This document shows, piece by piece, positions 1-64,000 of a stretch of 64,000 bases of DNA. This stretch comes from a virus: IMG/VR virus record IMGVR_UViG_3300028844_003737, positions 1-64,000 of that record; one strand, 5' to 3'. Position 1 is the first letter of the stretch, and each line of letters opens with the position of its first letter. Below the pieces are notes generated by a model, which was not told the DNA's origin, did not search any database, and was given only the letters and a program-made list of their open reading frames with translations. Both the position numbers and the translations under genes were made by a program.

Positions 1-1
1 C

Positions 2-1213
2 AATCACCCAAAGATGAAGAAGTATCAGAAAGCTATGGAAAAATATACTTCTGATGAACTTGTTGATATGACTTTAAAAATGCCAAAGGTATTGGGAATT
101 AAAGAAAATGTAGATGAAGCTTTAGATCCATATAAAGATTTTGATGGTTCGCCAAAAGAAGAATATAATTTAAATCTCGGTGCTTTTGTTGAGCATTATC
201 AAGATTTTATAAAGTTTATGAAGAAACATAAGGAAGTACCTGATAAGAACAAAAGAGAATGGGCATTAGCAATCAGAAACAAAGTTGGTCGAGGTATGTT
301 TAATGGTCATATGAGTCAAATGAGTAACATAATGGATTTACTCCAAATGGGTGATAAATTTAGAAATTTAAAAGAAGGTGTAAATGAAGCTGCTATGGAA
401 CTAAATAAAATTAAAGATGCTATACTAATGTTTCAAAAGAAGATTAAGAAACAAGGTAGAGTTACTAATGCTAGAGATGAAGACCATCTAAAAAATCTAA
501 TAAAGGTTTATAAACAAATGGGTGGTAAGGGTGTAAAAGAATCCGTAAATGAAAGCATCTCTGCATTTGATGTAGATTTCTACAAAGACACTAACAATAG
601 ACAGACATCACATAAAGAAATAGTTAAAGGTGATAAATTTTCCGATGTAATTTCTAAAACAACAAAAGTTGCTAAATCAAAAAAAATGAATTATGTTGAA
701 CTTTATTATAAAGGTGCATTTATTGGTTCAATTAATAAGAGAAACAACTTTAAATTCAGAAAAGGTAGAAATCATCAAAAATCCCCATTATCAGTAAATG
801 AAGCTTGTTGGGTAGGATACAAACAAGTAGGAATGAAAGATAAGAATGGAAAGAAAGTTCCTAATTGTGTGAAAGAAATCTATGAAATATTCTATGAAGA
901 AGGTGGTAAAGGTCATGGATATACTTTTGAACATATAAAAGACTTATCTCTAACAGAAGCTGAGTACCAAGGTAGGAAAGTGAAGTTAGGAAAAATTATG
1001 CAGGGTGACCAAAAGAAATTTAAGGTATATGTAAAGAACCCTAAAGGTAATGTAGTAAAAGTCAACTTTGGTCAAGGAGGAGATGCCAAGGGTGGTACGA
1101 TGAGGATTCGTAAATCCAATCCTAAGGCTAGGGCTTCATTCAGAGCTAGACATAATTGTGATTCACCAGGGCCAAGACATAAGGCCCGTTACTGGAGCTG
1201 TAGAAAATGGTAA
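2..1213 (+). CDS. Mosaic phage structural/internal protein, open at the left window edge
   Basis: The frame has no stop between the window edge and base 1213, so the gene probably begins upstream; the first ATG is at 14. From that Met it gives 399 residues built from distinct basic modules. One module starts near residue 264 with CWVGYKQVG and ends in PNCVKE. A second starts near 316 (YQGRKVKLGK) and runs into a C-terminal tail with RHNCDSPGP and RYWSC. These modules look like types that recur in marine phage proteins (recalled, not searched). The modules are separated by short motifs ending in Glu: VDE at 33-35, VNE at 123-125, 178-180 and 261-263, and LTE at 313-315. These resemble T4 prohead-protease sites (L/I-x-E). 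I infer a packaged, possibly cleaved internal head protein. The function is unproven. It overlaps the next gene by 7 bases. Confidence 0.6.
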   Translation, partial: NHPKMKKYQKAMEKYTSDELVDMTLKMPKVLGIKENVDEALDPYKDFDGSPKEEYNLNLGAFVEHYQDFIKFMKKHKEVPDKNKREWALAIRNKVGRGMFNGHMSQMSNIMDLLQMGDKFRNLKEGVNEAAMELNKIKDAILMFQKKIKKQGRVTNARDEDHLKNLIKVYKQMGGKGVKESVNESISAFDVDFYKDTNNRQTSHKEIVKGDKFSDVISKTTKVAKSKKMNYVELYYKGAFIGSINKRNNFKFRKGRNHQKSPLSVNEACWVGYKQVGMKDKNGKKVPNCVKEIYEIFYEEGGKGHGYTFEHIKDLSLTEAEYQGRKVKLGKIMQGDQKKFKVYVKNPKGNVVKVNFGQGGDAKGGTMRIRKSNPKARASFRARHNCDSPGPRHKARYWSCRKW

Positions 1214-1500
1214 AACTAAAATCATTACTTGTAGAGAAGCAAGAATTAGGCGGTGCTTATATAGAAAAGATTCGTATGCTTACCGATAGAAATAATCATA
1301 CAATGGCTAGATATGAATTAGCTAAATTGGCTGGTAGTAAACAACATATGAAATTTTATCAGGCAATTATGGATTTACAAGATGTTATAGGACACTTACC
1401 AAGAGGGCTGAGTTTAACTAGAAATGATATGGAAAAGCCATTTATGAATTTACTAAAGAAAAAGTTTTCAAATTACGATATAATACACGGAGTATTATAA
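1207..1500 (+). CDS. Small protein with capsid-targeting-like N terminus
   Basis: A 97-residue basic protein starting MVKLKSLLVEK. The first ten residues match the tag shared with the following four genes, and LVE at 8-10 fits the L-x-E specificity of T4-type prohead proteases. The rest is helical and charged with no domain I recognise. Its ATG overlaps the end of the upstream gene and its stop overlaps the next ATG, so it is translationally coupled. I infer an internal head protein delivered with the DNA. Without the tag pattern it would be an unknown small protein. Confidence 0.6.
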   Translation: MVKLKSLLVEKQELGGAYIEKIRMLTDRNNHTMARYELAKLAGSKQHMKFYQAIMDLQDVIGHLPRGLSLTRNDMEKPFMNLLKKKFSNYDIIHGVL

Positions 1501-1886
1501 TGGTAAAGTTAAAGGACTTGGTAAAGGATTTAGAATTAGGTAAAGTTTATACCGATAAAGATAGACCACCATTCAAAGTAACTGAGGCTATGAATAGACA
1601 GCAAGCAGATGAACTTAGAAAACAGTTAGGTGGCAATAAGTTTATTGCTATGACAGGTGCTAAACAATTTTCATTTGGTAAACAAGGTTTAGGATTTAGA
1701 ATTGGTAAAAACTCTAAAAGTATAAACTATGTAAGAATTGATTTAAAATCTAACGACTTATATGATATGGAATTTATTAGAATAAGAGGAACTAAGATAA
1801 CAGTGGTCAAGAAAGTAACAGGTGTTTACAATGACCAACTACAAAAAATATTCACAAAGCATACAGGATTGTATACAAGACTTTAG
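1500..1886 (+). CDS. Small protein with capsid-targeting-like N terminus
   Basis: A 128-residue protein starting MVKLKDLVKD, the second member of the tagged set. The immediate tag has no L-x-E site, but VTE occurs at 27-29, just before AMNRQQ, where the body of the protein appears to start. The remainder is a mixed basic domain (FGKQGLGFRIGKN, VRIDLKSNDLYD) that I do not recognise. It overlaps the upstream stop by one base. I infer a packaged internal protein from family resemblance only. Confidence 0.55.
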   Translation: MVKLKDLVKDLELGKVYTDKDRPPFKVTEAMNRQQADELRKQLGGNKFIAMTGAKQFSFGKQGLGFRIGKNSKSINYVRIDLKSNDLYDMEFIRIRGTKITVVKKVTGVYNDQLQKIFTKHTGLYTRL

Positions 1887-1895
1887 GAAACACTA

Positions 1896-2219
1896 ATGAT
1901 TAAATTGAAAAAATTACTTGAATGGAATAATAAGGACTTTGAAGGTCAACCTAATAGATGGTCTAAAAAGTTTGGTGAGTCAGATGGACTTACAGAGTTT
2001 GAAAGAAAAGGTGGTAAGGATACTGTAGTAGAGGATTTGAATGTAAACTTTTATTCTCAGATTCGTGGACAAGCAAAGTATCTATTAGACAGTGCTAAAA
2101 ACTTACAGAGAGCTATAAAGAATCAGAATGATATGACTACTATAGAAGAAATAGAATACATCTATACTAAATCAAAACTTATGTTAGAGATGACTAAAGA
2201 TAGGAAATACCAACAATGA
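1896..2219 (+). CDS. Small protein with capsid-targeting-like N terminus
   Basis: A 107-residue protein starting MIKLKKLLEWN; LLE at 7-9 could act as the protease site. The body is hydrophilic and helical, with no recognised domain. A GGAAAC stretch precedes the ATG by a few bases. It overlaps the next gene by four bases (ATGA). It is the third member of the tagged series; role inferred from the shared N terminus and position. Confidence 0.55.
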   Translation: MIKLKKLLEWNNKDFEGQPNRWSKKFGESDGLTEFERKGGKDTVVEDLNVNFYSQIRGQAKYLLDSAKNLQRAIKNQNDMTTIEEIEYIYTKSKLMLEMTKDRKYQQ

Positions 2220-2638
2220 TAAAACTAAAAGACTTACTAACTGAAAGTTTCTTTGTTGCTATAACACCGAATCCAAGAGGAGTAGTTGCAGTTGGAAGGT
2301 CAAAGATACGTTCTAAAGGAATGGGTGCTGGAATGTTATCGGCTTCTGCTGATAAAATATTAGCTTCAGAGGTAGGTAGAAACATATCGGCTGAAGCAAA
2401 GGATAAATTAGAAATCGTAAAGACATATGATGAAAAAGGTGTACATCACGGAAGAAGTGGATATGTTAAAGCAAAGGCTGCAAGAAAATATGTTTCTGCT
2501 ATTGTTGGTGAAGTAAATTTAGATATCAAAGTTAGTAACAAAACTATACCGGTTACTAAAAACATAGATATGATAATTGGTAAAAGTCAGAAAGAAGTTG
2601 AGAACATTTTAAAGAGTAAGTATAAGGTTAGGGTATGA
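2216..2638 (+). CDS. Small protein with capsid-targeting-like N terminus
   Basis: A 140-residue protein starting MIKLKDLLTES. LTE at 8-10 is a textbook T4-type prohead protease site, so the mature protein would begin SFFVAITPNPRG. The body is basic with a Gly/Ala-rich stretch near 35-60 and lysine-rich beta segments. It overlaps both neighbours by four bases. It is the clearest of the tagged set together with the next gene. No enzymatic motif is visible. Confidence 0.6.
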   Translation: MIKLKDLLTESFFVAITPNPRGVVAVGRSKIRSKGMGAGMLSASADKILASEVGRNISAEAKDKLEIVKTYDEKGVHHGRSGYVKAKAARKYVSAIVGEVNLDIKVSNKTIPVTKNIDMIIGKSQKEVENILKSKYKVRV

Positions 2639-3015
2639 TAAAATTAAAAGAACTACTGGATGAAGCATACAAGCATCCATTATATGGAAGCGATAAAGTA
2701 CATTTCTTTGTAAAGACACCATTCAATCTTTATGTAGCTAGTGGTGATAAAGAACCTACTGGACAATGGTCTAGTGCTGGTCCTGGTGGTAACAAAATGA
2801 TTTACAGAGATAAGGCTACTATGGTAAGAGCTGAAAAGGGAATGCAGATTAGTAACTTACCAGGTGGAGTATTTCTTATAGATAGAAAAAAGAAACAAGC
2901 AGCTAGAATTATTACTAAAAAAGGTGGAACAGGAAAACCATCTAATTTAGAACAGATACCACCCAACGGACATATAAACTTTCATTCATATAGTTCATGG
3001 AAAAATTGGTTATAA
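2635..3015 (+). CDS. Small protein with capsid-targeting-like N terminus
   Basis: A 126-residue protein starting MIKLKELLDEAYK; LDE at 8-10 fits the prohead protease consensus. The rest (FVKTPFNLYVAS, GGVFLIDRKKKQAARII) is a small basic beta-rich domain of unknown function. It closes the run of five tagged genes; the next gene, a radical SAM enzyme, starts 18 bases later behind its own ribosome binding site. Confidence 0.6.
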   Translation: MIKLKELLDEAYKHPLYGSDKVHFFVKTPFNLYVASGDKEPTGQWSSAGPGGNKMIYRDKATMVRAEKGMQISNLPGGVFLIDRKKKQAARIITKKGGTGKPSNLEQIPPNGHINFHSYSSWKNWL

Positions 3016-3033
3016 CAAACTAAAGAGGTTATT

Positions 3034-3927
3034 ATGGAAAGCTTACGGAGAACTGATAAGCTAAGAATCGAATATCATGTAACAGACAGATGTAATTTGA
3101 ATTGCAAGTCTTGTTCACATTTTTCAAATCTAAAAAGTACAAATAAAGAGATACCAAAAAACTTTGAGAAGATAAAACACGACTTCGATAAGATTTGGAA
3201 ACTAACAAAGGAAGGTAGTCCTGATTGTATAGAAAAGGTTACTCTATTAGGTGGAGAGCCACTTCTATTCAAACATCTTATACCAACAATTGATTATGTA
3301 AAACATTTATTTCCATATGAATACGATGAAGGTGGATTACAGATTGTAACTAATGGGATACTCGTACCTAAACAAAAAGAAGAATTTTGGGAATGTATAA
3401 GAAGAAATAAAGTACAAGTATGTTTATCGATATATCCTCATGATTTTACTGGTAAGAAAATAAACCATCAAAAGATTATGGCAATATTAGATGAAAAGGT
3501 TCCTGGTCTTTGGTTTTGGTATAGTGCTGGTCCTGTTAGAGAAGCTGATTCATTTGAAGAAGCAACAGTAGGACAGGAATTTAGTTCTAAATGGCTACAT
3601 TCAAATTACGATGAAGATCATGAAAGGTATTCTGTTGATTGTCACTGGAGAAAGACTTGTACGCATTTAGTCGATAATAAAATTTATATGTGCCCTATTA
3701 TTGCTTATTGGAAATATTTTGATATGCAGTTTGAGGGACAACATAACTTTGTAATTAAAGATGAGGATGCTATACATTTAGATAAATTAGAAACATTTGA
3801 TGAGTTACAAAAAGAAAGAGAAAAGGTGCCGCCTTTCTGTGGATATTGTAGAGGTTCAGAAGCAATATCTGATGAGTGGGGTATAACTAAAAATAACATA
3901 AGTGAATATGTATGGGACGGTGAATAA
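3034..3927 (+). CDS. Radical SAM protein with SPASM/Twitch-like C-terminal cysteines
   Basis: A 297-residue protein. The N terminus carries RIEYHVTDRCNLNCKSC, a CxxxCxxC motif that binds the 4Fe-4S cluster and S-adenosylmethionine in radical SAM enzymes, followed by a glycine-rich LLGGEP motif at about 71-76. The C-terminal third has further cysteines (CHWRKTC, MCP, FCGYC) arranged as in SPASM/Twitch auxiliary-cluster domains. The substrate cannot be read from sequence. A ribosome binding site (AAAGAGG) precedes the ATG. It directly follows the tagged internal-protein genes and overlaps a small unknown gene by one base. Peptide or protein modification is typical of the family, but a link to its neighbours is speculation. 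Confidence 0.8.
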   Translation: MESLRRTDKLRIEYHVTDRCNLNCKSCSHFSNLKSTNKEIPKNFEKIKHDFDKIWKLTKEGSPDCIEKVTLLGGEPLLFKHLIPTIDYVKHLFPYEYDEGGLQIVTNGILVPKQKEEFWECIRRNKVQVCLSIYPHDFTGKKINHQKIMAILDEKVPGLWFWYSAGPVREADSFEEATVGQEFSSKWLHSNYDEDHERYSVDCHWRKTCTHLVDNKIYMCPIIAYWKYFDMQFEGQHNFVIKDEDAIHLDKLETFDELQKEREKVPPFCGYCRGSEAISDEWGITKNNISEYVWDGE

Positions 3928-4181
3928 TGACAGAAGACCAAAGAGAGCAACTAATAAACTTAAAGAAAGTGAAGTCTAGCCCAAGTTTACCAGAGGATTT
4001 ACAGACAGCAGTAAACTCTTTTATACAGCAAGCTATTATAGTAGGGGAGTATAGATTAGATACGATGCCGCATGAGTATGTTGACAATCTTATATCTACC
4101 ATAGTAAAGTATCCTGAATACAATTTTGTTACAAAAGAATTATTAGAAATTTTAGAAAATGAATTAAAACCTAAACTTTAA
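3927..4181 (+). CDS. Small hypothetical protein
   Basis: An 84-residue acidic, helical protein (MTEDQREQLINL start) with no domain I recognise. It overlaps the radical SAM gene stop by one base, so it is probably translated with it. It could be a partner of that enzyme, but the sequence has none of the usual leader or RRE features I could point to. Confidence 0.6.
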   Translation: MTEDQREQLINLKKVKSSPSLPEDLQTAVNSFIQQAIIVGEYRLDTMPHEYVDNLISTIVKYPEYNFVTKELLEILENELKPKL

Positions 4182-4193
4182 CGCAGTATATAT

Positions 4194-4206
4194 TATATTT
4201 ATTACT
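4194..4206 (+). promoter_or_regulatory. Candidate late promoter (TATATTTATTACT)
   Basis: An instance of the recurring ATATTTATTA motif, 47 bases before the phoH-like ATG. Assigned by recurrence in the same position before many structural and lysis genes. Confidence 0.45.
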
Positions 4207-4252
4207 AAAGGGAAAATCACCGAGTTACTAACTAAAATAGAGGAGAATCCCA

Positions 4253-5083
4253 ATGGATAAATCCAAGGTAAAGACGGTTACACAAATCAAAGCAGACCAA
4301 CCCTGTGAGAATAAAAGACAAGCTCTATCGCAAATCAAAAGAATCGATTGGAGCTCTTTAGAGTTTAGAACACCAAATCAGAAAACATTCTATCGAACTA
4401 TTGGAAGAAACGATGTTACATTTTCAATAGGTCCTGCTGGATGTGGTAAGACATATTTGGCTACACATTATGCTCTAAAGAATCTAGCTCAAGGTAAATA
4501 TGATAAGTTGGTAATTACAAAACCACTGGTAGAAGTAGATGGAGAAAAGATGGGATATTTGCCAGGAGATATTGATGAAAAAACAGCACCATATATGATG
4601 TCGCTGTATTATAATATGGAACAGATTATCGGTAAACAAAGATTAGATGTTCTCAAAAAAGCTGGAGTAGTACAAGTTATTCCTTTGGCTTATATGAGAG
4701 GACTAACACTAACAGATAGTATAGTCGTATTGGATGAGGCGCAAAATGCCACACCATCACAGATAAAAACTTTCGTAACTCGTATAGGACAAGGAAGTAA
4801 ATATATAGTGAATGGCGATTTGATGCAATCTGATATCAAAAATGAAAATGGTTTAGAGGATGCTATCAAAAGATTTACTGGATTACGAAGAGTAGGATTC
4901 AGTCAGTTCGACTTAAGAGATGTTGTAAGACATCCTATTGTCGCTGATATGTTAGAAAGATATCAAGATGACTATGACATTGGAATCCTATCAGCGGAAG
5001 AAACCTTATCTATGTGGATAGAGAGACAGACATATGATGAACCAAAAACAAAAAATCGATATTTTTATAACTTAAGGAACTAA
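4253..5083 (+). CDS. phoH: PhoH-family P-loop ATPase
   Basis: A 276-residue cytoplasmic P-loop protein. Walker A is GPAGCGKT at about 60-67, and Walker B is IVVLDEAQN near 157-165. The spacing, the segment KPLVEVDGEKMGYLPGD, and the overall length match phage PhoH proteins, which are widespread in marine phages. The biochemical role in phages is not settled; nucleotide-dependent RNA or phosphate-stress functions are proposed. The ribosome binding site is GGAGAAT before the ATG. It follows a candidate late promoter and leads a short unit with two small genes. Confidence 0.93.
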   Translation: MDKSKVKTVTQIKADQPCENKRQALSQIKRIDWSSLEFRTPNQKTFYRTIGRNDVTFSIGPAGCGKTYLATHYALKNLAQGKYDKLVITKPLVEVDGEKMGYLPGDIDEKTAPYMMSLYYNMEQIIGKQRLDVLKKAGVVQVIPLAYMRGLTLTDSIVVLDEAQNATPSQIKTFVTRIGQGSKYIVNGDLMQSDIKNENGLEDAIKRFTGLRRVGFSQFDLRDVVRHPIVADMLERYQDDYDIGILSAEETLSMWIERQTYDEPKTKNRYFYNLRN

Positions 5084-5084
5084 T

Positions 5085-5309
5085 ATGAAAGTACAAGTTG
5101 CAGAAAGAATTCCACCTGGAGATAGATGGAAGATGAATAATACAGTATATGATTCACTAACAGAATGTTTGAATATGATATTCTTAGATAAAGGAGTAAT
5201 GTTTTTTGAAGTTGACGCACAGAATGGAATTATTAGTATTGACGATGGTAAAGAAGCTCCAAAAGCACCTCCAAAGGCTTGGGATTTATATGGGGAAAAG
5301 AGTGGCTAA
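5085..5309 (+). CDS. Small hypothetical protein
   Basis: A 74-residue protein starting one base after the phoH stop. It has a short alpha/beta body and an Ala/Pro/Lys tail (KEAPKAPPKAW). No domain recognised. Its last bases overlap the start of the next gene. Coupling to phoH suggests co-expression only. Confidence 0.6.
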   Translation: MKVQVAERIPPGDRWKMNNTVYDSLTECLNMIFLDKGVMFFEVDAQNGIISIDDGKEAPKAPPKAWDLYGEKSG

Positions 5310-5568
5310 AAGTAAGCAAAATAGAAGAATGAAATCTAATACTGTTTATAATGACGCTGATAATATGGTAATGGTAAAAACTAACGGAGATGAGATAAAT
5401 ATAATCTGCAATTCAGAAAATCAAATGGATGAAGTAGTAAAGCGAATGACTACTGATACTTGTTTATTATCAAGCTACGAAGAGTGGGATGAAGGCAAAG
5501 ATAAAAAATGGATTCTAACCTTTTCTGTATGTGACGAAGAGTTCAAATTTGTTCCTGAATATAATTGA
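5302..5568 (+). CDS. Small hypothetical protein (GTG start)
   Basis: An 88-residue protein starting MAKSKQNRRMKSN if the GTG at 5302 is used. I prefer this start because a GGGGA ribosome binding site lies five bases upstream; an ATG at 5290 and a much earlier ATG at 5206 are possible, but the latter lies almost wholly inside the upstream gene. The body is acidic with a beta-rich C terminus (WILTFSVCDEEFKF). No domain recognised. Confidence 0.55.
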   Translation: MAKSKQNRRMKSNTVYNDADNMVMVKTNGDEINIICNSENQMDEVVKRMTTDTCLLSSYEEWDEGKDKKWILTFSVCDEEFKFVPEYN

Positions 5569-5575
5569 GGTAATG

Positions 5576-5588
5576 TTATATTTATAGA
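5576..5588 (+). promoter_or_regulatory. Candidate late promoter (TTATATTTATAGA)
   Basis: Recurring ATATTTAT motif 28 bases upstream of the exported 430-residue protein gene that opens the envelope block. Confidence 0.45.
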
Positions 5589-5615
5589 TGGAAGTCTATC
5601 TTTAGGAGAAAAAAT

Positions 5616-6908
5616 ATGTTAAAGAAAATCTTAATAGGCCTGTTATTGGTCTCTTCATTGTTTGGAGAAAATGAACTTTGGAAGTTTTTTAAATACTCGA
5701 CTGCATATGGTAGTTTTAGTTTAAATGCGCCAAGATATCAAGACGATAGATTTGCTATTACAGGTGGATTGTCAACTGGTAACTTAGTAGTTGAAAGAAC
5801 TGAAAGAGAACTAAAGCCTGATTTTCAAACATCCTTTGGACTTCGTAAAATTGGTAGATTTCAATATGAACCAAAGAGAGGAGTCAAATCAGCTGGTAAA
5901 GGTGGAACTTGGTATGATGGTTCAGAACATAATGCTAATGAAAGTGCTACATTTGGACCTGTAAAAGGTTGGGAGTATCTAATCAAATGGTCAGAAGGTA
6001 GACAGTGGGGTAATGACTATGTAAACCAAGAATATTGGGTAAGATATATTGGTGAGTATTTGATGGGTAAAGTTGGACTAACTGAATTAGGTCTAGAAGA
6101 TATTAGCTATGTTCACGGAGATTTGAGATTACACCTCACACCAGAAGCTCTAAATGATAAACTACATTTTTCTATTGGACTAAAACATAGACAACATCCT
6201 GTATATGGATTTGATGCTATGGTTCTTGATACAACTTGGTATAAGGGACAGTGGTGGAACTTTGCTGAAGATGCTTTTGGTGTTGATGATAATATGTGGT
6301 ATGATCCAACAATGCAAGATGAAGATGGTAATTGGATAAAGAATGAATTATTTGAAATAGACCCCAACACAGGTGAACTTAGAAGAATTGAAGGTTCAGG
6401 ACCATTTTGGAATGAAGGTGGAGAATATTGGGGACATGATTGGTTATGGAGAGATGCTGATGGTCGTATCTTCGCATACACAGATAGAGAATATTTTGTA
6501 TATCACTTTCCAAGAATGTTAGAGGGATACATTGAAGATAAGAAAAAAGATTTAGGATACCAAAGTGAAACATCTTTAGTATTAGGGATAGATTGGTATC
6601 ACTATGGTGAGAACTGGTGGATACATGGTTGGGGTAATTGGTTACCGATGCACTATGGACATACTGATTATGCTTATCATAATGCTGCTCATTATCAAAC
6701 TCATTTAGAAGAAGGTAATGATCCAAGTGAATTTATGTTGATGAAACCAATGTGGCATAGTTGGAATGATTATGATATGGGTGCTATATTAGGAGTTAAG
6801 ATAAAGGATAATATGGGAGTATTTACAGAAGGTAGATATTTATATTATTGGGAAAGGCCGGCTTATGATATAAAGTTCGGTATGAATTATCAATTTGTAG
6901 GATGGTAA
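5616..6908 (+). CDS. Large exported aromatic-rich protein
   Basis: A 430-residue protein with a clear signal peptide (residues 1-17, MLKKILIGLLLVSSLFG, cleavage before ENEL). The mature part is rich in Trp, Tyr, Gly and His with alternating short beta-like segments (YLMGKVGLTELGL, FSIGLKHRQ, GAILGVKIKDNMG), ending in FGMNYQFVGW. That pattern suggests an outer-membrane or periplasmic beta-structured protein. No family recognised. It is preceded by a good AGGAG site and a candidate late promoter, and opens a run of genes that nearly all carry export or membrane signals. A virion role is less likely because of the signal peptide. Confidence 0.7.
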   Translation: MLKKILIGLLLVSSLFGENELWKFFKYSTAYGSFSLNAPRYQDDRFAITGGLSTGNLVVERTERELKPDFQTSFGLRKIGRFQYEPKRGVKSAGKGGTWYDGSEHNANESATFGPVKGWEYLIKWSEGRQWGNDYVNQEYWVRYIGEYLMGKVGLTELGLEDISYVHGDLRLHLTPEALNDKLHFSIGLKHRQHPVYGFDAMVLDTTWYKGQWWNFAEDAFGVDDNMWYDPTMQDEDGNWIKNELFEIDPNTGELRRIEGSGPFWNEGGEYWGHDWLWRDADGRIFAYTDREYFVYHFPRMLEGYIEDKKKDLGYQSETSLVLGIDWYHYGENWWIHGWGNWLPMHYGHTDYAYHNAAHYQTHLEEGNDPSEFMLMKPMWHSWNDYDMGAILGVKIKDNMGVFTEGRYLYYWERPAYDIKFGMNYQFVGW

Positions 6909-6919
6909 GGAGAACGATT

Positions 6920-6958
6920 ATGTGTGAATGTGAAAATTGCCAATGTGGTAAGAAATAA
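6920..6958 (+). CDS. 12-residue cysteine-rich micropeptide
   Basis: ATG to TAA encodes MCECENCQCGKK, four cysteines in twelve residues. A strong ribosome binding site (AAGGAGA, seven bases upstream) supports translation, and another strong site follows for the next gene. The CxCxxCxC spacing resembles metal-binding loops of bacterial metallothioneins. It could bind metal or act as a translated leader. Too short for any homology claim. Confidence 0.45.
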   Translation: MCECENCQCGKK

Positions 6959-6973
6959 TAAACGGAGGTGACT

Positions 6974-7168
6974 ATGAAGTCAATACTAACAGGAATACTT
7001 TCTCTTTTTATTTTCTTTGGTGCTGTTCCAAATCTAAACGCTTCAGATATGAAGATGGATAATATGGAAGAAATCAAAAAGAAGAAAAAAAAGAAAGGTA
7101 AGAAAATGAAGAAGGGCAAAAAGAAAGCGAAGAAAGGTTTCTTCTCTAAGCTTATAGGCTCTAAGTAA
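6974..7168 (+). CDS. Small secreted lysine-rich protein
   Basis: A 64-residue protein with a signal peptide (MKSILTGILSLFIFFGAV, likely cut after NLNA at about 22) and a mature region that is almost entirely lysine (a run of KKK/GKK repeats at 35-56) ending FFSKLIGSK. The ATG at 6974 sits behind GGAGGTGACT. Such a cationic exported peptide could bind peptidoglycan, LPS or nucleic acid in the periplasm; this is inference. No family recognised. Confidence 0.6.
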   Translation: MKSILTGILSLFIFFGAVPNLNASDMKMDNMEEIKKKKKKKGKKMKKGKKKAKKGFFSKLIGSK

Positions 7169-7179
7169 GAAAGGTAAGA

Positions 7180-7473
7180 ATGAATAATCCGATAGCAAAG
7201 TTTTATCAATGGCAAGTCTCATCTGGCGCATTAGATGGTTGGACATCATATCATTTAGCAGCTGGTTTGTTTATAGCAAAGGTTGCACAATGGTTAGGTT
7301 GTTCTGATTTTTGGGCTGTGATGTGGGTTGCCATTATCGGTGTCGCTTGGGAAATCTTCGAAGTATATGTAGAAGGTACTGAAGAAACTTATGGCACAAA
7401 GAAGAGATGGGCATATAACACAGGCGCTGACTTATTTGTAGAAATAGCAGCTGCTTGGTGGATGGTTCTGTAA
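7180..7473 (+). CDS. Small multi-pass membrane protein
   Basis: A 97-residue protein with hydrophobic segments at about 25-42, 45-63 and 82-97. It contains YHLAAGLFIAK and AWEIFEVYVEGTEE, so charged residues sit between helices. No family recognised. It overlaps the next small membrane-protein gene by one base (TAATG), which suggests translational coupling. Confidence 0.6.
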   Translation: MNNPIAKFYQWQVSSGALDGWTSYHLAAGLFIAKVAQWLGCSDFWAVMWVAIIGVAWEIFEVYVEGTEETYGTKKRWAYNTGADLFVEIAAAWWMVL

Positions 7474-7586
7474 TGGATAGCTTATCAGTTTGGAATGAAC
7501 TAAGTTATCTAGATGGTATCTTATTTACAGTATGGTTAGGTATACTATACTATGGTAAGTGCTGGATAGATAGCAAATTCAAATAG
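7473..7586 (+). CDS. 37-residue membrane peptide
   Basis: The ATG overlaps the upstream stop and the frame runs to a TAG at 7584. The product MDSLSVWNELSYLDG... has one hydrophobic stretch (ILFTVWLGILYYG) and a short charged tail. Its tight coupling between two membrane-protein genes supports it as a real gene. Function unknown. Confidence 0.5.
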   Translation: MDSLSVWNELSYLDGILFTVWLGILYYGKCWIDSKFK

Positions 7587-7592
7587 GAGACT

Positions 7593-8033
7593 ATGATGAT
7601 ATTACAAATTTTATTTTGCTTACTTATAATCCTTTATTGGTTTAGTGAAGGTGTAACCGAAGGTTGGACTTGGAGTACTAAAGCAAGAAAGAATAAGAAT
7701 AAGCTAATACATCCGAACAATGGAAAGAATGGTATATTCGATTATCATATGTGGAGAATATTAGAGAATGTAGGAATATGGGGTGCTGTAATTGTAGCAT
7801 TTTTTATCGAAGCATCGTTTGCTAAATTCTTTTGGTTAGGTGTTGGTAGTTGGTTCATCGGAACATTTTGTTATGAAGCCGCTTTGAATCACGTGAATAA
7901 AGGAACAATTTATAAACCAGTAGATTACAAATGGCATATCTTAGGATACGACATTCCTTGGTGGGGTGGTAAAAAGATTTATATCTTACCAGCTACTGGA
8001 CTAATAGTACTATTGTACGGAATGTGGATATAA
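7593..8033 (+). CDS. Multi-pass membrane protein
   Basis: A 146-residue integral membrane protein with hydrophobic helices at about 1-18, 56-82 and 128-146 and a basic loop (KARKNKNK) after the first helix. An AGGAGA site precedes the ATG. No family recognised. It overlaps the following basic mini-gene by one base, continuing the coupled string of envelope genes. Confidence 0.6.
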   Translation: MMILQILFCLLIILYWFSEGVTEGWTWSTKARKNKNKLIHPNNGKNGIFDYHMWRILENVGIWGAVIVAFFIEASFAKFFWLGVGSWFIGTFCYEAALNHVNKGTIYKPVDYKWHILGYDIPWWGGKKIYILPATGLIVLLYGMWI

Positions 8034-8179
8034 TGCCAAATAAGAATGCTAAACAGAAAAAACAAAGAAGAGCCGCACTAAATAAAAAGTGGGCTAAAGA
8101 GGGTAGGACTGCTAATCAATATAAAAAGTGGTTAGCAAAAGAAGGAAATAAACCAAATAAAGGATTTGGTAGGAGATAA
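8033..8179 (+). CDS. 48-residue highly basic protein
   Basis: MPNKNAKQKKQRRAALNKK... encodes a lysine/arginine-rich helical peptide with two KKW-containing repeats (NKKWAKEGR and YKKWLAKEGN). The ATG overlaps the previous stop and the stop lies three bases before the next ATG. It is likely a nucleic-acid-binding or ribosome-associated mini-protein. Function unknown. Confidence 0.5.
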   Translation: MPNKNAKQKKQRRAALNKKWAKEGRTANQYKKWLAKEGNKPNKGFGRR

Positions 8180-8182
8180 GAA

Positions 8183-8779
8183 ATGAGTTATTATGACATA
8201 TACAATAATCTAAAACTATTTTGTTTGATAGGAATGATATCTTTGTTTACATTTAATTGTGACAGTAGAGATGAAGAGCCATTAGAAGAAAGCATTGAGA
8301 TGTGGGTAAATGGCACAGAGTTTAATGTCCGTGAGTATTACGAAAGTATTACTACATACGGAGCATCATCAGTACAAGAAGATGGTTCTATAAAAAAGAT
8401 ATTTGTACTACACTTTCAAAGAGAAGATGGTAGAGTTACACCTGAGAAAGAACATTATGCTTTGATTATGTATGATAACAATGGACAAGATAATGGTCAA
8501 CTAATAGATACTAAATTATATTTAGGTGGTACTCAAATGGATTCATTATTACTTGAAACTACAAGTGGTAGAATAACATTAGAGATTGTTGGACTATCCG
8601 ATTTTACAGAATTTGCACAAGCATCAATACAAAAGTATGAGGATGGTAAAGTTAGTGGAATCGCAGATGGATACTTTTTCAACCCATATAGAAATGAAAT
8701 GCAACATGGTATAATTATTTTTGATAACTTAGAAGTGGGTACAGATCCTGAGGCTACATTTTACCAAGGAGTATATTAG
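8183..8779 (+). CDS. Predicted lipoprotein
   Basis: A 198-residue protein with an N-terminal hydrophobic stretch (LKLFCLIGMISLFTFNC) ending in a lipobox-like FTFNC at about 22-26, followed by an acidic linker. The mature part is beta-rich (MWVNGTEFNV, GTQMDSLLLETTSGRITLEIVG) and resembles in style the beta-sandwich lipoproteins common in Bacteroidota-type hosts. That resemblance is an inference. The GGAGATAAG site before the ATG is good. Confidence 0.6.
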   Translation: MSYYDIYNNLKLFCLIGMISLFTFNCDSRDEEPLEESIEMWVNGTEFNVREYYESITTYGASSVQEDGSIKKIFVLHFQREDGRVTPEKEHYALIMYDNNGQDNGQLIDTKLYLGGTQMDSLLLETTSGRITLEIVGLSDFTEFAQASIQKYEDGKVSGIADGYFFNPYRNEMQHGIIIFDNLEVGTDPEATFYQGVY

Positions 8780-9462
8780 TGAGTGAAAATGGAATCAAGT
8801 TAGGTCAGTTGTTATGTGATGAAGATGTTATCACAAAAAGACAACTAAGCAAAGCCTTACAAGAACAAGTCAAAGGTAGGAAAGGTACACTTGGTGAGAT
8901 TCTTGTAGATATGGGTGTATGTACATTTGAGGATATTACCGATGCTATGATGAATCACAATTCGGATACTCAAAAACACGAAGAGAAACACGAAGAGATT
9001 CACAAAGAACCTACACCACCACCTACAGTTCAACCTACACTACAGCCCGTAGTAGAAGAACCAAAGGTAATAGAACCAGTAGTAGAAGAACCTATAGAAC
9101 TTTCAGAAGAAAAAGTTATGGGTACAAAGTTTACAATGTCCTTGCAAACATTAGGCGCATTGATTAGTGTAATAGCCGCGGGAGTCGGTGGTTACTATAT
9201 GTTACTACAAGAGATTGAAGAAGCAAAAAATCTTCCCGAACCACCATCTATAGAATCTATATTTGGTGATGAGTATCCATCCAAGCCCGATGGACATAAC
9301 TGGCCTCGTTCATACGAACAATACAAATCACAAGTAGGTGGTTTGCAAGAAGATATGGATGCCGTCTATGAAATAATAGATGAGTACGAAGAGGCTATTG
9401 AAGATTTAGAAAAGCTCGTAGCAAATTTACGAGTTGAAGTTGCAAAGAAAAAGGACAAGTAG
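8779..9462 (+). CDS. Membrane-anchored MshEN-like domain protein
   Basis: A 227-residue protein starting at GTG, overlapping the upstream stop by one base. Residues about 5-62 carry two tandem repeats (KLGQLLCDEDVITKRQL and LGEILVDMGVCTFEDI) that match the pattern of the N-terminal domain of GspE/PilB/MshE ATPases, which in MshE binds cyclic di-GMP. Key positions are partly changed (Arg to Lys and Gly to Asp in repeat 1, Arg to Thr and Gln to His in repeat 2), so ligand binding is uncertain. A Glu/Pro-rich linker leads to one transmembrane helix at about 119-138 and an acidic coiled coil at the C terminus. There is no ATPase domain. It lies 1 kb from two pilin-like genes, which makes a pilus-related role plausible. 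Confidence 0.6.
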   Translation: MSENGIKLGQLLCDEDVITKRQLSKALQEQVKGRKGTLGEILVDMGVCTFEDITDAMMNHNSDTQKHEEKHEEIHKEPTPPPTVQPTLQPVVEEPKVIEPVVEEPIELSEEKVMGTKFTMSLQTLGALISVIAAGVGGYYMLLQEIEEAKNLPEPPSIESIFGDEYPSKPDGHNWPRSYEQYKSQVGGLQEDMDAVYEIIDEYEEAIEDLEKLVANLRVEVAKKKDK

Positions 9463-9471
9463 GAGTTACTT

Positions 9472-9846
9472 ATGAAATATTTATTAGGATTATTATTATT
9501 TCTTTCTGTTACTATAGGACAAGTAAATGATAAGAACTTTAAAGAATCTATAAATGGTGGGATGGCTGTCGTAGTAGTTACAGCAGAATGGCAAGAACAA
9601 CCATTTGACGAAGATATTCTAGAAGGAGTAAAAGGATATCAGGATTGTAAAATAGTAAGAATAAAAAGTAAAGAAGCTCCAAAGGTTGTAAAGAAACTTA
9701 GGTTTAGAAACTTTCCATCTATGGCTTTATTCTATGACGGTTCTAAGAAAGAAACTTGGAAGGCTGATATGGATGGTGAGTTGGACATTGATAGTAAAGA
9801 CATAAAAGGTGCTATTGATGATGTACTAGCAGAGGACGTGTTCTAA
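9472..9846 (+). CDS. Exported thioredoxin-fold protein lacking the CxxC motif
   Basis: A 124-residue protein with a signal peptide (cleavage near TIGQ, residue 16). The fold outline is that of thioredoxin: a beta strand VVVVTAEW, then the position of WCxxC occupied by WQEQP, and a cis-Pro loop FRNFPSMALF. The catalytic cysteines are missing, so it cannot be a thiol-disulfide enzyme; a binding or chaperone role in the periplasm is inferred. A canonical cytoplasmic thioredoxin lies at 19.7 kb. Confidence 0.6.
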   Translation: MKYLLGLLLFLSVTIGQVNDKNFKESINGGMAVVVVTAEWQEQPFDEDILEGVKGYQDCKIVRIKSKEAPKVVKKLRFRNFPSMALFYDGSKKETWKADMDGELDIDSKDIKGAIDDVLAEDVF

Positions 9847-9896
9847 GTCAAAATCTGTAAATATATTCACGTATATCTAATTATTCACACATAAAC

Positions 9897-9911
9897 ATAA
9901 TATTTATTATA
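9897..9911 (+). promoter_or_regulatory. Candidate late promoter (ATAATATTTATTATA)
   Basis: Recurring ATATTTATTA motif 27 bases before the GTG of the small MscS-like gene. Confidence 0.45.
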
Positions 9912-9937
9912 GACTAACTGAAGATGAGGAGACTGTT

Positions 9938-10279
9938 GTGGAAACTAAAACAATAGAATCCCTTATCGGTGAGTATGGTTGGTTATTTATCGCGGGTGTT
10001 CTAACCCTGTTATTTCAAAGTACTATACAAGAGGCCGTTGATGGGATAATGGTTTTTTTAGGAAACGACTACAATGAAGATGATGTTGTAGAGGTTGATG
10101 GTGATCCAGGTCGTATCGTAAGAGTCGGTATGTGGAAAACTACATTCTTTATATATCATGTCGTAAATGGTAAGATAGTTGGAGGTTCAAAATTAGTAGT
10201 GGCTAATTCTAAACTCAAAGATTTGAAAATAGAAAAACCATTACCAAATTTAGATTTGTCCAAATATGATACAGAGTAA
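9938..10279 (+). CDS. Small membrane protein with MscS-like beta domain
   Basis: A 113-residue protein starting at GTG behind GAGGAGACT. It has one transmembrane helix at about 12-30, then a short beta domain with DDVVEVDGDPGRIVRVGMW and KLVVANSKL. This resembles the beta domain that follows the pore helix in MscS channels (GDxVxVxGxxGxVxxI...NxxL). The usual C-terminal cage and extra helices are absent. It could form a minimal channel or modify the host channel. A strong terminator follows. Confidence 0.5.
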   Translation: METKTIESLIGEYGWLFIAGVLTLLFQSTIQEAVDGIMVFLGNDYNEDDVVEVDGDPGRIVRVGMWKTTFFIYHVVNGKIVGGSKLVVANSKLKDLKIEKPLPNLDLSKYDTE

Positions 10280-10321
10280 CAAAAGTTTACATATAGATCG
10301 GTAAATTATGTTACACAAGAT

Positions 10322-10346
10322 AGAGTGCTTACGGGCACTCTTTTTT
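10322..10346 (+). terminator. Rho-independent terminator
   Basis: An inverted repeat AGAGTGC / GCACTCT with a six-base loop is followed by a run of T residues. It closes the unit ending with the MscS-like gene. Confidence 0.85.
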
Positions 10347-10503
10347 GTTTAAAATAGTTGCTATCGTAAGTCGTTATATATCAACACATAAAATTATTTT
10401 TATTTATTTCTTGAATTTAGCATGCTTTGGTATGGTTATTGTAGTATATAAGTAGAATGAGTCATTAGGACAAATTCAAATTGAATAAATAGGGAGGACT
10501 GAA

Positions 10504-11163
10504 ATGTTCGATATGATAAAAAGATTTTTCAAAAAACTAAATAAAAAGCTTAGAAAGAATACAGGAAACTCACTTGCTGAATTTGCTGTTACTACCGCTA
10601 TGATGGCAACACTTGCTACTACAGCTGCTCCTAAGTTTGGTAATGTTGGTGCTGCTGCTAAAGAGAAGAAGTCAATTGCTAACATTGATAAGATATTAAC
10701 AGTAGCCAACAACTACTACAACCAAGCAGTATCTGAAGAAGGAAAGGGAAGATTTCCTGGACAATCAAAGTATGACCAACCTGTAGGTGGGATTGACTTG
10801 TCAGATGGAGCATATACTGATGAAACTCTTGAAGCATACATTGAAACTATACTTGAACAAAAACAATCATATGAATCTGAATTAGGTGAGTTTGTTTATG
10901 TATTTTCAGCATCTTCTGATGACGATGACGCTTTACAAGATGATTGGATGAACTTAGAAACATCTGTTGGATTCAATTCAGGTGGAGCACTTGACTTCAA
11001 AAAAGACTTTGGTAACAAAGGAATCAAGTCACCATTTCAGGATGGTTCGTATGCTTACTTAGTAATACCAGGAAGTGGTAGTGGAACAGATGCTCAAGCA
11101 CCTGCTCTTGTCGTAATAGACACAGAGAATCCAGGAATGCTATTTAAAACTTTAGTACCTTAA
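10504..11163 (+). CDS. Type IV pilin-like protein with long basic leader
   Basis: A 219-residue protein. The first 21 residues are very basic (MIKRFFKKLNKKLRKNTG), then a prepilin-peptidase-like site G21/N22 with Glu at mature position 5 (NSLAEFAVTT) and a hydrophobic helix (TAMMATLATTAAP), as in class III signal peptides. The globular part is Gly/Ser/Asp-rich (AYTDETLEAYIET, FQDGSYAYLVIPGSGSG). It therefore looks like a pilin or pseudopilin processed by a host prepilin peptidase. The ribosome binding site GGGAGG is seven bases upstream. A second pilin-like gene follows 35 bases later. Virion use as a fibre is possible but would not need the class III leader. Confidence 0.7.
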   Translation: MFDMIKRFFKKLNKKLRKNTGNSLAEFAVTTAMMATLATTAAPKFGNVGAAAKEKKSIANIDKILTVANNYYNQAVSEEGKGRFPGQSKYDQPVGGIDLSDGAYTDETLEAYIETILEQKQSYESELGEFVYVFSASSDDDDALQDDWMNLETSVGFNSGGALDFKKDFGNKGIKSPFQDGSYAYLVIPGSGSGTDAQAPALVVIDTENPGMLFKTLVP

Positions 11164-11198
11164 TTTAATAATAGAAACAATAACCGAAAGGAAAGAAA

Positions 11199-11642
11199 AT
11201 GAAGAACATACTCAAAAACACAAGTAAGGGTTTTACCTTGATTGAATTAGTAATGGTTACAATCATATTGGGAATCTTAGCGGCTGTAGCAATACCTCGT
11301 TATCAACAGACTGTAGATAATGCGGAAGAAGCTGCAGAAAAGACATTTGTCGATATGGTATGGGCTGGATGTGAACAAGAAGCTTCTGAAAGAATAACTG
11401 AGACTGGACTTGAGGCATGGCCTTATAATCCACTAACAGTTATTGGTAGAAGTCGTAACATATCAGTTACATTGTTTGAAGGTGTACCCGATGAAGATAA
11501 CGAATGGCAGTTTAGTGTAGATGCGGCTGGTGAACCAGCAATATTTCATCACAGACGAAACGATGAAATCTATTACTACAAGTACGATTCATTGACATTT
11601 GAGTTGGACGAACTACCTACGCTTTATACAAACGAAGGATAA
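11199..11642 (+). CDS. Type IV pilin / pseudopilin
   Basis: A 147-residue protein with the textbook prepilin N terminus KGFTLIELVMVTIILG: cleavage after Gly11, N-methyl-Phe12, Glu at mature position 5, and a 25-residue hydrophobic helix ending at AAVAIPRYQ. The rest is an acidic alpha/beta pilin head with one Cys. Assembly would need the host pilus ATPase and prepilin peptidase, because none is encoded in the window. It follows the other pilin-like gene. A GAAAGGAAAG site lies before the ATG. Phage genomes rarely carry this motif, so a role in altering host pili or pseudopili is inferred. Confidence 0.88.
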   Translation: MKNILKNTSKGFTLIELVMVTIILGILAAVAIPRYQQTVDNAEEAAEKTFVDMVWAGCEQEASERITETGLEAWPYNPLTVIGRSRNISVTLFEGVPDEDNEWQFSVDAAGEPAIFHHRRNDEIYYYKYDSLTFELDELPTLYTNEG

Positions 11643-11647
11643 TTAAT

Positions 11648-11683
11648 GGGGGAATTTATAACGATTTCCCCTATTTATTATAA
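11648..11683 (+). promoter_or_regulatory. Hairpin followed by candidate late promoter motif
   Basis: A GGGGGAAT / ATTTCCCC inverted repeat (11648-11655 with 11664-11671, one G-U pair) is followed directly by TATTTATTATAA. The hairpin could attenuate or protect the pilin transcript, and the AT motif could start transcription of the next gene. Confidence 0.4.
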
Positions 11684-11692
11684 AGAGGTATT

Positions 11693-12136
11693 ATGAGATT
11701 AAATCTTACAGATGATATTTTAGAACTTGTATTAGGTGGATTAATAATGGTTACTTTAGGGTTCGTATTCTTTAGAAGTGACGAATCCATTAAAGTACAA
11801 AAAGAACCTACTATTGATGACTTTTATGAGTTCCCACTACAAGCGTGGCAGACCACAGACTTACAAGGTGGAGATTGTATAAAGATTAGATATATGGTTA
11901 CTAAACCAAAGACTCGTTTGATTATGAAAAGCGCTGATGGAATAAGGGTACATATGCAACCAATATCTTTGAGTCCGAGAAAAGGTGAAGATAGAATAGA
12001 AACTTATGTATGGAAACTATATCGTACAGAATGGACAGATAAAATATCACCAGGTGAATATCTTATAATAGTAGGAACCGACCACGATAGGAGACCATCC
12101 AAAACAAACTTATCAATAAAGGTAGATGTATTATGA
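11693..12136 (+). CDS. Membrane-anchored beta-domain protein
   Basis: A 147-residue protein with one transmembrane helix at about 11-28 and a soluble beta-rich domain (IKIRYMVTKPKTRLIMKSADG, GEYLIIVGTDHDRR, NLSIKVDVL) that looks like an immunoglobulin-type sandwich. No family recognised. An AGAGGT site precedes the ATG. It overlaps the next gene by four bases (ATGA). It lies directly after the pilin pair and may belong to the same functional group. Confidence 0.55.
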   Translation: MRLNLTDDILELVLGGLIMVTLGFVFFRSDESIKVQKEPTIDDFYEFPLQAWQTTDLQGGDCIKIRYMVTKPKTRLIMKSADGIRVHMQPISLSPRKGEDRIETYVWKLYRTEWTDKISPGEYLIIVGTDHDRRPSKTNLSIKVDVL

Positions 12137-12747
12137 AAAAAACCTTGACTTCTATATTTTTGATGATAGTGATAGTGAACAATCCAATATTTTCACAAGA
12201 AATCAAACGGACATCAGAGTTCAAAAGAGATGTTGCATATGGAATAGAATGTGATGATACAGAATACAGAGATTACAAAGGCTCGCCTGCTTGGAAAGGA
12301 TATGGTGGATGGATATCCGAATGCGATTCAATTCGTACAACACGATTAAATGCTGAGTTTGCTCTTAGGTCAAAAGAAAGACAAAGACAAAAAGCAATTC
12401 AAGATAGCATAGATATTGCAACAGCATCTTTTGATGATATAGACTTAGATGTTATGTGGGAAAATACAGTGTGGGAAGAGATTGACGAAATTACAGAAGT
12501 ATACGGCGAAGTAGAACAAATAACTGCTGTTGCTGGAGTTCGTGGTGCTGAAGCAGAAGATGAAGCATTGAATCATTTATACTATAGAAGAAGTATGAAA
12601 GGCTTAGCTCTAATAGATTTACAAAAAGCTTATGGCAAGTTATCAATCAAAAGGGAAAATCTTATAAAGATAAATCCAAACCATCCTAAATTGGAGAAGA
12701 TAGACAATCTTTTATCTCAATTAAAAATAAAAATGAAAAAAGTATAA
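12133..12747 (+). CDS. Exported helical protein
   Basis: A 204-residue protein with a signal peptide (MKKTLTSIFLMIVIVNNPIFSQ, cleavage before Gln or Glu near residue 22). The mature protein is acidic and then helical, with a basic C terminus (KLSIKRENLIKINPNHPKL). A Cys pair occurs near 40 and 64. No domain recognised. It is the last gene of the envelope block; the gene-free RNA candidate follows. Confidence 0.55.
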   Translation: MKKTLTSIFLMIVIVNNPIFSQEIKRTSEFKRDVAYGIECDDTEYRDYKGSPAWKGYGGWISECDSIRTTRLNAEFALRSKERQRQKAIQDSIDIATASFDDIDLDVMWENTVWEEIDEITEVYGEVEQITAVAGVRGAEAEDEALNHLYYRRSMKGLALIDLQKAYGKLSIKRENLIKINPNHPKLEKIDNLLSQLKIKMKKV

Positions 12748-12814
12748 AAAAAATGCGTTTTGAGAATTTTACTATATACATATATATATAAAGTTTTTTG
12801 ACAATTTGAAAATT

Positions 12815-13302
12815 TGAAAAGTGCAGAGAGTAATTAACTCTGTATGGGATTGGTCGAATAATGAGTATACTTGAAGCTCATAAGACAATCTAATGTGAGT
12901 TGTGGTGACTTGGAACTCTGCTGAATGTAGTAGAGGTGTAACGGTCCTCATAGACATATGACACATAATGTACTTTCAGAAATAACAAGATGATTCTTGG
13001 ACTTTGTTGTGGGTAAGGATAAAACTGAAATCCCACCTTGTGGCTGAATAATTTAGTCTCAGAAGAGATAAGGCAATAGCACAGACATTGTAGTCGCTCT
13101 AACGTAGAACTAACCATCTATTAGGAGAACCAAAGTAACTTTTGGGTGTTAGGTACAAAGTTATAATAAATTCTGAGCTGAAAGTTGTAGGTAATCATTA
13201 ATCCTACATCCCCCTAATTTTCAATTTTATAAAAAAGGGTTCGATCTGATTTTTAGTTTCCACTATATTACAAACTTAAAAACTTTTATGAACCCTTTTT
13301 TT
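12815..13302 (+). ncRNA. Candidate large structured non-coding RNA
   Basis: About 590 bases (12748-13340) have no credible ORF but many short perfect helices in series. Examples: CAGAG/CTCTG (12824-12843), GATTGGTC/GACAATC enclosing ATGAG/CTCAT (about 12848-12892), GAGTT/AACTC, CTCTGCT/AGTAGAG with a six-base loop, GTGGG/CCCAC near 13.0 kb, TGTAGG/CCTACA (13186-13191 with 13203-13208). The 3' end is closed by a 12-base-pair stem, 13231-13242 with 13290-13301, followed by T residues. Size, phage context and dense helices recall the ornate phage RNAs GOLLD and ROOL, but I cannot assign it to either. The 5' end is approximate. Confidence 0.55.
13231..13302 (+). terminator. Long-stem, large-loop terminator-like hairpin
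   Basis: AAAAAAGGGTTC and GAACCCTTTTTT pair perfectly over 12 bases around a 47-base loop and end in a T tract. It may terminate the RNA candidate upstream. The large loop is unusual for an intrinsic terminator. Confidence 0.6.
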
Positions 13303-13305
13303 GCC

Positions 13306-13335
13306 TTGACTTATATGCGATTTCTTTTGTAAGAT
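13306..13335 (+). promoter_or_regulatory. Sigma-70-type promoter with no room for a leader
   Basis: TTGACT (13306-13311) and TAAGAT (13330-13335) are separated by 18 bases. The ATG of the next gene is at 13341, so transcription would start at or next to the start codon. Confidence 0.5.
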
Positions 13336-13340
13336 CTTAT

Positions 13341-13868
13341 ATGAATAAATGTAAAAAATGTAATGAAACAATGGATAATCACAGAGCTCATCTTGGTTAC
13401 TCCGAATGTGTTGAGTGTTCGACAGTAAAGAAATATTCATCGCATACTATATATCCACATAAAACTGGTGGGTATATCCAACCTGTATCAGAAGAACAAT
13501 CAGAAAATCTAAATAGGTTAGATAGAAGAGGTACATCTGGTAATAAACCAGCTAAAGGTATTGTAAAAGATAATAGTTGGGATAGGTGGTTGAAAGAATA
13601 CTATGCTCCTAAACCAGAGAAGAAGAAGTTTGTACCTAAGCCTACGACACTACCTATTTATATACCTGTAAAGGAAGCTATGACTAAGGTGATGGATATG
13701 TATGAAAATAGGGGATATGATTCAGCATACGAACTAACACAATCATTGTATACCGATGATAAAATTTCACTTATGACTAAATCAAAGATTACTAATGAGA
13801 TAACTGAGTGGCAATATATGAGTGCTAAACAAAGAAGATGGCAAAAAAAACTGGAAATAAATGCATAA
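13341..13868 (+). CDS. Zinc-ribbon-containing protein of unknown function
   Basis: A 175-residue protein beginning with two CxxC pairs (CKKC at 4-7, CVEC at 24-27), a four-cysteine zinc site. The remainder is basic and helical (PEKKKFVPKP linker, then VKEAMTKVMDMYENRG). No ribosome binding site is visible and the promoter sits immediately upstream, so it may be read from a leaderless transcript. DNA or RNA binding is plausible. Its 3' end overlaps the upstream part of the next promoter element. Confidence 0.6.
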   Translation: MNKCKKCNETMDNHRAHLGYSECVECSTVKKYSSHTIYPHKTGGYIQPVSEEQSENLNRLDRRGTSGNKPAKGIVKDNSWDRWLKEYYAPKPEKKKFVPKPTTLPIYIPVKEAMTKVMDMYENRGYDSAYELTQSLYTDDKISLMTKSKITNEITEWQYMSAKQRRWQKKLEINA

Positions 13869-13910
13869 AGTCCTTGTTTATTAGCAAATTTATTCGTAGC
13901 TTTATATATA
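13850..13910 (+). promoter_or_regulatory. Early/middle-class promoter P1 (TTG-N20-TAGCTTTA)
   Basis: CTGGAAATAAATGCATAAAG lies upstream of TTGTTT (13874-13879), a 17-base spacer, and TAGCTT (13897-13902). It is nearly identical to copies at 16.2 and 23.9 kb and related to three more. It would drive the VWA/metallopeptidase gene. Confidence 0.65.
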
Positions 13911-13925
13911 AAGAAAAGGGAAAAG

Positions 13926-16007
13926 ATGAGTAATTCAATAAAACATAATTTCAATCCGATGGCTCTCAGAGAGAAACATTCTGCTGAAAGTCGTACTAAC
14001 AGCTATTCTTCTTTTTGGTTAGATAATGGTTGGGACAACAATACTTCTATATTTGACGATGAAGAAACTAAAAAGGGTGTAGATTTAGTCGCACTGGCTT
14101 CTTATCGTAGGGCTATCAGTAATTTCGTTTCTATCGTTACTGGTGAATCAGACATCAAAGTTACTTTCAATACTTCAGGCGATAGTTATACTAATGGTAA
14201 AGAAGTTACTATCTCTTCTAAATTAGATGACAAACTATTTGACTCAACTGTTGGTCTGGCTTTGCATGAGGGTTCTCATATCAAACTTTCAGATTTTGAT
14301 TTTCTAAAACAACTTGATACTAATATTCCAGCTGAGTATTTCAATAGAGGTGAAGCACTTGGAATGGAGAGATATGAAGTAATTGGTAAACTAAAAAATT
14401 TACTAAACTATGTAGAAGATAGAAGAATTGATTATTTTGTCTTTTCAAATTCACCGGGCTACAAAGGTTATTATCATAAGATGTATGAAAAATACTTTCA
14501 TGCTAAGGTTATTGATAAGGCTTTAGGTTCTAATGAGTATACTTCAGTTGATTGGGATTCTTATGAATTTCGTATTATCAATCTCACTAACAAAAATACT
14601 CTTTTGGATGTTCTGCCTGGTTTGAAAGATATCAGAAAAGCTATTTTCAGTAATGTAAAGAATTTAGATTCTACTGCTGAGGCTTTCGCTGTTGCTCTAA
14701 ATGTCTTTGATATTATTCTTTCTAACTTAGAAGCCCAACCAAAAGTTGATGGTGGAAAAGGTGATGGCGAAGAGGGTGCTGATGGTTCTGAAAGTGGTGG
14801 TGATGAAAATGATATGGGTTCTAAAGGTGATGGTAATTCTGATGGTGAAGGCGAGTCAATGAGTGGTAAATCTTCAGAAAATCAGCCTGAGAATTCAAAT
14901 TCTGATTTATCAGAATTATCAGACAGGCAGAAAAAACAACTTAGTAATGCTGTAAAGAAGCAGAAGAAATTTATGGATGGCGACATCACTAAAAAGAAGC
15001 TAACTAAAAAAGATAAAGCTTCTATGGATGCTGTTGAATCTGCTGGAATGAAATATGTAGATGTTGCTAGTGGTGTTACAGATAATTACTATGGTAAAAA
15101 AACTCCTACTAAAGTTTTATTGGTAAAGAAATTTACTAAAGCTCTAGCTGAGTCTGATACCATTCGTATGATTCAAACACCAAACTACAGATGGGCTGGT
15201 GAAGAAACTAAAGAAGCTATTACTAAAGGTTTGGTAATGGGAACTATGTTAGGTCGTAAACTTCAAGTACGTGGAGAGTCTCGTGAGACTAAGTGGTCTA
15301 GAAAAGATTCAGGCCGTATCGATAAGAGATTGATTGCTGAGTTAGGTTTTGGTAACCAGAGAGTTTTTCATACTTCATTTGTAGAACAATATTCAGATGC
15401 TTTTCTTCACATCTCAGTTGATGCTAGTGGTTCGATGGGTGGAAAGAAGTGGGTAAATACTCAGACTTGTGTTGCTGCCATCGCTAAAGCTTGTTCAATG
15501 ATTTCAAATGTTGATTGTGTAATTTCTTACAGAAGTACGCAGGATACTGGAAACTACAGACGTGGTGGTAAGAATTTCCCACTAATGATGATTGCTTATG
15601 ATTCTCGTGTTGATAAAATCAATAAAATCAAAAATCTATTTCCATTACTTCGTCCGAGTGGAACTACTCCTGAAGGATTGTGTTTTGAAGCGATTATGAA
15701 GGAAATTGAACCGGCATCTAAGGATAAGGATTCATACTTCCTAAACTTATCAGATGGAATGCCTATGTTTTCTAATGATGATATTGACTATAACTATGAT
15801 ACGGCAATCAATCACACTAAGAGTATGGTAAATGAGATTCGTAATCGTGGTGTAAAAGTTCTTAGTTACTTCATTGGAGATAGTTATGATAGGGATAGAA
15901 GTACTTCTACTTTCAAAAAGATGTATGGCTCAGATGCTGAGTTCATCAATGTGACTTCAGTACTTCCGGTTGCTAAAACAATGAATAAAAAGTTCTTACA
16001 AAAATAA
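13926..16007 (+). CDS. Metallopeptidase-like and VWA-domain protein (CobT-like)
   Basis: A 693-residue protein. An HExxH motif (ALHEGSHIK, about 114-122) marks a metallopeptidase-like N-terminal half. A long acidic Gly/Ser/Asp/Glu-rich linker spans about 275-335. The C-terminal von Willebrand A domain has a MIDAS motif VDASGSMGG near 498 and a LSDGMP loop near 607. This architecture fits the VWA partners of MoxR AAA+ ATPases and the CobT chelatase subunit. The MoxR/CobS-like ATPase follows at 16.3 kb, so the two probably form a chaperone- or chelatase-like pair that remodels a target complex. Driven by promoter P1 with AAAGGGAAAAG as ribosome binding site. The name CobT-like is structural only. 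Confidence 0.82.
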   Translation: MSNSIKHNFNPMALREKHSAESRTNSYSSFWLDNGWDNNTSIFDDEETKKGVDLVALASYRRAISNFVSIVTGESDIKVTFNTSGDSYTNGKEVTISSKLDDKLFDSTVGLALHEGSHIKLSDFDFLKQLDTNIPAEYFNRGEALGMERYEVIGKLKNLLNYVEDRRIDYFVFSNSPGYKGYYHKMYEKYFHAKVIDKALGSNEYTSVDWDSYEFRIINLTNKNTLLDVLPGLKDIRKAIFSNVKNLDSTAEAFAVALNVFDIILSNLEAQPKVDGGKGDGEEGADGSESGGDENDMGSKGDGNSDGEGESMSGKSSENQPENSNSDLSELSDRQKKQLSNAVKKQKKFMDGDITKKKLTKKDKASMDAVESAGMKYVDVASGVTDNYYGKKTPTKVLLVKKFTKALAESDTIRMIQTPNYRWAGEETKEAITKGLVMGTMLGRKLQVRGESRETKWSRKDSGRIDKRLIAELGFGNQRVFHTSFVEQYSDAFLHISVDASGSMGGKKWVNTQTCVAAIAKACSMISNVDCVISYRSTQDTGNYRRGGKNFPLMMIAYDSRVDKINKIKNLFPLLRPSGTTPEGLCFEAIMKEIEPASKDKDSYFLNLSDGMPMFSNDDIDYNYDTAINHTKSMVNEIRNRGVKVLSYFIGDSYDRDRSTSTFKKMYGSDAEFINVTSVLPVAKTMNKKFLQK

Positions 16008-16020
16008 AGGAGAGATTGAG

Positions 16021-16173
16021 TTGAGTTTATTAGCATACAATAAAGAAGTACGAGATGAGATTGAAAAGCTGATTGAAGAGCATGTAAAGAAATCTAGAAG
16101 AGGTTATCCTTGGTCTGGTGAACATAAAGAAGTTACTAAAAAGATTATGAATATTTTTAGGAGAACTACTTAG
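16021..16173 (+). CDS. 50-residue helical protein (TTG start)
   Basis: The frame starts at TTG behind AAAGGAGAG and gives a basic helical peptide (LLAYNKEVRDEIEKLIEEHV ... YPWSGEHKEVTKKI). It lies between the VWA and MoxR genes. The ribosome binding site supports translation; an ATG start does not exist near the 5' end. It may be an adaptor of the pair, but this rests on position alone. Confidence 0.5.
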   Translation: MSLLAYNKEVRDEIEKLIEEHVKKSRRGYPWSGEHKEVTKKIMNIFRRTT

Positions 16174-16186
16174 TGTACAAGAAAAA

Positions 16187-16245
16187 ACTGGAAATAATTG
16201 CAGAAAGTCCTTGTATATTAGCAAATTTATTCGTAGCTTTATATG
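16187..16245 (+). promoter_or_regulatory. Early/middle-class promoter P2
   Basis: CTGGAAATAATTGCAGAAAG, then TTGTAT (16211-16216), 17 bases, TAGCTT (16234-16239). It is nearly identical to P1 and drives the MoxR-like gene independently of the VWA gene. Confidence 0.65.
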
Positions 16246-16284
16246 TAAACAATGAGAGAAATACTAACAAAAGGAAAAAATAAT

Positions 16285-17436
16285 ATGGATAAAAACATAA
16301 TCGTAAAAATTGAAAAGTCCGGCAATAGATATAATGCTTGGGACAAAGATGGTGTAAAATTTACATCACAGATTGGTACTTCTACCCGAAAGAAGGCTTT
16401 TCTAAGTAATATGGCTTTGGAACGTAGAACTGGTAAAGAAGGTAGAATTTACTGGTGGAAAGTTCCTATGGAGATGTTTGAATCTTCAATGGCTCCTGTA
16501 ATCGATGTTTCATCTGTAGATGTTCCATCAGATCATGCTGAGGTTCTAAACTTCATTCACACTTCTTATAATCTCAAACCACAAGGTTTGGTTATGAAAG
16601 AACTGAAGTGGAAGTACTTAGTTCGTTCCGCTGTTCGTGGTAAGAATATTTTGATGACTGGTCCTGCTGGTTGTGGAAAAACTATGGCTGCTAAGTCATT
16701 AGTCAACTCACTTGATAGGGCTGACTTCTACTTCAACTTAGGAGCGACACAGGACCCAAGAGCTACTTTGATTGGTAATGTCCACTTCGATAAAAAGAAG
16801 GGTACTTTCTTTTCCGAATCAGTTTTTGTAAAGGCTATTCAAACTCCTAACGCTGTTATTTTGTTAGATGAGTTGAGTAGGGCTCATCCTGATGCTTGGA
16901 ATATTTTGATGACTGTCTTAGATAGTGGTCAGAGATATTTGAGACTTGATGAGGCTGATGGACAACAAACTATCAATGTGGCTGAAGGTGTTACTTTTGT
17001 TGCTACCGCTAATGTTGGTAATGAGTATACTTCTACCAGAGTTATGGATAAGGCTTTGATGGATAGATTCATTATCGTAGAAATGGATGTTCTAAACTCT
17101 GATGAAGAGCATGGACTACTGAACTATATGTTTCCAAATGTAGATTCAGATTTACTGAAGTCTGTTGCTGAGATTGCTTCTTCAACGCGAAGTGAGTCAA
17201 AGTCTGAGGCTGGTAGGTTGTCTGCTGGAATCTCTACCAGAACTTCTGTTGAGATAGCTGGACTACTTTATGATGGCTTTGGATTAGATGAGGCTGCTGA
17301 AGTAACTGTCTATCCTCAGTTTTCTGATGATGGTGGGCTTGAGTCTGAAAGAACTTATGTGAAACAACTTGTTCAAAAGTTTGTCTCTGATGGTTCTTCT
17401 GAGGACTTGTTCAATGAGGAAGAGATGAACAGCTAA
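16285..17436 (+). CDS. MoxR/CobS-like AAA+ ATPase
   Basis: A 383-residue AAA+ protein from the ATG at 16285, chosen because AAAAGGAAAA lies upstream; the ATG at 16252 falls almost at the predicted transcript start. An N-terminal region of about 80 residues has basic beta segments. Walker A is GPAGCGKT near 126, Walker B is VILLDELSR near 192, sensor 1 is FVATANVGN near 236, and MDRF near 257 carries a likely arginine finger. This matches MoxR-family and CobS ATPases, which work with VWA proteins. CobS-like genes are common in cyanophages; metal chelation is not established for phage versions. Two strong hairpins follow the gene. Confidence 0.88.
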   Translation: MDKNIIVKIEKSGNRYNAWDKDGVKFTSQIGTSTRKKAFLSNMALERRTGKEGRIYWWKVPMEMFESSMAPVIDVSSVDVPSDHAEVLNFIHTSYNLKPQGLVMKELKWKYLVRSAVRGKNILMTGPAGCGKTMAAKSLVNSLDRADFYFNLGATQDPRATLIGNVHFDKKKGTFFSESVFVKAIQTPNAVILLDELSRAHPDAWNILMTVLDSGQRYLRLDEADGQQTINVAEGVTFVATANVGNEYTSTRVMDKALMDRFIIVEMDVLNSDEEHGLLNYMFPNVDSDLLKSVAEIASSTRSESKSEAGRLSAGISTRTSVEIAGLLYDGFGLDEAAEVTVYPQFSDDGGLESERTYVKQLVQKFVSDGSSEDLFNEEEMNS

Positions 17437-17449
17437 ACAAATTCTCTCT

Positions 17450-17524
17450 GTGATGGTGGCAACTCATTCCACCATCACTATGGGCCTTGAGTTTTAATTT
17501 TCCTTTTTTCTCAGGGCCCATTTT
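17450..17524 (+). terminator. Tandem terminator hairpins
   Basis: GTGATGGTGG/CCACCATCAC (17450-17459 with 17469-17478) is a perfect ten-base-pair stem. A second 12-base-pair stem (17480-17491 with 17510-17521, one G-U) encloses an AT-rich loop and is followed by TTT. Together they should end the MoxR transcript. Confidence 0.75.
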
Positions 17525-17553
17525 CATAATCAAAAGGATGAAGGATATAACAT

Positions 17554-17784
17554 ATGAAAAAAATAATAGAAATGGTTTTAGAAAGACACAAAGACAGGCA
17601 AACAAATTTAGCATCGGAAGGTGCTAGAAAAGCAATAGCTGCTGAAATAGAAGCTGCTATTCTTAGTAATGAAGGGGATAAATATCCTACAGATAAAGAT
17701 ATAGATAATTATTTAGTAGAACAGTACAATAGAAATAGACCTACTGATGAACACATAACAAATTATTCGGAGATTCAAAAATGA
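17554..17784 (+). CDS. Small hypothetical protein
   Basis: A 76-residue, helical, charged protein (IEMVLERHKDRQTNLASEGARKAIAAEIE ... split by charged turns) with no recognised domain. Its stop overlaps the next ATG by four bases. An AAGGAT site precedes it. It starts a string of short genes. Confidence 0.55.
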   Translation: MKKIIEMVLERHKDRQTNLASEGARKAIAAEIEAAILSNEGDKYPTDKDIDNYLVEQYNRNRPTDEHITNYSEIQK

Positions 17785-18047
17785 CATACGAAGATTTTTT
17801 AGTAATGGCTCATAGAAGTACAGGACTTGAACCAAAATATAATGTTTATTTAGAATATGTAGAAGTTTTAGAATTTGTAAAAGCTTACGCTAATAATAAT
17901 TCTGATGTATTTTCTTATAAGAATACTATTTATAATAAGAAGATAACAATTGGCGAAGCTCAATCAATTCTAAAGAGAACTGAAAAAAAGAAGTTCGATA
18001 AAAATATTAGAATTTGTGCTCTCCAATTAGGCCTCAAATTACGATAG
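17781..18047 (+). CDS. Small hypothetical protein
   Basis: An 88-residue basic protein (MTYEDFLVMAHRSTG start) with helical segments and a lysine-rich middle. No domain recognised. It overlaps the upstream gene by four bases and precedes the nuclease gene by 11 bases; coupling suggests a shared transcript. Confidence 0.55.
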   Translation: MTYEDFLVMAHRSTGLEPKYNVYLEYVEVLEFVKAYANNNSDVFSYKNTIYNKKITIGEAQSILKRTEKKKFDKNIRICALQLGLKLR

Positions 18048-18058
18048 GAGAAAAAGTT

Positions 18059-18562
18059 ATGGCTAAGAAACCAGCATCATTTGAGTACAATGGTACTCTA
18101 GTAAAAGTTTTAGATGGAGATACAATCGATTGTTTTATCGATTTAGGTTTTGATTTGAAAATCAAAAAGCGAATTAGATATATGGGTATTGATACTTGGG
18201 AATCAAGAACAAGAGACTTGGATGAAAAGGCAAAAGGTTTATTAGCTAAAGCTCGTAACAAAGAATTATTAGAGGCTGGAGTTTTCAAAATAGTATCTTA
18301 CGGAACAGGTAAGTTCGGCAGGGTATTAGGTGAAATCTTTGTAGATCCATCAGCAGTTGGTCATGAAATATCAGAAAATGTTGATAGAAATAAAGATGGT
18401 TTGGTAAGTATAAATGACATTCTAATTGAAGAAGGTCATGCTTATGATTATCACGGTGGGAAGAAAAAAGATTTCAAAGCAGAAGCTAAGAAAGAGATTG
18501 ACGCGGAAAAGAAAGGTAAGTCTAAAGATTTAGTTGACAAGCCATCGGAAGAAAATCAATAA
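18059..18562 (+). CDS. Thermonuclease (SNase) family nuclease
   Basis: A 167-residue protein from the ATG at 18059 (GATAGGAG upstream). The staphylococcal-nuclease fold is clear: VKVLDGDTIDC with the metal-binding Asp, RIRYMGIDTWES with the catalytic Arg/Glu region, and TGKFGRVLGEIF with the second catalytic Arg. There is no signal peptide, so it acts inside the cell, possibly on host DNA or RNA. An acidic insert (NVDRNKDGLVSINDIL) resembling an EF-hand-type calcium loop sits near 120-137, which is notable because SNases need calcium. The C terminus is a charged helix. Confidence 0.82.
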   Translation: MAKKPASFEYNGTLVKVLDGDTIDCFIDLGFDLKIKKRIRYMGIDTWESRTRDLDEKAKGLLAKARNKELLEAGVFKIVSYGTGKFGRVLGEIFVDPSAVGHEISENVDRNKDGLVSINDILIEEGHAYDYHGGKKKDFKAEAKKEIDAEKKGKSKDLVDKPSEENQ

Positions 18563-18596
18563 ATTATGAAAAATAAAGTAAAGGGAAAAAGGTCAC

Positions 18597-18755
18597 ATGC
18601 CAACGAAGGAGAAAAAACAGAAGTGTTTGATTCCTGATTTAGAAATAATTCCTAAATTAGATCATATACTAACTGAAGAAGATGTAAAAGTATCATTATT
18701 AGAATTGAAGCGGAGAGTGGGTGCTCCAAAAATAAGTTTTAGGAAAAAGAGATGA
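18597..18755 (+). CDS. 52-residue hypothetical protein
   Basis: ATG behind AAAAAGG encodes a basic protein (MPTKEKKQKCLIPDLEIIPK ...) with a helix in the middle and an Arg/Lys-rich end. Its TGA overlaps the next ATG (ATGA), supporting coupled translation. No domain recognised. A 23-residue frame from 18566 covers the upstream bases but has weaker support. Confidence 0.5.
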   Translation: MPTKEKKQKCLIPDLEIIPKLDHILTEEDVKVSLLELKRRVGAPKISFRKKR

Positions 18756-18877
18756 GTGAATTAGAAGAGTCTGTATTGCGGAGCCAGACAATTCTTATGA
18801 TGGCTCGTAACGATAAAAATAGTAAGATGGTAAAAAGAATTCTAAAAAGATTTATGAAATTTGTAACTAGCAAATGA
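18752..18877 (+). CDS. 41-residue hypothetical protein
   Basis: Starts in an ATGA overlap with the preceding gene and encodes an acidic N terminus (MSELEESVLRSQ) followed by a very basic helix (KMVKRILKRFMKF). The overlap is the main reason to accept it. Function unknown. Confidence 0.45.
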   Translation: MSELEESVLRSQTILMMARNDKNSKMVKRILKRFMKFVTSK

Positions 18878-18884
18878 GGTTGTA

Positions 18885-19013
18885 ATGTCAAAGAAAAACA
18901 AGAGTCAATGGAAAGACTATAAAACATACACACTTAGTGATGGTACTAAATTTTTAGCACGTGATGATAGTGATGCTAAATTGTATCGTTCAAAGGTCGG
19001 AGATGAAGGATAA
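18885..19013 (+). CDS. 42-residue hypothetical protein
   Basis: ATG seven bases after the previous stop, behind ATGAGGT. The product MSKKNKSQWKDYKTYTLSDG... has a basic start and a DGTKFLARDDSDAKLYR segment. It overlaps the next gene by 11 bases. Function unknown. Confidence 0.45.
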   Translation: MSKKNKSQWKDYKTYTLSDGTKFLARDDSDAKLYRSKVGDEG

Positions 19014-19188
19014 ATGTGTAGTCTGTAAAAAAGATTCTCATCACAATAAAGACGAACACATAAAAGTTCGTATCGGATACATCGAAGGTTCAGGACAATT
19101 ATGCTTGAATTGTTATGATGATATTTATAATATAAAAAAAAGCAGAGGTAAAAATGATAATAAAAATAATAGTACCATACGCTACTGA
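19003..19188 (+). CDS. Small zinc-ribbon protein
   Basis: A 61-residue protein from the ATG at 19003 (MKDKCVVCKKD), with two CxxC pairs (CVVC and CLNC) about 27 residues apart, as in zinc ribbons, and a basic tail. An earlier ATG at 18961 lies inside the previous gene and adds an implausible segment. Likely nucleic-acid or protein binding; specific role unknown. Confidence 0.55.
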   Translation: MKDKCVVCKKDSHHNKDEHIKVRIGYIEGSGQLCLNCYDDIYNIKKSRGKNDNKNNSTIRY

Positions 19189-19234
19189 AAGTTCATCTCA
19201 GACTTGTAGATATATGAGGTTTGACAGTGAATAA
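19154..19234 (+). CDS. 26-residue mini-ORF
   Basis: ATG behind AGAGGTAAAA encodes MIIKIIVPYATESSSQTCRY ending in DSE. It overlaps the genes on both sides. The good ribosome binding site and the packed arrangement argue for translation, but it may only couple its neighbours. Confidence 0.3.
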   Translation: MIIKIIVPYATESSSQTCRYMRFDSE

Positions 19235-19406
19235 AAGTAAGTGTGAAGTTTTACAGACAGTAACTACTGTAGACGGAACTCTTTATGAGGGTGAAGTTGT
19301 TACTGTTCAAGACAAAGAAAAAAATGGCGATATAAGAGTCAAGGATACTATGGGAAAAATATGGTACATAAAAGATGATATTTTAAAGTCGATGGAAGGA
19401 AAATAA
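19227..19406 (+). CDS. 59-residue hypothetical protein (GTG start)
   Basis: From the GTG at 19227 (TGAGG upstream) it encodes a small beta-rich protein (LQTVTTVDGTLYEGEVVTV, VKDTMGKIWYIKDDIL) that looks like an SH3-type barrel of about 55 residues. A TTG at 19221 is an alternative start. Function unknown. Confidence 0.5.
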   Translation: MNKSKCEVLQTVTTVDGTLYEGEVVTVQDKEKNGDIRVKDTMGKIWYIKDDILKSMEGK

Positions 19407-19407
19407 A

Positions 19408-19572
19408 ATGACTAAATTTGAAGAAGTAATTCATAATCTTACCAACTTTATAGTTGGCGAACAGAAAGAAGAAGTAGAAGTGTCTGCTAAAATACAAGTA
19501 GGATTTACTGCTCCTAAAAAGAAACGAAAGTATACAAGAAGGAAGAAAGTCAATGCCAGCAAAAAGAAGTAG
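19408..19572 (+). CDS. 54-residue basic protein
   Basis: ATG one base after the previous stop region. It encodes an acidic helix (TKFEEVIHNLTNF) and a strongly basic tail (PKKKRKYTRRKKVNASKKK). It overlaps the next mini-gene by 20 bases. A nucleic-acid-binding role is possible. No family recognised. Confidence 0.45.
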   Translation: MTKFEEVIHNLTNFIVGEQKEEVEVSAKIQVGFTAPKKKRKYTRRKKVNASKKK

Positions 19573-19690
19573 TGATAGAACACCTAAGATCATATCCTTA
19601 CTAAAAAAAATGGAAAAACGATATGATATAATAGCTGAGTCTTTAGAAAAAATTGAGAAGAAATTGGAGAAAATAAATGAAAACAGCTAA
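19553..19690 (+). CDS. 45-residue coiled-coil peptide
   Basis: ATG behind AGGAAGAAAG encodes a peptide with a heptad-like helix (ISLLKKMEKRYDIIAESLEK). It overlaps both the preceding gene and the thioredoxin start. Likely a small oligomerising protein; function unknown. Confidence 0.45.
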   Translation: MPAKRSSDRTPKIISLLKKMEKRYDIIAESLEKIEKKLEKINENS

Positions 19691-19922
19691 ATACTTTAGT
19701 GCTGTTTGGTGTGGGCCTTGTAAACAATTCAAGCCTATAATGGAAGAGTTATCTAATGAAGGATATAATATAGAGTTTATAGATGGTGATGAGAACAAAC
19801 AAATGGCTATTGATGCTAATATTCGTTCAGTACCAACAACGCTTATTATGGATGGTGATAAAGAAGTAAATCGTATTGTCGGTGTGAGGAGTAAAGAAGA
19901 AATGATCAAGGAACTTTCATAA
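19677..19922 (+). CDS. Thioredoxin
   Basis: An 81-residue, short thioredoxin with the canonical active site WCGPC (11-15), a strand IEFIDGDEN, and a cis-Pro loop RSVPTTLIM. There is no signal peptide, so it works in the cytoplasm, probably as an electron donor (for example to ribonucleotide reductase) or a polymerase-type cofactor. It is shorter than host thioredoxins of about 105 residues, as is usual for phage versions. It overlaps the upstream peptide gene and abuts the next. Confidence 0.9.
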   Translation: MKTAKYFSAVWCGPCKQFKPIMEELSNEGYNIEFIDGDENKQMAIDANIRSVPTTLIMDGDKEVNRIVGVRSKEEMIKELS

Positions 19923-20515
19923 TGGTATTAGATAGTTTATTGGCTGGTGTAATGCTGTTCAGTTCTTTTGCTGCTCGTACGCCAAATGTACAGCCCAATC
20001 CTGATGATTATGAAGTTAGTGTTGGAATAAGTAATGATAATTTTTATGCTAACAGACAATGGGAAAGAGAACTTGGCGAGTTCTATATAGATGATTTGTT
20101 TTGGTATAAGTTTGACAATGGTATTTATTTCAAACCTGAGTATATGGATAAACAAAGTCAAGATGTAAGGTATCTCAAAATTGATGCAAGACGAAGTTTT
20201 AAAGATTGGTCTTTTGGTTTTACAAGTCGTAACACAAATAAAGATGTATTCAGTAGAAACTTCGTAACATTCGTATCCTTTGGTATGTCTAAAAAGAAAA
20301 AGTATTACAATGATAAAATAGAAGTTGAGGCTACATTTGATGGGTATTTTCCACCAAACGAAGAAGATGGTAGAGATGTATTTGAATTTGAAGATAAATT
20401 CAAAGTATCATATAAAATAACAGAGAAACTTAGGTTGTATAACGTAGGTGAAATATCCAAACTTCAAGGTAACGAATTTTATAAGGCTAAGATAGGTTTT
20501 GAATATTCTTTGTAA
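19922..20515 (+). CDS. Exported small beta-barrel-like protein
   Basis: A 197-residue protein with a short N-terminal hydrophobic signal (MVLDSLLAGVMLFSSFAA). The mature part alternates polar and aromatic residues in about eight strands (YEVSVGISNDNFYAN, YLKIDARRSFKDWSFGF, FVTFVSFGMSK, YKAKIGFEYSL), as in small outer-membrane beta-barrels. Signal and strand pattern are visible; family unknown. It overlaps the thioredoxin stop by one base. It may alter the host surface, like the 5.6-12.7 kb block. Confidence 0.6.
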   Translation: MVLDSLLAGVMLFSSFAARTPNVQPNPDDYEVSVGISNDNFYANRQWERELGEFYIDDLFWYKFDNGIYFKPEYMDKQSQDVRYLKIDARRSFKDWSFGFTSRNTNKDVFSRNFVTFVSFGMSKKKKYYNDKIEVEATFDGYFPPNEEDGRDVFEFEDKFKVSYKITEKLRLYNVGEISKLQGNEFYKAKIGFEYSL

Positions 20516-20520
20516 TTGAT

Positions 20521-20532
20521 TATATTTATTAG
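20521..20532 (+). promoter_or_regulatory. Candidate late promoter (TATATTTATTAG)
   Basis: Recurring ATATTTATTA motif 20 bases before the GTG of the holin candidate; fits late expression of the lysis cassette. Confidence 0.5.
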
Positions 20533-20551
20533 TATCTAATGGAGAACTCAT

Positions 20552-20866
20552 GTGGGTGAAAAAGATTTGGTAACTAAAGATGCTAGACAAAATCAAAAAC
20601 ATTTTATAAATGTAAAATTAGTAGATCTAATTGAATACAGACAATCACGAAAGTGGTATGTTAGTATTGCTGTTGTAGGTATGTTTGCTGTAATACTCAT
20701 ACTTATGATTTATTTTATGAGCCAAGGTAAAGATGTTACCGATGGATGGAAGGAAATTCTCTTACTAATGTTAGGTGGATTTGTTGGTTCATTTGCTAAG
20801 GTAATAGACTTCTGGTTCAATAATCAAGAGAATGATAATAAACTCTTAGAACACGCAGACGACTAA
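20552..20866 (+). CDS. Two-helix membrane protein, holin candidate
   Basis: A 104-residue protein starting at GTG behind GGAGAACTCAT; the nearby ATG at 20550 leads to an early stop. It has a charged N terminus, two hydrophobic helices (about 36-58 and 68-86) and a charged C terminus (NNQENDNKLLEHADD). Size, topology and position 0.66 kb before the endolysin fit a holin. No holin family is recognised by sequence, so the call rests on context. Confidence 0.5.
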   Translation: MGEKDLVTKDARQNQKHFINVKLVDLIEYRQSRKWYVSIAVVGMFAVILILMIYFMSQGKDVTDGWKEILLLMLGGFVGSFAKVIDFWFNNQENDNKLLEHADD

Positions 20867-21519
20867 TGAATATTGCTACGTTAGCTGGTCATCTAGCATT
20901 TGGACTCATTGGTTTTTCATTCTTAGTCAAAGATATATTTTGGCTTAGAATGGTATCTATAGCTGCGAGTTTATTCTCAGTATTTTATAACTACACCATT
21001 CCAACTGAACCAATGTGGTTAGCTATCAATTGGAACTTTATTTTTATCGCAGTAAATGCTTATCATATAGGAGTTATTTTATATGAGAAGCGAGCGGTAA
21101 AGATGGACTCTAAAAACGAAGAGTTATACCAAACCTTATTTAGTGAGATGACTCCAGTAGAATATCTAAAAGTTAGTAGAGCAGCTAAATGGGAGACAGT
21201 AAAATCAGGAGAACGGCTCATAACACAAGGTATGCCAGTTCCTGATTTGTATCTTATATATAATGGTACAGTAGATGTATTGGTTGATAACAGCACAATA
21301 GCTCAACTAAAAGATGGAGAGTTTGTTGGTGAGATGTCTTTCCTCACAGAAAAAGTAGCTACAGCAACCTGTAAAGTAAAATACGATGCAATATGTTTGG
21401 TTTGGAAACAAAGAGAATTTAAGGAATTACTAAAGCGTAATCCGTCACTATACTTTACTATACAATCTGTATTATCAGCGCAGGTATCAGATAAGTTAGT
21501 AAGTAGTACAAAGAAATAG
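20866..21519 (+). CDS. Membrane protein with cyclic-nucleotide-binding-like domain (Popeye-like)
   Basis: A 217-residue protein. The first 75 residues hold about three transmembrane helices. Residues about 100-210 match a cyclic-nucleotide-binding beta-roll: SGERLITQGMPVPDLYLIYNG..., then GEFVGEMSFLTEK in place of the phosphate-binding cassette, then a C-terminal helix. The Gly-Glu of the cassette is kept but the Arg that binds the cyclic phosphate in CRP/PKA is absent, so ligand binding may differ or be lost. The three-helix plus cNMP layout is that of Popeye-domain proteins. It sits between the holin candidate and endolysin, overlapping the former by one base. Confidence 0.7.
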   Translation: MNIATLAGHLAFGLIGFSFLVKDIFWLRMVSIAASLFSVFYNYTIPTEPMWLAINWNFIFIAVNAYHIGVILYEKRAVKMDSKNEELYQTLFSEMTPVEYLKVSRAAKWETVKSGERLITQGMPVPDLYLIYNGTVDVLVDNSTIAQLKDGEFVGEMSFLTEKVATATCKVKYDAICLVWKQREFKELLKRNPSLYFTIQSVLSAQVSDKLVSSTKK

Positions 21520-21528
21520 GAGATAATA

Positions 21529-22005
21529 ATGTTGACTAAATTTGACGATATAATAGAAGTAGTATTACACCACGAAGGTGGTTATGTAAATGACCCAAAA
21601 GATCCTGGCGGAGAGACTAATTTTGGTATAGCTAAAAGAAGTCATCCTGATGTGGATATAAAAAATCTAACCAAAGAAGGTGCTAAAGAAATTTATTATG
21701 AAACATATTGGTGTGATAATAAAGTACCTCATATGCCAGAAAACCTAAAGCATATTTACTTTGATATGTGTGTTAACCAAGGTAGAGGGCGAGCAGTAAA
21801 GATATTACAGATAGCAGCTAACGCTAAAGGAGCAGATTTGAAAGTAGATGGTGGTATGGGTCCTAAAACTATCGCTGCTATGAGTGGAGTTGAGTTGGAT
21901 AGAGTGAGAGCATATCGTGTTAAGTACTATGCTGATTTAGTTACCCGTAAACCAGATTTAGAAAAATTTTACTTTGGGTGGTTCAGAAGAGCACTGGAAG
22001 TTTAA
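21529..22005 (+). CDS. Endolysin, GH108-type N-acetylmuramidase
   Basis: A 158-residue protein with the family signature HHEGGYVNDPKDPGGETNFG near 15-34 (catalytic Glu16), followed by a peptidoglycan-binding-type C-terminal part (KVDGGMGPKTIAAM). This is the glycoside hydrolase 108/secretion-activator family of muramidases, which cut the glycan backbone. There is no signal peptide, so a holin is needed. AGGAGATAATA lies before the ATG. It ends the lysis cassette. Confidence 0.92.
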   Translation: MLTKFDDIIEVVLHHEGGYVNDPKDPGGETNFGIAKRSHPDVDIKNLTKEGAKEIYYETYWCDNKVPHMPENLKHIYFDMCVNQGRGRAVKILQIAANAKGADLKVDGGMGPKTIAAMSGVELDRVRAYRVKYYADLVTRKPDLEKFYFGWFRRALEV

Positions 22006-22037
22006 TAAAAAAATAATTGTATATAAATAAAGTTTAT

Positions 22038-22053
22038 GATATTTATATATAAG
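22038..22053 (+). promoter_or_regulatory. Candidate late promoter (GATATTTATATATAAG)
   Basis: Recurring ATATTTATAT motif just before the structured leader upstream of the HSP20 gene. Confidence 0.45.
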
Positions 22054-22059
22054 TTTCAT

Positions 22060-22230
22060 ACATACCAAAAGGATGGGGAGCATAGATAGATAACAGGGGA
22101 CAACAATTGTTTCAGACAGTGATGAGATACCCGCTCTACTTTTGGGAAGTATGACAAAAGAATTATGTTGCTCTATAAGAGAACATATGTAAAACGAATA
22201 TCAAGGTTCAAATGAAATTGATATTCATAG
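22060..22230 (+). ncRNA. Structured leader or small RNA before hsp20
   Basis: There is no ORF in the 257-base gap 22006-22262. Three helices follow one another: CCAAAAG/CTTTTGG (22065-22071 with 22139-22145) enclosing GAGC/GCTC and the palindrome AACAATTGTT; ATGTTGCTCT/AGAGAACAT around 22171-22181; and GAATATCAA/TTGATATTC (22196-22204 with 22218-22226). This could be a riboswitch, an RNA thermometer for the heat-shock gene, or a separate small RNA. No known family is recognised. Confidence 0.5.
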
Positions 22231-22262
22231 TTGACTAATGTAACTAAAATAGGAGAAATAAA

Positions 22263-22736
22263 ATGACTAAAGTTACTTTACACGGAATACCCGTAATCGA
22301 TAGAGATTCCTTTCTAACACCCTTTGACAAAATGTTTGATGACATCATAGGAAAATCATTTCCTGAAATCAACAAGCAAGTCGGAGTAAATCCTTTTCAA
22401 GGTACAGCATACCCAAAAGTAAATGTATATGAATTTGATGAAAAGGTAGCCGTAATTGCTGAAATACCTGGTCTTGATAAGAAAGACCTAAATGTTGAAG
22501 TTGAGGATGGCGTACTTACTATAGCTGGTGAAAAGCATAACGGATTGATTGATGAAGCTAAAGCTAAAGTTCTCAGAAGAGAATTGAAGCAATCATCTTT
22601 CAAACGATCTTTTACCTTGGGTGATCTATTAGATGGGGAAAGTATTACAGCAGACTTCAAAGATGGCATTCTATCCGTAGATATACCAAAGATAGAGCCC
22701 GAACTCCCAAAGAAGAATATTGTCAAAATTAGGTAA
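22263..22736 (+). CDS. HSP20-family small heat-shock protein
   Basis: A 157-residue protein with an alpha-crystallin domain: YPKVNVYEFDEKVAVIAEIPGLDKKDLNVEVEDG... and the conserved GILSVDIPK near 142-150, followed by a C-terminal tail. HSP20 proteins hold unfolding proteins and are frequent in marine myoviruses. AGGAGAAATAAA precedes the ATG. It follows a folded leader that may control translation. Confidence 0.93.
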   Translation: MTKVTLHGIPVIDRDSFLTPFDKMFDDIIGKSFPEINKQVGVNPFQGTAYPKVNVYEFDEKVAVIAEIPGLDKKDLNVEVEDGVLTIAGEKHNGLIDEAKAKVLRRELKQSSFKRSFTLGDLLDGESITADFKDGILSVDIPKIEPELPKKNIVKIR

Positions 22737-22926
22737 TAAACTTATTACCTTAGGCAATGACCTGTATATCGTTCTTGGAACGGTATCGGCATCTTCTGGT
22801 TTTACTGGTGAAAAAATTAAAAGTATGTGGAGATTAGCTGATACCGTTCTAAAGAACGGCTCAAATCACGATGAATTATATGTTTGTCAAAAAATACAAG
22901 AAGCTGAATATTTGGACATTAATTAG
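22720..22926 (+). CDS. Small hypothetical protein (TTG start)
   Basis: A 68-residue protein whose TTG start lies 17 bases inside the hsp20 gene behind AAAGAAGAA. It is alpha/beta (KLITLGNDLYIVLGTVS, ADTVLKNGSNHDELYVCQK). No domain recognised. The overlap suggests coupling to hsp20; the start is uncertain. Confidence 0.45.
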   Translation: MSKLGNKLITLGNDLYIVLGTVSASSGFTGEKIKSMWRLADTVLKNGSNHDELYVCQKIQEAEYLDIN

Positions 22927-22932
22927 GTTTTA

Positions 22933-22945
22933 CATATTTATTACT
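22933..22945 (+). promoter_or_regulatory. Candidate late promoter (CATATTTATTACT)
   Basis: Recurring motif 21 bases before the ATG of the four-helix membrane protein. Confidence 0.45.
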
Positions 22946-22965
22946 AATAAATAGGAGATTACCCG

Positions 22966-23853
22966 ATGTTTGAATCATCAAAATCATTTCATAAGTTAGT
23001 AGGATTTTCAGCATTAGCAATAGCTGGGAGCGCTGCTTTCTTTTCGGTTTTTGGGTTATCAAAATTATTTGCTGGTGCTCAATTTGCTGTAGTTATAATG
23101 GCTGGTTCATTAGAATTTGGTAAGTTAGTAGCAGCATCGTTTTTATATAGATATTGGGAAAGAATCAATATCATGCATAAAACTTATATGACAATAGCAA
23201 CCATCATACTCGTACTGATAACATCTGCTGGCATATTTGGATTTTTATCCAATGCTTATCAAGGTGCTACAGTAGGATTTGAAAAGGAATCTACTGCATT
23301 GATATATAAGGAAGATAGGTTAGACCAATTACAAGATGACAAAAAATTTCTGAAAGAGGAATTAGAAGCAGCTGTAAGTGAACTACCTGAAAACTATCGT
23401 ACTGCTAAAAGAAAACTAAGAGAAGAGTATCAACCAAAAATAAATCAAATCAATACTGATATGATGAATTTGAAGTCTGATATTGGAGATTTAAAAATAG
23501 CACTAGTAGAAACAGGAGTAGAAGTAGGACCAGCTATTTATTTAGCTAGGGTATTCGACACCGATGTAGATACAGTAGTGAAATTTTTTATCTTTGTTCT
23601 TATCTTTGTTTTTGATCCAATGGCAGTTCTTTTTGTTATTAGTTACAATGTTATTTTAGAAAAAGATAATATTACACCTACACCAAAAAAGAAAAATAAA
23701 AAAAGATGGTGGGAAGTATATGGTGAAAGTGCTAAACAAAAAAAGAAAGAATGGAAAGATAACATAAAATCTACAGTTAGTAACGATGAACGATTCGATA
23801 CAAAACCTAAAGAAGACCCTGTCCAATCAAGACAAGGAAGAAAAATAATATAA
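22966..23853 (+). CDS. Integral membrane protein with central coiled coil
   Basis: A 295-residue protein with hydrophobic helices at about 11-35, 38-60 and 72-95, a long charged coiled coil (about 105-175), another helix at about 205-228 and a basic tail. The plan resembles DUF4407-type membrane proteins, but I am not sure of the family. It probably sits in the inner membrane with the coil in one compartment. A roughly 60-base promoter element follows directly. Confidence 0.55.
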   Translation: MFESSKSFHKLVGFSALAIAGSAAFFSVFGLSKLFAGAQFAVVIMAGSLEFGKLVAASFLYRYWERINIMHKTYMTIATIILVLITSAGIFGFLSNAYQGATVGFEKESTALIYKEDRLDQLQDDKKFLKEELEAAVSELPENYRTAKRKLREEYQPKINQINTDMMNLKSDIGDLKIALVETGVEVGPAIYLARVFDTDVDTVVKFFIFVLIFVFDPMAVLFVISYNVILEKDNITPTPKKKNKKRWWEVYGESAKQKKKEWKDNIKSTVSNDERFDTKPKEDPVQSRQGRKII

Positions 23854-23858
23854 AAAAA

Positions 23859-23920
23859 ACTGGAAATAAATGCATAAAGTCCTTGACTTGCATTGCATTT
23901 TAATGTTAGCTTTAGACATA
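23859..23920 (+). promoter_or_regulatory. Early/middle-class promoter P3
   Basis: CTGGAAATAAATGCATAAAG, identical to the P1 upstream element, then TTGACT (23883-23888), 18 bases, TAGCTT (23907-23912). It drives the 3D-domain gene. Confidence 0.65.
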
Positions 23921-23935
23921 ATGCGGAGACAATAT

Positions 23936-24466
23936 ATGATAAAAACAAAAACAGCAATTACTGCTGTAGTAGCAGTAACTTTAGTAAACGGAATTTTTTC
24001 GACTAATATGTTTGAGTCTTACAAAAATATGTACTCAGGTAAGATAGAACATTTAGAGAAAGAAAATCAGATTCTAAAAGATGAACTATCTCATTATGAT
24101 GAATATGGTATTGTAGTAGATGTAACTATGTATCAACCAAATACTATTCAATGTGATGATACGCCAGACGTTACTGCTGATGGAACTAAGATTCGTATCA
24201 GTAAAGCATCAGATTATAAGTTTGTTGCTTTATCCCGTAACTTACTAAAACGATGGGGTGGGCCTTTTGATTATGGTGATTTTATATTACTCAAAGGTGC
24301 TGACAAAAAAAGTGGTGTATACCAAGTAAGAGATACTATGAATCCTAAATGGGTAAATGTAGTAGATATTTTAGAATCAGAGCATGTAGAACCTTACAAA
24401 TATACAGATGCTCATATATTTAAATTGAACTGGATAACAAACAAAAAGGAAACAACGAATGGCTAA
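23936..24466 (+). CDS. 3D-domain (double-psi barrel) protein with N-terminal membrane helix
   Basis: A 176-residue protein from the ATG at 23936 (CGGAGACAAT upstream); the earlier ATG at 23870 lies inside the promoter. A transmembrane helix spans about 7-24, then a short coiled coil (IEHLEKENQILKDEL). The C-terminal part carries VTMYQPN near its start and VRDTMNPKWVNVVDI near its end, the pattern of 3D (Asp-Asp-Asp) domains related to the MltA barrel. Such domains act on peptidoglycan. A cell-wall role at the membrane is inferred. Confidence 0.65.
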   Translation: MIKTKTAITAVVAVTLVNGIFSTNMFESYKNMYSGKIEHLEKENQILKDELSHYDEYGIVVDVTMYQPNTIQCDDTPDVTADGTKIRISKASDYKFVALSRNLLKRWGGPFDYGDFILLKGADKKSGVYQVRDTMNPKWVNVVDILESEHVEPYKYTDAHIFKLNWITNKKETTNG

Positions 24467-24890
24467 AAGTACATTTGAAAAGAACGGTGGTTACTTCATT
24501 GATGGAGTAGCGTATATGGATTGCAAAGTAACAGGTGAGCCTGTTGCTAATGTGAGTACAGAAGCAGCATCTGTAATAGGTAGTAGGGCTGTGATGGGTA
24601 TGGTAGGAATGCCAGACGAACCTAAACAAAAAGTATCAACCGGCAGACCTGCTGGCTGGCATTTTATGAATGAGTTCGTAGATAAAGATGGTAATGTGTT
24701 TCATAAAGGTAAAGAACAAAAAAAGTTGAAAGGTACTTTACCACCTACTAAGGTGAAACCGGCTAAGAAAAAAACAAAACGTAGGACTAAACAAGAAATA
24801 CTTGTTGCTAGACAGGCTGAAAAGAAAGCTGCTTTGAAGAAAGCTGTACAACAACAGAAGGACTTTATCAATCATAAACTTGGTAAGTAA
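24459..24890 (+). CDS. Hypothetical protein with basic C-terminal half
   Basis: A 143-residue protein. The first half is a small domain (YFIDGVAYMDCKVTGEP); the second is Lys/Arg-rich (KVKPAKKKTKRRTKQE) and helical. No family recognised. It overlaps the 3D gene by eight bases and its stop overlaps the deformylase ATG. The basic region suggests nucleic-acid binding. Confidence 0.55.
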   Translation: MAKSTFEKNGGYFIDGVAYMDCKVTGEPVANVSTEAASVIGSRAVMGMVGMPDEPKQKVSTGRPAGWHFMNEFVDKDGNVFHKGKEQKKLKGTLPPTKVKPAKKKTKRRTKQEILVARQAEKKAALKKAVQQQKDFINHKLGK

Positions 24891-25528
24891 TGTTATCAGA
24901 GGACTTTCTGTTGGAAAGAGGGTATTGTTGTGGGCACGGATGTTTGATGTGCCCATACATCCCAAAACATAAAAAGGATAATACAGTAGTTATGAAAAAA
25001 GTTATAGATTGTTATCAAAATGAAAATCCAATAATAAATAAAGAACTCAGAGAAGTATCAGTAAACGAAGGCTTAGAAATTGCTACTGAACTATTTCAGA
25101 TACTAAATAAAAGAGGAGATGGTATAGGACTGGCAGCTAATCAAGTTGGTATTGATGCTCAAGTAGCTGTAGTAAATGTTATTGAACCATTGATTCTAAT
25201 CAATCCAAAAATAATTATAAAAGAAAATGAGATACCTTATTACGAAGGATGTTTATCTTTTCCTAAACAAGGTATTCATACTAAAAGATATAGAGATATA
25301 GTTGTAACCTCCACGCAAACAGACGCTAAGTTAGTATTTGGTGGCTCTGATGATGAGAAGGTAATATTAGAGTCTGTGTGTGTCCAACACGAAATAGACC
25401 ATCTTATGGGTAAAACAATTCATGATAGACAAGTAGATACTACTTATGTTGCTGAAAAGAAACCAGGACGTAACGAACCTTGTCATTGTGGTTCAGGAAA
25501 AAAATATAAAAAATGTTGTATCAGTTAG
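24890..25528 (+). CDS. def: Peptide deformylase with extra N- and C-terminal zinc modules
   Basis: A 212-residue protein. The central domain is an intact deformylase: GIGLAANQVG near 77-86, EGCLSFP near 119-125, and QHEIDH near 166-171, which together supply the metal ligands Cys, His, His and the catalytic Glu. It removes formyl groups from new proteins; such genes are common in marine phages. At the N terminus, YCCGHGCLMCPY is a four-cysteine motif found in small bacterial proteins of unknown role (DUF5522-like). The C terminus has a SEC-C zinc motif, GRNEPCHCGSGKKYKKCC. The SEC-C motif occurs in SecA and ribosome-linked proteins. The three-part fusion is unusual. Confidence 0.9.
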   Translation: MLSEDFLLERGYCCGHGCLMCPYIPKHKKDNTVVMKKVIDCYQNENPIINKELREVSVNEGLEIATELFQILNKRGDGIGLAANQVGIDAQVAVVNVIEPLILINPKIIIKENEIPYYEGCLSFPKQGIHTKRYRDIVVTSTQTDAKLVFGGSDDEKVILESVCVQHEIDHLMGKTIHDRQVDTTYVAEKKPGRNEPCHCGSGKKYKKCCIS

Positions 25529-26067
25529 AATTATTTGATATAGATAAAAGTGATTTACAAGTAAAGGATGAAGTAAATGTCTATTTAGATTATTTACAAA
25601 CGCCAAACGAAGCATTTAGTGGAATGCCAGTATGTCCTTTTCTAAAAGCTGAATTACAAAGTTATAAACTTATGATAGAGGTTTGGAGACCTGGTGAAAA
25701 ACCACTAAACGAATTATGGAGAAAGTTCTTCGATTCAGATTTTACTTCAGCAGTATTTATATGTATGGATACAGAAGAACTAAAATGGAAAGATGTACCA
25801 AGAGATTCTTATCAGAAAAGTATACAAGGATTTCTAAAGAATTGGTCTGATGAAAGTAGAAAATATAAAGCAATATTATTTTCACCTTTTGAAGAAAGAA
25901 CAGCAGCTGGTGAGTCTACTAGAAAAAAGTCGCCATACTTTCTTATAAATGTAGCTACAAGAGAAGAGTTACATTTATCACATACAAAATTATTAGACAG
26001 TAAATATTTCGATAACTTCTCAGAAGAGGAATTGAAAAAACTAAAAGTCAAAAAGGATAAAAAATGA
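25513..26067 (+). CDS. Hypothetical protein
   Basis: A 184-residue soluble protein beginning MLYQLELFDIDKSDLQ and containing YLQTPNEAFSGMPVCPF and an acidic/basic C-terminal tail (LKKLKVKKDKK). No domain recognised. It overlaps the deformylase gene by 16 bases and the next by four, so it is part of the same transcript. Confidence 0.6.
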   Translation: MLYQLELFDIDKSDLQVKDEVNVYLDYLQTPNEAFSGMPVCPFLKAELQSYKLMIEVWRPGEKPLNELWRKFFDSDFTSAVFICMDTEELKWKDVPRDSYQKSIQGFLKNWSDESRKYKAILFSPFEERTAAGESTRKKSPYFLINVATREELHLSHTKLLDSKYFDNFSEEELKKLKVKKDKK

Positions 26068-26420
26068 AAAGAATAAATCTAACAGTAATTCATATAATAA
26101 TTGCTTTAGTAGCAGTAATGTTTGGTAGTCTAAAGGGACAGCAAAATCCTATATTACTATCAGAGAAGCCTGAAATAATAGCGTACAGATTAGTTCCGTC
26201 TTGGGACGTTCATTGTCAAATAAAAATAGAAATTGTAGAGGGGTTAGGTTGGGACAATCTACATAAACCTCAAATGGAAGAGACTATGGAAGTTATTATG
26301 GATAGAATAGTATTTGAAGAAACCAATAGATATGCTATGAGAGAAATGTTTTATGTAGACAATAAACCTTATTATTTAGTTAGATTACCTTTTACGGATG
26401 GACAACAATGGGCAGACTAG
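26064..26420 (+). CDS. Exported hypothetical protein
   Basis: A 118-residue protein with a signal peptide (INLTVIHIIIALVAVMFG, cleavage near SLKGQ at 25). The mature part is about 90 residues, alpha/beta, with one Cys. No family recognised. It overlaps its upstream neighbour by four bases and the next mini-gene by 13. Confidence 0.55.
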   Translation: MKRINLTVIHIIIALVAVMFGSLKGQQNPILLSEKPEIIAYRLVPSWDVHCQIKIEIVEGLGWDNLHKPQMEETMEVIMDRIVFEETNRYAMREMFYVDNKPYYLVRLPFTDGQQWAD

Positions 26421-26563
26421 GAAAGTGGGATACGGTTGAACGTAAAAAAAGAATAAAAACTTATTCAAAACAAGACGAATTTTTTGATTATTTGAAAATA
26501 GCATTATACTTATTATTGACATATCTATATTTTCATTTTATAATAATGGGATGGCATTTATGA
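26408..26563 (+). CDS. 51-residue single-pass membrane peptide
   Basis: MGRLGKWDTVERKKRIK... has a basic N-terminal half and a hydrophobic C-terminal helix (IALYLLLTYLYFHFIIMGW). The stop overlaps the next ATG (ATGA at 26560). The arrangement supports a real small membrane protein. Function unknown. Confidence 0.45.
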   Translation: MGRLGKWDTVERKKRIKTYSKQDEFFDYLKIALYLLLTYLYFHFIIMGWHL

Positions 26564-26736
26564 TTACAAAAAGATACATAGAAAGTATCATAAAAGATTT
26601 AGATATAGGGATGTATCTTCTAAAGATACAGTTCTATTTAGCATTAGTATTTAGTTATATTGCTAAATCTATATACTCTATATTTTTTTATAAACAAAAG
26701 AAAAAGAAAGATTATGAAGAAGAATTATTTATCTAA
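26560..26736 (+). CDS. Small membrane protein
   Basis: From the ATG at 26560 (an upstream ATG at 26551 adds three residues) it encodes a 58-residue protein with a hydrophobic middle (YLLKIQFYLALVFSYIAKS) and a Lys-rich tail. No family recognised. It overlaps the next membrane-protein gene by 23 bases. Confidence 0.45.
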   Translation: MITKRYIESIIKDLDIGMYLLKIQFYLALVFSYIAKSIYSIFFYKQKKKKDYEEELFI

Positions 26737-27037
26737 TAAATACTTTATTTTAGCAAAGTCATTTCTGTATGGCATGGGTACATTTGTATTAGTTGGATTT
26801 TTACTTAGCTTACCTATGATGCTTTTATGGAATTGGCTAATGCCATTTATATTTGGATTACCAGAACTCACTATACTACAGACATTTGGATTTTCTATGT
26901 TGGTAAATATGTTTACAACAAAGTTAGACATAAATACTGATGTAACGGGTGGGGTATCTAATTTATCAAACATACCATCTCTTGCAAAAAAATATTTTGA
27001 TTTACGAAATGATTTAGAAGAAAAATTGACTAAGTAA
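26714..27037 (+). CDS. Two-helix membrane protein
   Basis: A 107-residue protein from the ATG at 26714 behind AAAGAAAG. Helices span about 13-33 and 38-57; the C-terminal half is soluble and ends in a charged helix (YFDLRNDLEEKLTK). The pattern recurs among phage small membrane proteins but I do not recognise a family. Confidence 0.5.
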   Translation: MKKNYLSNKYFILAKSFLYGMGTFVLVGFLLSLPMMLLWNWLMPFIFGLPELTILQTFGFSMLVNMFTTKLDINTDVTGGVSNLSNIPSLAKKYFDLRNDLEEKLTK

Positions 27038-27049
27038 CATATTTATATC
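27038..27049 (+). promoter_or_regulatory. Candidate late promoter (CATATTTATATC)
   Basis: Recurring motif 23 bases before a 43-residue ORF and the RNA candidate. Confidence 0.4.
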
Positions 27050-27071
27050 CATCAAGTCGGAGAAATGTAAT

Positions 27072-27203
27072 ATGGATATGGATTGGATACTAAACACATT
27101 GAAAGAAGCTAGAGATGACGAAGATTGGGATTTAGTAAGAGAAGTGATTTCTTATATTGAACAATATTCAGAAATGGCTGATGAATCTTGGATGGGCGAG
27201 TAG
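27072..27203 (+). CDS. 43-residue acidic protein
   Basis: ATG behind CGGAGAAATG encodes MDMDWILNTLKEARDDEDWD..., a very acidic helical peptide. The ribosome binding site and promoter motif support it. Acidic mini-proteins of this sort can mimic DNA, but nothing here proves that. Confidence 0.5.
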   Translation: MDMDWILNTLKEARDDEDWDLVREVISYIEQYSEMADESWMGE

Positions 27204-27214
27204 AAATATAATTA

Positions 27215-27327
27215 CCACTTTAGCCAGAGGGAAGTTAGTGGATAAAGAAACTGCCAGTTAGTCTATCTGAACAAATAGGCCTATGGTTGGTTACTGGTGA
27301 CTACCGAACGTGGAACCAGGCTAAAAT
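27215..27327 (+). ncRNA. Candidate compact structured RNA
   Basis: The 138-base gap has no ORF. TTTAGCC (27219-27225) pairs perfectly with GGCTAAA (27319-27325), closing a domain of about 107 bases. Inside are AACTGCCAGTT, a four-base-pair hairpin, and the palindrome ATAGGCCTAT. It ends 17 bases before a short ORF, so it may act as a cis-regulator. No known family assigned. Confidence 0.4.
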
Positions 27328-27341
27328 TACAGGAGATATAA

Positions 27342-27419
27342 ATGGGAACAATGCTACTAATATTCGTAATATTTCATTGTGTTTTTATGTCATTACTTTT
27401 TATTTATATGGATGACTAA
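27342..27419 (+). CDS. 25-residue membrane peptide
   Basis: ATG behind CAGGAGATATAA encodes a hydrophobic peptide (MLLIFVIFHCVFMSLLFIY core, ending MDD). Its TAA overlaps the ATG of the next gene. It may be a single-helix membrane peptide or a translated leader coupling the next gene to the upstream RNA structure. Confidence 0.45.
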   Translation: MGTMLLIFVIFHCVFMSLLFIYMDD

Positions 27420-27826
27420 TGGCTAGTATATTATTACCACCAGCAATAGCAGCTAAAGGATTTATTGATGCGGCTATACCAATCAATGTTACTGCTACAG
27501 CTGCTTTGGCTGGATATGGAGCTGCTATCGTACCAGCAGTTACAGCTATAACATCCGCTGGTACATCAATTGGAATTATACAGACTACTCTTTTACCAAG
27601 CGGAGCAATACAACCACCAGCTAAAATTGGACTAAATACTACAGCAACTATTTTAGCTCAGATAGCTACTATACAAGGAACCATAGTCGCTACTATACCA
27701 CAATCTGTTGCTGTTGCGGGAGCACCATCACCATCATTTCCAGCATCAGCCGCTTTAGTCGGAACACAATTAGCAACATTATCGGCTGCTATATTCACTA
27801 CTCTAATAACACCACAAACAGTATAA
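27419..27826 (+). CDS. Ala/Ile/Thr-rich structural-type protein
   Basis: A 135-residue protein composed mostly of Ala, Ile, Thr, Pro and Gly (LPPAIAAKGFIDAAIPINV, QSVAVAGAPSPSFPAS). It lacks charged residues almost completely. That composition suits a small virion or self-assembling protein. No family recognised. It starts in a one-base overlap with the membrane peptide. Confidence 0.5.
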   Translation: MASILLPPAIAAKGFIDAAIPINVTATAALAGYGAAIVPAVTAITSAGTSIGIIQTTLLPSGAIQPPAKIGLNTTATILAQIATIQGTIVATIPQSVAVAGAPSPSFPASAALVGTQLATLSAAIFTTLITPQTV

Positions 27827-27829
27827 AAA

Positions 27830-27888
27830 ATAAAAAAATCTGGACTTTTTGCTTGTATCTTAGCAAATTTATTCGTAGCTTTATATGT
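27830..27888 (+). promoter_or_regulatory. Early/middle-class promoter P4
   Basis: TCTGGACTTTTTGC upstream, then TTGTAT (27853-27858), 17 bases, TAGCTT (27876-27881). A shorter variant of P1. It drives the phosphatase/UV endonuclease/tRNA-Ala unit. Confidence 0.65.
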
Positions 27889-27904
27889 TATGAAAGGGAT
27901 AAAT

Positions 27905-28417
27905 ATGAAAGATAAAAAAACAATAATATTTGATTTGGATGGGACTCTTGCTGATATCGATATTCGTAGGGATAAATCTCTCAAACCTAATGGTAAATTA
28001 GATTGGAAGATATTTGCTTCACCTACTTCTATTATGGATTGGGATAAACCAAATTTACCAGTAATCAAAATGGCTCAAATGTTCAAAGCTGATGGATTCA
28101 AAATTGTAATCTTCTCAGGTAGAAATGATAGGGCTTTCTATGCTACTAAAGATTGGTTGAAAATTCACAATGTACCATTTGATTTGTTAGTGATGAGGCC
28201 TGATAAGTTCAAAGCTGATTCATGGCCAATTGCTATTGGAAATCCAGCTACTAAAGCTATGAGATTTATGCCTGATGAAATCCTAAAGAAATCTATGTTA
28301 GATACCTTTGTTGATATCAATGATGTTTTTCTTGTCGTTGATGATAGAGATAAGGTTGTGAAGATGTGGAGAGATTTGGGATTGAATACATTTCAAGTTG
28401 CTCCTGGTGATTTTTGA
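27905..28417 (+). CDS. HAD 3'-phosphatase, PNK phosphatase-domain type
   Basis: A 170-residue protein from the ATG at 27905 (AAAGGGATAA upstream). The HAD motif FDLDGTLAD gives the nucleophile Asp10 and acid Asp12. Motif II is FSGRND, and the C terminus VVDDRDKVVKMWRDLGLN closely parallels the end of T4 polynucleotide kinase (DDR-VVEMWR). The kinase domain is absent, so it probably removes 3' phosphates from damaged DNA or RNA. Driven by P4. Confidence 0.85.
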   Translation: MKDKKTIIFDLDGTLADIDIRRDKSLKPNGKLDWKIFASPTSIMDWDKPNLPVIKMAQMFKADGFKIVIFSGRNDRAFYATKDWLKIHNVPFDLLVMRPDKFKADSWPIAIGNPATKAMRFMPDEILKKSMLDTFVDINDVFLVVDDRDKVVKMWRDLGLNTFQVAPGDF

Positions 28418-28560
28418 TGCCGTACTTTTTACTAAAAATTTTTTGGTGGTTTGATGGCATCATCTCACTATTTAAAAATGTAATCTTTATGATGATGTAT
28501 AAGAGACATCTAAAAAAGCGAATAGAAAAAAATAACTTTGGAAGAAGAGAGGAATGGTAA
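28417..28560 (+). CDS. 47-residue membrane peptide
   Basis: The ATG overlaps the phosphatase stop by one base. The product has a hydrophobic N-terminal helix (YFLLKIFWWFDGIISLF) and a basic tail (YKRHLKKRIEKNNFGRREEW). Its TAA overlaps the ATG of the UV endonuclease gene. Function unknown. Confidence 0.5.
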   Translation: MPYFLLKIFWWFDGIISLFKNVIFMMMYKRHLKKRIEKNNFGRREEW

Positions 28561-29504
28561 TGAATATAGGATATGCTTGTATCAACATGCAATTGTCGTA
28601 CCCACAAAAATATGGTGGTCAACCTAAAGGTGTAAAGCCGATAACTACTGGTAGGAGTATGATAAAACGAACATTTCTATCTAAGGGTGTAGACTATGCT
28701 AGTGAACTTACACTAGCCAATGCTATGGACTTAGATAAGATTATGGATTGGAATATACTGAATGGGTACAATTTCTTTCGTATCACATCAGGCCTCGCAC
28801 CTTGGAAGTCTGAGTATGAATGGGATGACTTGAAAGATATTGAAAAGATTAGACAATACTTACACTCTGCTGGCGTGAAAGCTAAAACTCATAATATTCG
28901 TATCACATCTCATCCAGGTCCTTTCAATGTACTTACATCGCCACATCCGCATGTAGTTGAAAATTGTATTGGTGATTTGACTGACCATGCTGCTACATTT
29001 GATATGATGGGACTAAGTGAGACGCCATACAACAAAATCAATATTCATATTGGCGGTGCTTATGGAGATAAAGAATCAGCTATGAAGAGATTCTGTGAAA
29101 ACTTCAAAATGTTACCAAAATCTGTACAGAGTAGACTAACAGTAGAAAACGATGACAAAGCTAGTATGTATTCAGTTAGGGATTTGTATGATGGTGTTTA
29201 CAAAGTAATTGGTATTCCTATCGTATTTGATTACCACCACCATCAGTTTTGTACAGGCGATTTATCAGAACAACAAGCTTTGGAGTTGGCTATATCAACT
29301 TGGCCTGATGGTATCACACCAGCTACTCACTATTCAGAGAGTAGACGAGATGAACAGAAAGATGAGACTATCAGAGTTCAAGCTCATTCAGATTATGTTT
29401 TACAAAAAATCAATACTTATGGTAATGAGATTGATGTTATGGTAGAAGCTAAACACAAAGAACTAGCAGTAGAAAAATATAAGGAATTACATATGGGGCT
29501 GTAG
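28560..29504 (+). CDS. uvsE: UV damage endonuclease UvsE/UvdE
   Basis: A 314-residue TIM-barrel endonuclease from the ATG at 28560, preceded by GAGAGG; an ATG at 28554 is an alternative. The N terminus MNIGYACINMQL, the metal-site strands (FRITSG, HPGPF, NIHIGGAYGDK, VENDD, DYHHHQFC) and THYSESR all match UvdE. The enzyme nicks DNA 5' to UV photoproducts and starts repair, useful to a sunlit marine phage. The last ten bases, including the TAG stop, lie inside the tRNA-Ala gene. Confidence 0.92.
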   Translation: MNIGYACINMQLSYPQKYGGQPKGVKPITTGRSMIKRTFLSKGVDYASELTLANAMDLDKIMDWNILNGYNFFRITSGLAPWKSEYEWDDLKDIEKIRQYLHSAGVKAKTHNIRITSHPGPFNVLTSPHPHVVENCIGDLTDHAATFDMMGLSETPYNKINIHIGGAYGDKESAMKRFCENFKMLPKSVQSRLTVENDDKASMYSVRDLYDGVYKVIGIPIVFDYHHHQFCTGDLSEQQALELAISTWPDGITPATHYSESRRDEQKDETIRVQAHSDYVLQKINTYGNEIDVMVEAKHKELAVEKYKELHMGL

Positions 29505-29567
29505 CTCAGTTGGGAGAGCGCTTCCCTTGCACGGAAGAAGTCGCAGGTTCGATCCCTGTCAGCTCCA
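29495..29567 (+). tRNA. tRNA-Ala (anticodon TGC)
   Basis: A full 73-base cloverleaf: acceptor GGGGCTG/CAGCTCC with the G3-U70 pair that defines alanine, D stem GCTC/GAGC, anticodon stem CTTCC/GGAAG with loop CTTGCAC, T stem GCAGG/CCTGT with loop TTCGATC, discriminator A. CCA is not encoded. The 5' end contains the stop codon of the UV endonuclease gene. Confidence 0.95.
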
Positions 29568-29573
29568 CATATT

Positions 29574-29837
29574 ATGTGGTATAAAATAAAAGCAAAAGAT
29601 ATGTCGTTAGGTAAACCAAATGGAATAGTTGTTACATTTTCTATTTGGGCTGATGATGAAAAGAAACTCAGTAAGATATTAGCTGATAAAAATTGTGTTG
29701 ATATTAGTATATTAGATAGTACAGAAGAAGAGTGGACTCCTGAATGGGCTGATTCAGTAGATGAAAATTCGGTTATTGAGATGATACCAGACCCAAAAGA
29801 TATACCTAATATTGAAAGTGAAAATCCCTTTTGGTAA
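29574..29837 (+). CDS. Small hypothetical protein
   Basis: An 87-residue acidic protein (MWYKIKAKDMSLGK start, WTPEWADSVDENSV) starting seven bases after the tRNA. An alpha/beta domain of about 55 residues precedes an acidic tail. No strong ribosome binding site is seen. Function unknown. Confidence 0.5.
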   Translation: MWYKIKAKDMSLGKPNGIVVTFSIWADDEKKLSKILADKNCVDISILDSTEEEWTPEWADSVDENSVIEMIPDPKDIPNIESENPFW

Positions 29838-29841
29838 ATAA

Positions 29842-29913
29842 ATGAGCTTTTCTGGAATAAAAGTATGCCGATACTGCAATTTCTCACTCCATGGATCATG
29901 TAAACACAAATGA
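29842..29913 (+). CDS. 23-residue zinc-knuckle-like peptide
   Basis: MSFSGIKVCRYCNFSLHGSC followed by KHK contains CxxC, His, Cys, His, a possible zinc site. It lies five bases after the previous stop with a weak upstream site. Translation is uncertain. Confidence 0.3.
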   Translation: MSFSGIKVCRYCNFSLHGSCKHK

Positions 29914-29927
29914 GTGAGTATAAAAAA

Positions 29928-29990
29928 AGATCAATAAATCTGGACTTTTTACTTGTATATATGCTCAAAAATGTGTAGCTTTATATATAA
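29928..29990 (+). promoter_or_regulatory. Early/middle-class promoter P5
   Basis: TCTGGACTTTTTAC, then TTGTAT (29953-29958), 17 bases, TAGCTT (29976-29981). It drives the ExK nuclease candidate. Confidence 0.65.
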
Positions 29991-30007
29991 TGAAAGAGGA
30001 AAATAAA

Positions 30008-30601
30008 ATGAATAAGAATCAAATCGAAACAGACATCAATTATCATATTTCTATGGTATATGAATTGGCTTCAAATATGGGAGTAAGTAACCCATTTGAT
30101 AAATATAAATTTAGAGAACTTCAGGTTGGTTCTATTTTAGGACATGAGGTTTTCGAAGGTGCTTCTAATGGTGGAGACAATGATGAGACATTTGGTGCTG
30201 ATGCTCATGAAGCAGATGGTTCTAAAGCTGAGTATAAGTCTGTAACTTTGGATAAGAAAGAGTTAGATAAGTTCTTAGGTAACAATGTTCGTGGAACTAC
30301 TTTGAAAGCAGCTGGTGTCTATAATGGTGCTTACTCTGCTGAAAGTATCAATAGGTATAGAGAATGTAACCACTACTTCTCACTTCATTATGGTGGTGAT
30401 GTTGTCGCTATTGTAAAAGTAGACACAACTTATGTATGTGATACTTTGATGGCTAATAACAATAAGAGAGAAGAAAAGACTATGAAGTTGATTGCTGAAG
30501 GTGCTAAGAAACTTCCAACTACTAATTGTAACTCTGTATCAGTTGAGGTTGTTGATTCAAACCCAATTATAGAGTTTGTCTATGTAAATGAGAAATACTA
30601 A
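30008..30601 (+). CDS. Candidate PD-(D/E)xK nuclease
   Basis: A 197-residue protein from the ATG at 30008 (AGAGGAAAATAAA upstream). The segment GADAHEADGSKAEYKSVTLD has an acidic residue followed by ExK, as in restriction-type PD-(D/E)xK nucleases, and the following Gly-rich loop and strands (YFSLHYGGDVVAIVKVD) fit such a core. It may cut host or competitor DNA. The family is not certain; other alpha/beta folds can show ExK. It stands directly before the tRNA-Gly and the DruA-like/methyltransferase/helicase genes. Confidence 0.45.
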   Translation: MNKNQIETDINYHISMVYELASNMGVSNPFDKYKFRELQVGSILGHEVFEGASNGGDNDETFGADAHEADGSKAEYKSVTLDKKELDKFLGNNVRGTTLKAAGVYNGAYSAESINRYRECNHYFSLHYGGDVVAIVKVDTTYVCDTLMANNNKREEKTMKLIAEGAKKLPTTNCNSVSVEVVDSNPIIEFVYVNEKY

Positions 30602-30643
30602 AAATAAAATTGTATTTCAGGTATTATATAGATATATATTATT

Positions 30644-30715
30644 GCGGGTGAAGTGTTATAGGAAACACACTTCGATACCATCGAAGAGATGTAGGTTCGA
30701 CTCCCACCACCCGCT
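30644..30715 (+). tRNA. tRNA-Gly with anticodon ACC
   Basis: A 72-base cloverleaf: acceptor GCGGGTG/CACCCGC, D stem GTGT/ACAC with GG in the loop, anticodon stem CTTCG/CGAAG, loop ATACCAT, T loop TTCGACT, discriminator T. G1-C72, C2-G71, G3-C70, C35, C36 and U73 are the bacterial glycine identity set. Unusual points: A at the wobble position, A instead of T at position 8, and an A-C mismatch in the T stem. CCA is not encoded. It would read GGT, a codon used very often here. Confidence 0.75.
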
Positions 30716-30757
30716 CAAACTTTCGGCCATCAAAGGCTATTTACTAATTACTAATTG

Positions 30758-30769
30758 AATATTTATAGG
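30758..30769 (+). promoter_or_regulatory. Late-motif-like sequence (AATATTTATAGG)
   Basis: Matches the recurring ATATTTAT motif but is only nine bases from the next ATG, so it may not be functional in the same way. Confidence 0.3.
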
Positions 30770-30777
30770 AAAATGTT

Positions 30778-31971
30778 ATGAGTTTCACCGACTTTTTTGA
30801 CGAACCCAAGTTTGACTTCGAAGCTGAACGTAAGAAGTTTATCGATAATTTAGACTATCTAAAGTCTATGTCTGTTCAAGAACAAACGCTTTATAAAAAA
30901 TGGTTAGAGTTCAATGCTGATGTCTATTCTATGACTCAGAAAGCTCCACACTTTTCTAAGATAGAGAAATCTATTTGGACACCAAAAGATATAAATAATA
31001 AAGAACAAACTATCAAAGAGATAGAAGCCTTAGAACCTTATGTTGAGATGACAGAACAAGGTAACACTAAACATAATGAAGAGTGGACATTGGTTCGTAG
31101 GTTGATTCATACTATGGAATTTACTGCTAATCCTGGCAGAAATGTAAAGTTCTATGTAAAAGATAAAGTAACTAAAAAGATTTTAGGTATTATATGTTTA
31201 GGCTCTGATGTAACATCATTGGGAGCTAGAGATAATTTTATTGGTTGGACAAAAGATAATAAGTTCAAAGATGGTAAATTGAAATATACTTCCATCGGTA
31301 CTACTATTTGTTGTGCTCAACCATTAGGTTTTAATTTTTTGGGGGGTAAGTTAGTAGCCGCTTTAGTAACTTCATCGGTTGTAAGAGACGCTTGGAAGAA
31401 ACTATACGGGCAGACACTTGTTGGACTATCAACTACATCGCTATACGGAATACATTCTATGTATAACTCTATACCACTTTGGAGAACTATGGGTTCTTCT
31501 AAAGGTAGGATTGCGCTAAAGCCTGACGATGAGACTTATGATATATGGCACCAGTGGTTGAAGGAAAATAAAGAAGAAGAGTACTTAGCGGCTACTACAC
31601 AAAAAGAGGGCGTTGCTGGTCCTCCAACTGGAGTAAAACAAAAGACAATCAATTTGATTTTCAAAGCAGTTGGAATCAAAGCATCTGAATATCAACACGG
31701 ATTCAAACGTGGTATTTACTTTGCTGATATCTATGAAAATGGTAAAGAGTTTTTGCGTGGTGAGATAGAAGAAAAAGATTTGAAGATGAAGAAAAAGTAT
31801 GTCGAAGATTCTGATTATATTATGAAGTGGTGGAAACCAAAGGCTATCAAGAGATATAGTAAGTTATTTGATGAAGGTAGACTAAAGCCAGAAAAACTTT
31901 TCTATGGTGATATCGTAGGAACTGAATGGGAAGAAACAAAGAAAAAGTATTTAGGAGAAGTAGGTAGATGA
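30778..31971 (+). CDS. DruA-like protein (DUF4338-type)
   Basis: A 397-residue protein. The central region LGIICLGSDVTSLGARDNFIGW, followed by NFLGGKLVAALVTSS, YGQTLVGLSTTSLYG and PLWRTMGSSKG, follows the motif order of DruA/DUF4338 proteins (LxxLGSxxxxLxxRDxxIGW, then a conserved YG and an aromatic-G). DruA belongs to the Druantia anti-phage system, where its activity is unknown. A phage-borne homologue next to a methyltransferase and a helicase suggests a DNA-processing or competitor-exclusion role. The stop overlaps the methyltransferase ATG by four bases. Family call is from memory of motifs. Confidence 0.55.
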   Translation: MSFTDFFDEPKFDFEAERKKFIDNLDYLKSMSVQEQTLYKKWLEFNADVYSMTQKAPHFSKIEKSIWTPKDINNKEQTIKEIEALEPYVEMTEQGNTKHNEEWTLVRRLIHTMEFTANPGRNVKFYVKDKVTKKILGIICLGSDVTSLGARDNFIGWTKDNKFKDGKLKYTSIGTTICCAQPLGFNFLGGKLVAALVTSSVVRDAWKKLYGQTLVGLSTTSLYGIHSMYNSIPLWRTMGSSKGRIALKPDDETYDIWHQWLKENKEEEYLAATTQKEGVAGPPTGVKQKTINLIFKAVGIKASEYQHGFKRGIYFADIYENGKEFLRGEIEEKDLKMKKKYVEDSDYIMKWWKPKAIKRYSKLFDEGRLKPEKLFYGDIVGTEWEETKKKYLGEVGR

Positions 31972-32759
31972 TATTAGAAAATAAAGATTGTTTAGAATTT
32001 TTATCAGAGTTAGATACAGAATCAGTAGATTTAGTTCTAACAGACCCACCTTACTTTATAGGTTATGATGGTGGTAAGGGCTGGGATTCTGCTTGGGACA
32101 GTGAAGAAGAATATTTAGACTGGTGCATGAAGTGGAGTGAAGAATGTGTAAGAGTCTTGAAACCTAGTGGGTGTATGTATGTTTGGGGTACTACTAAAAC
32201 CGATACATTTTTGAAATATAAATTAGATATTCTAAACTCTTTTGAAGATATGGTTTACCAAAGTTGGATAATATGGTCTTATGATTGGGGTGGTAGAACG
32301 AAGAAAAACTTTGCTAGAAAGCATGAGGACTTACTTATGTATTCTAAAGGTAAAGAGTTTATGTTCAATAGAGACGATATTAGAATTCCTTATATTATGA
32401 AAAAAAGTGTTCGTAAAGGAACAGAACTAAATCCACTTGGTAAGATACCAACTGATGTTTGGCCTAAAAATAATCATACAACATCAAAAGAATATGCTGG
32501 ATGGCATCCAACTCAAAAGCCAGTTGAGTTATTGGAAAGAATTATAAAAGCTCATACAAATCCTCATGATGTAGTATTAGATATATTCAATGGAAGTGGA
32601 AGTACTACTATAGCTTGTGCTAATACTCAAAGAGATTTCTTAGGGTGCGAGTTAGATAAAGAATATTATGATAAGTCTCTGAAGAGAATTGATGAGTTGA
32701 CTGGTATTGGTAAGTTTACAAGTAATAAACTAATTGATATTTTAGGAAAAAGTACTTGA
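31968..32759 (+). CDS. DNA (N6-adenine or N4-cytosine) methyltransferase
   Basis: A 263-residue class-beta methyltransferase. The catalytic motif TDPPYF at about 25-30 precedes the SAM-binding motif DIFNGSGSTTIA at about 205-216, and WHPTQKPVELLERII is typical of this family. No specificity subunit is present. It may protect phage DNA from a host or phage nuclease. ATGA overlap with the DruA-like gene indicates co-expression. Confidence 0.92.
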   Translation: MILENKDCLEFLSELDTESVDLVLTDPPYFIGYDGGKGWDSAWDSEEEYLDWCMKWSEECVRVLKPSGCMYVWGTTKTDTFLKYKLDILNSFEDMVYQSWIIWSYDWGGRTKKNFARKHEDLLMYSKGKEFMFNRDDIRIPYIMKKSVRKGTELNPLGKIPTDVWPKNNHTTSKEYAGWHPTQKPVELLERIIKAHTNPHDVVLDIFNGSGSTTIACANTQRDFLGCELDKEYYDKSLKRIDELTGIGKFTSNKLIDILGKST

Positions 32760-32792
32760 CTTTTAGCATAATTATTTGTAGCTTTAGATATA
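32756..32792 (+). promoter_or_regulatory. Early/middle-class promoter P6
   Basis: TTGACT (32756-32761), overlapping the methyltransferase stop, then 17 bases and TAGCTT (32779-32784). It drives the HNH-helicase gene. Confidence 0.65.
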
Positions 32793-32811
32793 ATAAAATG
32801 GAAAATAAAAA

Positions 32812-34704
32812 ATGAATAACAGAAAACCATTCAATAAACTTTTCAACAATGTTCTATCATCTGCTAAACCACCTGAAGAAAAGGGTTTGGGTGTAAGAGT
32901 AGAAGGTAAGGGTAGAACTGAGGCTAGAGAAGTTTCACTCACACCTCAGATAATTGAGGATATATTCAACGAACAAGATGGAAAGTGTGCTTTATCAGGA
33001 GCTGATTTAGACTTAGATGCTTTGTACATACCTAACAGTCCATTAGCACCATCTATCGATAGGATATCTAATAACTATGGATACCATCGTGATAATGTTC
33101 ATATCGTTCTAAGATTTGTAAATATGGGTCGTGGAAAAAGTGAAGTAAATGAAGCTGTAGCAGCTATAAATTCTATAAAAGCTGCAGACTATGAAATTGG
33201 GCCTTGGTACTTTCCACCTATACCATACGATGAACTATTCTATAAACCTATAGCTAATTCTCTTGAAGCAGCTCAGTTGGGTTTGATAAATATCTTACAA
33301 GCACCGATGGGTGCTGGTAAAACTTACACAGCATTCATGCATCTTATTCCTGAACTGATTACTAAAAAGGATGTTGATGTAATATGGTTCTTTGCTCCAA
33401 ATTGTGACAACATACCTAAGGATGAGTTCAATGATTATTTGGATGAGTGGTATGGGGATGAACGATTTGAGGGTATGAATCTTAGAAAGATAAAGATAAT
33501 AAAAGTTGGTGGTCTTAATGCAAGACCTTGGAGAGAAGCAAAGAAAAAAATTAGAGATGGTTATACAACTATATTTATTTCTACCGATGCCACTATAGGT
33601 AAAGTGCTCTTAGAAAAAGATACATATGAACCAACTGAAGATTATAAATACTTGAAGTCTTTAGGGCAAAGGTTTGCTTTACTGAGAGATGAAATACACT
33701 ATGGTTCTGTATCGGATAAGAAACTATTGAAAAAGGTTATGGGTGGTTCTGAGAACGAAAAGTATAAAGCCAGAATGTACAATGTTATGTCTGAGTTTAC
33801 GGAAGTTACTCCTTGGGTATTTGGGTTTTCAGCAACACCAACATCAGAACAAATAGAAGAAGAAGTTGGAACAAGTAAGTATCAAATAATAAATGGTTGG
33901 GTTTCTCCAAAAGATTGTATAGCAAATAGTGCTTGGATAGGTAATATCTATCAAACATTAGATTTGAAAAAGTATTGTGATGATAATTATATGATGAAGT
34001 CTTTGAGGAGACTAATGTCTCGTGTAGAAAGTAGAAGTCTGATTATGGATAAGATGGTAGAATCAAACTCAAAGGACTTTCCAATACTAAATAAACTGAT
34101 AACTAAAACTACTGGTATGATAAAGGTTGATGTTGGAAGTGATAAAGAACATAAAGCATGTTTGTATAGAGTAAAAAAACTTTTAGTAAAAGCTGGTATT
34201 CCAAGTGATTGGACATTCATTGAAACTACTGCAGATGGATGGGTAGAGTATAATTCAAAAGGTAGAGTTGAACAAAAGAATACAGGTCTTGGATGGTTGA
34301 GTGAAATAAATGATCCAAATAGTTCTGCTAGATTACTTGTTGTTGTGAATAAAGGTGATAAAGGTATAAATGTACCTACACTAACAGATGGATTGATTTT
34401 TAGAAATCCAACACCAAGAGACAAAGAGTTAGGTATTTGGATTGTTAGAAATCCATTACAATTATTAGGTAGATGGGTTCGTAAGAATTGGGGTGGTTTA
34501 TCTTTAGAGGAAATAAATTCTCTATCAAGAGAAATAAGCTATCAAATTTTTTCTCAACTAAACACTTTTGATATTGAGGTACCAGATACACCACAATGGA
34601 AACAGACTATCGAAGAGTTTACACATCCAGTAAATGGTTATGCTGTAAGTGCTATAGATATATTAGGTTATGAATTTCAATGGCAAAGAAAAAAGACTGC
34701 ATGA
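32812..34704 (+). CDS. HNH nuclease-SF2 helicase fusion
   Basis: A 630-residue protein. Residues about 50-105 form an HNH-type region (GKCALSG, then SIDRISNNYGYHRDNVHIV). A superfamily 2 helicase follows: Walker A APMGAGKT near 163-170, DEIH near 293-296, motif III FSATP near 338-342, and a motif VI-like QLLGRWVRKN near 550. Helicase-nuclease fusions of this kind cut or unwind DNA in restriction-like systems and in replication. The first 35 residues are basic and probably disordered. It lies directly after the DruA-like and methyltransferase genes but has its own promoter P6. Confidence 0.8.
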   Translation: MNNRKPFNKLFNNVLSSAKPPEEKGLGVRVEGKGRTEAREVSLTPQIIEDIFNEQDGKCALSGADLDLDALYIPNSPLAPSIDRISNNYGYHRDNVHIVLRFVNMGRGKSEVNEAVAAINSIKAADYEIGPWYFPPIPYDELFYKPIANSLEAAQLGLINILQAPMGAGKTYTAFMHLIPELITKKDVDVIWFFAPNCDNIPKDEFNDYLDEWYGDERFEGMNLRKIKIIKVGGLNARPWREAKKKIRDGYTTIFISTDATIGKVLLEKDTYEPTEDYKYLKSLGQRFALLRDEIHYGSVSDKKLLKKVMGGSENEKYKARMYNVMSEFTEVTPWVFGFSATPTSEQIEEEVGTSKYQIINGWVSPKDCIANSAWIGNIYQTLDLKKYCDDNYMMKSLRRLMSRVESRSLIMDKMVESNSKDFPILNKLITKTTGMIKVDVGSDKEHKACLYRVKKLLVKAGIPSDWTFIETTADGWVEYNSKGRVEQKNTGLGWLSEINDPNSSARLLVVVNKGDKGINVPTLTDGLIFRNPTPRDKELGIWIVRNPLQLLGRWVRKNWGGLSLEEINSLSREISYQIFSQLNTFDIEVPDTPQWKQTIEEFTHPVNGYAVSAIDILGYEFQWQRKKTA

Positions 34705-35957
34705 TGAGAAAATTTTTTGAAGAATCAGACGAAAGTAGAGAATATAAATATAGGTGTTTGGTATATCCTAATATAACCTTTCAGAAGGACTTTACTAAGG
34801 ATAGTTATTATATTATAATGTCTAACATACTAAAGTATTTGACAGCGCTGAGAGAGGATATACACTTTACAGTGCTTACTCCAGAAATAATGCCTGGCTT
34901 TCAATATGAGAATACTGAACAAGTTCTTTACAAACAACCAACTTATCCAAATGAGATGAGACAACATTTCGATACTTATCAACTGAAAAAGATTACCGAC
35001 TATAAAACTAAAGATTGGGATTTTGTATATTGTTATTTACCTGAACATGCGCTACAATTAGAAAATCATTTCAACAATATGACTAATTGTAGACCTATTA
35101 TATTTGGTTATGATGCTTATATAGAAATACCAAAGACGACTGGTTATGAGTCAAGTTTACTTAGACAGCATTATGCTGGCTTGATGTCTATGAATAGTGT
35201 TGGTGTAAATTCACAGGCAGTAAAAGATACTATTATAGAACACGCACCAAGTTGTTTACCTGATAAAGATGTAGAGGTACTAAAAGATAAGATAAAACCT
35301 TTACCTCGTGGTTGGGATAATGTAGAAGGCCCAAGAAAAAAACCAAACTCAGAGTCTAAAGTAATTGTTTGGAATCATAGGGCTAATAGTTACAAAAGCT
35401 ATCCTTGGTTCTTACAACAGATGGATAAGTTATGGGAACAAAGAAAAGATTTTACAGTATGGGTGCCGCTAGCTGATTCAATAGATAGAGAATATATCTA
35501 TAATGATAAATTTGATAGACAAGGATACTTTACAGAACTATCTAAGTGTTGGGTAGGTGCTTGTGGACAATCACATCATACAGGATGGGCTAACTCTGCT
35601 TCCGATGGTATGGCTGTTGGTGTACCTTATATCTTTTATGATGCTGATTACTACTCACAATATGCTGAGGATGCTGGTATCTACTTCAAAAAAGATGAAG
35701 AGTTCATAAAAGAAATGAATAATATATTAGATGACGAAGATTATAGAAATTTATATTCTGAGAAATCAGAGACATTGGGAAAGCAAAACTCTTGGGAAGT
35801 TGTGGATTATATCCACAAAATTGGCTCAGTAACAAAAAAGCAGCTGTTAGAATATATTGGATGGGGTAGAGGAATACCTTTCAATATCTACAGAAATAGA
35901 CTTAGAACTGAACCTACAATAATATTAACTAAATATGGATATGAGGTAAGAAAATGA
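34701..35957 (+). CDS. GT-B-type glycosyltransferase
   Basis: A 418-residue protein from the ATG at 34701, which overlaps the helicase stop (ATGATGA); an in-frame ATG at 34680 is possible but lies deeper in the helicase gene. N-terminal Rossmann half (PNITFQKDFTKDSYYIIMSNIL), then KVIVWNHRANSYKSYPWFL and a donor-site region ANSASDGMAVGVPYIFYD near 308-325, as in GT4-like transferases. A C-terminal winged-helix-like segment (SVTKKQLLEYIGWGRG) is added. It may glycosylate DNA or a surface sugar; which is unknown. Confidence 0.7.
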   Translation: MMRKFFEESDESREYKYRCLVYPNITFQKDFTKDSYYIIMSNILKYLTALREDIHFTVLTPEIMPGFQYENTEQVLYKQPTYPNEMRQHFDTYQLKKITDYKTKDWDFVYCYLPEHALQLENHFNNMTNCRPIIFGYDAYIEIPKTTGYESSLLRQHYAGLMSMNSVGVNSQAVKDTIIEHAPSCLPDKDVEVLKDKIKPLPRGWDNVEGPRKKPNSESKVIVWNHRANSYKSYPWFLQQMDKLWEQRKDFTVWVPLADSIDREYIYNDKFDRQGYFTELSKCWVGACGQSHHTGWANSASDGMAVGVPYIFYDADYYSQYAEDAGIYFKKDEEFIKEMNNILDDEDYRNLYSEKSETLGKQNSWEVVDYIHKIGSVTKKQLLEYIGWGRGIPFNIYRNRLRTEPTIILTKYGYEVRK

Positions 35958-36721
35958 AACAGCTAACAGAAAAACAGATAGTAGAAAATTGGGAAAGCCT
36001 AATGAAACTTATCGAAGATACATTTGAAGGAGAACGTAAAGAGAAACTCTTAGGAATGTATAAGTATTTCGAAGATAGAATGTCAGTAGCGCCTGCTAGT
36101 GGAAAAGCACATTACCATAATGCTATGGTGGGTGGATATGTAGAGCATGTATTGCATGTTACAAATTGCGCTTTGAAGATAAAAAAGTTATGGGTTGAAG
36201 ATGGTGCTACAATAAACTTTACAGACGAAGAACTTATCTTCGCTGCTATGCATCATGACTTGGGTAAGGTTGGTGACTTAGAAGAGGATTACTATATACC
36301 ACAAGATTCGGAATGGCATAGAAAGAATCAAGGTTCTATATTCAAACACAATCCGAAACTACAGTATATGTCTGTTACTGATAGAGCATTATTTATTTTA
36401 CAGCACTTCGGAATACCAATGTCGGAATGGGAATATATTGGATTGAGACTTACGGATGGAATGTATGAAGAAGCTAATAAGACATATTATATGAATTATA
36501 ATCCTGATTGGTCTTTAAAGTCTAATATAGCTTACATACTTCATCAGGCTGATATGATGGCTACTCATATTGAGGGTGACGAATGGAATAGATTAGACGA
36601 AGAATCAAATGTAAAGGTTGCTACTAATATGAAAAAAGCAGTAGAAACAAAAACTGATGATAGTGATAGATTGAAAACTAAATCAGCTGATTTATTTGAA
36701 GAACTATTTGGAGAAAAATAA
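35954..36721 (+). CDS. HD-domain phosphohydrolase
   Basis: A 255-residue protein with HD motifs: HYHNAMVGGYVEHVLHV (first His), AAMHHDLGKVGDL (HHD near 98-100), and a later HQADMMATH. HD enzymes hydrolyse nucleotides or cyclic nucleotides using bound metals. The substrate is not predictable. It overlaps both neighbours by a few bases. Confidence 0.82.
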   Translation: MKQLTEKQIVENWESLMKLIEDTFEGERKEKLLGMYKYFEDRMSVAPASGKAHYHNAMVGGYVEHVLHVTNCALKIKKLWVEDGATINFTDEELIFAAMHHDLGKVGDLEEDYYIPQDSEWHRKNQGSIFKHNPKLQYMSVTDRALFILQHFGIPMSEWEYIGLRLTDGMYEEANKTYYMNYNPDWSLKSNIAYILHQADMMATHIEGDEWNRLDEESNVKVATNMKKAVETKTDDSDRLKTKSADLFEELFGEK

Positions 36722-36987
36722 TGATGATTCTGGAAATAATCCTTGTATTATTGGCACTTTTATGTGTAGCTTCTTGTTATGGATTATGGAACACTATGAA
36801 AAAGATGGAAATGATGGAAGATTGGATAGATGAATATAGTACGAGAATGTTGAATGTAAACAAAACCATAAAACAACTTGACTATAAAGATTACTTTGCT
36901 GAAGATGATGAGGTAGGAATTATATTCAAAGAAATAGAAAAAGCAGTTAATGAACTAGAAATAGAAAAGGAGCCTGTAAGTGGGTAG
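36721..36987 (+). CDS. Small membrane-anchored protein
   Basis: An 88-residue protein with an N-terminal transmembrane helix (LEIILVLLALLCVASCYGLW) and an acidic coiled-coil tail. The DNA for the helix (36729-36780) matches the early promoter family, so the true start may instead be an internal ATG at 36796. It overlaps the sigma gene by eight bases. Confidence 0.5.
   Translation: MMILEIILVLLALLCVASCYGLWNTMKKMEMMEDWIDEYSTRMLNVNKTIKQLDYKDYFAEDDEVGIIFKEIEKAVNELEIEKEPVSG
36729..36780 (+). promoter_or_regulatory. Promoter-like element P7 inside a coding frame
   Basis: CTGGAAATAATCC, then TTGTAT (36743-36748), 18 bases, TAGCTT (36767-36772), matching P1-P6. If active it would drive the late sigma gene that follows. 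Confidence 0.5.
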
Positions 36988-37741
36988 AAAAGCAAAAAAA
37001 GGAAGTAGTAGATATTACTTCACAATGGATACTGAAAAAGCAATTATCAGATACAATAATGCACCAGACAAACCTAGATTGAGAAATACGATATACAATG
37101 AGCATATCAGAAAGTCTTTTGAAAAGTTAGTTGAGAACATTATTCATACATTTAAGTTCTACTACTTTGATGTATCGTCTGAAGAAGTAAAGCATGAAGT
37201 CGTTTCTTTCTTAGTAATGAACATGCATAAATTCAAAGAGGGTAAAGGTAGGGCATTCTCTTATTTTAGCATTGTTGCTAAAAATTACCTTATCCTAAAT
37301 AATAATAAAAACTATAAGATGGGTAAGATTCATTCACAAATGGATGTATTAGATTATAAGAGAAATACACAAAGTGAAAGGTCTGCTGAGGCTGCTAGTG
37401 AAAGTGCTTCTTTATTTATAGATGAGTTACATAGGTTTTGGGATACCAACCTTACTAATGTTTTCAAACGACAAAAAGACATTAGGGTAGCTGATTCTGT
37501 ATTACATATTTTTCGTATAAAAGAAAATATTGAGAACTTCAATAAGAAGGCTCTTTATATTCTTATTCGTGAAATGACAGGCTCTAATACACAGCACATT
37601 ACTCGTATTATCAATGTTATGAAAAAGTTCAATGATAGGTTATATCATGAGTTTGATAACTATGGTACAGTTGATATTTCATATACAGGCTCTTTAGTAA
37701 GAGAAAAAGATAATCCATTGGATATACAAGCTACTTACTAA
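36980..37741 (+). CDS. Late-transcription sigma factor, gp55-like
   Basis: A 253-residue protein starting at GTG behind AAAAGGAG. The segments YNEHIRKSFEKLVENIIHTFKF (split by the helix turn), VVSFLVMNMHKFKEGKG, RAFSYFSIVAKNYLILNNNKN match region 2 of the T4 gp55-type sigma factors of marine myoviruses. It would bind host RNA polymerase and direct late transcription, here probably from the ATATTTATTA-type motifs. The baseplate genes follow after a terminator. Confidence 0.85.
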   Translation: MGRKAKKGSSRYYFTMDTEKAIIRYNNAPDKPRLRNTIYNEHIRKSFEKLVENIIHTFKFYYFDVSSEEVKHEVVSFLVMNMHKFKEGKGRAFSYFSIVAKNYLILNNNKNYKMGKIHSQMDVLDYKRNTQSERSAEAASESASLFIDELHRFWDTNLTNVFKRQKDIRVADSVLHIFRIKENIENFNKKALYILIREMTGSNTQHITRIINVMKKFNDRLYHEFDNYGTVDISYTGSLVREKDNPLDIQATY

Positions 37742-37760
37742 CTTTTCAACTCACATCACT

Positions 37761-37786
37761 AAAGGGAAGTAATACTTCCCTTTTTT
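37761..37786 (+). terminator. Rho-independent terminator
   Basis: AAGGGAAGT/ACTTCCCTT with a three-base loop and a T tract. It separates the sigma-factor unit from the late genes. Confidence 0.88.
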
Positions 37787-37824
37787 GTGCCTTGTTATAT
37801 TTTTTTATCAAAAGTTATAAAATT

Positions 37825-37840
37825 GGATATTTATATATAA
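37825..37840 (+). promoter_or_regulatory. Candidate late promoter (GGATATTTATATATAA)
   Basis: Recurring motif 35 bases before the first tail-region gene, directly after a terminator, which makes a start of a late unit likely. Confidence 0.6.
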
Positions 37841-37874
37841 CCAACATTTTATTATATATCCATGGAGTCTAATT

Positions 37875-38258
37875 ATGGCTAATGATTACGAAATATTCAA
37901 AGGTAAATCTTTGTCTGATTTATTTGAAGATATTTACAAAAATACAGAACGGAATAAAACACAATTAGAGGTTCTTATGAAAGAAGTGACCTCATTCATA
38001 AAAGATGGTGATACTGCCGTTCAAATAATTCCTATGCTCAAAGAGTATTTGGAAATAAATGTTAAAAATGATGACCAACTTGTAAAGATGGCAGCTATCG
38101 TACAGAGAATCATATCTACTGAAAATAAAGGTAGCTCTGAAGATGAGTTTGGTTTATCGGATGCTGAAAAAGAACAACTTCTAAATGCTGTAGAAGAAGT
38201 TGCTAGTGATGTTCAAAGACATTCTGATGATTTGGAGAGTAAAATTGTCAATAGCTGA
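37875..38258 (+). CDS. Hypothetical protein at the head of the baseplate operon
   Basis: A 127-residue helical, acidic protein (SLSDLFEDIYKNTERNKTQLEVL split by helix; later MAAIVQRIIST). Comparable small proteins occur beside baseplate genes in marine myoviruses (from memory), but I cannot assign a function. Its end overlaps the start of the hub/spike gene. Confidence 0.6.
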   Translation: MANDYEIFKGKSLSDLFEDIYKNTERNKTQLEVLMKEVTSFIKDGDTAVQIIPMLKEYLEINVKNDDQLVKMAAIVQRIISTENKGSSEDEFGLSDAEKEQLLNAVEEVASDVQRHSDDLESKIVNS

Positions 38259-39369
38259 AACTAGAATTGCGAGTACATCCCCTCAACAAAAAAGAGCTGG
38301 TTTATTATCACATAATGAGGCAATCGAATTATTTAAATCGATGCAAGGAGAAGTTGAACACAAACAATATGTGAGTGGGAGAGTACTAAAGGTTTATTCA
38401 ACTCAAGAAGATTTACCTACAAGAACTAGAAAGGATGGCGTATCAACATATGCTTGGGAATTTCACGGTAACTTAGATGTAAAACTAAATTATAATCAGA
38501 AAGTTGTAACAAATGTAGGGCCTTTGTGCTCACATTTCAATTGTATGCCGTTAGTTGATGAAGAAGTGGTTTTAGTAGAACATGACGGACAAGTGTTTTA
38601 CGACTTTCCGTTGAATCGAATGGGAAAGGTAAATCACAATAGGTCTGATAAGGTGATTGGTGAAGAGAGAGTAGTTGAATCAACTACTTATATGGCTAGA
38701 CCAGTAATGTCAAATCACGGAGATACTACTATTCAAGGAAGATTTGGTAACTATATGATGTTTACTTCTGAACCTGAGGTGAATGGTTATAGGTCTTACC
38801 CAAAAATTGTAATTGGAAATAATCAAGATAAAGATACTTTACAAGTAGGTCATAAAAACTACGATAAACATTTTCCACACTTTCACGAACCAAATTCTAT
38901 GGGTTCGGTTATTGAAATGACAAGCAATCCTCAACAAGCAGATTTAGAACCATCAGCTCTTGAAGAAGAACAAGAAGAGTTTTTCGATACTACAGGAGAT
39001 ACAATTACAATTTCATCCGATACTATACATATAAATTCTAATAGTCCTGGTTCTATGTATGTAACATCAGGTGATAGTATAAGTATGACAGCAATGGATG
39101 AAATAAATTTAGCAACTATTGGTGGTAGGGTAAATTTAGGATCAAGTGACACTCAAAGTCCAATAGTAAAAGGTACTGCTATGAGAAATTTTGTAAATGA
39201 TTTGCTAATAAATATAGAAGGATTTTGTAATACTTTAGCAGCATTTGAAGGAGATGGTTCTGCTCAAATACAGTCTGCTGCTGATAGTCTAAGGGCTGGA
39301 ATTACTTCTATGAGTAAAAAGTATATACAAGAAGAAAATCTTTTTAGTAAAAAAGTATATTCTGAATAA
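38245..39369 (+). CDS. Baseplate hub / tail spike protein, gp5-like
   Basis: A 374-residue protein from the TTG at 38245 (TTGGAGAG upstream), rather than an ATG at 38200 inside the previous gene. It has an OB-fold-like part (QYVSGRVLKVYSTQEDL ... VTNVGPLC), then a repeat-rich C-terminal part (TITISSDTIHINS, SMYVTSGDSISM, INLATIGGRVNLGS) as in the gp5/VgrG beta-helix spike. No lysozyme motif is visible. It punctures the outer membrane at infection. Confidence 0.8.
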   Translation: MSIAETRIASTSPQQKRAGLLSHNEAIELFKSMQGEVEHKQYVSGRVLKVYSTQEDLPTRTRKDGVSTYAWEFHGNLDVKLNYNQKVVTNVGPLCSHFNCMPLVDEEVVLVEHDGQVFYDFPLNRMGKVNHNRSDKVIGEERVVESTTYMARPVMSNHGDTTIQGRFGNYMMFTSEPEVNGYRSYPKIVIGNNQDKDTLQVGHKNYDKHFPHFHEPNSMGSVIEMTSNPQQADLEPSALEEEQEEFFDTTGDTITISSDTIHINSNSPGSMYVTSGDSISMTAMDEINLATIGGRVNLGSSDTQSPIVKGTAMRNFVNDLLINIEGFCNTLAAFEGDGSAQIQSAADSLRAGITSMSKKYIQEENLFSKKVYSE

Positions 39370-39381
39370 TGGGGGAGATAT

Positions 39382-40092
39382 ATGCCACACGCTGATTGGC
39401 ACAAAAAGCCTGTTTTAGCAACGATACTAAAAGAAGCAATAAGAAAGGAAAGTGCTGAAGAAGTAGTTCGTCTAAATGAGATTACCGATGACCTAATTCA
39501 ACAAATTGAATCGAATGAAGAAACTGCTGATAAGTATTGGCAATCATTGATGAAAATAAAAGAAGGCATTGAGGATATAAAGAAGTTTTGGGCAGATACT
39601 GTTGAAACAAGAAAAAAAGTTAAATCAGCAATAAAAGTTGCTACAACAGCAAAAAAGGCTGGTGAGACTACTGATAAGGCTAGTACAATATCTATGTCGT
39701 TGAATCCAGTAGTAGCTGCTGTACAATATGCTACAAAACTGCTGATTGAATTATTACAATCTGAAATTACAGCATTGAGTGATGTTGTATCGATAATGGA
39801 GCCAACGCAAGATGAGTTCATATCATTTTCAGGCGGTCGTACCTCTTCTAATGTCGTGGTAAAAGGAACTTTCAATGAAAAAATAGAACAGCTAGAAAAG
39901 AGATTGGCTGATAAGAGAGCGATTAGAAAGGTAAGGAGAGAAAAATTACGACAAAAGAGACTTGCGAGAATAAATAATGCTGCAAAAAACTTAGCTGATG
40001 CAGGAAAAGAATTAACTGAAAATCTTAAAGATAGTCTTGGTGGAACAGGAGAAGATCCACCAAAGGCAGAATTAGTGAGTCATCAAAAATAA
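39382..40092 (+). CDS. Coiled-coil structural protein
   Basis: A 236-residue protein, mostly long charged helices with a short Ser/Met-rich middle (KASTISMSLNPVVAAVQYATK) and a basic C terminus. Position between hub/spike and wedge genes suggests a baseplate or tail-assembly component. No family recognised. GGGGGAGATATAT precedes the ATG. Confidence 0.55.
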   Translation: MPHADWHKKPVLATILKEAIRKESAEEVVRLNEITDDLIQQIESNEETADKYWQSLMKIKEGIEDIKKFWADTVETRKKVKSAIKVATTAKKAGETTDKASTISMSLNPVVAAVQYATKLLIELLQSEITALSDVVSIMEPTQDEFISFSGGRTSSNVVVKGTFNEKIEQLEKRLADKRAIRKVRREKLRQKRLARINNAAKNLADAGKELTENLKDSLGGTGEDPPKAELVSHQK

Positions 40093-40110
40093 GTGGATTT
40101 TCCCTTATGT

Positions 40111-40124
40111 TTATATTTATATAA
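40111..40124 (+). promoter_or_regulatory. Candidate late promoter (TTATATTTATATAA)
   Basis: Recurring motif 23 bases before the next gene of the baseplate cluster. Confidence 0.5.
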
Positions 40125-40146
40125 TAACAGGAGTTAGGAGTCTTAA

Positions 40147-40617
40147 ATGTCTACAAAGAAAAATAAATTGGTAAAAATGTTGAGAGAAATCATCAAACGT
40201 GAGGTACAAAAAGAGGTAAAGAAGATATTTATTAGTGAAGGTATGAAAGTACCATCTAATAAAATTGTCAATGATGTGCCCGAAGTTTTACCTAAACCAA
40301 AAAATAGAGAAGAAGTTAGTTATACTAAAAACCCTATGTTGAATAAAGTACTCAATGAAACAGCACAACAAAATGAAATGGAAGAATATCCAACGATGGG
40401 TGGTGGGACATTTGATAGTACAAAGATGGCACAGGCTATGGGATATGGAAATATGATGGGTAATCCTGAAGATAAGAGAAAGCTAGGTGCTATACAAACT
40501 GCACAAGCAGCTGGTGCTGATACATCAAATAAAGCAGTTCAAGATGTAATGAGTAATCTTACCAAAGACTATAGTGGTGTTATGAAAGCATTAGATAAAA
40601 AGGATGGCAAGATTTAG
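40147..40617 (+). CDS. Hypothetical virion-region protein
   Basis: A 156-residue protein with a basic amphipathic N-terminal helix (KLVKMLREIIKREVQKEVKK), a Pro-rich linker and a Met/Gly-rich middle (GGGTFDSTKMAQAMGYGNM). Likely a small structural or assembly protein. GGAGTTAGGAG lies before the ATG. Confidence 0.55.
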   Translation: MSTKKNKLVKMLREIIKREVQKEVKKIFISEGMKVPSNKIVNDVPEVLPKPKNREEVSYTKNPMLNKVLNETAQQNEMEEYPTMGGGTFDSTKMAQAMGYGNMMGNPEDKRKLGAIQTAQAAGADTSNKAVQDVMSNLTKDYSGVMKALDKKDGKI

Positions 40618-40630
40618 GAGATAATAAATA

Positions 40631-41086
40631 ATGAGTGTAATACAAAATGATTTAGATCCAGATGTACTGATAGGACTACAATTACCATTAGGAGTTCATC
40701 AAGATGGAGTGTTCAAGCAAACACAGACTTTGCTAGAGCAAACTAAATCAAATATCAGAAATTTATTATTGACAAGAAGAGGAGAAAGATTAGGTAATCC
40801 TACATTTGGTTCGGATTTATTATCGGTAGTATTTGAACCAATAAATGATGATACCCAAAATTCTATAGAAGAAAAAATAAGAGCATCTATTAGTGAATTT
40901 TTACCTCATGTAAAAGTTGTTCGTGTACTATTTGAAGATTCTGAAAATGTGTTATCTCCAAGAATAATTTTTTCAATAAATACGGATACTACTACATTAG
41001 ATGATATAACTTTAGAGTTGGGTAGTTTAAAAGATTCGGAAACAGGCGAAGTTGGACAACCTTTTAGTAGACAATTAGGTGGATAA
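40631..41086 (+). CDS. Baseplate wedge protein gp25
   Basis: A 151-residue protein with the gp25/GPW core: RNLLLTRRGERLGNPTFGSD and IEEKIRASISEFLPHVKVVRV. gp25 is a small lysozyme-like-fold wedge protein at the sheath-baseplate junction of contractile tails. Length and motif match the family. It precedes the gp6-like gene as in many myoviruses. Confidence 0.92.
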   Translation: MSVIQNDLDPDVLIGLQLPLGVHQDGVFKQTQTLLEQTKSNIRNLLLTRRGERLGNPTFGSDLLSVVFEPINDDTQNSIEEKIRASISEFLPHVKVVRVLFEDSENVLSPRIIFSINTDTTTLDDITLELGSLKDSETGEVGQPFSRQLGG

Positions 41087-41099
41087 CTGGAGAAAATAA

Positions 41100-43055
41100 A
41101 TGCCATATACAGCACCAAAAAATAATTCAATAAAAGAAGTAAAGTATCTAAATAAAGATTTTAGTTCTCTAAAATCAAATTTGATAGAATTTGCTAAGGT
41201 TTATTTTCCAAATAGTTATAATGATTTTAATGAATCTTCACCAGGAATGATGTTTATAGAAATGGCTTCATATGTGGGAGATGTTCTATCCTATTATGTA
41301 GATAACCAATTCAAAGAAAGTTTACTAGCATATGCAGAAGAAAAAAAGACAGTATACAATATGGCTCAAGCATTGGGATACAAACCCAAACAAGCTTCAC
41401 CAGCTTCTGTAGTATTAGATATATTCCAAACAGTGCCAGCAAAGTCAAGTGGTACAGGTGCTAACTTTACTACTTCTCCTGATTTATCATATGCTCTAAA
41501 TATAAAAAGTAATATGAAAGTTCAGTCAGCATCTGGTATTTCATTTTCATCTACTGAAGATTGTAACTTCAAATTTTCTTCTTCATACGACCCAATGAGT
41601 ATTAGTATTTTTGAAACTGCTGGTAATGTACCAGTAAATTATTTATTGAGAAAATCTGTTAGAGCAAAGAGTGGTCAGGTAACTACAGAATATATTACTG
41701 TAGGGAGTGCTGAAAAGTATAAAAGAATTGCTTTAGCTAATGCTGATGTTACTGAGATTATTTCTTGTGTAGACAGCGATAATAATAGTTGGTATGAAGT
41801 TCCATTTTTAGCACAAGATACAGTATTTACAGATGCTGAAAATACAACAGCATCAGATCCTGATTTAGCATCCCAATCAGACCAATCTCCGTATTTACTA
41901 AAATTATTAAAAACATCAAGAAGATTTACAACATATATAATGGAAAATGGTAGAACTGAAATCAGATTTGGTGCTGGTATATCAGATAGTCCTGATGAAG
42001 AGATTATACCTAATCCTGATTCGGTTGGCTCTTCGTTGCCAGGCTCACCATCACAATTAGGAAATGCTTTTGATCCATCAAACTTTTTAAAGACTAAAGC
42101 ATATGGTCAAGCACCATCAAATACTACTTTACAAATTACTTATAGATATGGTGGTGGTATAAGTAGTAATGTTGCTTCAAATACAATAACCACTGTACAA
42201 AAAATAGATGTAGCTATTGACACAAATGGATTATCAGCTCCCTTATTGTCACAAACAAGAAACTCTGTGGGGATTACAAATCCTCAACCTGCTACAGGAG
42301 GTAGGTCTGCTGAAAGCGTAACTGAAGTTAAAAATAACGCACTAGCATACTTTCAGGCACAATCAAGAGCTGTAACTAAAGAAGATTATATAACAAGAGT
42401 ATATGCTATACCACCTAAATATGGTAATATAGCTAAAGCATATATCGTACAAGACAGTCAATTAGATACTGTAGATACAGGTGCTAATTCTGATAGTAGA
42501 ATTATAAATCCATTGGCACTAAATTTATATGTATTAGGATATAATTCTATAAAAAAACTAACTAATCTGAATCAGGCAGTAAAGGAAAATATACAAACTT
42601 ACCTAACTCAGTTTAGGATGGTAACGGATGCTGTAAATATAAAAGATGCTTTTGTAATCAATATAGCAGTAAAATTTAATATTATAACTAAAGTCGGATA
42701 TAATGGAGAAGAAGTATTGCTAAGAGCAATACAGGTAGTAAGAAGTTTTTTCAATATTGATAACTGGCAAATCGGACAACCTATAATTTTATCTGATTTA
42801 GCTTATAAAATCTCACTTACGGATGGAGTATCAGCAGTCGTTCCTCCTGAAGAAAATAATCCTAACGGATTACCAATATTACTTACTAATAAATTTTTGA
42901 GTTCTGATGGGTATTCAGGAAATATGTATGATATAGCATCTGCTACTAAAGACGGAGTTGTCTATCCATCTATGGATCCAAGTTGTTTTGAATTGAAGTT
43001 TCCAGCAACAGATGTAGAAGGAAGAGTAGTCGGTTCTTCATCAGGAGATAACTAA
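41100..43055 (+). CDS. Baseplate wedge protein gp6 (J-like)
   Basis: A 651-residue protein with VKYLNKDFSSLKSNLIEFAK, FNESSPGMMFIEMASYVGDV and YVDNQFKESLL at its N terminus, the signature of T4 gp6. The C-terminal half holds the J-like core (RAVTKEDYITRVYAIPPKYG). gp6 forms the wedge dimer ring of the baseplate. The stop overlaps the next ATG by one base. Confidence 0.92.
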   Translation: MPYTAPKNNSIKEVKYLNKDFSSLKSNLIEFAKVYFPNSYNDFNESSPGMMFIEMASYVGDVLSYYVDNQFKESLLAYAEEKKTVYNMAQALGYKPKQASPASVVLDIFQTVPAKSSGTGANFTTSPDLSYALNIKSNMKVQSASGISFSSTEDCNFKFSSSYDPMSISIFETAGNVPVNYLLRKSVRAKSGQVTTEYITVGSAEKYKRIALANADVTEIISCVDSDNNSWYEVPFLAQDTVFTDAENTTASDPDLASQSDQSPYLLKLLKTSRRFTTYIMENGRTEIRFGAGISDSPDEEIIPNPDSVGSSLPGSPSQLGNAFDPSNFLKTKAYGQAPSNTTLQITYRYGGGISSNVASNTITTVQKIDVAIDTNGLSAPLLSQTRNSVGITNPQPATGGRSAESVTEVKNNALAYFQAQSRAVTKEDYITRVYAIPPKYGNIAKAYIVQDSQLDTVDTGANSDSRIINPLALNLYVLGYNSIKKLTNLNQAVKENIQTYLTQFRMVTDAVNIKDAFVINIAVKFNIITKVGYNGEEVLLRAIQVVRSFFNIDNWQIGQPIILSDLAYKISLTDGVSAVVPPEENNPNGLPILLTNKFLSSDGYSGNMYDIASATKDGVVYPSMDPSCFELKFPATDVEGRVVGSSSGDN

Positions 43056-44176
43056 TGCACTATTTTATTTTTCCAGACAAAGATACAACCTTATATCAAG
43101 AAAGCGGTAGCCAGAATACTGGGCTTGATGAAATTTTAGAAGTTCAGAAAGAGCTAAGTGCTGCTGGAACTAATCCAAAAGTATCAAGAGCTCTACTAAA
43201 GTTTGACTTGGCTGAAATATCACAATCAATTGTAAGAGGACAGATATCTACTGATGCTAAATACTATCTAAATTTATATGATGCTAATCCAAGAGAATTA
43301 TCAGTAAGTCAGTCACTATGGGCTTATCCTATAAGTCAAAGTTGGGCTGAAGGTGAAGGATTCAAAGCTGACAGTCCAGCAACACAAGCTGGTGCTAGTT
43401 GGAATTACTTAGATGATGCTGATACTAAAACTCAATGGTATGGTCCTCTAACTGGTTCTGGTGGTACTTGGTTTACAGATGTATACGCTTCCCAATCACT
43501 TCAGTATGAGACAAGAGACATAAGAATGGATGTTACGCCAATCGTAACTTCTTGGTTGAATGGTACATATACTAACGAAGGATTCATAGTAAAGAGAAGT
43601 GGTAGTTTTGGTAATGGTGATACCAATACCGATGAGGGTAGTACAAAAAGACTTGGTAGTTTATCTTTCTTTTCAAGACAAACTAATACCATATATCCGC
43701 CAAAGTTAGAGGTTGAGTGGTATGATACAAAATGGACAACTGGTTCATTATCAGCATTACCTAAATCAGAATTAGAAGATTTACAAATTTATATGAAAAA
43801 TATAAGACCTGAATATAAAGAAAAATCAAAAGCTAAGTTTAGATTAGTTGGTAGAGGAAGATATCCAACAAAATCTTATTCGAATACATCGTCTCCTTAT
43901 CTAACTTCTAAATATTTACCAAGTGGAAGTAAGTTAGTAAATGATGGTGCTTATTATTCAGTTGTTGATGCTGATACTAAGGATGTAATAATTCCATTTA
44001 GCACTGGTTCATTGATAAGTTGCGATTCAGATGGCAATTATTTTAATCTTTGGATGAACGGATTGCAGTCGGAAAGATATTATAAATTTGAATTCAAAGT
44101 AGTTAGTGGTAGTAATACTACTGAAGAGATGGTAAACTATTTTGATGATGATTTTACATTCAAAGTTGTGAGGTAA
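43055..44176 (+). CDS. Baseplate-region protein with DNRLRE-like fold
   Basis: A 373-residue protein. The first 220 residues match the pattern of DNRLRE/carbohydrate-binding beta-sandwich proteins: DTTLYQESGSQNTGLDEILE, SRALLKFDLAEIS, YYLNLYDANPRELS and VTPIVTSWLNGTYTNEGF. In the tail cluster it is likely a wedge or fibre-attachment component. It overlaps gp6 by one base. Confidence 0.65.
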   Translation: MHYFIFPDKDTTLYQESGSQNTGLDEILEVQKELSAAGTNPKVSRALLKFDLAEISQSIVRGQISTDAKYYLNLYDANPRELSVSQSLWAYPISQSWAEGEGFKADSPATQAGASWNYLDDADTKTQWYGPLTGSGGTWFTDVYASQSLQYETRDIRMDVTPIVTSWLNGTYTNEGFIVKRSGSFGNGDTNTDEGSTKRLGSLSFFSRQTNTIYPPKLEVEWYDTKWTTGSLSALPKSELEDLQIYMKNIRPEYKEKSKAKFRLVGRGRYPTKSYSNTSSPYLTSKYLPSGSKLVNDGAYYSVVDADTKDVIIPFSTGSLISCDSDGNYFNLWMNGLQSERYYKFEFKVVSGSNTTEEMVNYFDDDFTFKVVR

Positions 44177-44178
44177 AA

Positions 44179-44493
44179 ATGCCATATACAAAAGAGCAGC
44201 TTCAGAAAAATGAGTATTACCAAAATCTCAAAGATGCTGATGAACAAGCGTATTTAGCACAAAGAGAATATTATAAAACTCAATTTTATGATAGTCCAGA
44301 ATTTGGTTCTAACGATGGAAGTTTAGTTGTAAGAGATACAAATGGAACTATGTTATTATTTGAAGATCCTTATAGTGGTGTATTATATGATGACGAAACT
44401 ACAGTAATAGTAAAAAATCTCAGTACACCACAATATAGAATAAATGATGAAATATTAGATGAAGTAATAGATAGAGATATAACGGAATTATAA
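44179..44493 (+). CDS. Small hypothetical tail-region protein
   Basis: A 104-residue acidic protein (YTKEQLQKNEYYQNLKDADE start) with a C-terminal beta stretch. No family recognised. It sits between two large baseplate genes and its stop overlaps the next ATG by one base, suggesting a stoichiometric partner. Confidence 0.55.
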   Translation: MPYTKEQLQKNEYYQNLKDADEQAYLAQREYYKTQFYDSPEFGSNDGSLVVRDTNGTMLLFEDPYSGVLYDDETTVIVKNLSTPQYRINDEILDEVIDRDITEL

Positions 44494-47400
44494 TGTCAAG
44501 TAAACTAACAAATATAGATAAGCAATTACTAGATGCTGGTAATGAAATTCGTATAGGTAATAAGCCTTATGAAAATGGAATTTTTGGATCAAATCCAAAT
44601 AGAGATACTATTGAACTTACTATATTCAATACAAGCGGAGGACTTATAGATTCTATCACTAAATCTTTTAGTGATATACAATTTGATAACGATGATAAAT
44701 TATTACTAAGGCCGGTTGCTGATTTAACTTTAGCTGGATTAGAATCTGGAACATATGATTTACAATATAGATTTCTTAGAAAGTTAGCAGGTAGTGAAGA
44801 TGATGTGCTAGTTCGTACTGTTCCTAATGAACAAGGAAAATTTGATATTTTTGAAGATGTTGAATCAATAGATATAACAGATGATGGTAAAATATTTGAA
44901 AAAATAGGTAGTGACAGAGGACAAGAACTACAGCTAAAGAAGATGACTCTATTAGTGGATGCTGTCTCACCATCAAGAACAGAAATACGGATAAAGGCTT
45001 CAGATGTAAATGGAAGAGGTAATTTTGAAGATTTTTCTAGATTAGGAGAATCTGTACGGAGAACAGAAGTTCCAACTGGCATAGTTCAATTTGGTACTGG
45101 TGGTGATGAAAATTTCATTACAAATACAAATGTTATGACTCTTACTCCTGAAGATGGTGGGTTTATATTTACACCTCGTATGGTAGGTGGTACTCTTTAT
45201 GTAAAAGATGTATACCATACTTCGACTATAACTACTACTCCAACTACTGAAAATAATATAGTAACAGATCAAGAACAACTAAGAAAAGATGATTACGGCG
45301 AAGTTATAAAATATGGAGAATCTTTACCTTGGGATAGCAACTTACACGCAAACGCAGTAAGACCATTAGGCGATTGGAGTGCAGGATATTTACAATGGTA
45401 TGCTAACAGTGAATTATGGGGCAACTCAACTCATTTAGGGTATTGGGGACATTGGGTTCAAGGAGAAGGTCGTGATGGTGGTGTATGTTTTAAATTTCCT
45501 GATATAAATCAATCTTTTGCTGAGGACTTTACTGCGTGGCCATTAGAAAATCCACATAGAGGTTTGATGTTATCTCATACCTTTAAAGATAAAAGTTTAG
45601 AGGTATTGGGTGTAACAGGCGAAGATAGTATTTTGATATCAGGATACATAAAGTCTAATGTCAATAATAAACAAATAAGAATTACAACTAAGTTCCCACA
45701 AGATTTATTATCTGAAGCGGAACCTGATAGCCCGCCAGAAGGATTTTTTGTAGAGGGTAGTCCTTTATTAGAAGAAAAGCCATCATCTCCTCCTGATAAT
45801 TACAATCCCCTAACAATTGAAGCAGCTCAGTCAATAGAAAATGTTCCAGCTATAGCTATAATGGAAAATGGATATTCGACTGGAATGAATATTACAGCGT
45901 TTTTAAATGCGAGGGAAGGTTACGGGTGGAGTGTTGGACAGACGCCTAATGTTGCTACTGGTAATGACAGTACCCAACTAAATCGTAAGTCTCCACCAAG
46001 ACCAGCCACTTATGGAACAGGAGTTTGGAAACTTCATATAGAAACAGACCAATCAGAAGCCGTAATTAGTTTAGAACTCAATCACTCTTGGGGTGATGCA
46101 AACGGATACAGTAACGGTGCTGGTACACTTAGTGAAGGTGGAGATTGGAAATGGGACGGAGAACAATGGACTGGATACCCAATAGCTACTGAAGTAGAAC
46201 CTATAGTTGGTCATGATTCTAATGGTGGGGTATATAGAACTGTAAATCCAAACCAATTTCCTACGGCTGTAAATGCACACCCTTACAGACAAAGCGAAGA
46301 ATTAGTTCAGACTAGAAGGCCGTTATTTGAAAGGTCTTTACCATCATCTACTGGATTTGAGTATGGGTGTACGATAGGAAAGGCATTTTATGCGTGGTTA
46401 TTAGATGGACGTTGGGAAGTAAATAGTACCATTATTAACAGAGGAGATATTTCTGTTAAATATGTTATGCTTGGTAAACAAGACTTAATTTGGATAACAA
46501 AAGTTAATCAATCAAGCTCAGATAAAGTATTACTTCGTACGTGGGATGAAGTATTTCCTCAATTGAGAACAAGCTATATAGATAGAGAAGTCGATGGTGA
46601 AACTAAACAAGTAAGTATTTATGAAGATATATTTGAATTTGGATTTGTACAAAGTATAGTACCGGCACAGCATAGAAATAAAAATGTTACTGTAATGGGC
46701 AGTTTTCATATATTCTATAATGATGGAAATGGAAATAATAAATCTTTTAGAGTTGATACGTTTAGATCTGGTACGAATACAATTAGCTCAACACTTTCTA
46801 ATAATACTATTTATCCAAACATAGGAAGTGATAGAGTATATAATATACGCGATTTAGATGAACCATTTGATAATACTATAAATGATAATGATTCTAAGGT
46901 AAAGTGGACTGTAAATAGGGACGATGGAGATTTTAGATTTTATGCTTTCGTAGGAAACCAATATTACAGAGTCGATGATGGAGATGGAGATCTTTACGAA
47001 ATAAATGAGAGTGATTCTAATTGGTTTAAAGATGACTATCCAAGAACAATAAATGAAGATGGCTTTGAAGATTTTATTCAAAATCCTGATGTTGTATTTG
47101 AAAGAGATTTAACACCAAATGAAAGCGATTGGACAAAATGGGGTATTATAAAAGGTAGCCAATACTATAAACAAGAAGATGATAAGCATGTACTGATATC
47201 TACCTTTGATGAAGCCTTTATAGGAGCTGGTACAGTACAGAGTGGTGGTGAAGAACTTGTAGTTGGTACTAGAAATCCTGGAAAAGATAATTGGTTATTA
47301 GATGATGAAGGTAATACTTTACCTAATGTACCATATATTGATAATGGAAGTGGAAATTTAATAATCGGAATGACATCCGATAGAATTGGTACGGTAAGTC

Positions 47401-50400
47401 CTGAAGAACAATGGATTTGGACAGGACCAGATGATGCTAGTTCCGTACACTATTGGAAATATTCAGGTCCTATGCCACCACAATATAGTTTTGCCAGACC
47501 AACAAGCGGTGATTATGCTAAATTCATAGAAAATGTAACAGCAAATGAATGGGAAAGGTTTGAAGTTGCTGTACCTGTTCATCCTAATTGGAGATTGGGT
47601 GTTCCTGGATGGCAAGTTGTCTTTGAAGGAAATATAGGATCTAAACCTGGCATAGTATGGATGGATGATATTGATGTTAGATTTAGGTTGGATAGTCAAT
47701 CTGTTGATCAATTAGTAAAAAAGCCATTTGTTGCTCAAATAAGTTCTGTAAATGAAACTGGAACACTGGTGGAATTAGATAAAACTTTTGAGGATGGAGC
47801 AATTGAAGTTAGCGATGATGATGATCCAGCAAATGCTTATTATCAAGATGGTGCTCAAGCAGGATCTTATACTGGATTTGAAGTAACATATACTATATTC
47901 AATCCAAGAGAACTTAGAACTTATTTGAAATTTGGAAACAATCATTATCTAACAACAAACTTTAGACAAGATAGAGCATCAGTTATAAAATGGCCACATT
48001 CTATAAATTTTAAAACTTACGAACCTTTACCACCAAGTATACAAAAGTTTTCCGAAGTTACAGTTGTAAAGGAAATGATTGAGCCACTATCCGAAACCGT
48101 TAGAATTGTAAATTTTACAGACAGTCCTCTTGGAGATAGACTACTAAAGAGTCCTGATTTGAACAATGTAGACAGTCCTTTACAAAGAAGAACTACACAA
48201 TTCAAAAATGAATCAGAAATTCTAACATCGGATTCAATAGTTTCAGCTGAACTTAAAAACAAAATAGTTTCTGCTAGTACAGATAGTGCTGAAATAAATG
48301 TTGACTACAGCAGATATGAAAATTTTAATAATTTTGGTTCCGTTGAGAGAAGAATTGAAAACTTCAAATATAAATTAGAACTAATTGAAAGTTATAACGC
48401 ATCAAGTGCGTCTTTAGTTTCTATTTCAGGTTCTGGCGATAATAGAGATTTGTGGTTACAAAGAACAAATGAACTAAAAAATGACTTTGATGGATTTGAA
48501 AATTATATGTATCATATTAGTTCATCATATGTTAGCAGTTCATTGGGGCAATTTTATGATAATGCGTGGCCGAAAGTTAGTGGTGCTGGAACTTTAACAA
48601 GTCCATATGTATTAGCACACACTACTTCTTCACAAGCAACTACTTGGTTTGAAAAAAATGTAGTTTCGGCATCTTTATTCGATGAAGAGAATGGTAATAA
48701 ATTAAGTGGGTTGTTACCACAGCATATAATTGACGATAACAGCAACACAGATTATCTAAAATTTACTGATATGATAGCACATCATTTTGATAATATATGG
48801 ATTTACATAAAAGGATTGAGTGACACTTTTGATAGAAGAGATAAATTAGATGAAGGACTTTCTAAAGATTTATTATATAGTGTAGGTAGGTCTTTGGGAT
48901 GGAATTTAAATGATAGTTCGGATACAGTTGAGTTATCCAGATTTCATTCAGGACACGAAGTATCAGGTTCAAGTTTATCTGTTTACTCTGAGGTTTCTCA
49001 GAAAGATATAACAAGAGAAATTTGGGGTCGTATAATAAACAACATGCCTTTCTTTCTAAAAAATAAAGGTACTGTAAAAGCATTGAAAGGACTCATAAAT
49101 ATTTATGGTATACCATCAACAATATTGAGAGTAAAGGAATATGGGGGTCCCGCTATATCAGATGATGAAGCACCACAATTTGAGATAACAAGAAAATTTA
49201 CAAAAGCATTAGATTTTAGGTCAAGTCAATTTGTAAAAGTAGCTTGGGCAAATGATACTGATTCGGAAAGAAAGCCTGATACTATAGAGTTTAGATTTAG
49301 AGCAGTCAGTAGTTCTAATCAAGTATTGGTAGAAAAGATAGGTAGTGACTTTACATCTAGCTTCAACATTAGTTTAAAAGATAATAATTCCGCTGACAAT
49401 TATGGTTATGTCGCATTTACCCTATCAGGCTCAGATGGTCAAAAACAGGTTCAAAGTGGTGAACTTCCTATATATGATGGAGATTTTTATTCTGTGATGT
49501 TGAGGAGAACTTCAGGCTCAGATTCAGCTGAGGTAACTCAATCATTTCAATTATCTGTTGGTAAATATGATTCTAGTAGAAGTAAGATACATCTGTTTTC
49601 TGCAGCTACTATGTCTACAGATATTGCTGATTCAGGATCTTATAATCTTGCTTATGCTAATAATGGTACAATATTTATCGGTGGTGCTTCAAACACTACA
49701 AGAGGAGCTGCTTCTCAGACTGGCTCTTTTGGTGGTCAACTATCAGGTTCTATGATGGAGTATAGACATTGGACTGAAACATTGGGTGTAAAACAATTCA
49801 AAAATCATGTGGCTAATCCACAAGCATATAATGGAAATACTATATCATCATCATATGATAATTTAGTTTTGAGATACTCAATGAATGATAACAAAGATTT
49901 GAGTTCTGATACTGGTGGGATTAGAGATGTAAGTTCAAATCAAACAGCAACATTGTCAGGATCACATAGTGGATTTACTGGTAACTTTTTCAGTAATGTT
50001 GTTGATGAATTACAATCTCATATACCAAGTATAGGTGCTTTGAGAAGAACTACTAAGAAAATACGAATAGAATCAAATAATATAAAAGATGGTCAGATTT
50101 TACAGAGAACTAAAAGAGTTACTAATAGTCAATATGATACAGCAGCTAATGACTCTAATAAATTAGGTATATTTTTTGCTCCTACTGATGTTATAAATAA
50201 TGATATTATACAATCTGTGGGTGATTTGAATTTTGAAAATTACTTAGGAGACCCAAGAGATAGGTTAGAAAATAGCTACAGAGGTCTAAAAGGTGTTGCT
50301 GATAATTACTGGCAAAAATACACCGAACCAAATAATTTTTGGGACTATATTAGATTACTGAAATACTACGATTCTTCTTTATTTCCACAACTTAGAAAAC

Positions 50401-51332
50401 TAATTCCTGCTAGAGCAAAAGCTGATATTGGAATATTAATTGAGCCAAATATATTTGAAAGGTCTAAGGTTGTAGCAGGAAAAGAACCTGTAGTCACACA
50501 AGAAAATTATAGAGGTACGATAGATGTCAGTACAGACTTTATAGCTATAACATCATCTTATAATGCGGGTGTTAGTGTTAGTACATTTGATGCTTATTCA
50601 GATACTATCAGTATATCAAGAACAACTGAGTCAGGATCTATAATAACTGCTACTGGTTCATATGATACATACAATGGTACAATCGATGAACTAAAAGCGA
50701 GAAATTTTGATATAAGTATTTTTCAAAAATTAGGTAATGTTGGATTATATTCTAATGTAACTATGTCTCTTGAATCCGACACTTTGAATGGAGTAGTAGA
50801 AGTTCATCAGCCTGTTATTTCAGGATCAAGAATATATGGAAGAAATCAAAAGCAAATGAAATTCTATACCACCGAAGCTAGTCATTCACTAAACTTGTTT
50901 AACTCTTCTTCTTTCTATAATGTAGACTTAGATAATTTAGCAGACCATTCACAAGCCAAACTAAATTCTTTTTATTCTGGCGTAAAGAATACTTCAAAGA
51001 CTACAATCGATGGTGGAAGACCAGTTGAAATTACAATAACATCTCCAACTAAACTTGTCACACAAGAAAGTGGAGAATCTACTTTGGAAACTGGTGATGG
51101 TAAGGTATCTAACTTCAAATTCAAAGATAAGAAAAAGAAGAAAAAAATCAAGAAAGTAAGTAAGAAAGGATTCCTTGCTAGTGGTATGCCTGATGTAAAG
51201 GAAATTGAAAAACAGAGAAAAATGTTTTCAAAGCCTAAGGATAGATTTGTTGAGGTGAAAGGCGAATCATCAAAGAATATATCTAAGAAAAAAGATGATG
51301 AAATACAGAGAGATGAGGAAAATGAGAAATAA
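44493..51332 (+). CDS. Giant baseplate/tail protein with ConA-like lectin domain
   Basis: A 2279-residue virion protein. The N terminus has repeated beta domains (IELTIFNTSGGLIDSITKSF). The middle (about 270-1100) is rich in Trp, Gly and Asn, suited to fibre or receptor contact. A segment at about 1565-1790 (FVKVAWANDTDSERKPDTIEF, LFSAATMST, GTIFIGGASN, YRHWTETLGVKQF) resembles a laminin-G/concanavalin-type lectin. The C terminus is lysine-rich (KKKKIKKVSKKG) and charged. Position after gp6 makes a gp7-like wedge/initiator or fibre role likely. One very long gene replaces several T4 genes. Confidence 0.7.
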   Translation: MSSKLTNIDKQLLDAGNEIRIGNKPYENGIFGSNPNRDTIELTIFNTSGGLIDSITKSFSDIQFDNDDKLLLRPVADLTLAGLESGTYDLQYRFLRKLAGSEDDVLVRTVPNEQGKFDIFEDVESIDITDDGKIFEKIGSDRGQELQLKKMTLLVDAVSPSRTEIRIKASDVNGRGNFEDFSRLGESVRRTEVPTGIVQFGTGGDENFITNTNVMTLTPEDGGFIFTPRMVGGTLYVKDVYHTSTITTTPTTENNIVTDQEQLRKDDYGEVIKYGESLPWDSNLHANAVRPLGDWSAGYLQWYANSELWGNSTHLGYWGHWVQGEGRDGGVCFKFPDINQSFAEDFTAWPLENPHRGLMLSHTFKDKSLEVLGVTGEDSILISGYIKSNVNNKQIRITTKFPQDLLSEAEPDSPPEGFFVEGSPLLEEKPSSPPDNYNPLTIEAAQSIENVPAIAIMENGYSTGMNITAFLNAREGYGWSVGQTPNVATGNDSTQLNRKSPPRPATYGTGVWKLHIETDQSEAVISLELNHSWGDANGYSNGAGTLSEGGDWKWDGEQWTGYPIATEVEPIVGHDSNGGVYRTVNPNQFPTAVNAHPYRQSEELVQTRRPLFERSLPSSTGFEYGCTIGKAFYAWLLDGRWEVNSTIINRGDISVKYVMLGKQDLIWITKVNQSSSDKVLLRTWDEVFPQLRTSYIDREVDGETKQVSIYEDIFEFGFVQSIVPAQHRNKNVTVMGSFHIFYNDGNGNNKSFRVDTFRSGTNTISSTLSNNTIYPNIGSDRVYNIRDLDEPFDNTINDNDSKVKWTVNRDDGDFRFYAFVGNQYYRVDDGDGDLYEINESDSNWFKDDYPRTINEDGFEDFIQNPDVVFERDLTPNESDWTKWGIIKGSQYYKQEDDKHVLISTFDEAFIGAGTVQSGGEELVVGTRNPGKDNWLLDDEGNTLPNVPYIDNGSGNLIIGMTSDRIGTVSPEEQWIWTGPDDASSVHYWKYSGPMPPQYSFARPTSGDYAKFIENVTANEWERFEVAVPVHPNWRLGVPGWQVVFEGNIGSKPGIVWMDDIDVRFRLDSQSVDQLVKKPFVAQISSVNETGTLVELDKTFEDGAIEVSDDDDPANAYYQDGAQAGSYTGFEVTYTIFNPRELRTYLKFGNNHYLTTNFRQDRASVIKWPHSINFKTYEPLPPSIQKFSEVTVVKEMIEPLSETVRIVNFTDSPLGDRLLKSPDLNNVDSPLQRRTTQFKNESEILTSDSIVSAELKNKIVSASTDSAEINVDYSRYENFNNFGSVERRIENFKYKLELIESYNASSASLVSISGSGDNRDLWLQRTNELKNDFDGFENYMYHISSSYVSSSLGQFYDNAWPKVSGAGTLTSPYVLAHTTSSQATTWFEKNVVSASLFDEENGNKLSGLLPQHIIDDNSNTDYLKFTDMIAHHFDNIWIYIKGLSDTFDRRDKLDEGLSKDLLYSVGRSLGWNLNDSSDTVELSRFHSGHEVSGSSLSVYSEVSQKDITREIWGRIINNMPFFLKNKGTVKALKGLINIYGIPSTILRVKEYGGPAISDDEAPQFEITRKFTKALDFRSSQFVKVAWANDTDSERKPDTIEFRFRAVSSSNQVLVEKIGSDFTSSFNISLKDNNSADNYGYVAFTLSGSDGQKQVQSGELPIYDGDFYSVMLRRTSGSDSAEVTQSFQLSVGKYDSSRSKIHLFSAATMSTDIADSGSYNLAYANNGTIFIGGASNTTRGAASQTGSFGGQLSGSMMEYRHWTETLGVKQFKNHVANPQAYNGNTISSSYDNLVLRYSMNDNKDLSSDTGGIRDVSSNQTATLSGSHSGFTGNFFSNVVDELQSHIPSIGALRRTTKKIRIESNNIKDGQILQRTKRVTNSQYDTAANDSNKLGIFFAPTDVINNDIIQSVGDLNFENYLGDPRDRLENSYRGLKGVADNYWQKYTEPNNFWDYIRLLKYYDSSLFPQLRKLIPARAKADIGILIEPNIFERSKVVAGKEPVVTQENYRGTIDVSTDFIAITSSYNAGVSVSTFDAYSDTISISRTTESGSIITATGSYDTYNGTIDELKARNFDISIFQKLGNVGLYSNVTMSLESDTLNGVVEVHQPVISGSRIYGRNQKQMKFYTTEASHSLNLFNSSSFYNVDLDNLADHSQAKLNSFYSGVKNTSKTTIDGGRPVEITITSPTKLVTQESGESTLETGDGKVSNFKFKDKKKKKKIKKVSKKGFLASGMPDVKEIEKQRKMFSKPKDRFVEVKGESSKNISKKKDDEIQRDEENEK

Positions 51333-51355
51333 AAAAATGAAAAATTTAATATTGT

Positions 51356-51369
51356 GATATTTATATATG
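51356..51369 (+). promoter_or_regulatory. Candidate late promoter (GATATTTATATATG)
   Basis: Recurring motif 42 bases before the next structural gene. Confidence 0.5.
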
Positions 51370-51410
51370 ATACCACAATCCAAACATACAAAAAATATTA
51401 GGAGTAAGAT

Positions 51411-52088
51411 ATGGGATTCTTAAACAACGCTACCATAACCGTAGACGCTATACTCACTAAAAAAGGTAGGGAGTTGCTAGCTCAGGGAACTGATGCTTTC
51501 AATATTACAAAATTTGCTCTATCTGATGATGAGGTGGACTACAGACTTTGGGATGTAACGCATCCTAACGGAAGTGACTTTTATGGTAAAACAATTGAAA
51601 ATATGCCACTATTAGAAGCTTTTTCTGATGAGAATCATGTAATGAGGTATAAATTGGTAACACTACCAAAGAATACAGCTAGAATGCCGGTTCTCAATGT
51701 AAATCCAAACTCAGTAACATTTACTGCAGCTGGTGGATTGAATCAGTCAGCTATTGTGGTACAAGCTACAACAACAAATGTAAACGACACAAGTTATACA
51801 TTCATACTACATGATCAATCTGTAGTAACTATGAATGTGGCTACAGGAGGTGGTGCTGGAGCACCAGGTGCTACTACACCTTTCTTTTTAGGAGAAGATG
51901 ATGCACCAAATAGTAAAACTGTAGTTGCTAATTCTGTTAGATTAAGTTTACTACCTTTACCTCAGTCAACTCCTGTAGGTGGTAAGTCAACACAACTAAC
52001 AGTTATTGGAAATGATACTGGTGCTACGAGTTCGATAACAATTACTAACGCGGTCAGATTGACTGGTACGTTGACAGCCGCAGGTTAA
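51411..52088 (+). CDS. Conserved phage structural protein
   Basis: A 225-residue protein starting MGFLNNATITVDAILTKKGR, an N terminus I recognise from many marine myovirus structural proteins. The C-terminal half is a Ser/Thr/Ala-rich beta domain. Probably tail- or baseplate-associated. TAGGAGTAAGAT precedes the ATG. Confidence 0.65.
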   Translation: MGFLNNATITVDAILTKKGRELLAQGTDAFNITKFALSDDEVDYRLWDVTHPNGSDFYGKTIENMPLLEAFSDENHVMRYKLVTLPKNTARMPVLNVNPNSVTFTAAGGLNQSAIVVQATTTNVNDTSYTFILHDQSVVTMNVATGGGAGAPGATTPFFLGEDDAPNSKTVVANSVRLSLLPLPQSTPVGGKSTQLTVIGNDTGATSSITITNAVRLTGTLTAAG

Positions 52089-52098
52089 GGAGTAGATA

Positions 52099-53121
52099 AT
52101 GGCAATTTATAAATTATTCAATTCCGATAGTGATGTAATAAGTAACGTAAAAGATACTGTTTCCTCAGGAATGTGGGAAAATGGTTCAGGAACATTAACT
52201 GCTTTTTACACATCATCAGTTCAATCAGGTAGTTCTGGCGAACATTATTTAGATGTTTTCGGATCTCCATCAACTACAACAGCTAGAAAAACTCAATTTT
52301 CAGTAGCCTTTGGTCACTTCAATGGAAGTGGTTCTTTAGGTGCTAAAGGAGTCGATGGTAATAGAGCATCTGCTGTTATATATCGTCAATTATCAAATAC
52401 TTTATTAGGTCCTAACGAAAACCAATTTACTTTTGCTGGTAGTGGAGACCATACAACACCAAAGTATGTGTATGCTTTATCTGTTAGCAGAGAGTTTTTG
52501 AGAGAAAAAATGGATCCAGGCAATTGGGAGCTAAGATTAGGTAATGCTGGTGGTAAAACTTTACGATTTATTGACGATAGTGGTGCTACTACTAATCCAA
52601 CTGTAAATCAAGGTGGTAGAGTATTCAATATTGTTAGTGGTTCTATTGCTAGTGGTGTTGCTGTAACTAAGACAACAGCAGCTAATCAACAGGGTGGTGC
52701 TTATGGACTATTTTATCCTGATTTGGGAATATTGATATTCAATGGACCTGTACTAAATACAAGTGCTTCCTTGGCTACTAATATTACTTCCAATACAAAC
52801 GGAGACAATTCATTCAAATTATTTTCAAAGATTGCATCTGGTTCTCACTTTCAGGCTCGTAGAGAAGAAGTGATTACTTCACAGCATTATTTCGTGAGAG
52901 TACCTAATCAGGAATTTAATTTTAGTTCTAATCCAACTTTTGCTACAGCATCAGATGGTTCGTTTTCTGTTCCAAGCTATTATAAAAATCCAAAGTCTTT
53001 TGTAACGCAAGTGGGATTGTATAATGACTCTAATGAATTGTTAGCAGTTGCTAAATTAAGTAAACCACTATTGAAATCGTTTTCGAGAGAAGCTCTTATA
53101 AAAGTCAAATTAGATTTCTAA
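52099..53121 (+). CDS. Structural protein, tandem paralogue A
   Basis: A 340-residue beta-rich protein. Its C terminus (FVTQVGLYNDSNELLAVAKL) aligns with that of the next gene, as do REKMDPGNWELRL and YGLFYPDLGILIFNGP. Both are exactly 340 residues. Likely tail or fibre adaptor components. GGAGTAGATA precedes the ATG. Confidence 0.65.
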   Translation: MAIYKLFNSDSDVISNVKDTVSSGMWENGSGTLTAFYTSSVQSGSSGEHYLDVFGSPSTTTARKTQFSVAFGHFNGSGSLGAKGVDGNRASAVIYRQLSNTLLGPNENQFTFAGSGDHTTPKYVYALSVSREFLREKMDPGNWELRLGNAGGKTLRFIDDSGATTNPTVNQGGRVFNIVSGSIASGVAVTKTTAANQQGGAYGLFYPDLGILIFNGPVLNTSASLATNITSNTNGDNSFKLFSKIASGSHFQARREEVITSQHYFVRVPNQEFNFSSNPTFATASDGSFSVPSYYKNPKSFVTQVGLYNDSNELLAVAKLSKPLLKSFSREALIKVKLDF

Positions 53122-53139
53122 ACTGGGAGATATTAGGTC

Positions 53140-54162
53140 ATGTTTAAGACACTAGACCCAGGCGATATAAGAATAACACCATTCAAAGTTGGTAAGGAAT
53201 TTACTGTTTCCAATACTGATAGTGGGAGTGGTGTATATTCATTTAGAGCAATTAGTGGCAGTTTACATAACTTTCTAACAGGTTCTGCTAATGTAAAAGT
53301 TTATCCAAATAGTGCTTCATTCTATTCAGGTCCTTCTTGGGCTATGATAAATAAAATGTATTATAATCAGATAAATGCGTCTACACCAAAGGACTGGACG
53401 GAACTGAATCCATACGATAACTTTGGTGCTAATAATGATAAACAATATAGACACTTACATAAATCAGCATCAATAATTTCTGTTCCTCAAAATTTATTTG
53501 GTGAGAGAATAAAACCAAAATCTATTACGTTGTCAGATGACAGCGGAGAGACTACGCTAACTATAAAAGACGATGGTGATGGTAATTTATATGATAATAA
53601 TTATTCAGCTTCATATGCTAAATTTAGAAGTGGTAGTTTAGCTAATGGGAAATTTGATTTTACTCAAATAACAGCTACTACAGGATCTGTAGTTGGTAAT
53701 GTTTTTTACGAACACGGCATAATTGTTATGACAGATACTGGAAGTAAGTATATCGATGTTGGTCAGAAAGAAGGTACTGATGGATTTTCTTTGAGATATA
53801 AAGCTCAACAAACTATTAGAGAGTATGAATATACTTGTGTAGTTGGTGAAAATGAATTCAATGGTACGATGAACATAACTGCTACTAAAGAACGAAGTGG
53901 TAGTATAAGTGTTACAGGTGCTGATGCGTGGAAATTGTTTCCACCAGGACATGCAACTGCTAAATCAGGCTCATTTAATAATTCATATACAGCTGCTGAT
54001 TCATATGAAAATTTCGTCACACATTCCGAATTTAGACCATATGTAACTAAAGTTGGGTTGTATAACGACTTCAACCAACTTATAGCGATAGGACAACTAT
54101 CAGCACCCATAAAGAACGAAAAGGATCTGTCTTTGGGAATTGTTGTTAGGTTCGATTTATAG
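53140..54162 (+). CDS. Structural protein, tandem paralogue B
   Basis: A 340-residue protein aligned with its upstream neighbour over most of its length (GERIKPKSITLSDDSGETTL, VFYEHGIIVMTDTG, YVTKVGLYNDFNQLIAIGQL), though clearly diverged. The pair could form a hetero-oligomer. It overlaps the next gene by one base. Confidence 0.65.
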   Translation: MFKTLDPGDIRITPFKVGKEFTVSNTDSGSGVYSFRAISGSLHNFLTGSANVKVYPNSASFYSGPSWAMINKMYYNQINASTPKDWTELNPYDNFGANNDKQYRHLHKSASIISVPQNLFGERIKPKSITLSDDSGETTLTIKDDGDGNLYDNNYSASYAKFRSGSLANGKFDFTQITATTGSVVGNVFYEHGIIVMTDTGSKYIDVGQKEGTDGFSLRYKAQQTIREYEYTCVVGENEFNGTMNITATKERSGSISVTGADAWKLFPPGHATAKSGSFNNSYTAADSYENFVTHSEFRPYVTKVGLYNDFNQLIAIGQLSAPIKNEKDLSLGIVVRFDL

Positions 54163-54881
54163 TGGGTAAATTTAAGAAACTGTGGGAAGTATCTAATGTT
54201 CCAGGCTATTCTGCTGATTCAGGTGAACCTGATACTGGATTTATAAAAGGTAAAGAGAAAAGAACTTTAGGTATATTACAAGGAAGACCTGAACCTTGGT
54301 ATGAAAGGGGTGGTTACACTCAAACTTCTTTTCCAGAAGCTGATTTCATTTATGGTGAAGATGGAGAGGAACAATTTAGTGTAACTAAAACAGCATTCGT
54401 CAATGATATCAATGATGATTTTGAAGCACATTTTGAAAGTTGGGAAGATTGGATTGCTGATGAAGATTTTGAGACACAAAATACTGATAAAATTGAAGAG
54501 TCAAATTACAGTAAAGCTATGAAGTTTAGTTTATTGGAAAGAATAGATTATTTAGATGTAGCTACAAACTTAGTAAAGCAGTATGGGCTGAAGTCTAAAG
54601 TAAAGTTTGGAAGCGGAAAAGATTTTGGAGAGTATGTACCTGAAATAGATACTGTAACTCTAAGAAGGTCATACCCATCTGTAAAAGAGTTCCTATTGAC
54701 AATACTGCATGAAATAGGTCATGCACTTGATGCTAAAAGATTAGGAGTCAAAAAGTATATAAAAAAATATACTCAGGCTGGAACAATGGCTACCTACAAA
54801 GGATTAGACCCACATGACGATAATAAGTGGGAAGAGAAGGCTGAAAGATTTGCAAGAAAAGAATTATCTAAGTGGTTGTAA
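54162..54881 (+). CDS. Zinc metallopeptidase-like protein (HExxH)
   Basis: A 239-residue protein starting at GTG. Near 184 it has LTILHEIGHALDAKRLG, and EEKAERFARKEL near 226 supplies a likely third ligand Glu, as in gluzincin-type peptidases. The N-terminal 100 residues are acidic and look disordered. Possibly a tail-associated protease or maturation enzyme. It ends the structural cluster. Confidence 0.72.
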   Translation: MGKFKKLWEVSNVPGYSADSGEPDTGFIKGKEKRTLGILQGRPEPWYERGGYTQTSFPEADFIYGEDGEEQFSVTKTAFVNDINDDFEAHFESWEDWIADEDFETQNTDKIEESNYSKAMKFSLLERIDYLDVATNLVKQYGLKSKVKFGSGKDFGEYVPEIDTVTLRRSYPSVKEFLLTILHEIGHALDAKRLGVKKYIKKYTQAGTMATYKGLDPHDDNKWEEKAERFARKELSKWL

Positions 54882-55096
54882 AATATTTTTGATTAACAAA
54901 TAATTCTGTAATATATATTACTAATAATATTATTAATTTCTGGTTATATAAAAAATCACAGAAAGTTTTTTATACAAGAACCGTTTGACCTTTTTGACAA
55001 ATAATGGCTTAAGTACTTAACCAGGTAGCAAGCAAGATAAGCAAGGCAAGCAAGACAAGTATTAACAAGTACCAGGAAGAAATAATAGAGATAAAT
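54882..55096 (+). other. Intergenic region with palindrome and GCAAG repeats
   Basis: No gene is visible. It holds a perfect palindrome TTAAGTACTTAA (55009-55020), a cluster of GCAAG/ACAAG repeats (55027-55069) and an AT-rich stretch before them. It could be a control region for the recombination genes or a replication-linked site. Nothing decisive is seen. Confidence 0.4.
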
Positions 55097-55450
55097 ATGA
55101 AAACAAGAAGCGCAAAGAACAAAGGTAAGAGATTACAAAATAATGTAAGAGACTTACTATTAGAAACATTTTCAGACTTAGAACCAGATGACATTGGTTC
55201 ACAAATAATGGGAGTGAGTGGTGAGGATATCGTCCTTTCTCCTGCAGCTCGTAGACTAATACCATATTCATTTGAGTGTAAGAATCAAGAAAAACTAAAT
55301 ATTTGGGATTCTTTACAACAAGCAGAAAAAAATTGTGGTGTTTACGATCCTGTATTGATATTTAAAAGAAACAGAAGTAAGACATATGCTGTCATAAACA
55401 TTGAGAAATTTATAGAACTAATAAATGAAAATAACAAATCTACTAAATAG
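55097..55450 (+). CDS. PD-(D/E)xK nuclease, resolvase-like
   Basis: A 117-residue protein with a RecB/resolvase-type core: SGEDIVLSPAARRLIPYSFECKNQEK, where the Asp and the ExK pair are the metal-binding residues, followed by a helix with Gln. Small nucleases of this kind act on branched DNA. It lies before primase and Mre11-Rad50, which fits recombination-dependent replication. It overlaps the primase gene by 26 bases. Confidence 0.7.
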   Translation: MKTRSAKNKGKRLQNNVRDLLLETFSDLEPDDIGSQIMGVSGEDIVLSPAARRLIPYSFECKNQEKLNIWDSLQQAEKNCGVYDPVLIFKRNRSKTYAVINIEKFIELINENNKSTK

Positions 55451-56372
55451 AGTAATAGGTAACAATGGTAGGCCTGTAAAGAAACTAAATGAATATGTTT
55501 GGTGGTCTCCATTTGTACATCATCATAAACCAAAACTACAGATAAATGTAAAAACTGGCAAATGGCATTGTTGGGTTTCTAATCAAGGTGGACATAACCT
55601 ATTTCAGTTACTCAAAAAACTAAAAGCTAGTAGAGAACACTTTGAAGAACTATCAGAATTAGTTGGCTCCCCAAAAAAATCACTATCACTATCATCAAAT
55701 CGTGATGATGTCAAGCAAAAAGTTCTAAGATTACCTGATGAGTACAAGCCACTTTGGGAAAGTGATAATAGTATTGTCAAAAAACACGCATTAGTACATT
55801 TGAAAAAAAGAAAGATAGAGATGTGTGATATTATTAGATACAATATTGGTTATTGTGAAAGTGGCTTATATGGAAATAGAATAATCGTACCATCTTATGA
55901 TGATACTGGAGAACTAAACTATTTTATAGCCAGAAGTATTTTTGATGGCGGGATGAAATACAAAAATCCACCAGTATCTAAAGATGTTGTTGGTTTGGAT
56001 TTATTTATAAATTGGGACGAGCCTATTGTATTATGTGAGGGTATATTTGATGCTATAGCCATAAAAAGAAATGCTATTCCATTATTTGGTAAAACTCTAC
56101 CAAATTCGCTAATGAAAAAAATATACGAAAAAAAGGTCAATGAGATATATATATTATTAGACAACGATGCCGTAAAAGACTCAATAAGAATTACAGACAA
56201 ACTTATGAGAAATGGTATAAATGTTTATTATGTTAAACTAACAGATAAAGATCCATCAGATATGGGATTTGAATCAGTTACAAATCTTATAAAAGGTGTA
56301 GGCAAAACAACTTTTTCTGATTTTATTAGGATGAGGCTAAATGGTAAGAAAAAACGATATATGGAAATTTAA
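55425..56372 (+). CDS. DNA primase, TOPRIM type
   Basis: A 315-residue primase. The N terminus has a reduced zinc-type region (HHHKPKLQINVKTGKWHCWV) missing the full CHC2 set. The TOPRIM core has VLCEGIFDAIAI near 203 (Glu) and ILLDNDAV near 243 (DxD). This matches T4 gp61-type and other DnaG-related phage primases, which make RNA primers with the helicase. No helicase gene is in this window. Confidence 0.85.
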   Translation: MKITNLLNRVIGNNGRPVKKLNEYVWWSPFVHHHKPKLQINVKTGKWHCWVSNQGGHNLFQLLKKLKASREHFEELSELVGSPKKSLSLSSNRDDVKQKVLRLPDEYKPLWESDNSIVKKHALVHLKKRKIEMCDIIRYNIGYCESGLYGNRIIVPSYDDTGELNYFIARSIFDGGMKYKNPPVSKDVVGLDLFINWDEPIVLCEGIFDAIAIKRNAIPLFGKTLPNSLMKKIYEKKVNEIYILLDNDAVKDSIRITDKLMRNGINVYYVKLTDKDPSDMGFESVTNLIKGVGKTTFSDFIRMRLNGKKKRYMEI

Positions 56373-56562
56373 CGATGGTGAGTGGAAAGTACACTTTACA
56401 GATAAAGAACTTTGTAAAAAAGTAAAAATAAATTTTGATTTGGGAAAATCTGTGACTATTTATTATGAGAGTGGTTCTTTTAAGAAAGAAACTGCTTGGG
56501 ATATTATAGTACCAGACAATAAAATAACAAAAGTGAAAAAATTCATAAAGGATAATTCTTGA
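56341..56562 (+). CDS. Small hypothetical protein
   Basis: A 73-residue basic protein (WKFNDGEWKVHFTDKELCKKV) whose ATG overlaps the primase end and whose stop overlaps the next start. Alpha/beta, no domain recognised. Coupling suggests expression with the recombination genes. Confidence 0.5.
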   Translation: MVRKNDIWKFNDGEWKVHFTDKELCKKVKINFDLGKSVTIYYESGSFKKETAWDIIVPDNKITKVKKFIKDNS

Positions 56563-59500
56563 AAAAAGAAACTGTTGTAAAAGTTCCTTTTCGTAAACTA
56601 AAACACATCCACCATATTTCAGATATACAGATTCGTAATCTAAAGCGACACAAAGAGTATGAACAAGTATTTGAAAGAACATACGAAGAAGTAAGAAAAA
56701 ATAAAGATAATGCCGTAGTCTATATCGGTGGTGATATAGCTCATTCAAAAACCGAAATGTCACCTGAATTAGTCGACCAGTTATCTAGATTATTTAAAAA
56801 TCTCGCAGACATCTGCCCTACAATATTGATTGCTGGTAATCACGATTGTAATTTAAATAATATGTCTAGAATGGATGTCCTTTCTCCAATCGTAAATAAT
56901 TTACGCCATCCCAATTTACATTACCTCAAACGTAGTGGAATCTACAAATGTGCTGATGTAAAATTTGTCGTATGGGATGTATGGGAAAAGGAAGATGACT
57001 ATATTGAGGCTAAAGATGTTGAAGGTGAAACAAAAATAGTTCTCTTTCACGGAACAGTGGATAAGTCAGAAACAGACTTGGGTTTTCATTTACCATCTGA
57101 TGTGAAAATATCTAAGTTCAAAGGTTATGATTTGGGGCTGCTTGGAGATATCCACAAAAGACAGCACCTAGATAAAAAAGAAACTATATCCTATTGTGGT
57201 AGTTTGGTTCAACAGAACCACGGAGAAGGACTTTCGCATGGTTATTTATTATGGGATGTAGCAAAGAGAACATCTGAGTACATAGAAATACCGAATGACT
57301 ACGGCTATTATACAATTGATATTGAAGATGGTAAGGTGCCTGATTGTCACGATATACCTAAGAAGGCTCGATTGAGAGTTAGGGTATCTAACACCACACC
57401 ATCACAGCTAAAGAAAGCTATGACTTTGATTCATAGTACTTATGGTGTAAAGGAAGTATCTATTACAAAAACAGATTCTCTAACATCACAAGACAAAGTC
57501 AGAGGACAACATATAGCAGTAGGTAATGTGAGAGATGCTGACTATCAGTATGGATTGATAGAAGAGTATTTGAAAACAAATCATTATGTAGATGATAATA
57601 CTTTACTTGATATCAAAAAAATAAATAAAGAACTAAACACGATACTTCCAGCAGACAATGTTCAGAGAGGTGTGACTTGGGAAGTAAAAAAGTTTGAATT
57701 TTCAAATATGTTTTCATACGGAGAAGATAATGTAGTTGACTTCACCAAACTAAATGGTATCGTAGGTATATTTGCTCCAAATGCTAGTGGTAAATCTTCT
57801 TTATTAGATGCTCTTTCGTTTTGTTTATTTGACACATCATCTAGAGCTTATAAAGCTCTCAATGTTTTGAATAGTAAAAAGAGTACTTTCTATTGTAAAG
57901 CTACAATTGAAGTTGATGGTTGTGAATATTATATTGAAAGAAAAGCTAAAAAGTTAAGAAGTGGTCACGTAAAAGTTGATGTAGACTTTTGGACAACTGA
58001 TGATGCTGGTGATAAACTTTCTATGAACGGAGACCAAAGACGAACTACTGATGTAAACATTCGTAAGGTTATTGGAACTTATGATGACTTTATAATGACA
58101 GCACTTTCTCTACAAACAAACTCAACTGTATTTATTGACAAGACACAAAAAGAAAGAAAAGACTTGCTTGCACAATTTATGGGTATTGGTGTATTTGACC
58201 AACTTTATAATTTAGCTGCTGACGAAATATCTGATGTGAGTTCTCTACTAAAATCTTTTAAGAATAATAACTATGATAGAGAATTAGCAGATATAAAAGA
58301 ATCTTTAGTTGATTTTAGAGCTAATTCAAGATCTTTATCTAAAGAAAAAAATGAAAACATTATTGATAAAAAAGAAGTAGATAAGTCAATAATATCATTG
58401 ACAAAGAAACTAAAGAAAGTAGACACATCAGCTTTAAATATTTCTGAGTTAGAAGAAGAAAAGGCTAAATTATCATCTGAGTTAGATAACGCTAATGATA
58501 AAGTTGGGAAGTTGAAAACTCTATCAGAACAATACAAGGTAGAAGAGACAGAACTAAACGAAAAGATAAGCATCTATAAAGAAAATGAGATTGATAAAAA
58601 GTTTGCCCAATTGGAACAGTATACTTTAGAAAAGGGTAACAATCAAATTGAAATAGATAAACTAAAAATAGAAGTACATAACAAACTTGACAAAATAAAT
58701 AAATTAGGTAATTTAGAATATGATCCTGATTGTTCTTATTGTATGAGTAATCCATTTACGTTGGATGCTATGGAAACTGAAAAGAAATTGAATCAAGATA
58801 AAAAATTAGCTGATAAATTTATCAAAGAATCAGATAAATTAGAAACTATAATAAATGGTCTTTCTCATATAACATCACATAAACAGCAAATGGATGAGTG
58901 TATACAGCAATTTAGTTTACTAACTTCTAATATCAGTAAAGTAGATAGTGACGAAAAGTTGACTATTGAAAGAAAGAAAAATCTAATTAGCCAATTAGCA
59001 ATTACAGAAGATAAAATAAACTTATATCACGAACAAGAAAAAGATATACAATATAATATTGGTTTACAAAAAGAAATAGAAGCTATAGAATTGGAATCGG
59101 AAGAGTTAGAACATACTATAGAAGAGTTGGATAAAAAATTACAATCTGTAAATGGTGAGATAAAGGTATTAGAAACTAATCGTAAAAATATATTATCTAA
59201 TATCAAAAAGGTAGAGGAATTAGAAGATAAGTATGCTGCTTATCAATATTATATGGATGCTGTAAAAAGAGATGGTATTCCATATGAGTTGATATCAAAA
59301 GCACTTCCAACAATTGAGGGTGCTGTAAATGATATCCTATCTCAAATTGTAGACTTTTCTATGATATTAGAAATGGATGGTAAAAATATAAATTGCTATA
59401 TAGTATATGATGATGATAATGTATGGCCTTTAGAACTATCTAGCGGTATGGAACGATTTATATCATCTTTAGCTATGCGTGTGGGATTGATAAATGTATC

Positions 59501-59714
59501 TAACCTACCAGCACCTAACTTCTTAGCAATCGATGAAGGTTGGGGAACTATGGATTCGGATAATCTAAATTCTGTTTATAATCTATTTCAGTATCTAAAG
59601 TCGCAATTTCAATTTACAATGATTGTATCTCATATAGATTCTATGAGAGATGCTGTAGATACCTTATTAGAAATAAAAAAAGAAAATACCTTTTCTAACG
59701 TGCATTTCGACTAG
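56559..59714 (+). CDS. Mre11-Rad50 fusion (gp47-gp46-like) exonuclease
   Basis: A 1051-residue fusion starting at TTG behind AAAGGAT. Residues about 1-330 form an Mre11/SbcD metallophosphoesterase: HISDIQIRN, IGGDIAHS, AGNHDCN, LFHGTVD, LGDIHKRQ. From about 380 a Rad50/SbcC ATPase follows: Walker A IFAPNASGKSS near 404, zinc-hook PDCSYC near 722-727 between two coiled coils, signature ELSSGMERF near 958-966, Walker B FLAIDEGWG near 986. In T4 these are separate genes 47 and 46. The complex resects DNA ends for recombination-dependent replication. The end overlaps a convergent gene. Confidence 0.93.
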   Translation: MKKETVVKVPFRKLKHIHHISDIQIRNLKRHKEYEQVFERTYEEVRKNKDNAVVYIGGDIAHSKTEMSPELVDQLSRLFKNLADICPTILIAGNHDCNLNNMSRMDVLSPIVNNLRHPNLHYLKRSGIYKCADVKFVVWDVWEKEDDYIEAKDVEGETKIVLFHGTVDKSETDLGFHLPSDVKISKFKGYDLGLLGDIHKRQHLDKKETISYCGSLVQQNHGEGLSHGYLLWDVAKRTSEYIEIPNDYGYYTIDIEDGKVPDCHDIPKKARLRVRVSNTTPSQLKKAMTLIHSTYGVKEVSITKTDSLTSQDKVRGQHIAVGNVRDADYQYGLIEEYLKTNHYVDDNTLLDIKKINKELNTILPADNVQRGVTWEVKKFEFSNMFSYGEDNVVDFTKLNGIVGIFAPNASGKSSLLDALSFCLFDTSSRAYKALNVLNSKKSTFYCKATIEVDGCEYYIERKAKKLRSGHVKVDVDFWTTDDAGDKLSMNGDQRRTTDVNIRKVIGTYDDFIMTALSLQTNSTVFIDKTQKERKDLLAQFMGIGVFDQLYNLAADEISDVSSLLKSFKNNNYDRELADIKESLVDFRANSRSLSKEKNENIIDKKEVDKSIISLTKKLKKVDTSALNISELEEEKAKLSSELDNANDKVGKLKTLSEQYKVEETELNEKISIYKENEIDKKFAQLEQYTLEKGNNQIEIDKLKIEVHNKLDKINKLGNLEYDPDCSYCMSNPFTLDAMETEKKLNQDKKLADKFIKESDKLETIINGLSHITSHKQQMDECIQQFSLLTSNISKVDSDEKLTIERKKNLISQLAITEDKINLYHEQEKDIQYNIGLQKEIEAIELESEELEHTIEELDKKLQSVNGEIKVLETNRKNILSNIKKVEELEDKYAAYQYYMDAVKRDGIPYELISKALPTIEGAVNDILSQIVDFSMILEMDGKNINCYIVYDDDNVWPLELSSGMERFISSLAMRVGLINVSNLPAPNFLAIDEGWGTMDSDNLNSVYNLFQYLKSQFQFTMIVSHIDSMRDAVDTLLEIKKENTFSNVHFD

Positions 59715-59871
59715 ACGAATACATTATATTTTTTGGTTTAGTTTCACCACGCTTTAGACTTAGTATATACTGATTCAAAATAGCACTCATACTAGTACTT
59801 TCTCCTTTAGCATAGACTCTAAGCCATTCCATTAGTGATTCTTCTATAGTAAAAGAATATTTCTTTTTCAT
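59695..59871 (-). CDS. Ribbon-helix-helix DNA-binding protein
   Basis: A 58-residue protein on the minus strand: MKKKYSFTIEESLMEWLRVY then AKGESTSMSAILNQYIL. The short N-terminal strand followed by two helices is the CopG/Arc-type ribbon-helix-helix plan. A strong ribosome binding site AAGGAGA lies nine bases upstream of the ATG. It is the only minus-strand gene in the window and overlaps the Mre11-Rad50 gene tail to tail by 20 bases. Upstream, a motif of the late type points leftward. Likely a repressor or autoregulator; possibly of the adjacent tail-fibre promoter. Confidence 0.75.
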   Translation of the reverse strand: MKKKYSFTIEESLMEWLRVYAKGESTSMSAILNQYILSLKRGETKPKNIMYSSSRNAR

Positions 59872-59894
59872 ACCGATAATCTCCTTAGTTTGTA

Positions 59895-59940
59895 TATATA
59901 ATAAATACTATTTTTTTAAGATTTTATATTTATTACTATA
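59895..59940. promoter_or_regulatory. Divergent candidate late promoters
   Basis: On the + strand TTATATTTATTACTATA (59924-59940) precedes the tail-fibre gene by 13 bases. On the minus strand TAGTATTTATTATATA (about 59895-59910) precedes the ribbon-helix-helix gene. A regulator bound here could control both. Confidence 0.5.
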
Positions 59941-59952
59941 TCGGAAAACTGA

Positions 59953-62900
59953 ATGAGCATTACTAAAAAATACAACAAACCCCACGAATTAGATGAATTA
60001 GATGTATTGATTGATGATAGAGATAAATCTCAACACATCATCATTACTGATATGCCTGAGAGTCTCCCACAAGGAAAGAGTTCTTTTCTTATAGAGACAG
60101 GTCCTTATATGAAGGATGGTGTAGAAATTCTTATAGACTTCATTGATTCAGAAGGAAACTCAATTTATTCAGAACCTATATCAGAATATCTTGAAGGAAC
60201 TTCTAGAAGAATAACAGTAGAAATATACGATGATACTGCTCCTGGCGTTGCTAATCTGATAATTGTAGGTGAGTTAGATTCTGTACCTACTGATCTTGGA
60301 TTATTTAGTGATGTCGAAGAAGTACCTGATGAGTTCAAAGGTGCTTATAATGTTAGATTGACTCGTGAGGTCATAATAAATTCAGCTGCTGTAAATACAC
60401 AGCCTATTAGATTTTGGAATGCTCCTAAAATATCAATAGCTGAAAAAAGATTTGGTACATTAGTTAGAACCGAAACTACTAGCTCTATATCAACACCATC
60501 GTTTACAATAGAAGGTAGACCAACCGATGGATTTGAATTCAAAGAGATATCACAAAACGAGCCAGCACAAGGTTCAATTGCTGAACAAGATAAAATATTA
60601 GAAGATTTTAAACCAGTAGATAAAACAAGAGAAATTACAAAGCAAAGAAAAAAACTAAAATCAAAAAAAGGAAAACGAAAGTCAAAATTTGGTAGACGAA
60701 TTGGTCAGATTTCTAAAAGAAGCTCTCCTGAAGAATTTCCATATAGCTATAAAAGTGATGGTAAATTTCTAAGTAAACATATAGGCGGTAAGCTGGTATT
60801 TGATAGTATAGATACTAGTATTTATAGTGATGAACAACTAAAAGAATATGGGATTGAAGTTCCATCTCTAACCAACAAGCATACAAGTTCTTTAGACGAA
60901 GTAATAAATTCAAGTACATCACTTGTCTCAAAACCATTTTCAGTACCTGCTGTTGGTAGAGAAAGTAGTGAAATAATCTTACCATTCAAAGGTACTGCTC
61001 ATATAGAATTTGAGGCCGAACCAACACAATCTTATAATGTTGCGAACATCATATCTTATGCTGATGTAACATTGAGCAACCTCAGAGTATTTTCAGGCGA
61101 TGTATATAAAGCAAAGGTTATGGTTAGAAGTGAGGGTTCTTTTGATGATTTCAAAACTTTAGCAGAAATGCCAGTAGAATCATCTGAGTTGTTAGTGGAT
61201 AAAACTTCAATCGGTGAGGGAATAAGAACTGGATATTTTGAGAATATAGCAGACATCACTAATTATTGGGAAAAGTTCGGTGGTACGAATGGTACACAAT
61301 CAAGCACATCTGAAGTATTTACATATGATAATGATGTATTATTAGACGCAGTTTATCTTTCAGGAAGCTTAGATACCTTTGGTAATCAATTAAGGTTTCA
61401 ACAAAAAAGTGATTATAAATTTAACTTGGTTGCTGGTTTAGATTATACTATATCATTTATTGCTTGTGGTAAAAAGGGTATAAGTAATACAGCAACATTG
61501 CTTCCCTACATTTCAGGTTCATCATCATACCAAAAGACAAATCAACAATTCATTGATGAGACATCTCAGACTGTATTAGAAGAACCTGCTCAATATGGTA
61601 GAAGGTTGGGAAGCTTGGAAATGAATAGTAGTGATGATACTGAAAAAGATTTTGGTTTAGTAAAACATCAATTTACTGCTGATAAAGATGGTGATGCTAT
61701 TTTACAATTTAGAGTTCTTGATGGTTCTTGGTACATATCTGATGTGTCTATAAAACCATCTCAAGATACTGGATTCTCCCCGTCTCTATTTCAGTTCTTA
61801 CAAGAAATGCCAAAAGAGTATCAACATAAAAGACCCGAAACTTTTGAATTTTTAGTAGAGTTTTATGATGCTAATAATAATATTGCTGATTCTATTGCAT
61901 TCAATACCGGCTCTGTATTCGATGGAAGTAATATAGTAATAAGCGGTAACGATAATATTCAAAGTGGTGATATGTTTTTAGGTGGGGATACTACTGGAAG
62001 TGGTATACATTTTGGAGGAGTGGATTCAAAGCTACCTGAAACAGGCGGAGATGGAGCAGAAGGCTCAGGCTTTATTCGTTCTATAGGATATCAAGGATTT
62101 ACAAGTGCTTCAAATGATTCACTTGGTGGAACTGCTGGATTTATGATTTACAGTGGTTCTGTTTTACCAGATAGTGGAGAAAACTATGCTGGTGTTGGTT
62201 TAGAATTAGTTGCTAAAAGTGGTTCTTTAAAATTCAGAACGAATCCATCAGTATTTGATGTTAGGGCTGACTCATTTTTCGTAGGAAAAACTACCACACA
62301 ATTCCTAAGTGGTTCAGGTGGAAATGTGGAAATAAGTTCGAGTAACTTTCACCTAACGCCTGAAGGTAATGTTACTATGAGTGGTACAATTACTGCTGAG
62401 GCTGGATTTTTAGGAAACTTTTCAATAGACGATGGCAGAATTAGTGGTAGTAATATTACTATGGATGCTAATAACTCGACTATATTCAAATCAGACCAAG
62501 GTCCAGGTAGTGATTCTTCAGCTGCTTTTCCTGAGTTACGAAACGAATATTATTTAGATTTCTCTCCTACAGTAGAAAATCCTGATAACTTTTTTGTAAA
62601 ATTTGGTCCTAACTTTATGGTTGATAAAGATGGAATTCTTATTGCTAGTGGCGCTCAATTTGAGGGAAGTATAACTGCTAGTAGTGGAATGATAGGTGGA
62701 TTTCAAATAAGTAGTGCTTCTTTATTTTCTGATAATTTTTTTATAAGTGGTTCTGCTACTGGTAATGACAAATTTATATCTACAAGTAATTTTAATGTAA
62801 AGGCGAGTGGGGATATTACAGGCTCTAAAGTTCTCTTTACTGGTGGTAAGATTGCTGGATTTGATATTAGTGGAACTAAGTTACAACAAGGAACATCATT

Positions 62901-64000
62901 CAATTTAGATGGTGCTTCTAGTGCTACATACTTTATATCATCTTCTAATTTTCAAGTTACTCCAAGCGGAGAAGTAAGTGGTTCAGAGGTTCTTTTTACT
63001 GGTGGTAAAATAGGTGGATTTGTAGTAGGCTCCGGCTCACTAAAAAATATTGAAAATTCAATAGAATTAGATAGTGCTTTGCCTGGATTTAGAGTAAGAG
63101 ATGGTGGTGGTACAAGTAGAGTAGAAGTAAAATCTGGTTCATTATCAACTGTTGGTGGTGGCGCACAATATATAGGTAATAAAAGTTTTGAGGATGATTC
63201 CATATCTGCTGGTAGAAATGTAGTAGCAACTGCCACAAGTTGGTCTTTTGCTCTTACTGGAAAGGTTAGTGCTAGTCTAACTGATAGAAGTGGATTTGCT
63301 GATGATGATAAAGCAGTAAGTGGTGACAATACTCTTGATATGGTTGTACCTGCTGGAGCTGCTAGTTATGCTTCGAACAACCAATATGAAATAACACAGG
63401 TTATAACTTCATCTTTTACAGCTGGCGATGTACTTTCATTTAGTTCTGTTGCTCGTTTTAGTTCATCATTTGGTGGTAGAGGAAAGGACAGAGCATTAGG
63501 TCCTCAGTATTTTAGATTAGAATATTATAATGGTTCTACATATGTTCCGTTTTTACCACAAGCAAACTTTACTTCTTCAAATGGATTTGGAGAATACTTT
63601 TTAGGTAGTGGACAATACAATAGTTTTGGTGCTAGTGCTGAGTTACCAGCAGATGCCACCTTTGTAAAAGTTAGATTGAGTGGTTCTATAAATGATGATA
63701 CTGGATTTACTATTGAAAAGCCATTGTTTGTCGGTGCTAAAGGAACTGTAGATTCTTCACTTAGTGGGAAAAAATTTAAAAAGACAGTAAAGGGAAGTGC
63801 TACAGCAGAGTTTCCTGAAACAGAACTTACTTGGGATAACTTTTCGGTTCGTAGTAATAGAAGAAGAGTAGAACTTACAGACCAAGGTTTATTAATTTAT
63901 AATTCAGAAGATAGTTTCTTCAAAATGGATTCTACTGGTATTGAGTATAGAGGTGGAAGTGGCTTGGCTAGTTTCGGGCAATCTATAAACAGAGAATCAT
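59953..64000 (+). CDS. Large tail-fibre protein, cut by the right window edge
   Basis: An open frame of at least 1349 residues from the ATG at 59953, still open at 64000. The N terminus (KYNKPHELDELDVLIDDRD) should attach to the baseplate. A basic stretch KQRKKLKSKKGKRKSK lies near 235. From about residue 800 repeats appear: GNFSIDDG, GMIGGFQIS, TGGKIAGFDIS, TGGKIGGFVVG, each followed by a Ser-rich segment, as in long tail fibres. Carbohydrate-binding-type regions are likely near 430-580. It would contact the host surface. The true C terminus lies outside the window. Confidence 0.8.
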   Translation, partial: MSITKKYNKPHELDELDVLIDDRDKSQHIIITDMPESLPQGKSSFLIETGPYMKDGVEILIDFIDSEGNSIYSEPISEYLEGTSRRITVEIYDDTAPGVANLIIVGELDSVPTDLGLFSDVEEVPDEFKGAYNVRLTREVIINSAAVNTQPIRFWNAPKISIAEKRFGTLVRTETTSSISTPSFTIEGRPTDGFEFKEISQNEPAQGSIAEQDKILEDFKPVDKTREITKQRKKLKSKKGKRKSKFGRRIGQISKRSSPEEFPYSYKSDGKFLSKHIGGKLVFDSIDTSIYSDEQLKEYGIEVPSLTNKHTSSLDEVINSSTSLVSKPFSVPAVGRESSEIILPFKGTAHIEFEAEPTQSYNVANIISYADVTLSNLRVFSGDVYKAKVMVRSEGSFDDFKTLAEMPVESSELLVDKTSIGEGIRTGYFENIADITNYWEKFGGTNGTQSSTSEVFTYDNDVLLDAVYLSGSLDTFGNQLRFQQKSDYKFNLVAGLDYTISFIACGKKGISNTATLLPYISGSSSYQKTNQQFIDETSQTVLEEPAQYGRRLGSLEMNSSDDTEKDFGLVKHQFTADKDGDAILQFRVLDGSWYISDVSIKPSQDTGFSPSLFQFLQEMPKEYQHKRPETFEFLVEFYDANNNIADSIAFNTGSVFDGSNIVISGNDNIQSGDMFLGGDTTGSGIHFGGVDSKLPETGGDGAEGSGFIRSIGYQGFTSASNDSLGGTAGFMIYSGSVLPDSGENYAGVGLELVAKSGSLKFRTNPSVFDVRADSFFVGKTTTQFLSGSGGNVEISSSNFHLTPEGNVTMSGTITAEAGFLGNFSIDDGRISGSNITMDANNSTIFKSDQGPGSDSSAAFPELRNEYYLDFSPTVENPDNFFVKFGPNFMVDKDGILIASGAQFEGSITASSGMIGGFQISSASLFSDNFFISGSATGNDKFISTSNFNVKASGDITGSKVLFTGGKIAGFDISGTKLQQGTSFNLDGASSATYFISSSNFQVTPSGEVSGSEVLFTGGKIGGFVVGSGSLKNIENSIELDSALPGFRVRDGGGTSRVEVKSGSLSTVGGGAQYIGNKSFEDDSISAGRNVVATATSWSFALTGKVSASLTDRSGFADDDKAVSGDNTLDMVVPAGAASYASNNQYEITQVITSSFTAGDVLSFSSVARFSSSFGGRGKDRALGPQYFRLEYYNGSTYVPFLPQANFTSSNGFGEYFLGSGQYNSFGASAELPADATFVKVRLSGSINDDTGFTIEKPLFVGAKGTVDSSLSGKKFKKTVKGSATAEFPETELTWDNFSVRSNRRRVELTDQGLLIYNSEDSFFKMDSTGIEYRGGSGLASFGQSINRES

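Follow-up and report, generated by a model that had tools for sequence, protein, structure and literature searches.

A large structured RNA of a marine T4-like phage joins a manA-type frame to a nested manA core

Does the longest gene-free gap of a compact phage genome encode an RNA, and if so, does this RNA act as a leader of the next gene or as a gene of its own? The gap lies on the plus strand at 12748-13340 of the window, by which we mean the whole 64,000-nucleotide stretch analysed here, part of a 74,387-base IMG/VR virus record. A sequence-only reading had described a gap of about 590 bases and proposed that positions 12815-13302 hold a new large structured phage RNA, closed by a terminator-like stem and with no clear match to known families. 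The gap is real and measures 593 nt, the largest in the window; the second largest is a 381-nt gene-free gap at 27038-27418. Judging by genes such as PhoH, a T4-type baseplate wedge protein, an SbcC-like subunit, a primase and a MoxR/CobT-like pair, the virus is probably a T4-like myovirus; at 13926-17436, the gene of a VWA/CobT-like protein precedes that of a MoxR/CobS-like AAA ATPase. Among the relatives compared, no conserved open reading frame was found in the RNA region, and its stop-free runs on the plus strand are short, with a median of about 27 codons. A minus-strand coding gene was rejected, since the open reading frames of 64 and 75 amino acids are not kept in relatives.

The case for an RNA is built on comparison. 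Long copies were gathered from environmental contigs via searches with neighbouring proteins and pattern searches for the 5' core (core A) and the terminal hairpin, giving 79 distinct long homologues from marine viral contigs, or 52 once clustered at 97%. Conservation spans TTTTTTGACA through the terminator hairpin, and the limits of the RNA with its terminator are about 12797 to 13301, slightly wider than first proposed; the sequence further upstream is not conserved, except for an AT-rich promoter-like block. A Blast search of the RNA against isolated phages gave no match, and it is missing from Microcystis phage Mel-JY01 and LR756508, the isolates that come nearest in their proteins. Pattern searches of bacterial genomes returned 96 matches, about the chance expectation by our own estimate. 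Folding of the whole region as a single sequence is mildly better than that of shuffles (z -1.83), so stability alone is insufficient as proof and the proof lies in covariation. For 11 sequences, RNAalifold predicted 118 pairs, with double changes at 47. A curated structure of 89 pairs leaves 98.9% of the cells of this 11-row alignment paired, with 41 double-changed pairs vs 21.6 +/- 2.8 after shuffling, and pairing is 37-46% when the partners are slid. On 53 sequences, the same structure pairs 97.0% of cells and has 68 double-changed pairs vs a shuffled mean of 46 and maximum of 52; with partners slid, pairing falls to 42-44%. This comparative evidence, obtained by the covariation analysis that the sequence-only reading had called for, strongly bears out its structured RNA and confirms that the gap encodes a real, strongly conserved structured RNA of about 430 bases (12797-13224, plus strand, P0 to P0').

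What kind of RNA is it? In an Rfam scan of the whole window, manA (RF01745) was the one non-tRNA match, at 13008-13212 on the plus strand with 69.3 bits (cut-off 55.2, E 1.5e-15); relatives score 62.6-66.9 bits. The match comprises the 3' core (core B), the P9 of the outer frame and the 3' strand of P2, and thus the earlier statement that no clear match exists was wrong for the 3' half. The proposal of a new RNA holds as regards a large, conserved and structured molecule, but the RNA is not wholly new. At a lax threshold, the 5' half gave chance matches only (snoRNAs and similar). GOLLD and ROOL do not fit: their covariance models gave no match at any threshold tried, and although these are likewise large phage-associated non-coding RNAs, they differ from the window RNA in size and architecture.

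In Rfam, manA begins with P1; P2 then encloses P3, the multiloop of P4 with P5-P6-P7, P8 and P9, and its 3' strand comes immediately after P9. The window RNA has the same helix order, the conserved CUGAAUAA / UAAGG loop and the P5-P6-P7 multiloop and, like manA, occurs in T4-like phages. Comparison shows a manA-type frame of P1, P2, P8 and P9, closed by an additional helix P0, that holds core A, and core B lies inside P8. All features that follow are on the plus strand. The P0 5' strand UUGAAAAUU (12806-12814) pairs with 13216-13224, forming 8-10 pairs in all of the first 11 sequences, with base changes among them. The P1 hairpin (12821-12845), supported by covariation, is followed by the P2 5' strand GGGA (12846-12849), which pairs with UCCC at 13209-13212, about 360 nt away. 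P2, which is GGGAG/CUCCC in manA, is absent before core B; the GGGA/UCCC of the outer frame stands after the 5' P1 and covaries. It is paired in all 53 sequences and swaps at two of its four pairs, G-C/A-U at one (11 sequences) and A-U/G-C at another (4). The local GGAUU/AAUCY pairing that RNAalifold placed there instead of P2 was rejected, as it breaks in those 11 and 4 sequences, in which P2 keeps its pairing by compensation.

Core A (12853-12966) consists of P3 with a GAAUAA / UAAG internal loop, P3b, P4, P5 with a GUGGUG loop, a variable P6 and P7, and is defined by covariation, a covariance model built from core A alone (R1) and a motif test. The P8 5' strand (12972-12979) pairs with 13178-13185, and 8 of its 8 pairs show double changes among the 53 sequences. 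Within P8, covariation delimits an inner module (13001-13161) with a closing helix (13001-13007/13155-13161), a hairpin (13009-13036) and core B (13041-13152) with its P3, P4 and P5-P6-P7; R2, a covariance model made from the manA cores of cyanophages, matches core B with an E value of 6.7e-7, a rough figure. The P9 hairpin (13186-13208) is 100% paired in the 53 sequences, and the P2 3' strand follows directly, as in manA.

The 3' boundary is formed by a bipartite terminator-like hairpin (13231-13301, plus strand) with a conserved UUUUUAGUUUCCACU..AAACUUAAAAA interior and a U tract. The terminal stem proposed earlier is thus present, as a 13-bp outer stem that stands with an inner stem (MFE -16.6 kcal/mol, z -4.2), and both strands of the outer stem vary between relatives; the hairpin is seemingly absent from one copy, L393. 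It has no Rfam match. Like hairpins are found in marine phages apart from manA RNA, after unrelated genes (Hsp20, PhoH and others); loci of this kind are L415, L416, L420, L422, L424, L436, L451, L459, L463 and L135. In the marine viral contigs L415, L420, L422, L451 and L463, a tmRNA gene lies several kb from such a hairpin. In L126 (1675-1742) and L164 (2006-2078), the hairpin matches its own reverse complement, so that it might terminate transcription coming from either direction.

Directly upstream of the RNA, an AT-rich promoter-like region TATATACATATATATATAAAG occupies 12765-12796 (plus strand), and relatives carry TGTATTTTGRGA..TATATATTAATG at this place. A promoter-like pattern, derived after inspecting these sequences, precedes 20 of 51 RNA copies vs 0 of 3000 random 75-nt windows of the window phage. 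Beyond the hairpin, a consensus scan, whose sites are no more frequent than in shuffles, places a promoter-like TTGACT-18-TAAGAT of the next gene at 13306-13335 (plus strand); RNA-less relatives retain a similar TTGACT site at this place.

The neighbourhood of the RNA is partly constant and partly variable. Of the 49 representatives whose downstream gene could be identified, 37 have next the gene of a gp32-type single-strand DNA-binding protein, mostly at a near-constant distance of about 172-190 nt from P0. Elsewhere the next gene is CobT-like, a 175-aa gene (as in the window), methyltransferase-like, Hsp20 or another. Of the best 80 gp32 loci, the RNA lies upstream in 35 and is missing from 35; 1 has the hairpin only and 9 are too short to judge. 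Loci were counted as RNA-less only with at least 650 nt upstream, and 35 of the 71 with enough upstream sequence have neither RNA nor hairpin; an R2 scan of the gp32 loci without the RNA found no hidden manA. The promoter-like leader of gp32 is similar with or without the RNA, its pattern being present in 16 of the 35 loci that lack the RNA and 8 of the 23 that carry it, compared with 0.13% of random windows. RNA-less relatives have gene-to-gene junctions at the RNA site; two contigs (L133, L134) show the window's own neighbourhood with the RNA missing, and in L135 only the terminator-type hairpin is retained there. In the window itself, the Hsp20 gene (22263-22736) is preceded by a leader at 22006-22262, seen likewise in L332, L394, L424 and others, with the common hairpins AUC-GCUCAAAUGAG-GAU and GUUUGACUAA..GUAAAC, a possible RNA thermometer or other leader element.

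We propose that the gap is probably an independent phage non-coding RNA gene, in which a manA-type frame with a nested core would form a cassette with its own promoter and act in trans. Because the neighbours vary, RNA-less relatives show plain junctions and the gp32 leader is there either way, an independent, dispensable cassette acting in trans is the most likely reading; at the level of gene order, the varying neighbours and RNA-less relatives favour a self-contained cassette. The near-constant gp32 spacing counts against an independent gene, since the same spacing is expected of a leader or from simple descent. A 2010 study (PMC2864571) presented manA, from marine sequences and cyanophages, as a candidate riboswitch located in 5' UTRs. 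Rfam 14.3 brought a corrected structure (PMC7779021), and in later publications manA is listed as a cis-regulatory RNA of cyanophages (PMC9964418, PMC12197685). A tandem manA riboswitch with an attenuator hairpin, gating polymerase into the next gene, mostly gp32, would accord with two aptamer-like cores followed by a terminator, and this cis-acting leader stays alive because gp32 so often lies directly downstream. Nevertheless, we consider it unlikely: the downstream genes differ, copies of the hairpin that lack the RNA follow other genes, a conserved antiterminator partner was not seen on inspection by eye, and the gp32 promoter-like leader lies beyond the hairpin whether or not the RNA is present. 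Set against a placement in 5' UTRs, the terminator-like hairpin and promoter-like sequence separate the RNA from variable downstream genes, with gp32 mostly next. Pattern searches with the manA core found more than 100 ordinary cyanophage-type manA loci together with close relatives of the window RNA (L119, L126). Ordinary cyanophage manA stands before unrelated genes as well, for instance near purL and hsp20, behind the major head protein gene or ahead of a carbamoyltransferase gene.

How are the two cores related? The features of a manA core, namely the P3 internal loop and P4 with P5-P6-P7, were recovered in core B by model (E ~1e-6) and in core A via topology, motif and R1. In the relatives scanned, R2 matches core B with E values of 1e-8 to 1e-5 in the first set and more weakly in the most divergent copies, figures that are rough, like those of all models built here (R1, R2 and a deeper model, R3). 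Core A has no significant R2 match and Rfam manA is also at background level on it, and R1 has no significant match to cyanophage manA, so the descent of core A from manA rests on its link to core B, the motif and the topology. In 460 kb, the best non-self matches of R1 were core B of L186 and L187, in register; on short stretches, roughly estimated E values were 4.2e-4 for core B of L186 and 7.7e-4 for that of the window, the latter also in register. A weak R3 match (L095, 1753-1862) starts exactly at the cyanophage manA P2 strand GGGAG. The UGACYGAAUAA / UAAGGURAU loop and the GUGGUG hairpin are common to core A and manA in the same order; divergent core A copies read GGGGUUGACUGAAUAA, and the cyanophage manA counterpart is GGGAGUGACUGAAUAA. 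This two-part loop motif exceeds all 400 shuffles in core A of L145, L212 and L164, and is reached by 20 of 400 and 18 of 400 shuffles in the window and L197, respectively. Cores A and B are very probably homologous, with core A a divergent manA relative, as judged from an alignment that is partly manual. A doubtful alternative is that only core B is manA and core A an unrelated domain added at the 5' side, alike by convergence on a common multiloop. The background scores of core A with Rfam manA and R2 would agree with this, as would its weak overall similarity to core B in the window copy, where a plain local alignment is not significant; on the other side, R1 matches core B end to end, the three motifs keep their order, and core A occupies the exact place of the manA core in the P1/P2/P8/P9 frame. 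New are the larger architecture, in which a 5' domain homologous to the core of manA is combined with a canonical core lodged in P8 of the outer frame, and the evidence for a separate gene.

A put-like antitermination element, a cis-acting RNA modifying the transcribing polymerase for a downstream operon, would also place a large structured RNA at the start of a phage transcription unit, but it is hardly credible, as a terminator-like hairpin follows immediately in nearly all copies, and then fresh promoter-like sequence.

As an independent gene, the RNA, bounded by the intrinsic-terminator-like hairpin, would have a phage promoter of its own, AT-rich and similar in type to the one of the gp32 gene, and would be released at about 450-510 nt. 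The cassette is present in some related phages and missing from others, and it stands beside different genes. During infection, the RNA may act in trans as an RNP, a sensor or a sponge of the phage, with both manA cores binding the same ligand or protein.

The window RNA is about twice the size of manA (~430 nt vs ~190), and it differs in having two cores, one nested in P8, a closing helix P0, a P2 5' strand that precedes core A rather than core B, a separate terminator, and no tie to one downstream gene. In the tandem glycine riboswitch, two homologous aptamer-like cores also share one RNA; the window RNA, unlike it, nests one core in a helix of the other and has no fixed downstream gene. No description of a double or nested manA form was found in the literature searched.

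These observations suggest that manA, besides being a gene switch, can function in phages as an RNA that stands by itself. We regard it as an evenly balanced proposal that controlling genes as a leader is not the primary role of manA and that it forms instead the core of a free-standing phage RNA, which nesting would have doubled in a marine T4-like lineage into a large, two-site, trans-acting RNA carried as an optional cassette. With dozens of sequences, manA, an unexplained riboswitch candidate since 2010, gains a second, larger architecture, which shows a route to large RNA through the nesting of a duplicated module. The natural pairs of phages with and without the RNA, together with the evidence for a separate gene, make the function of manA testable.
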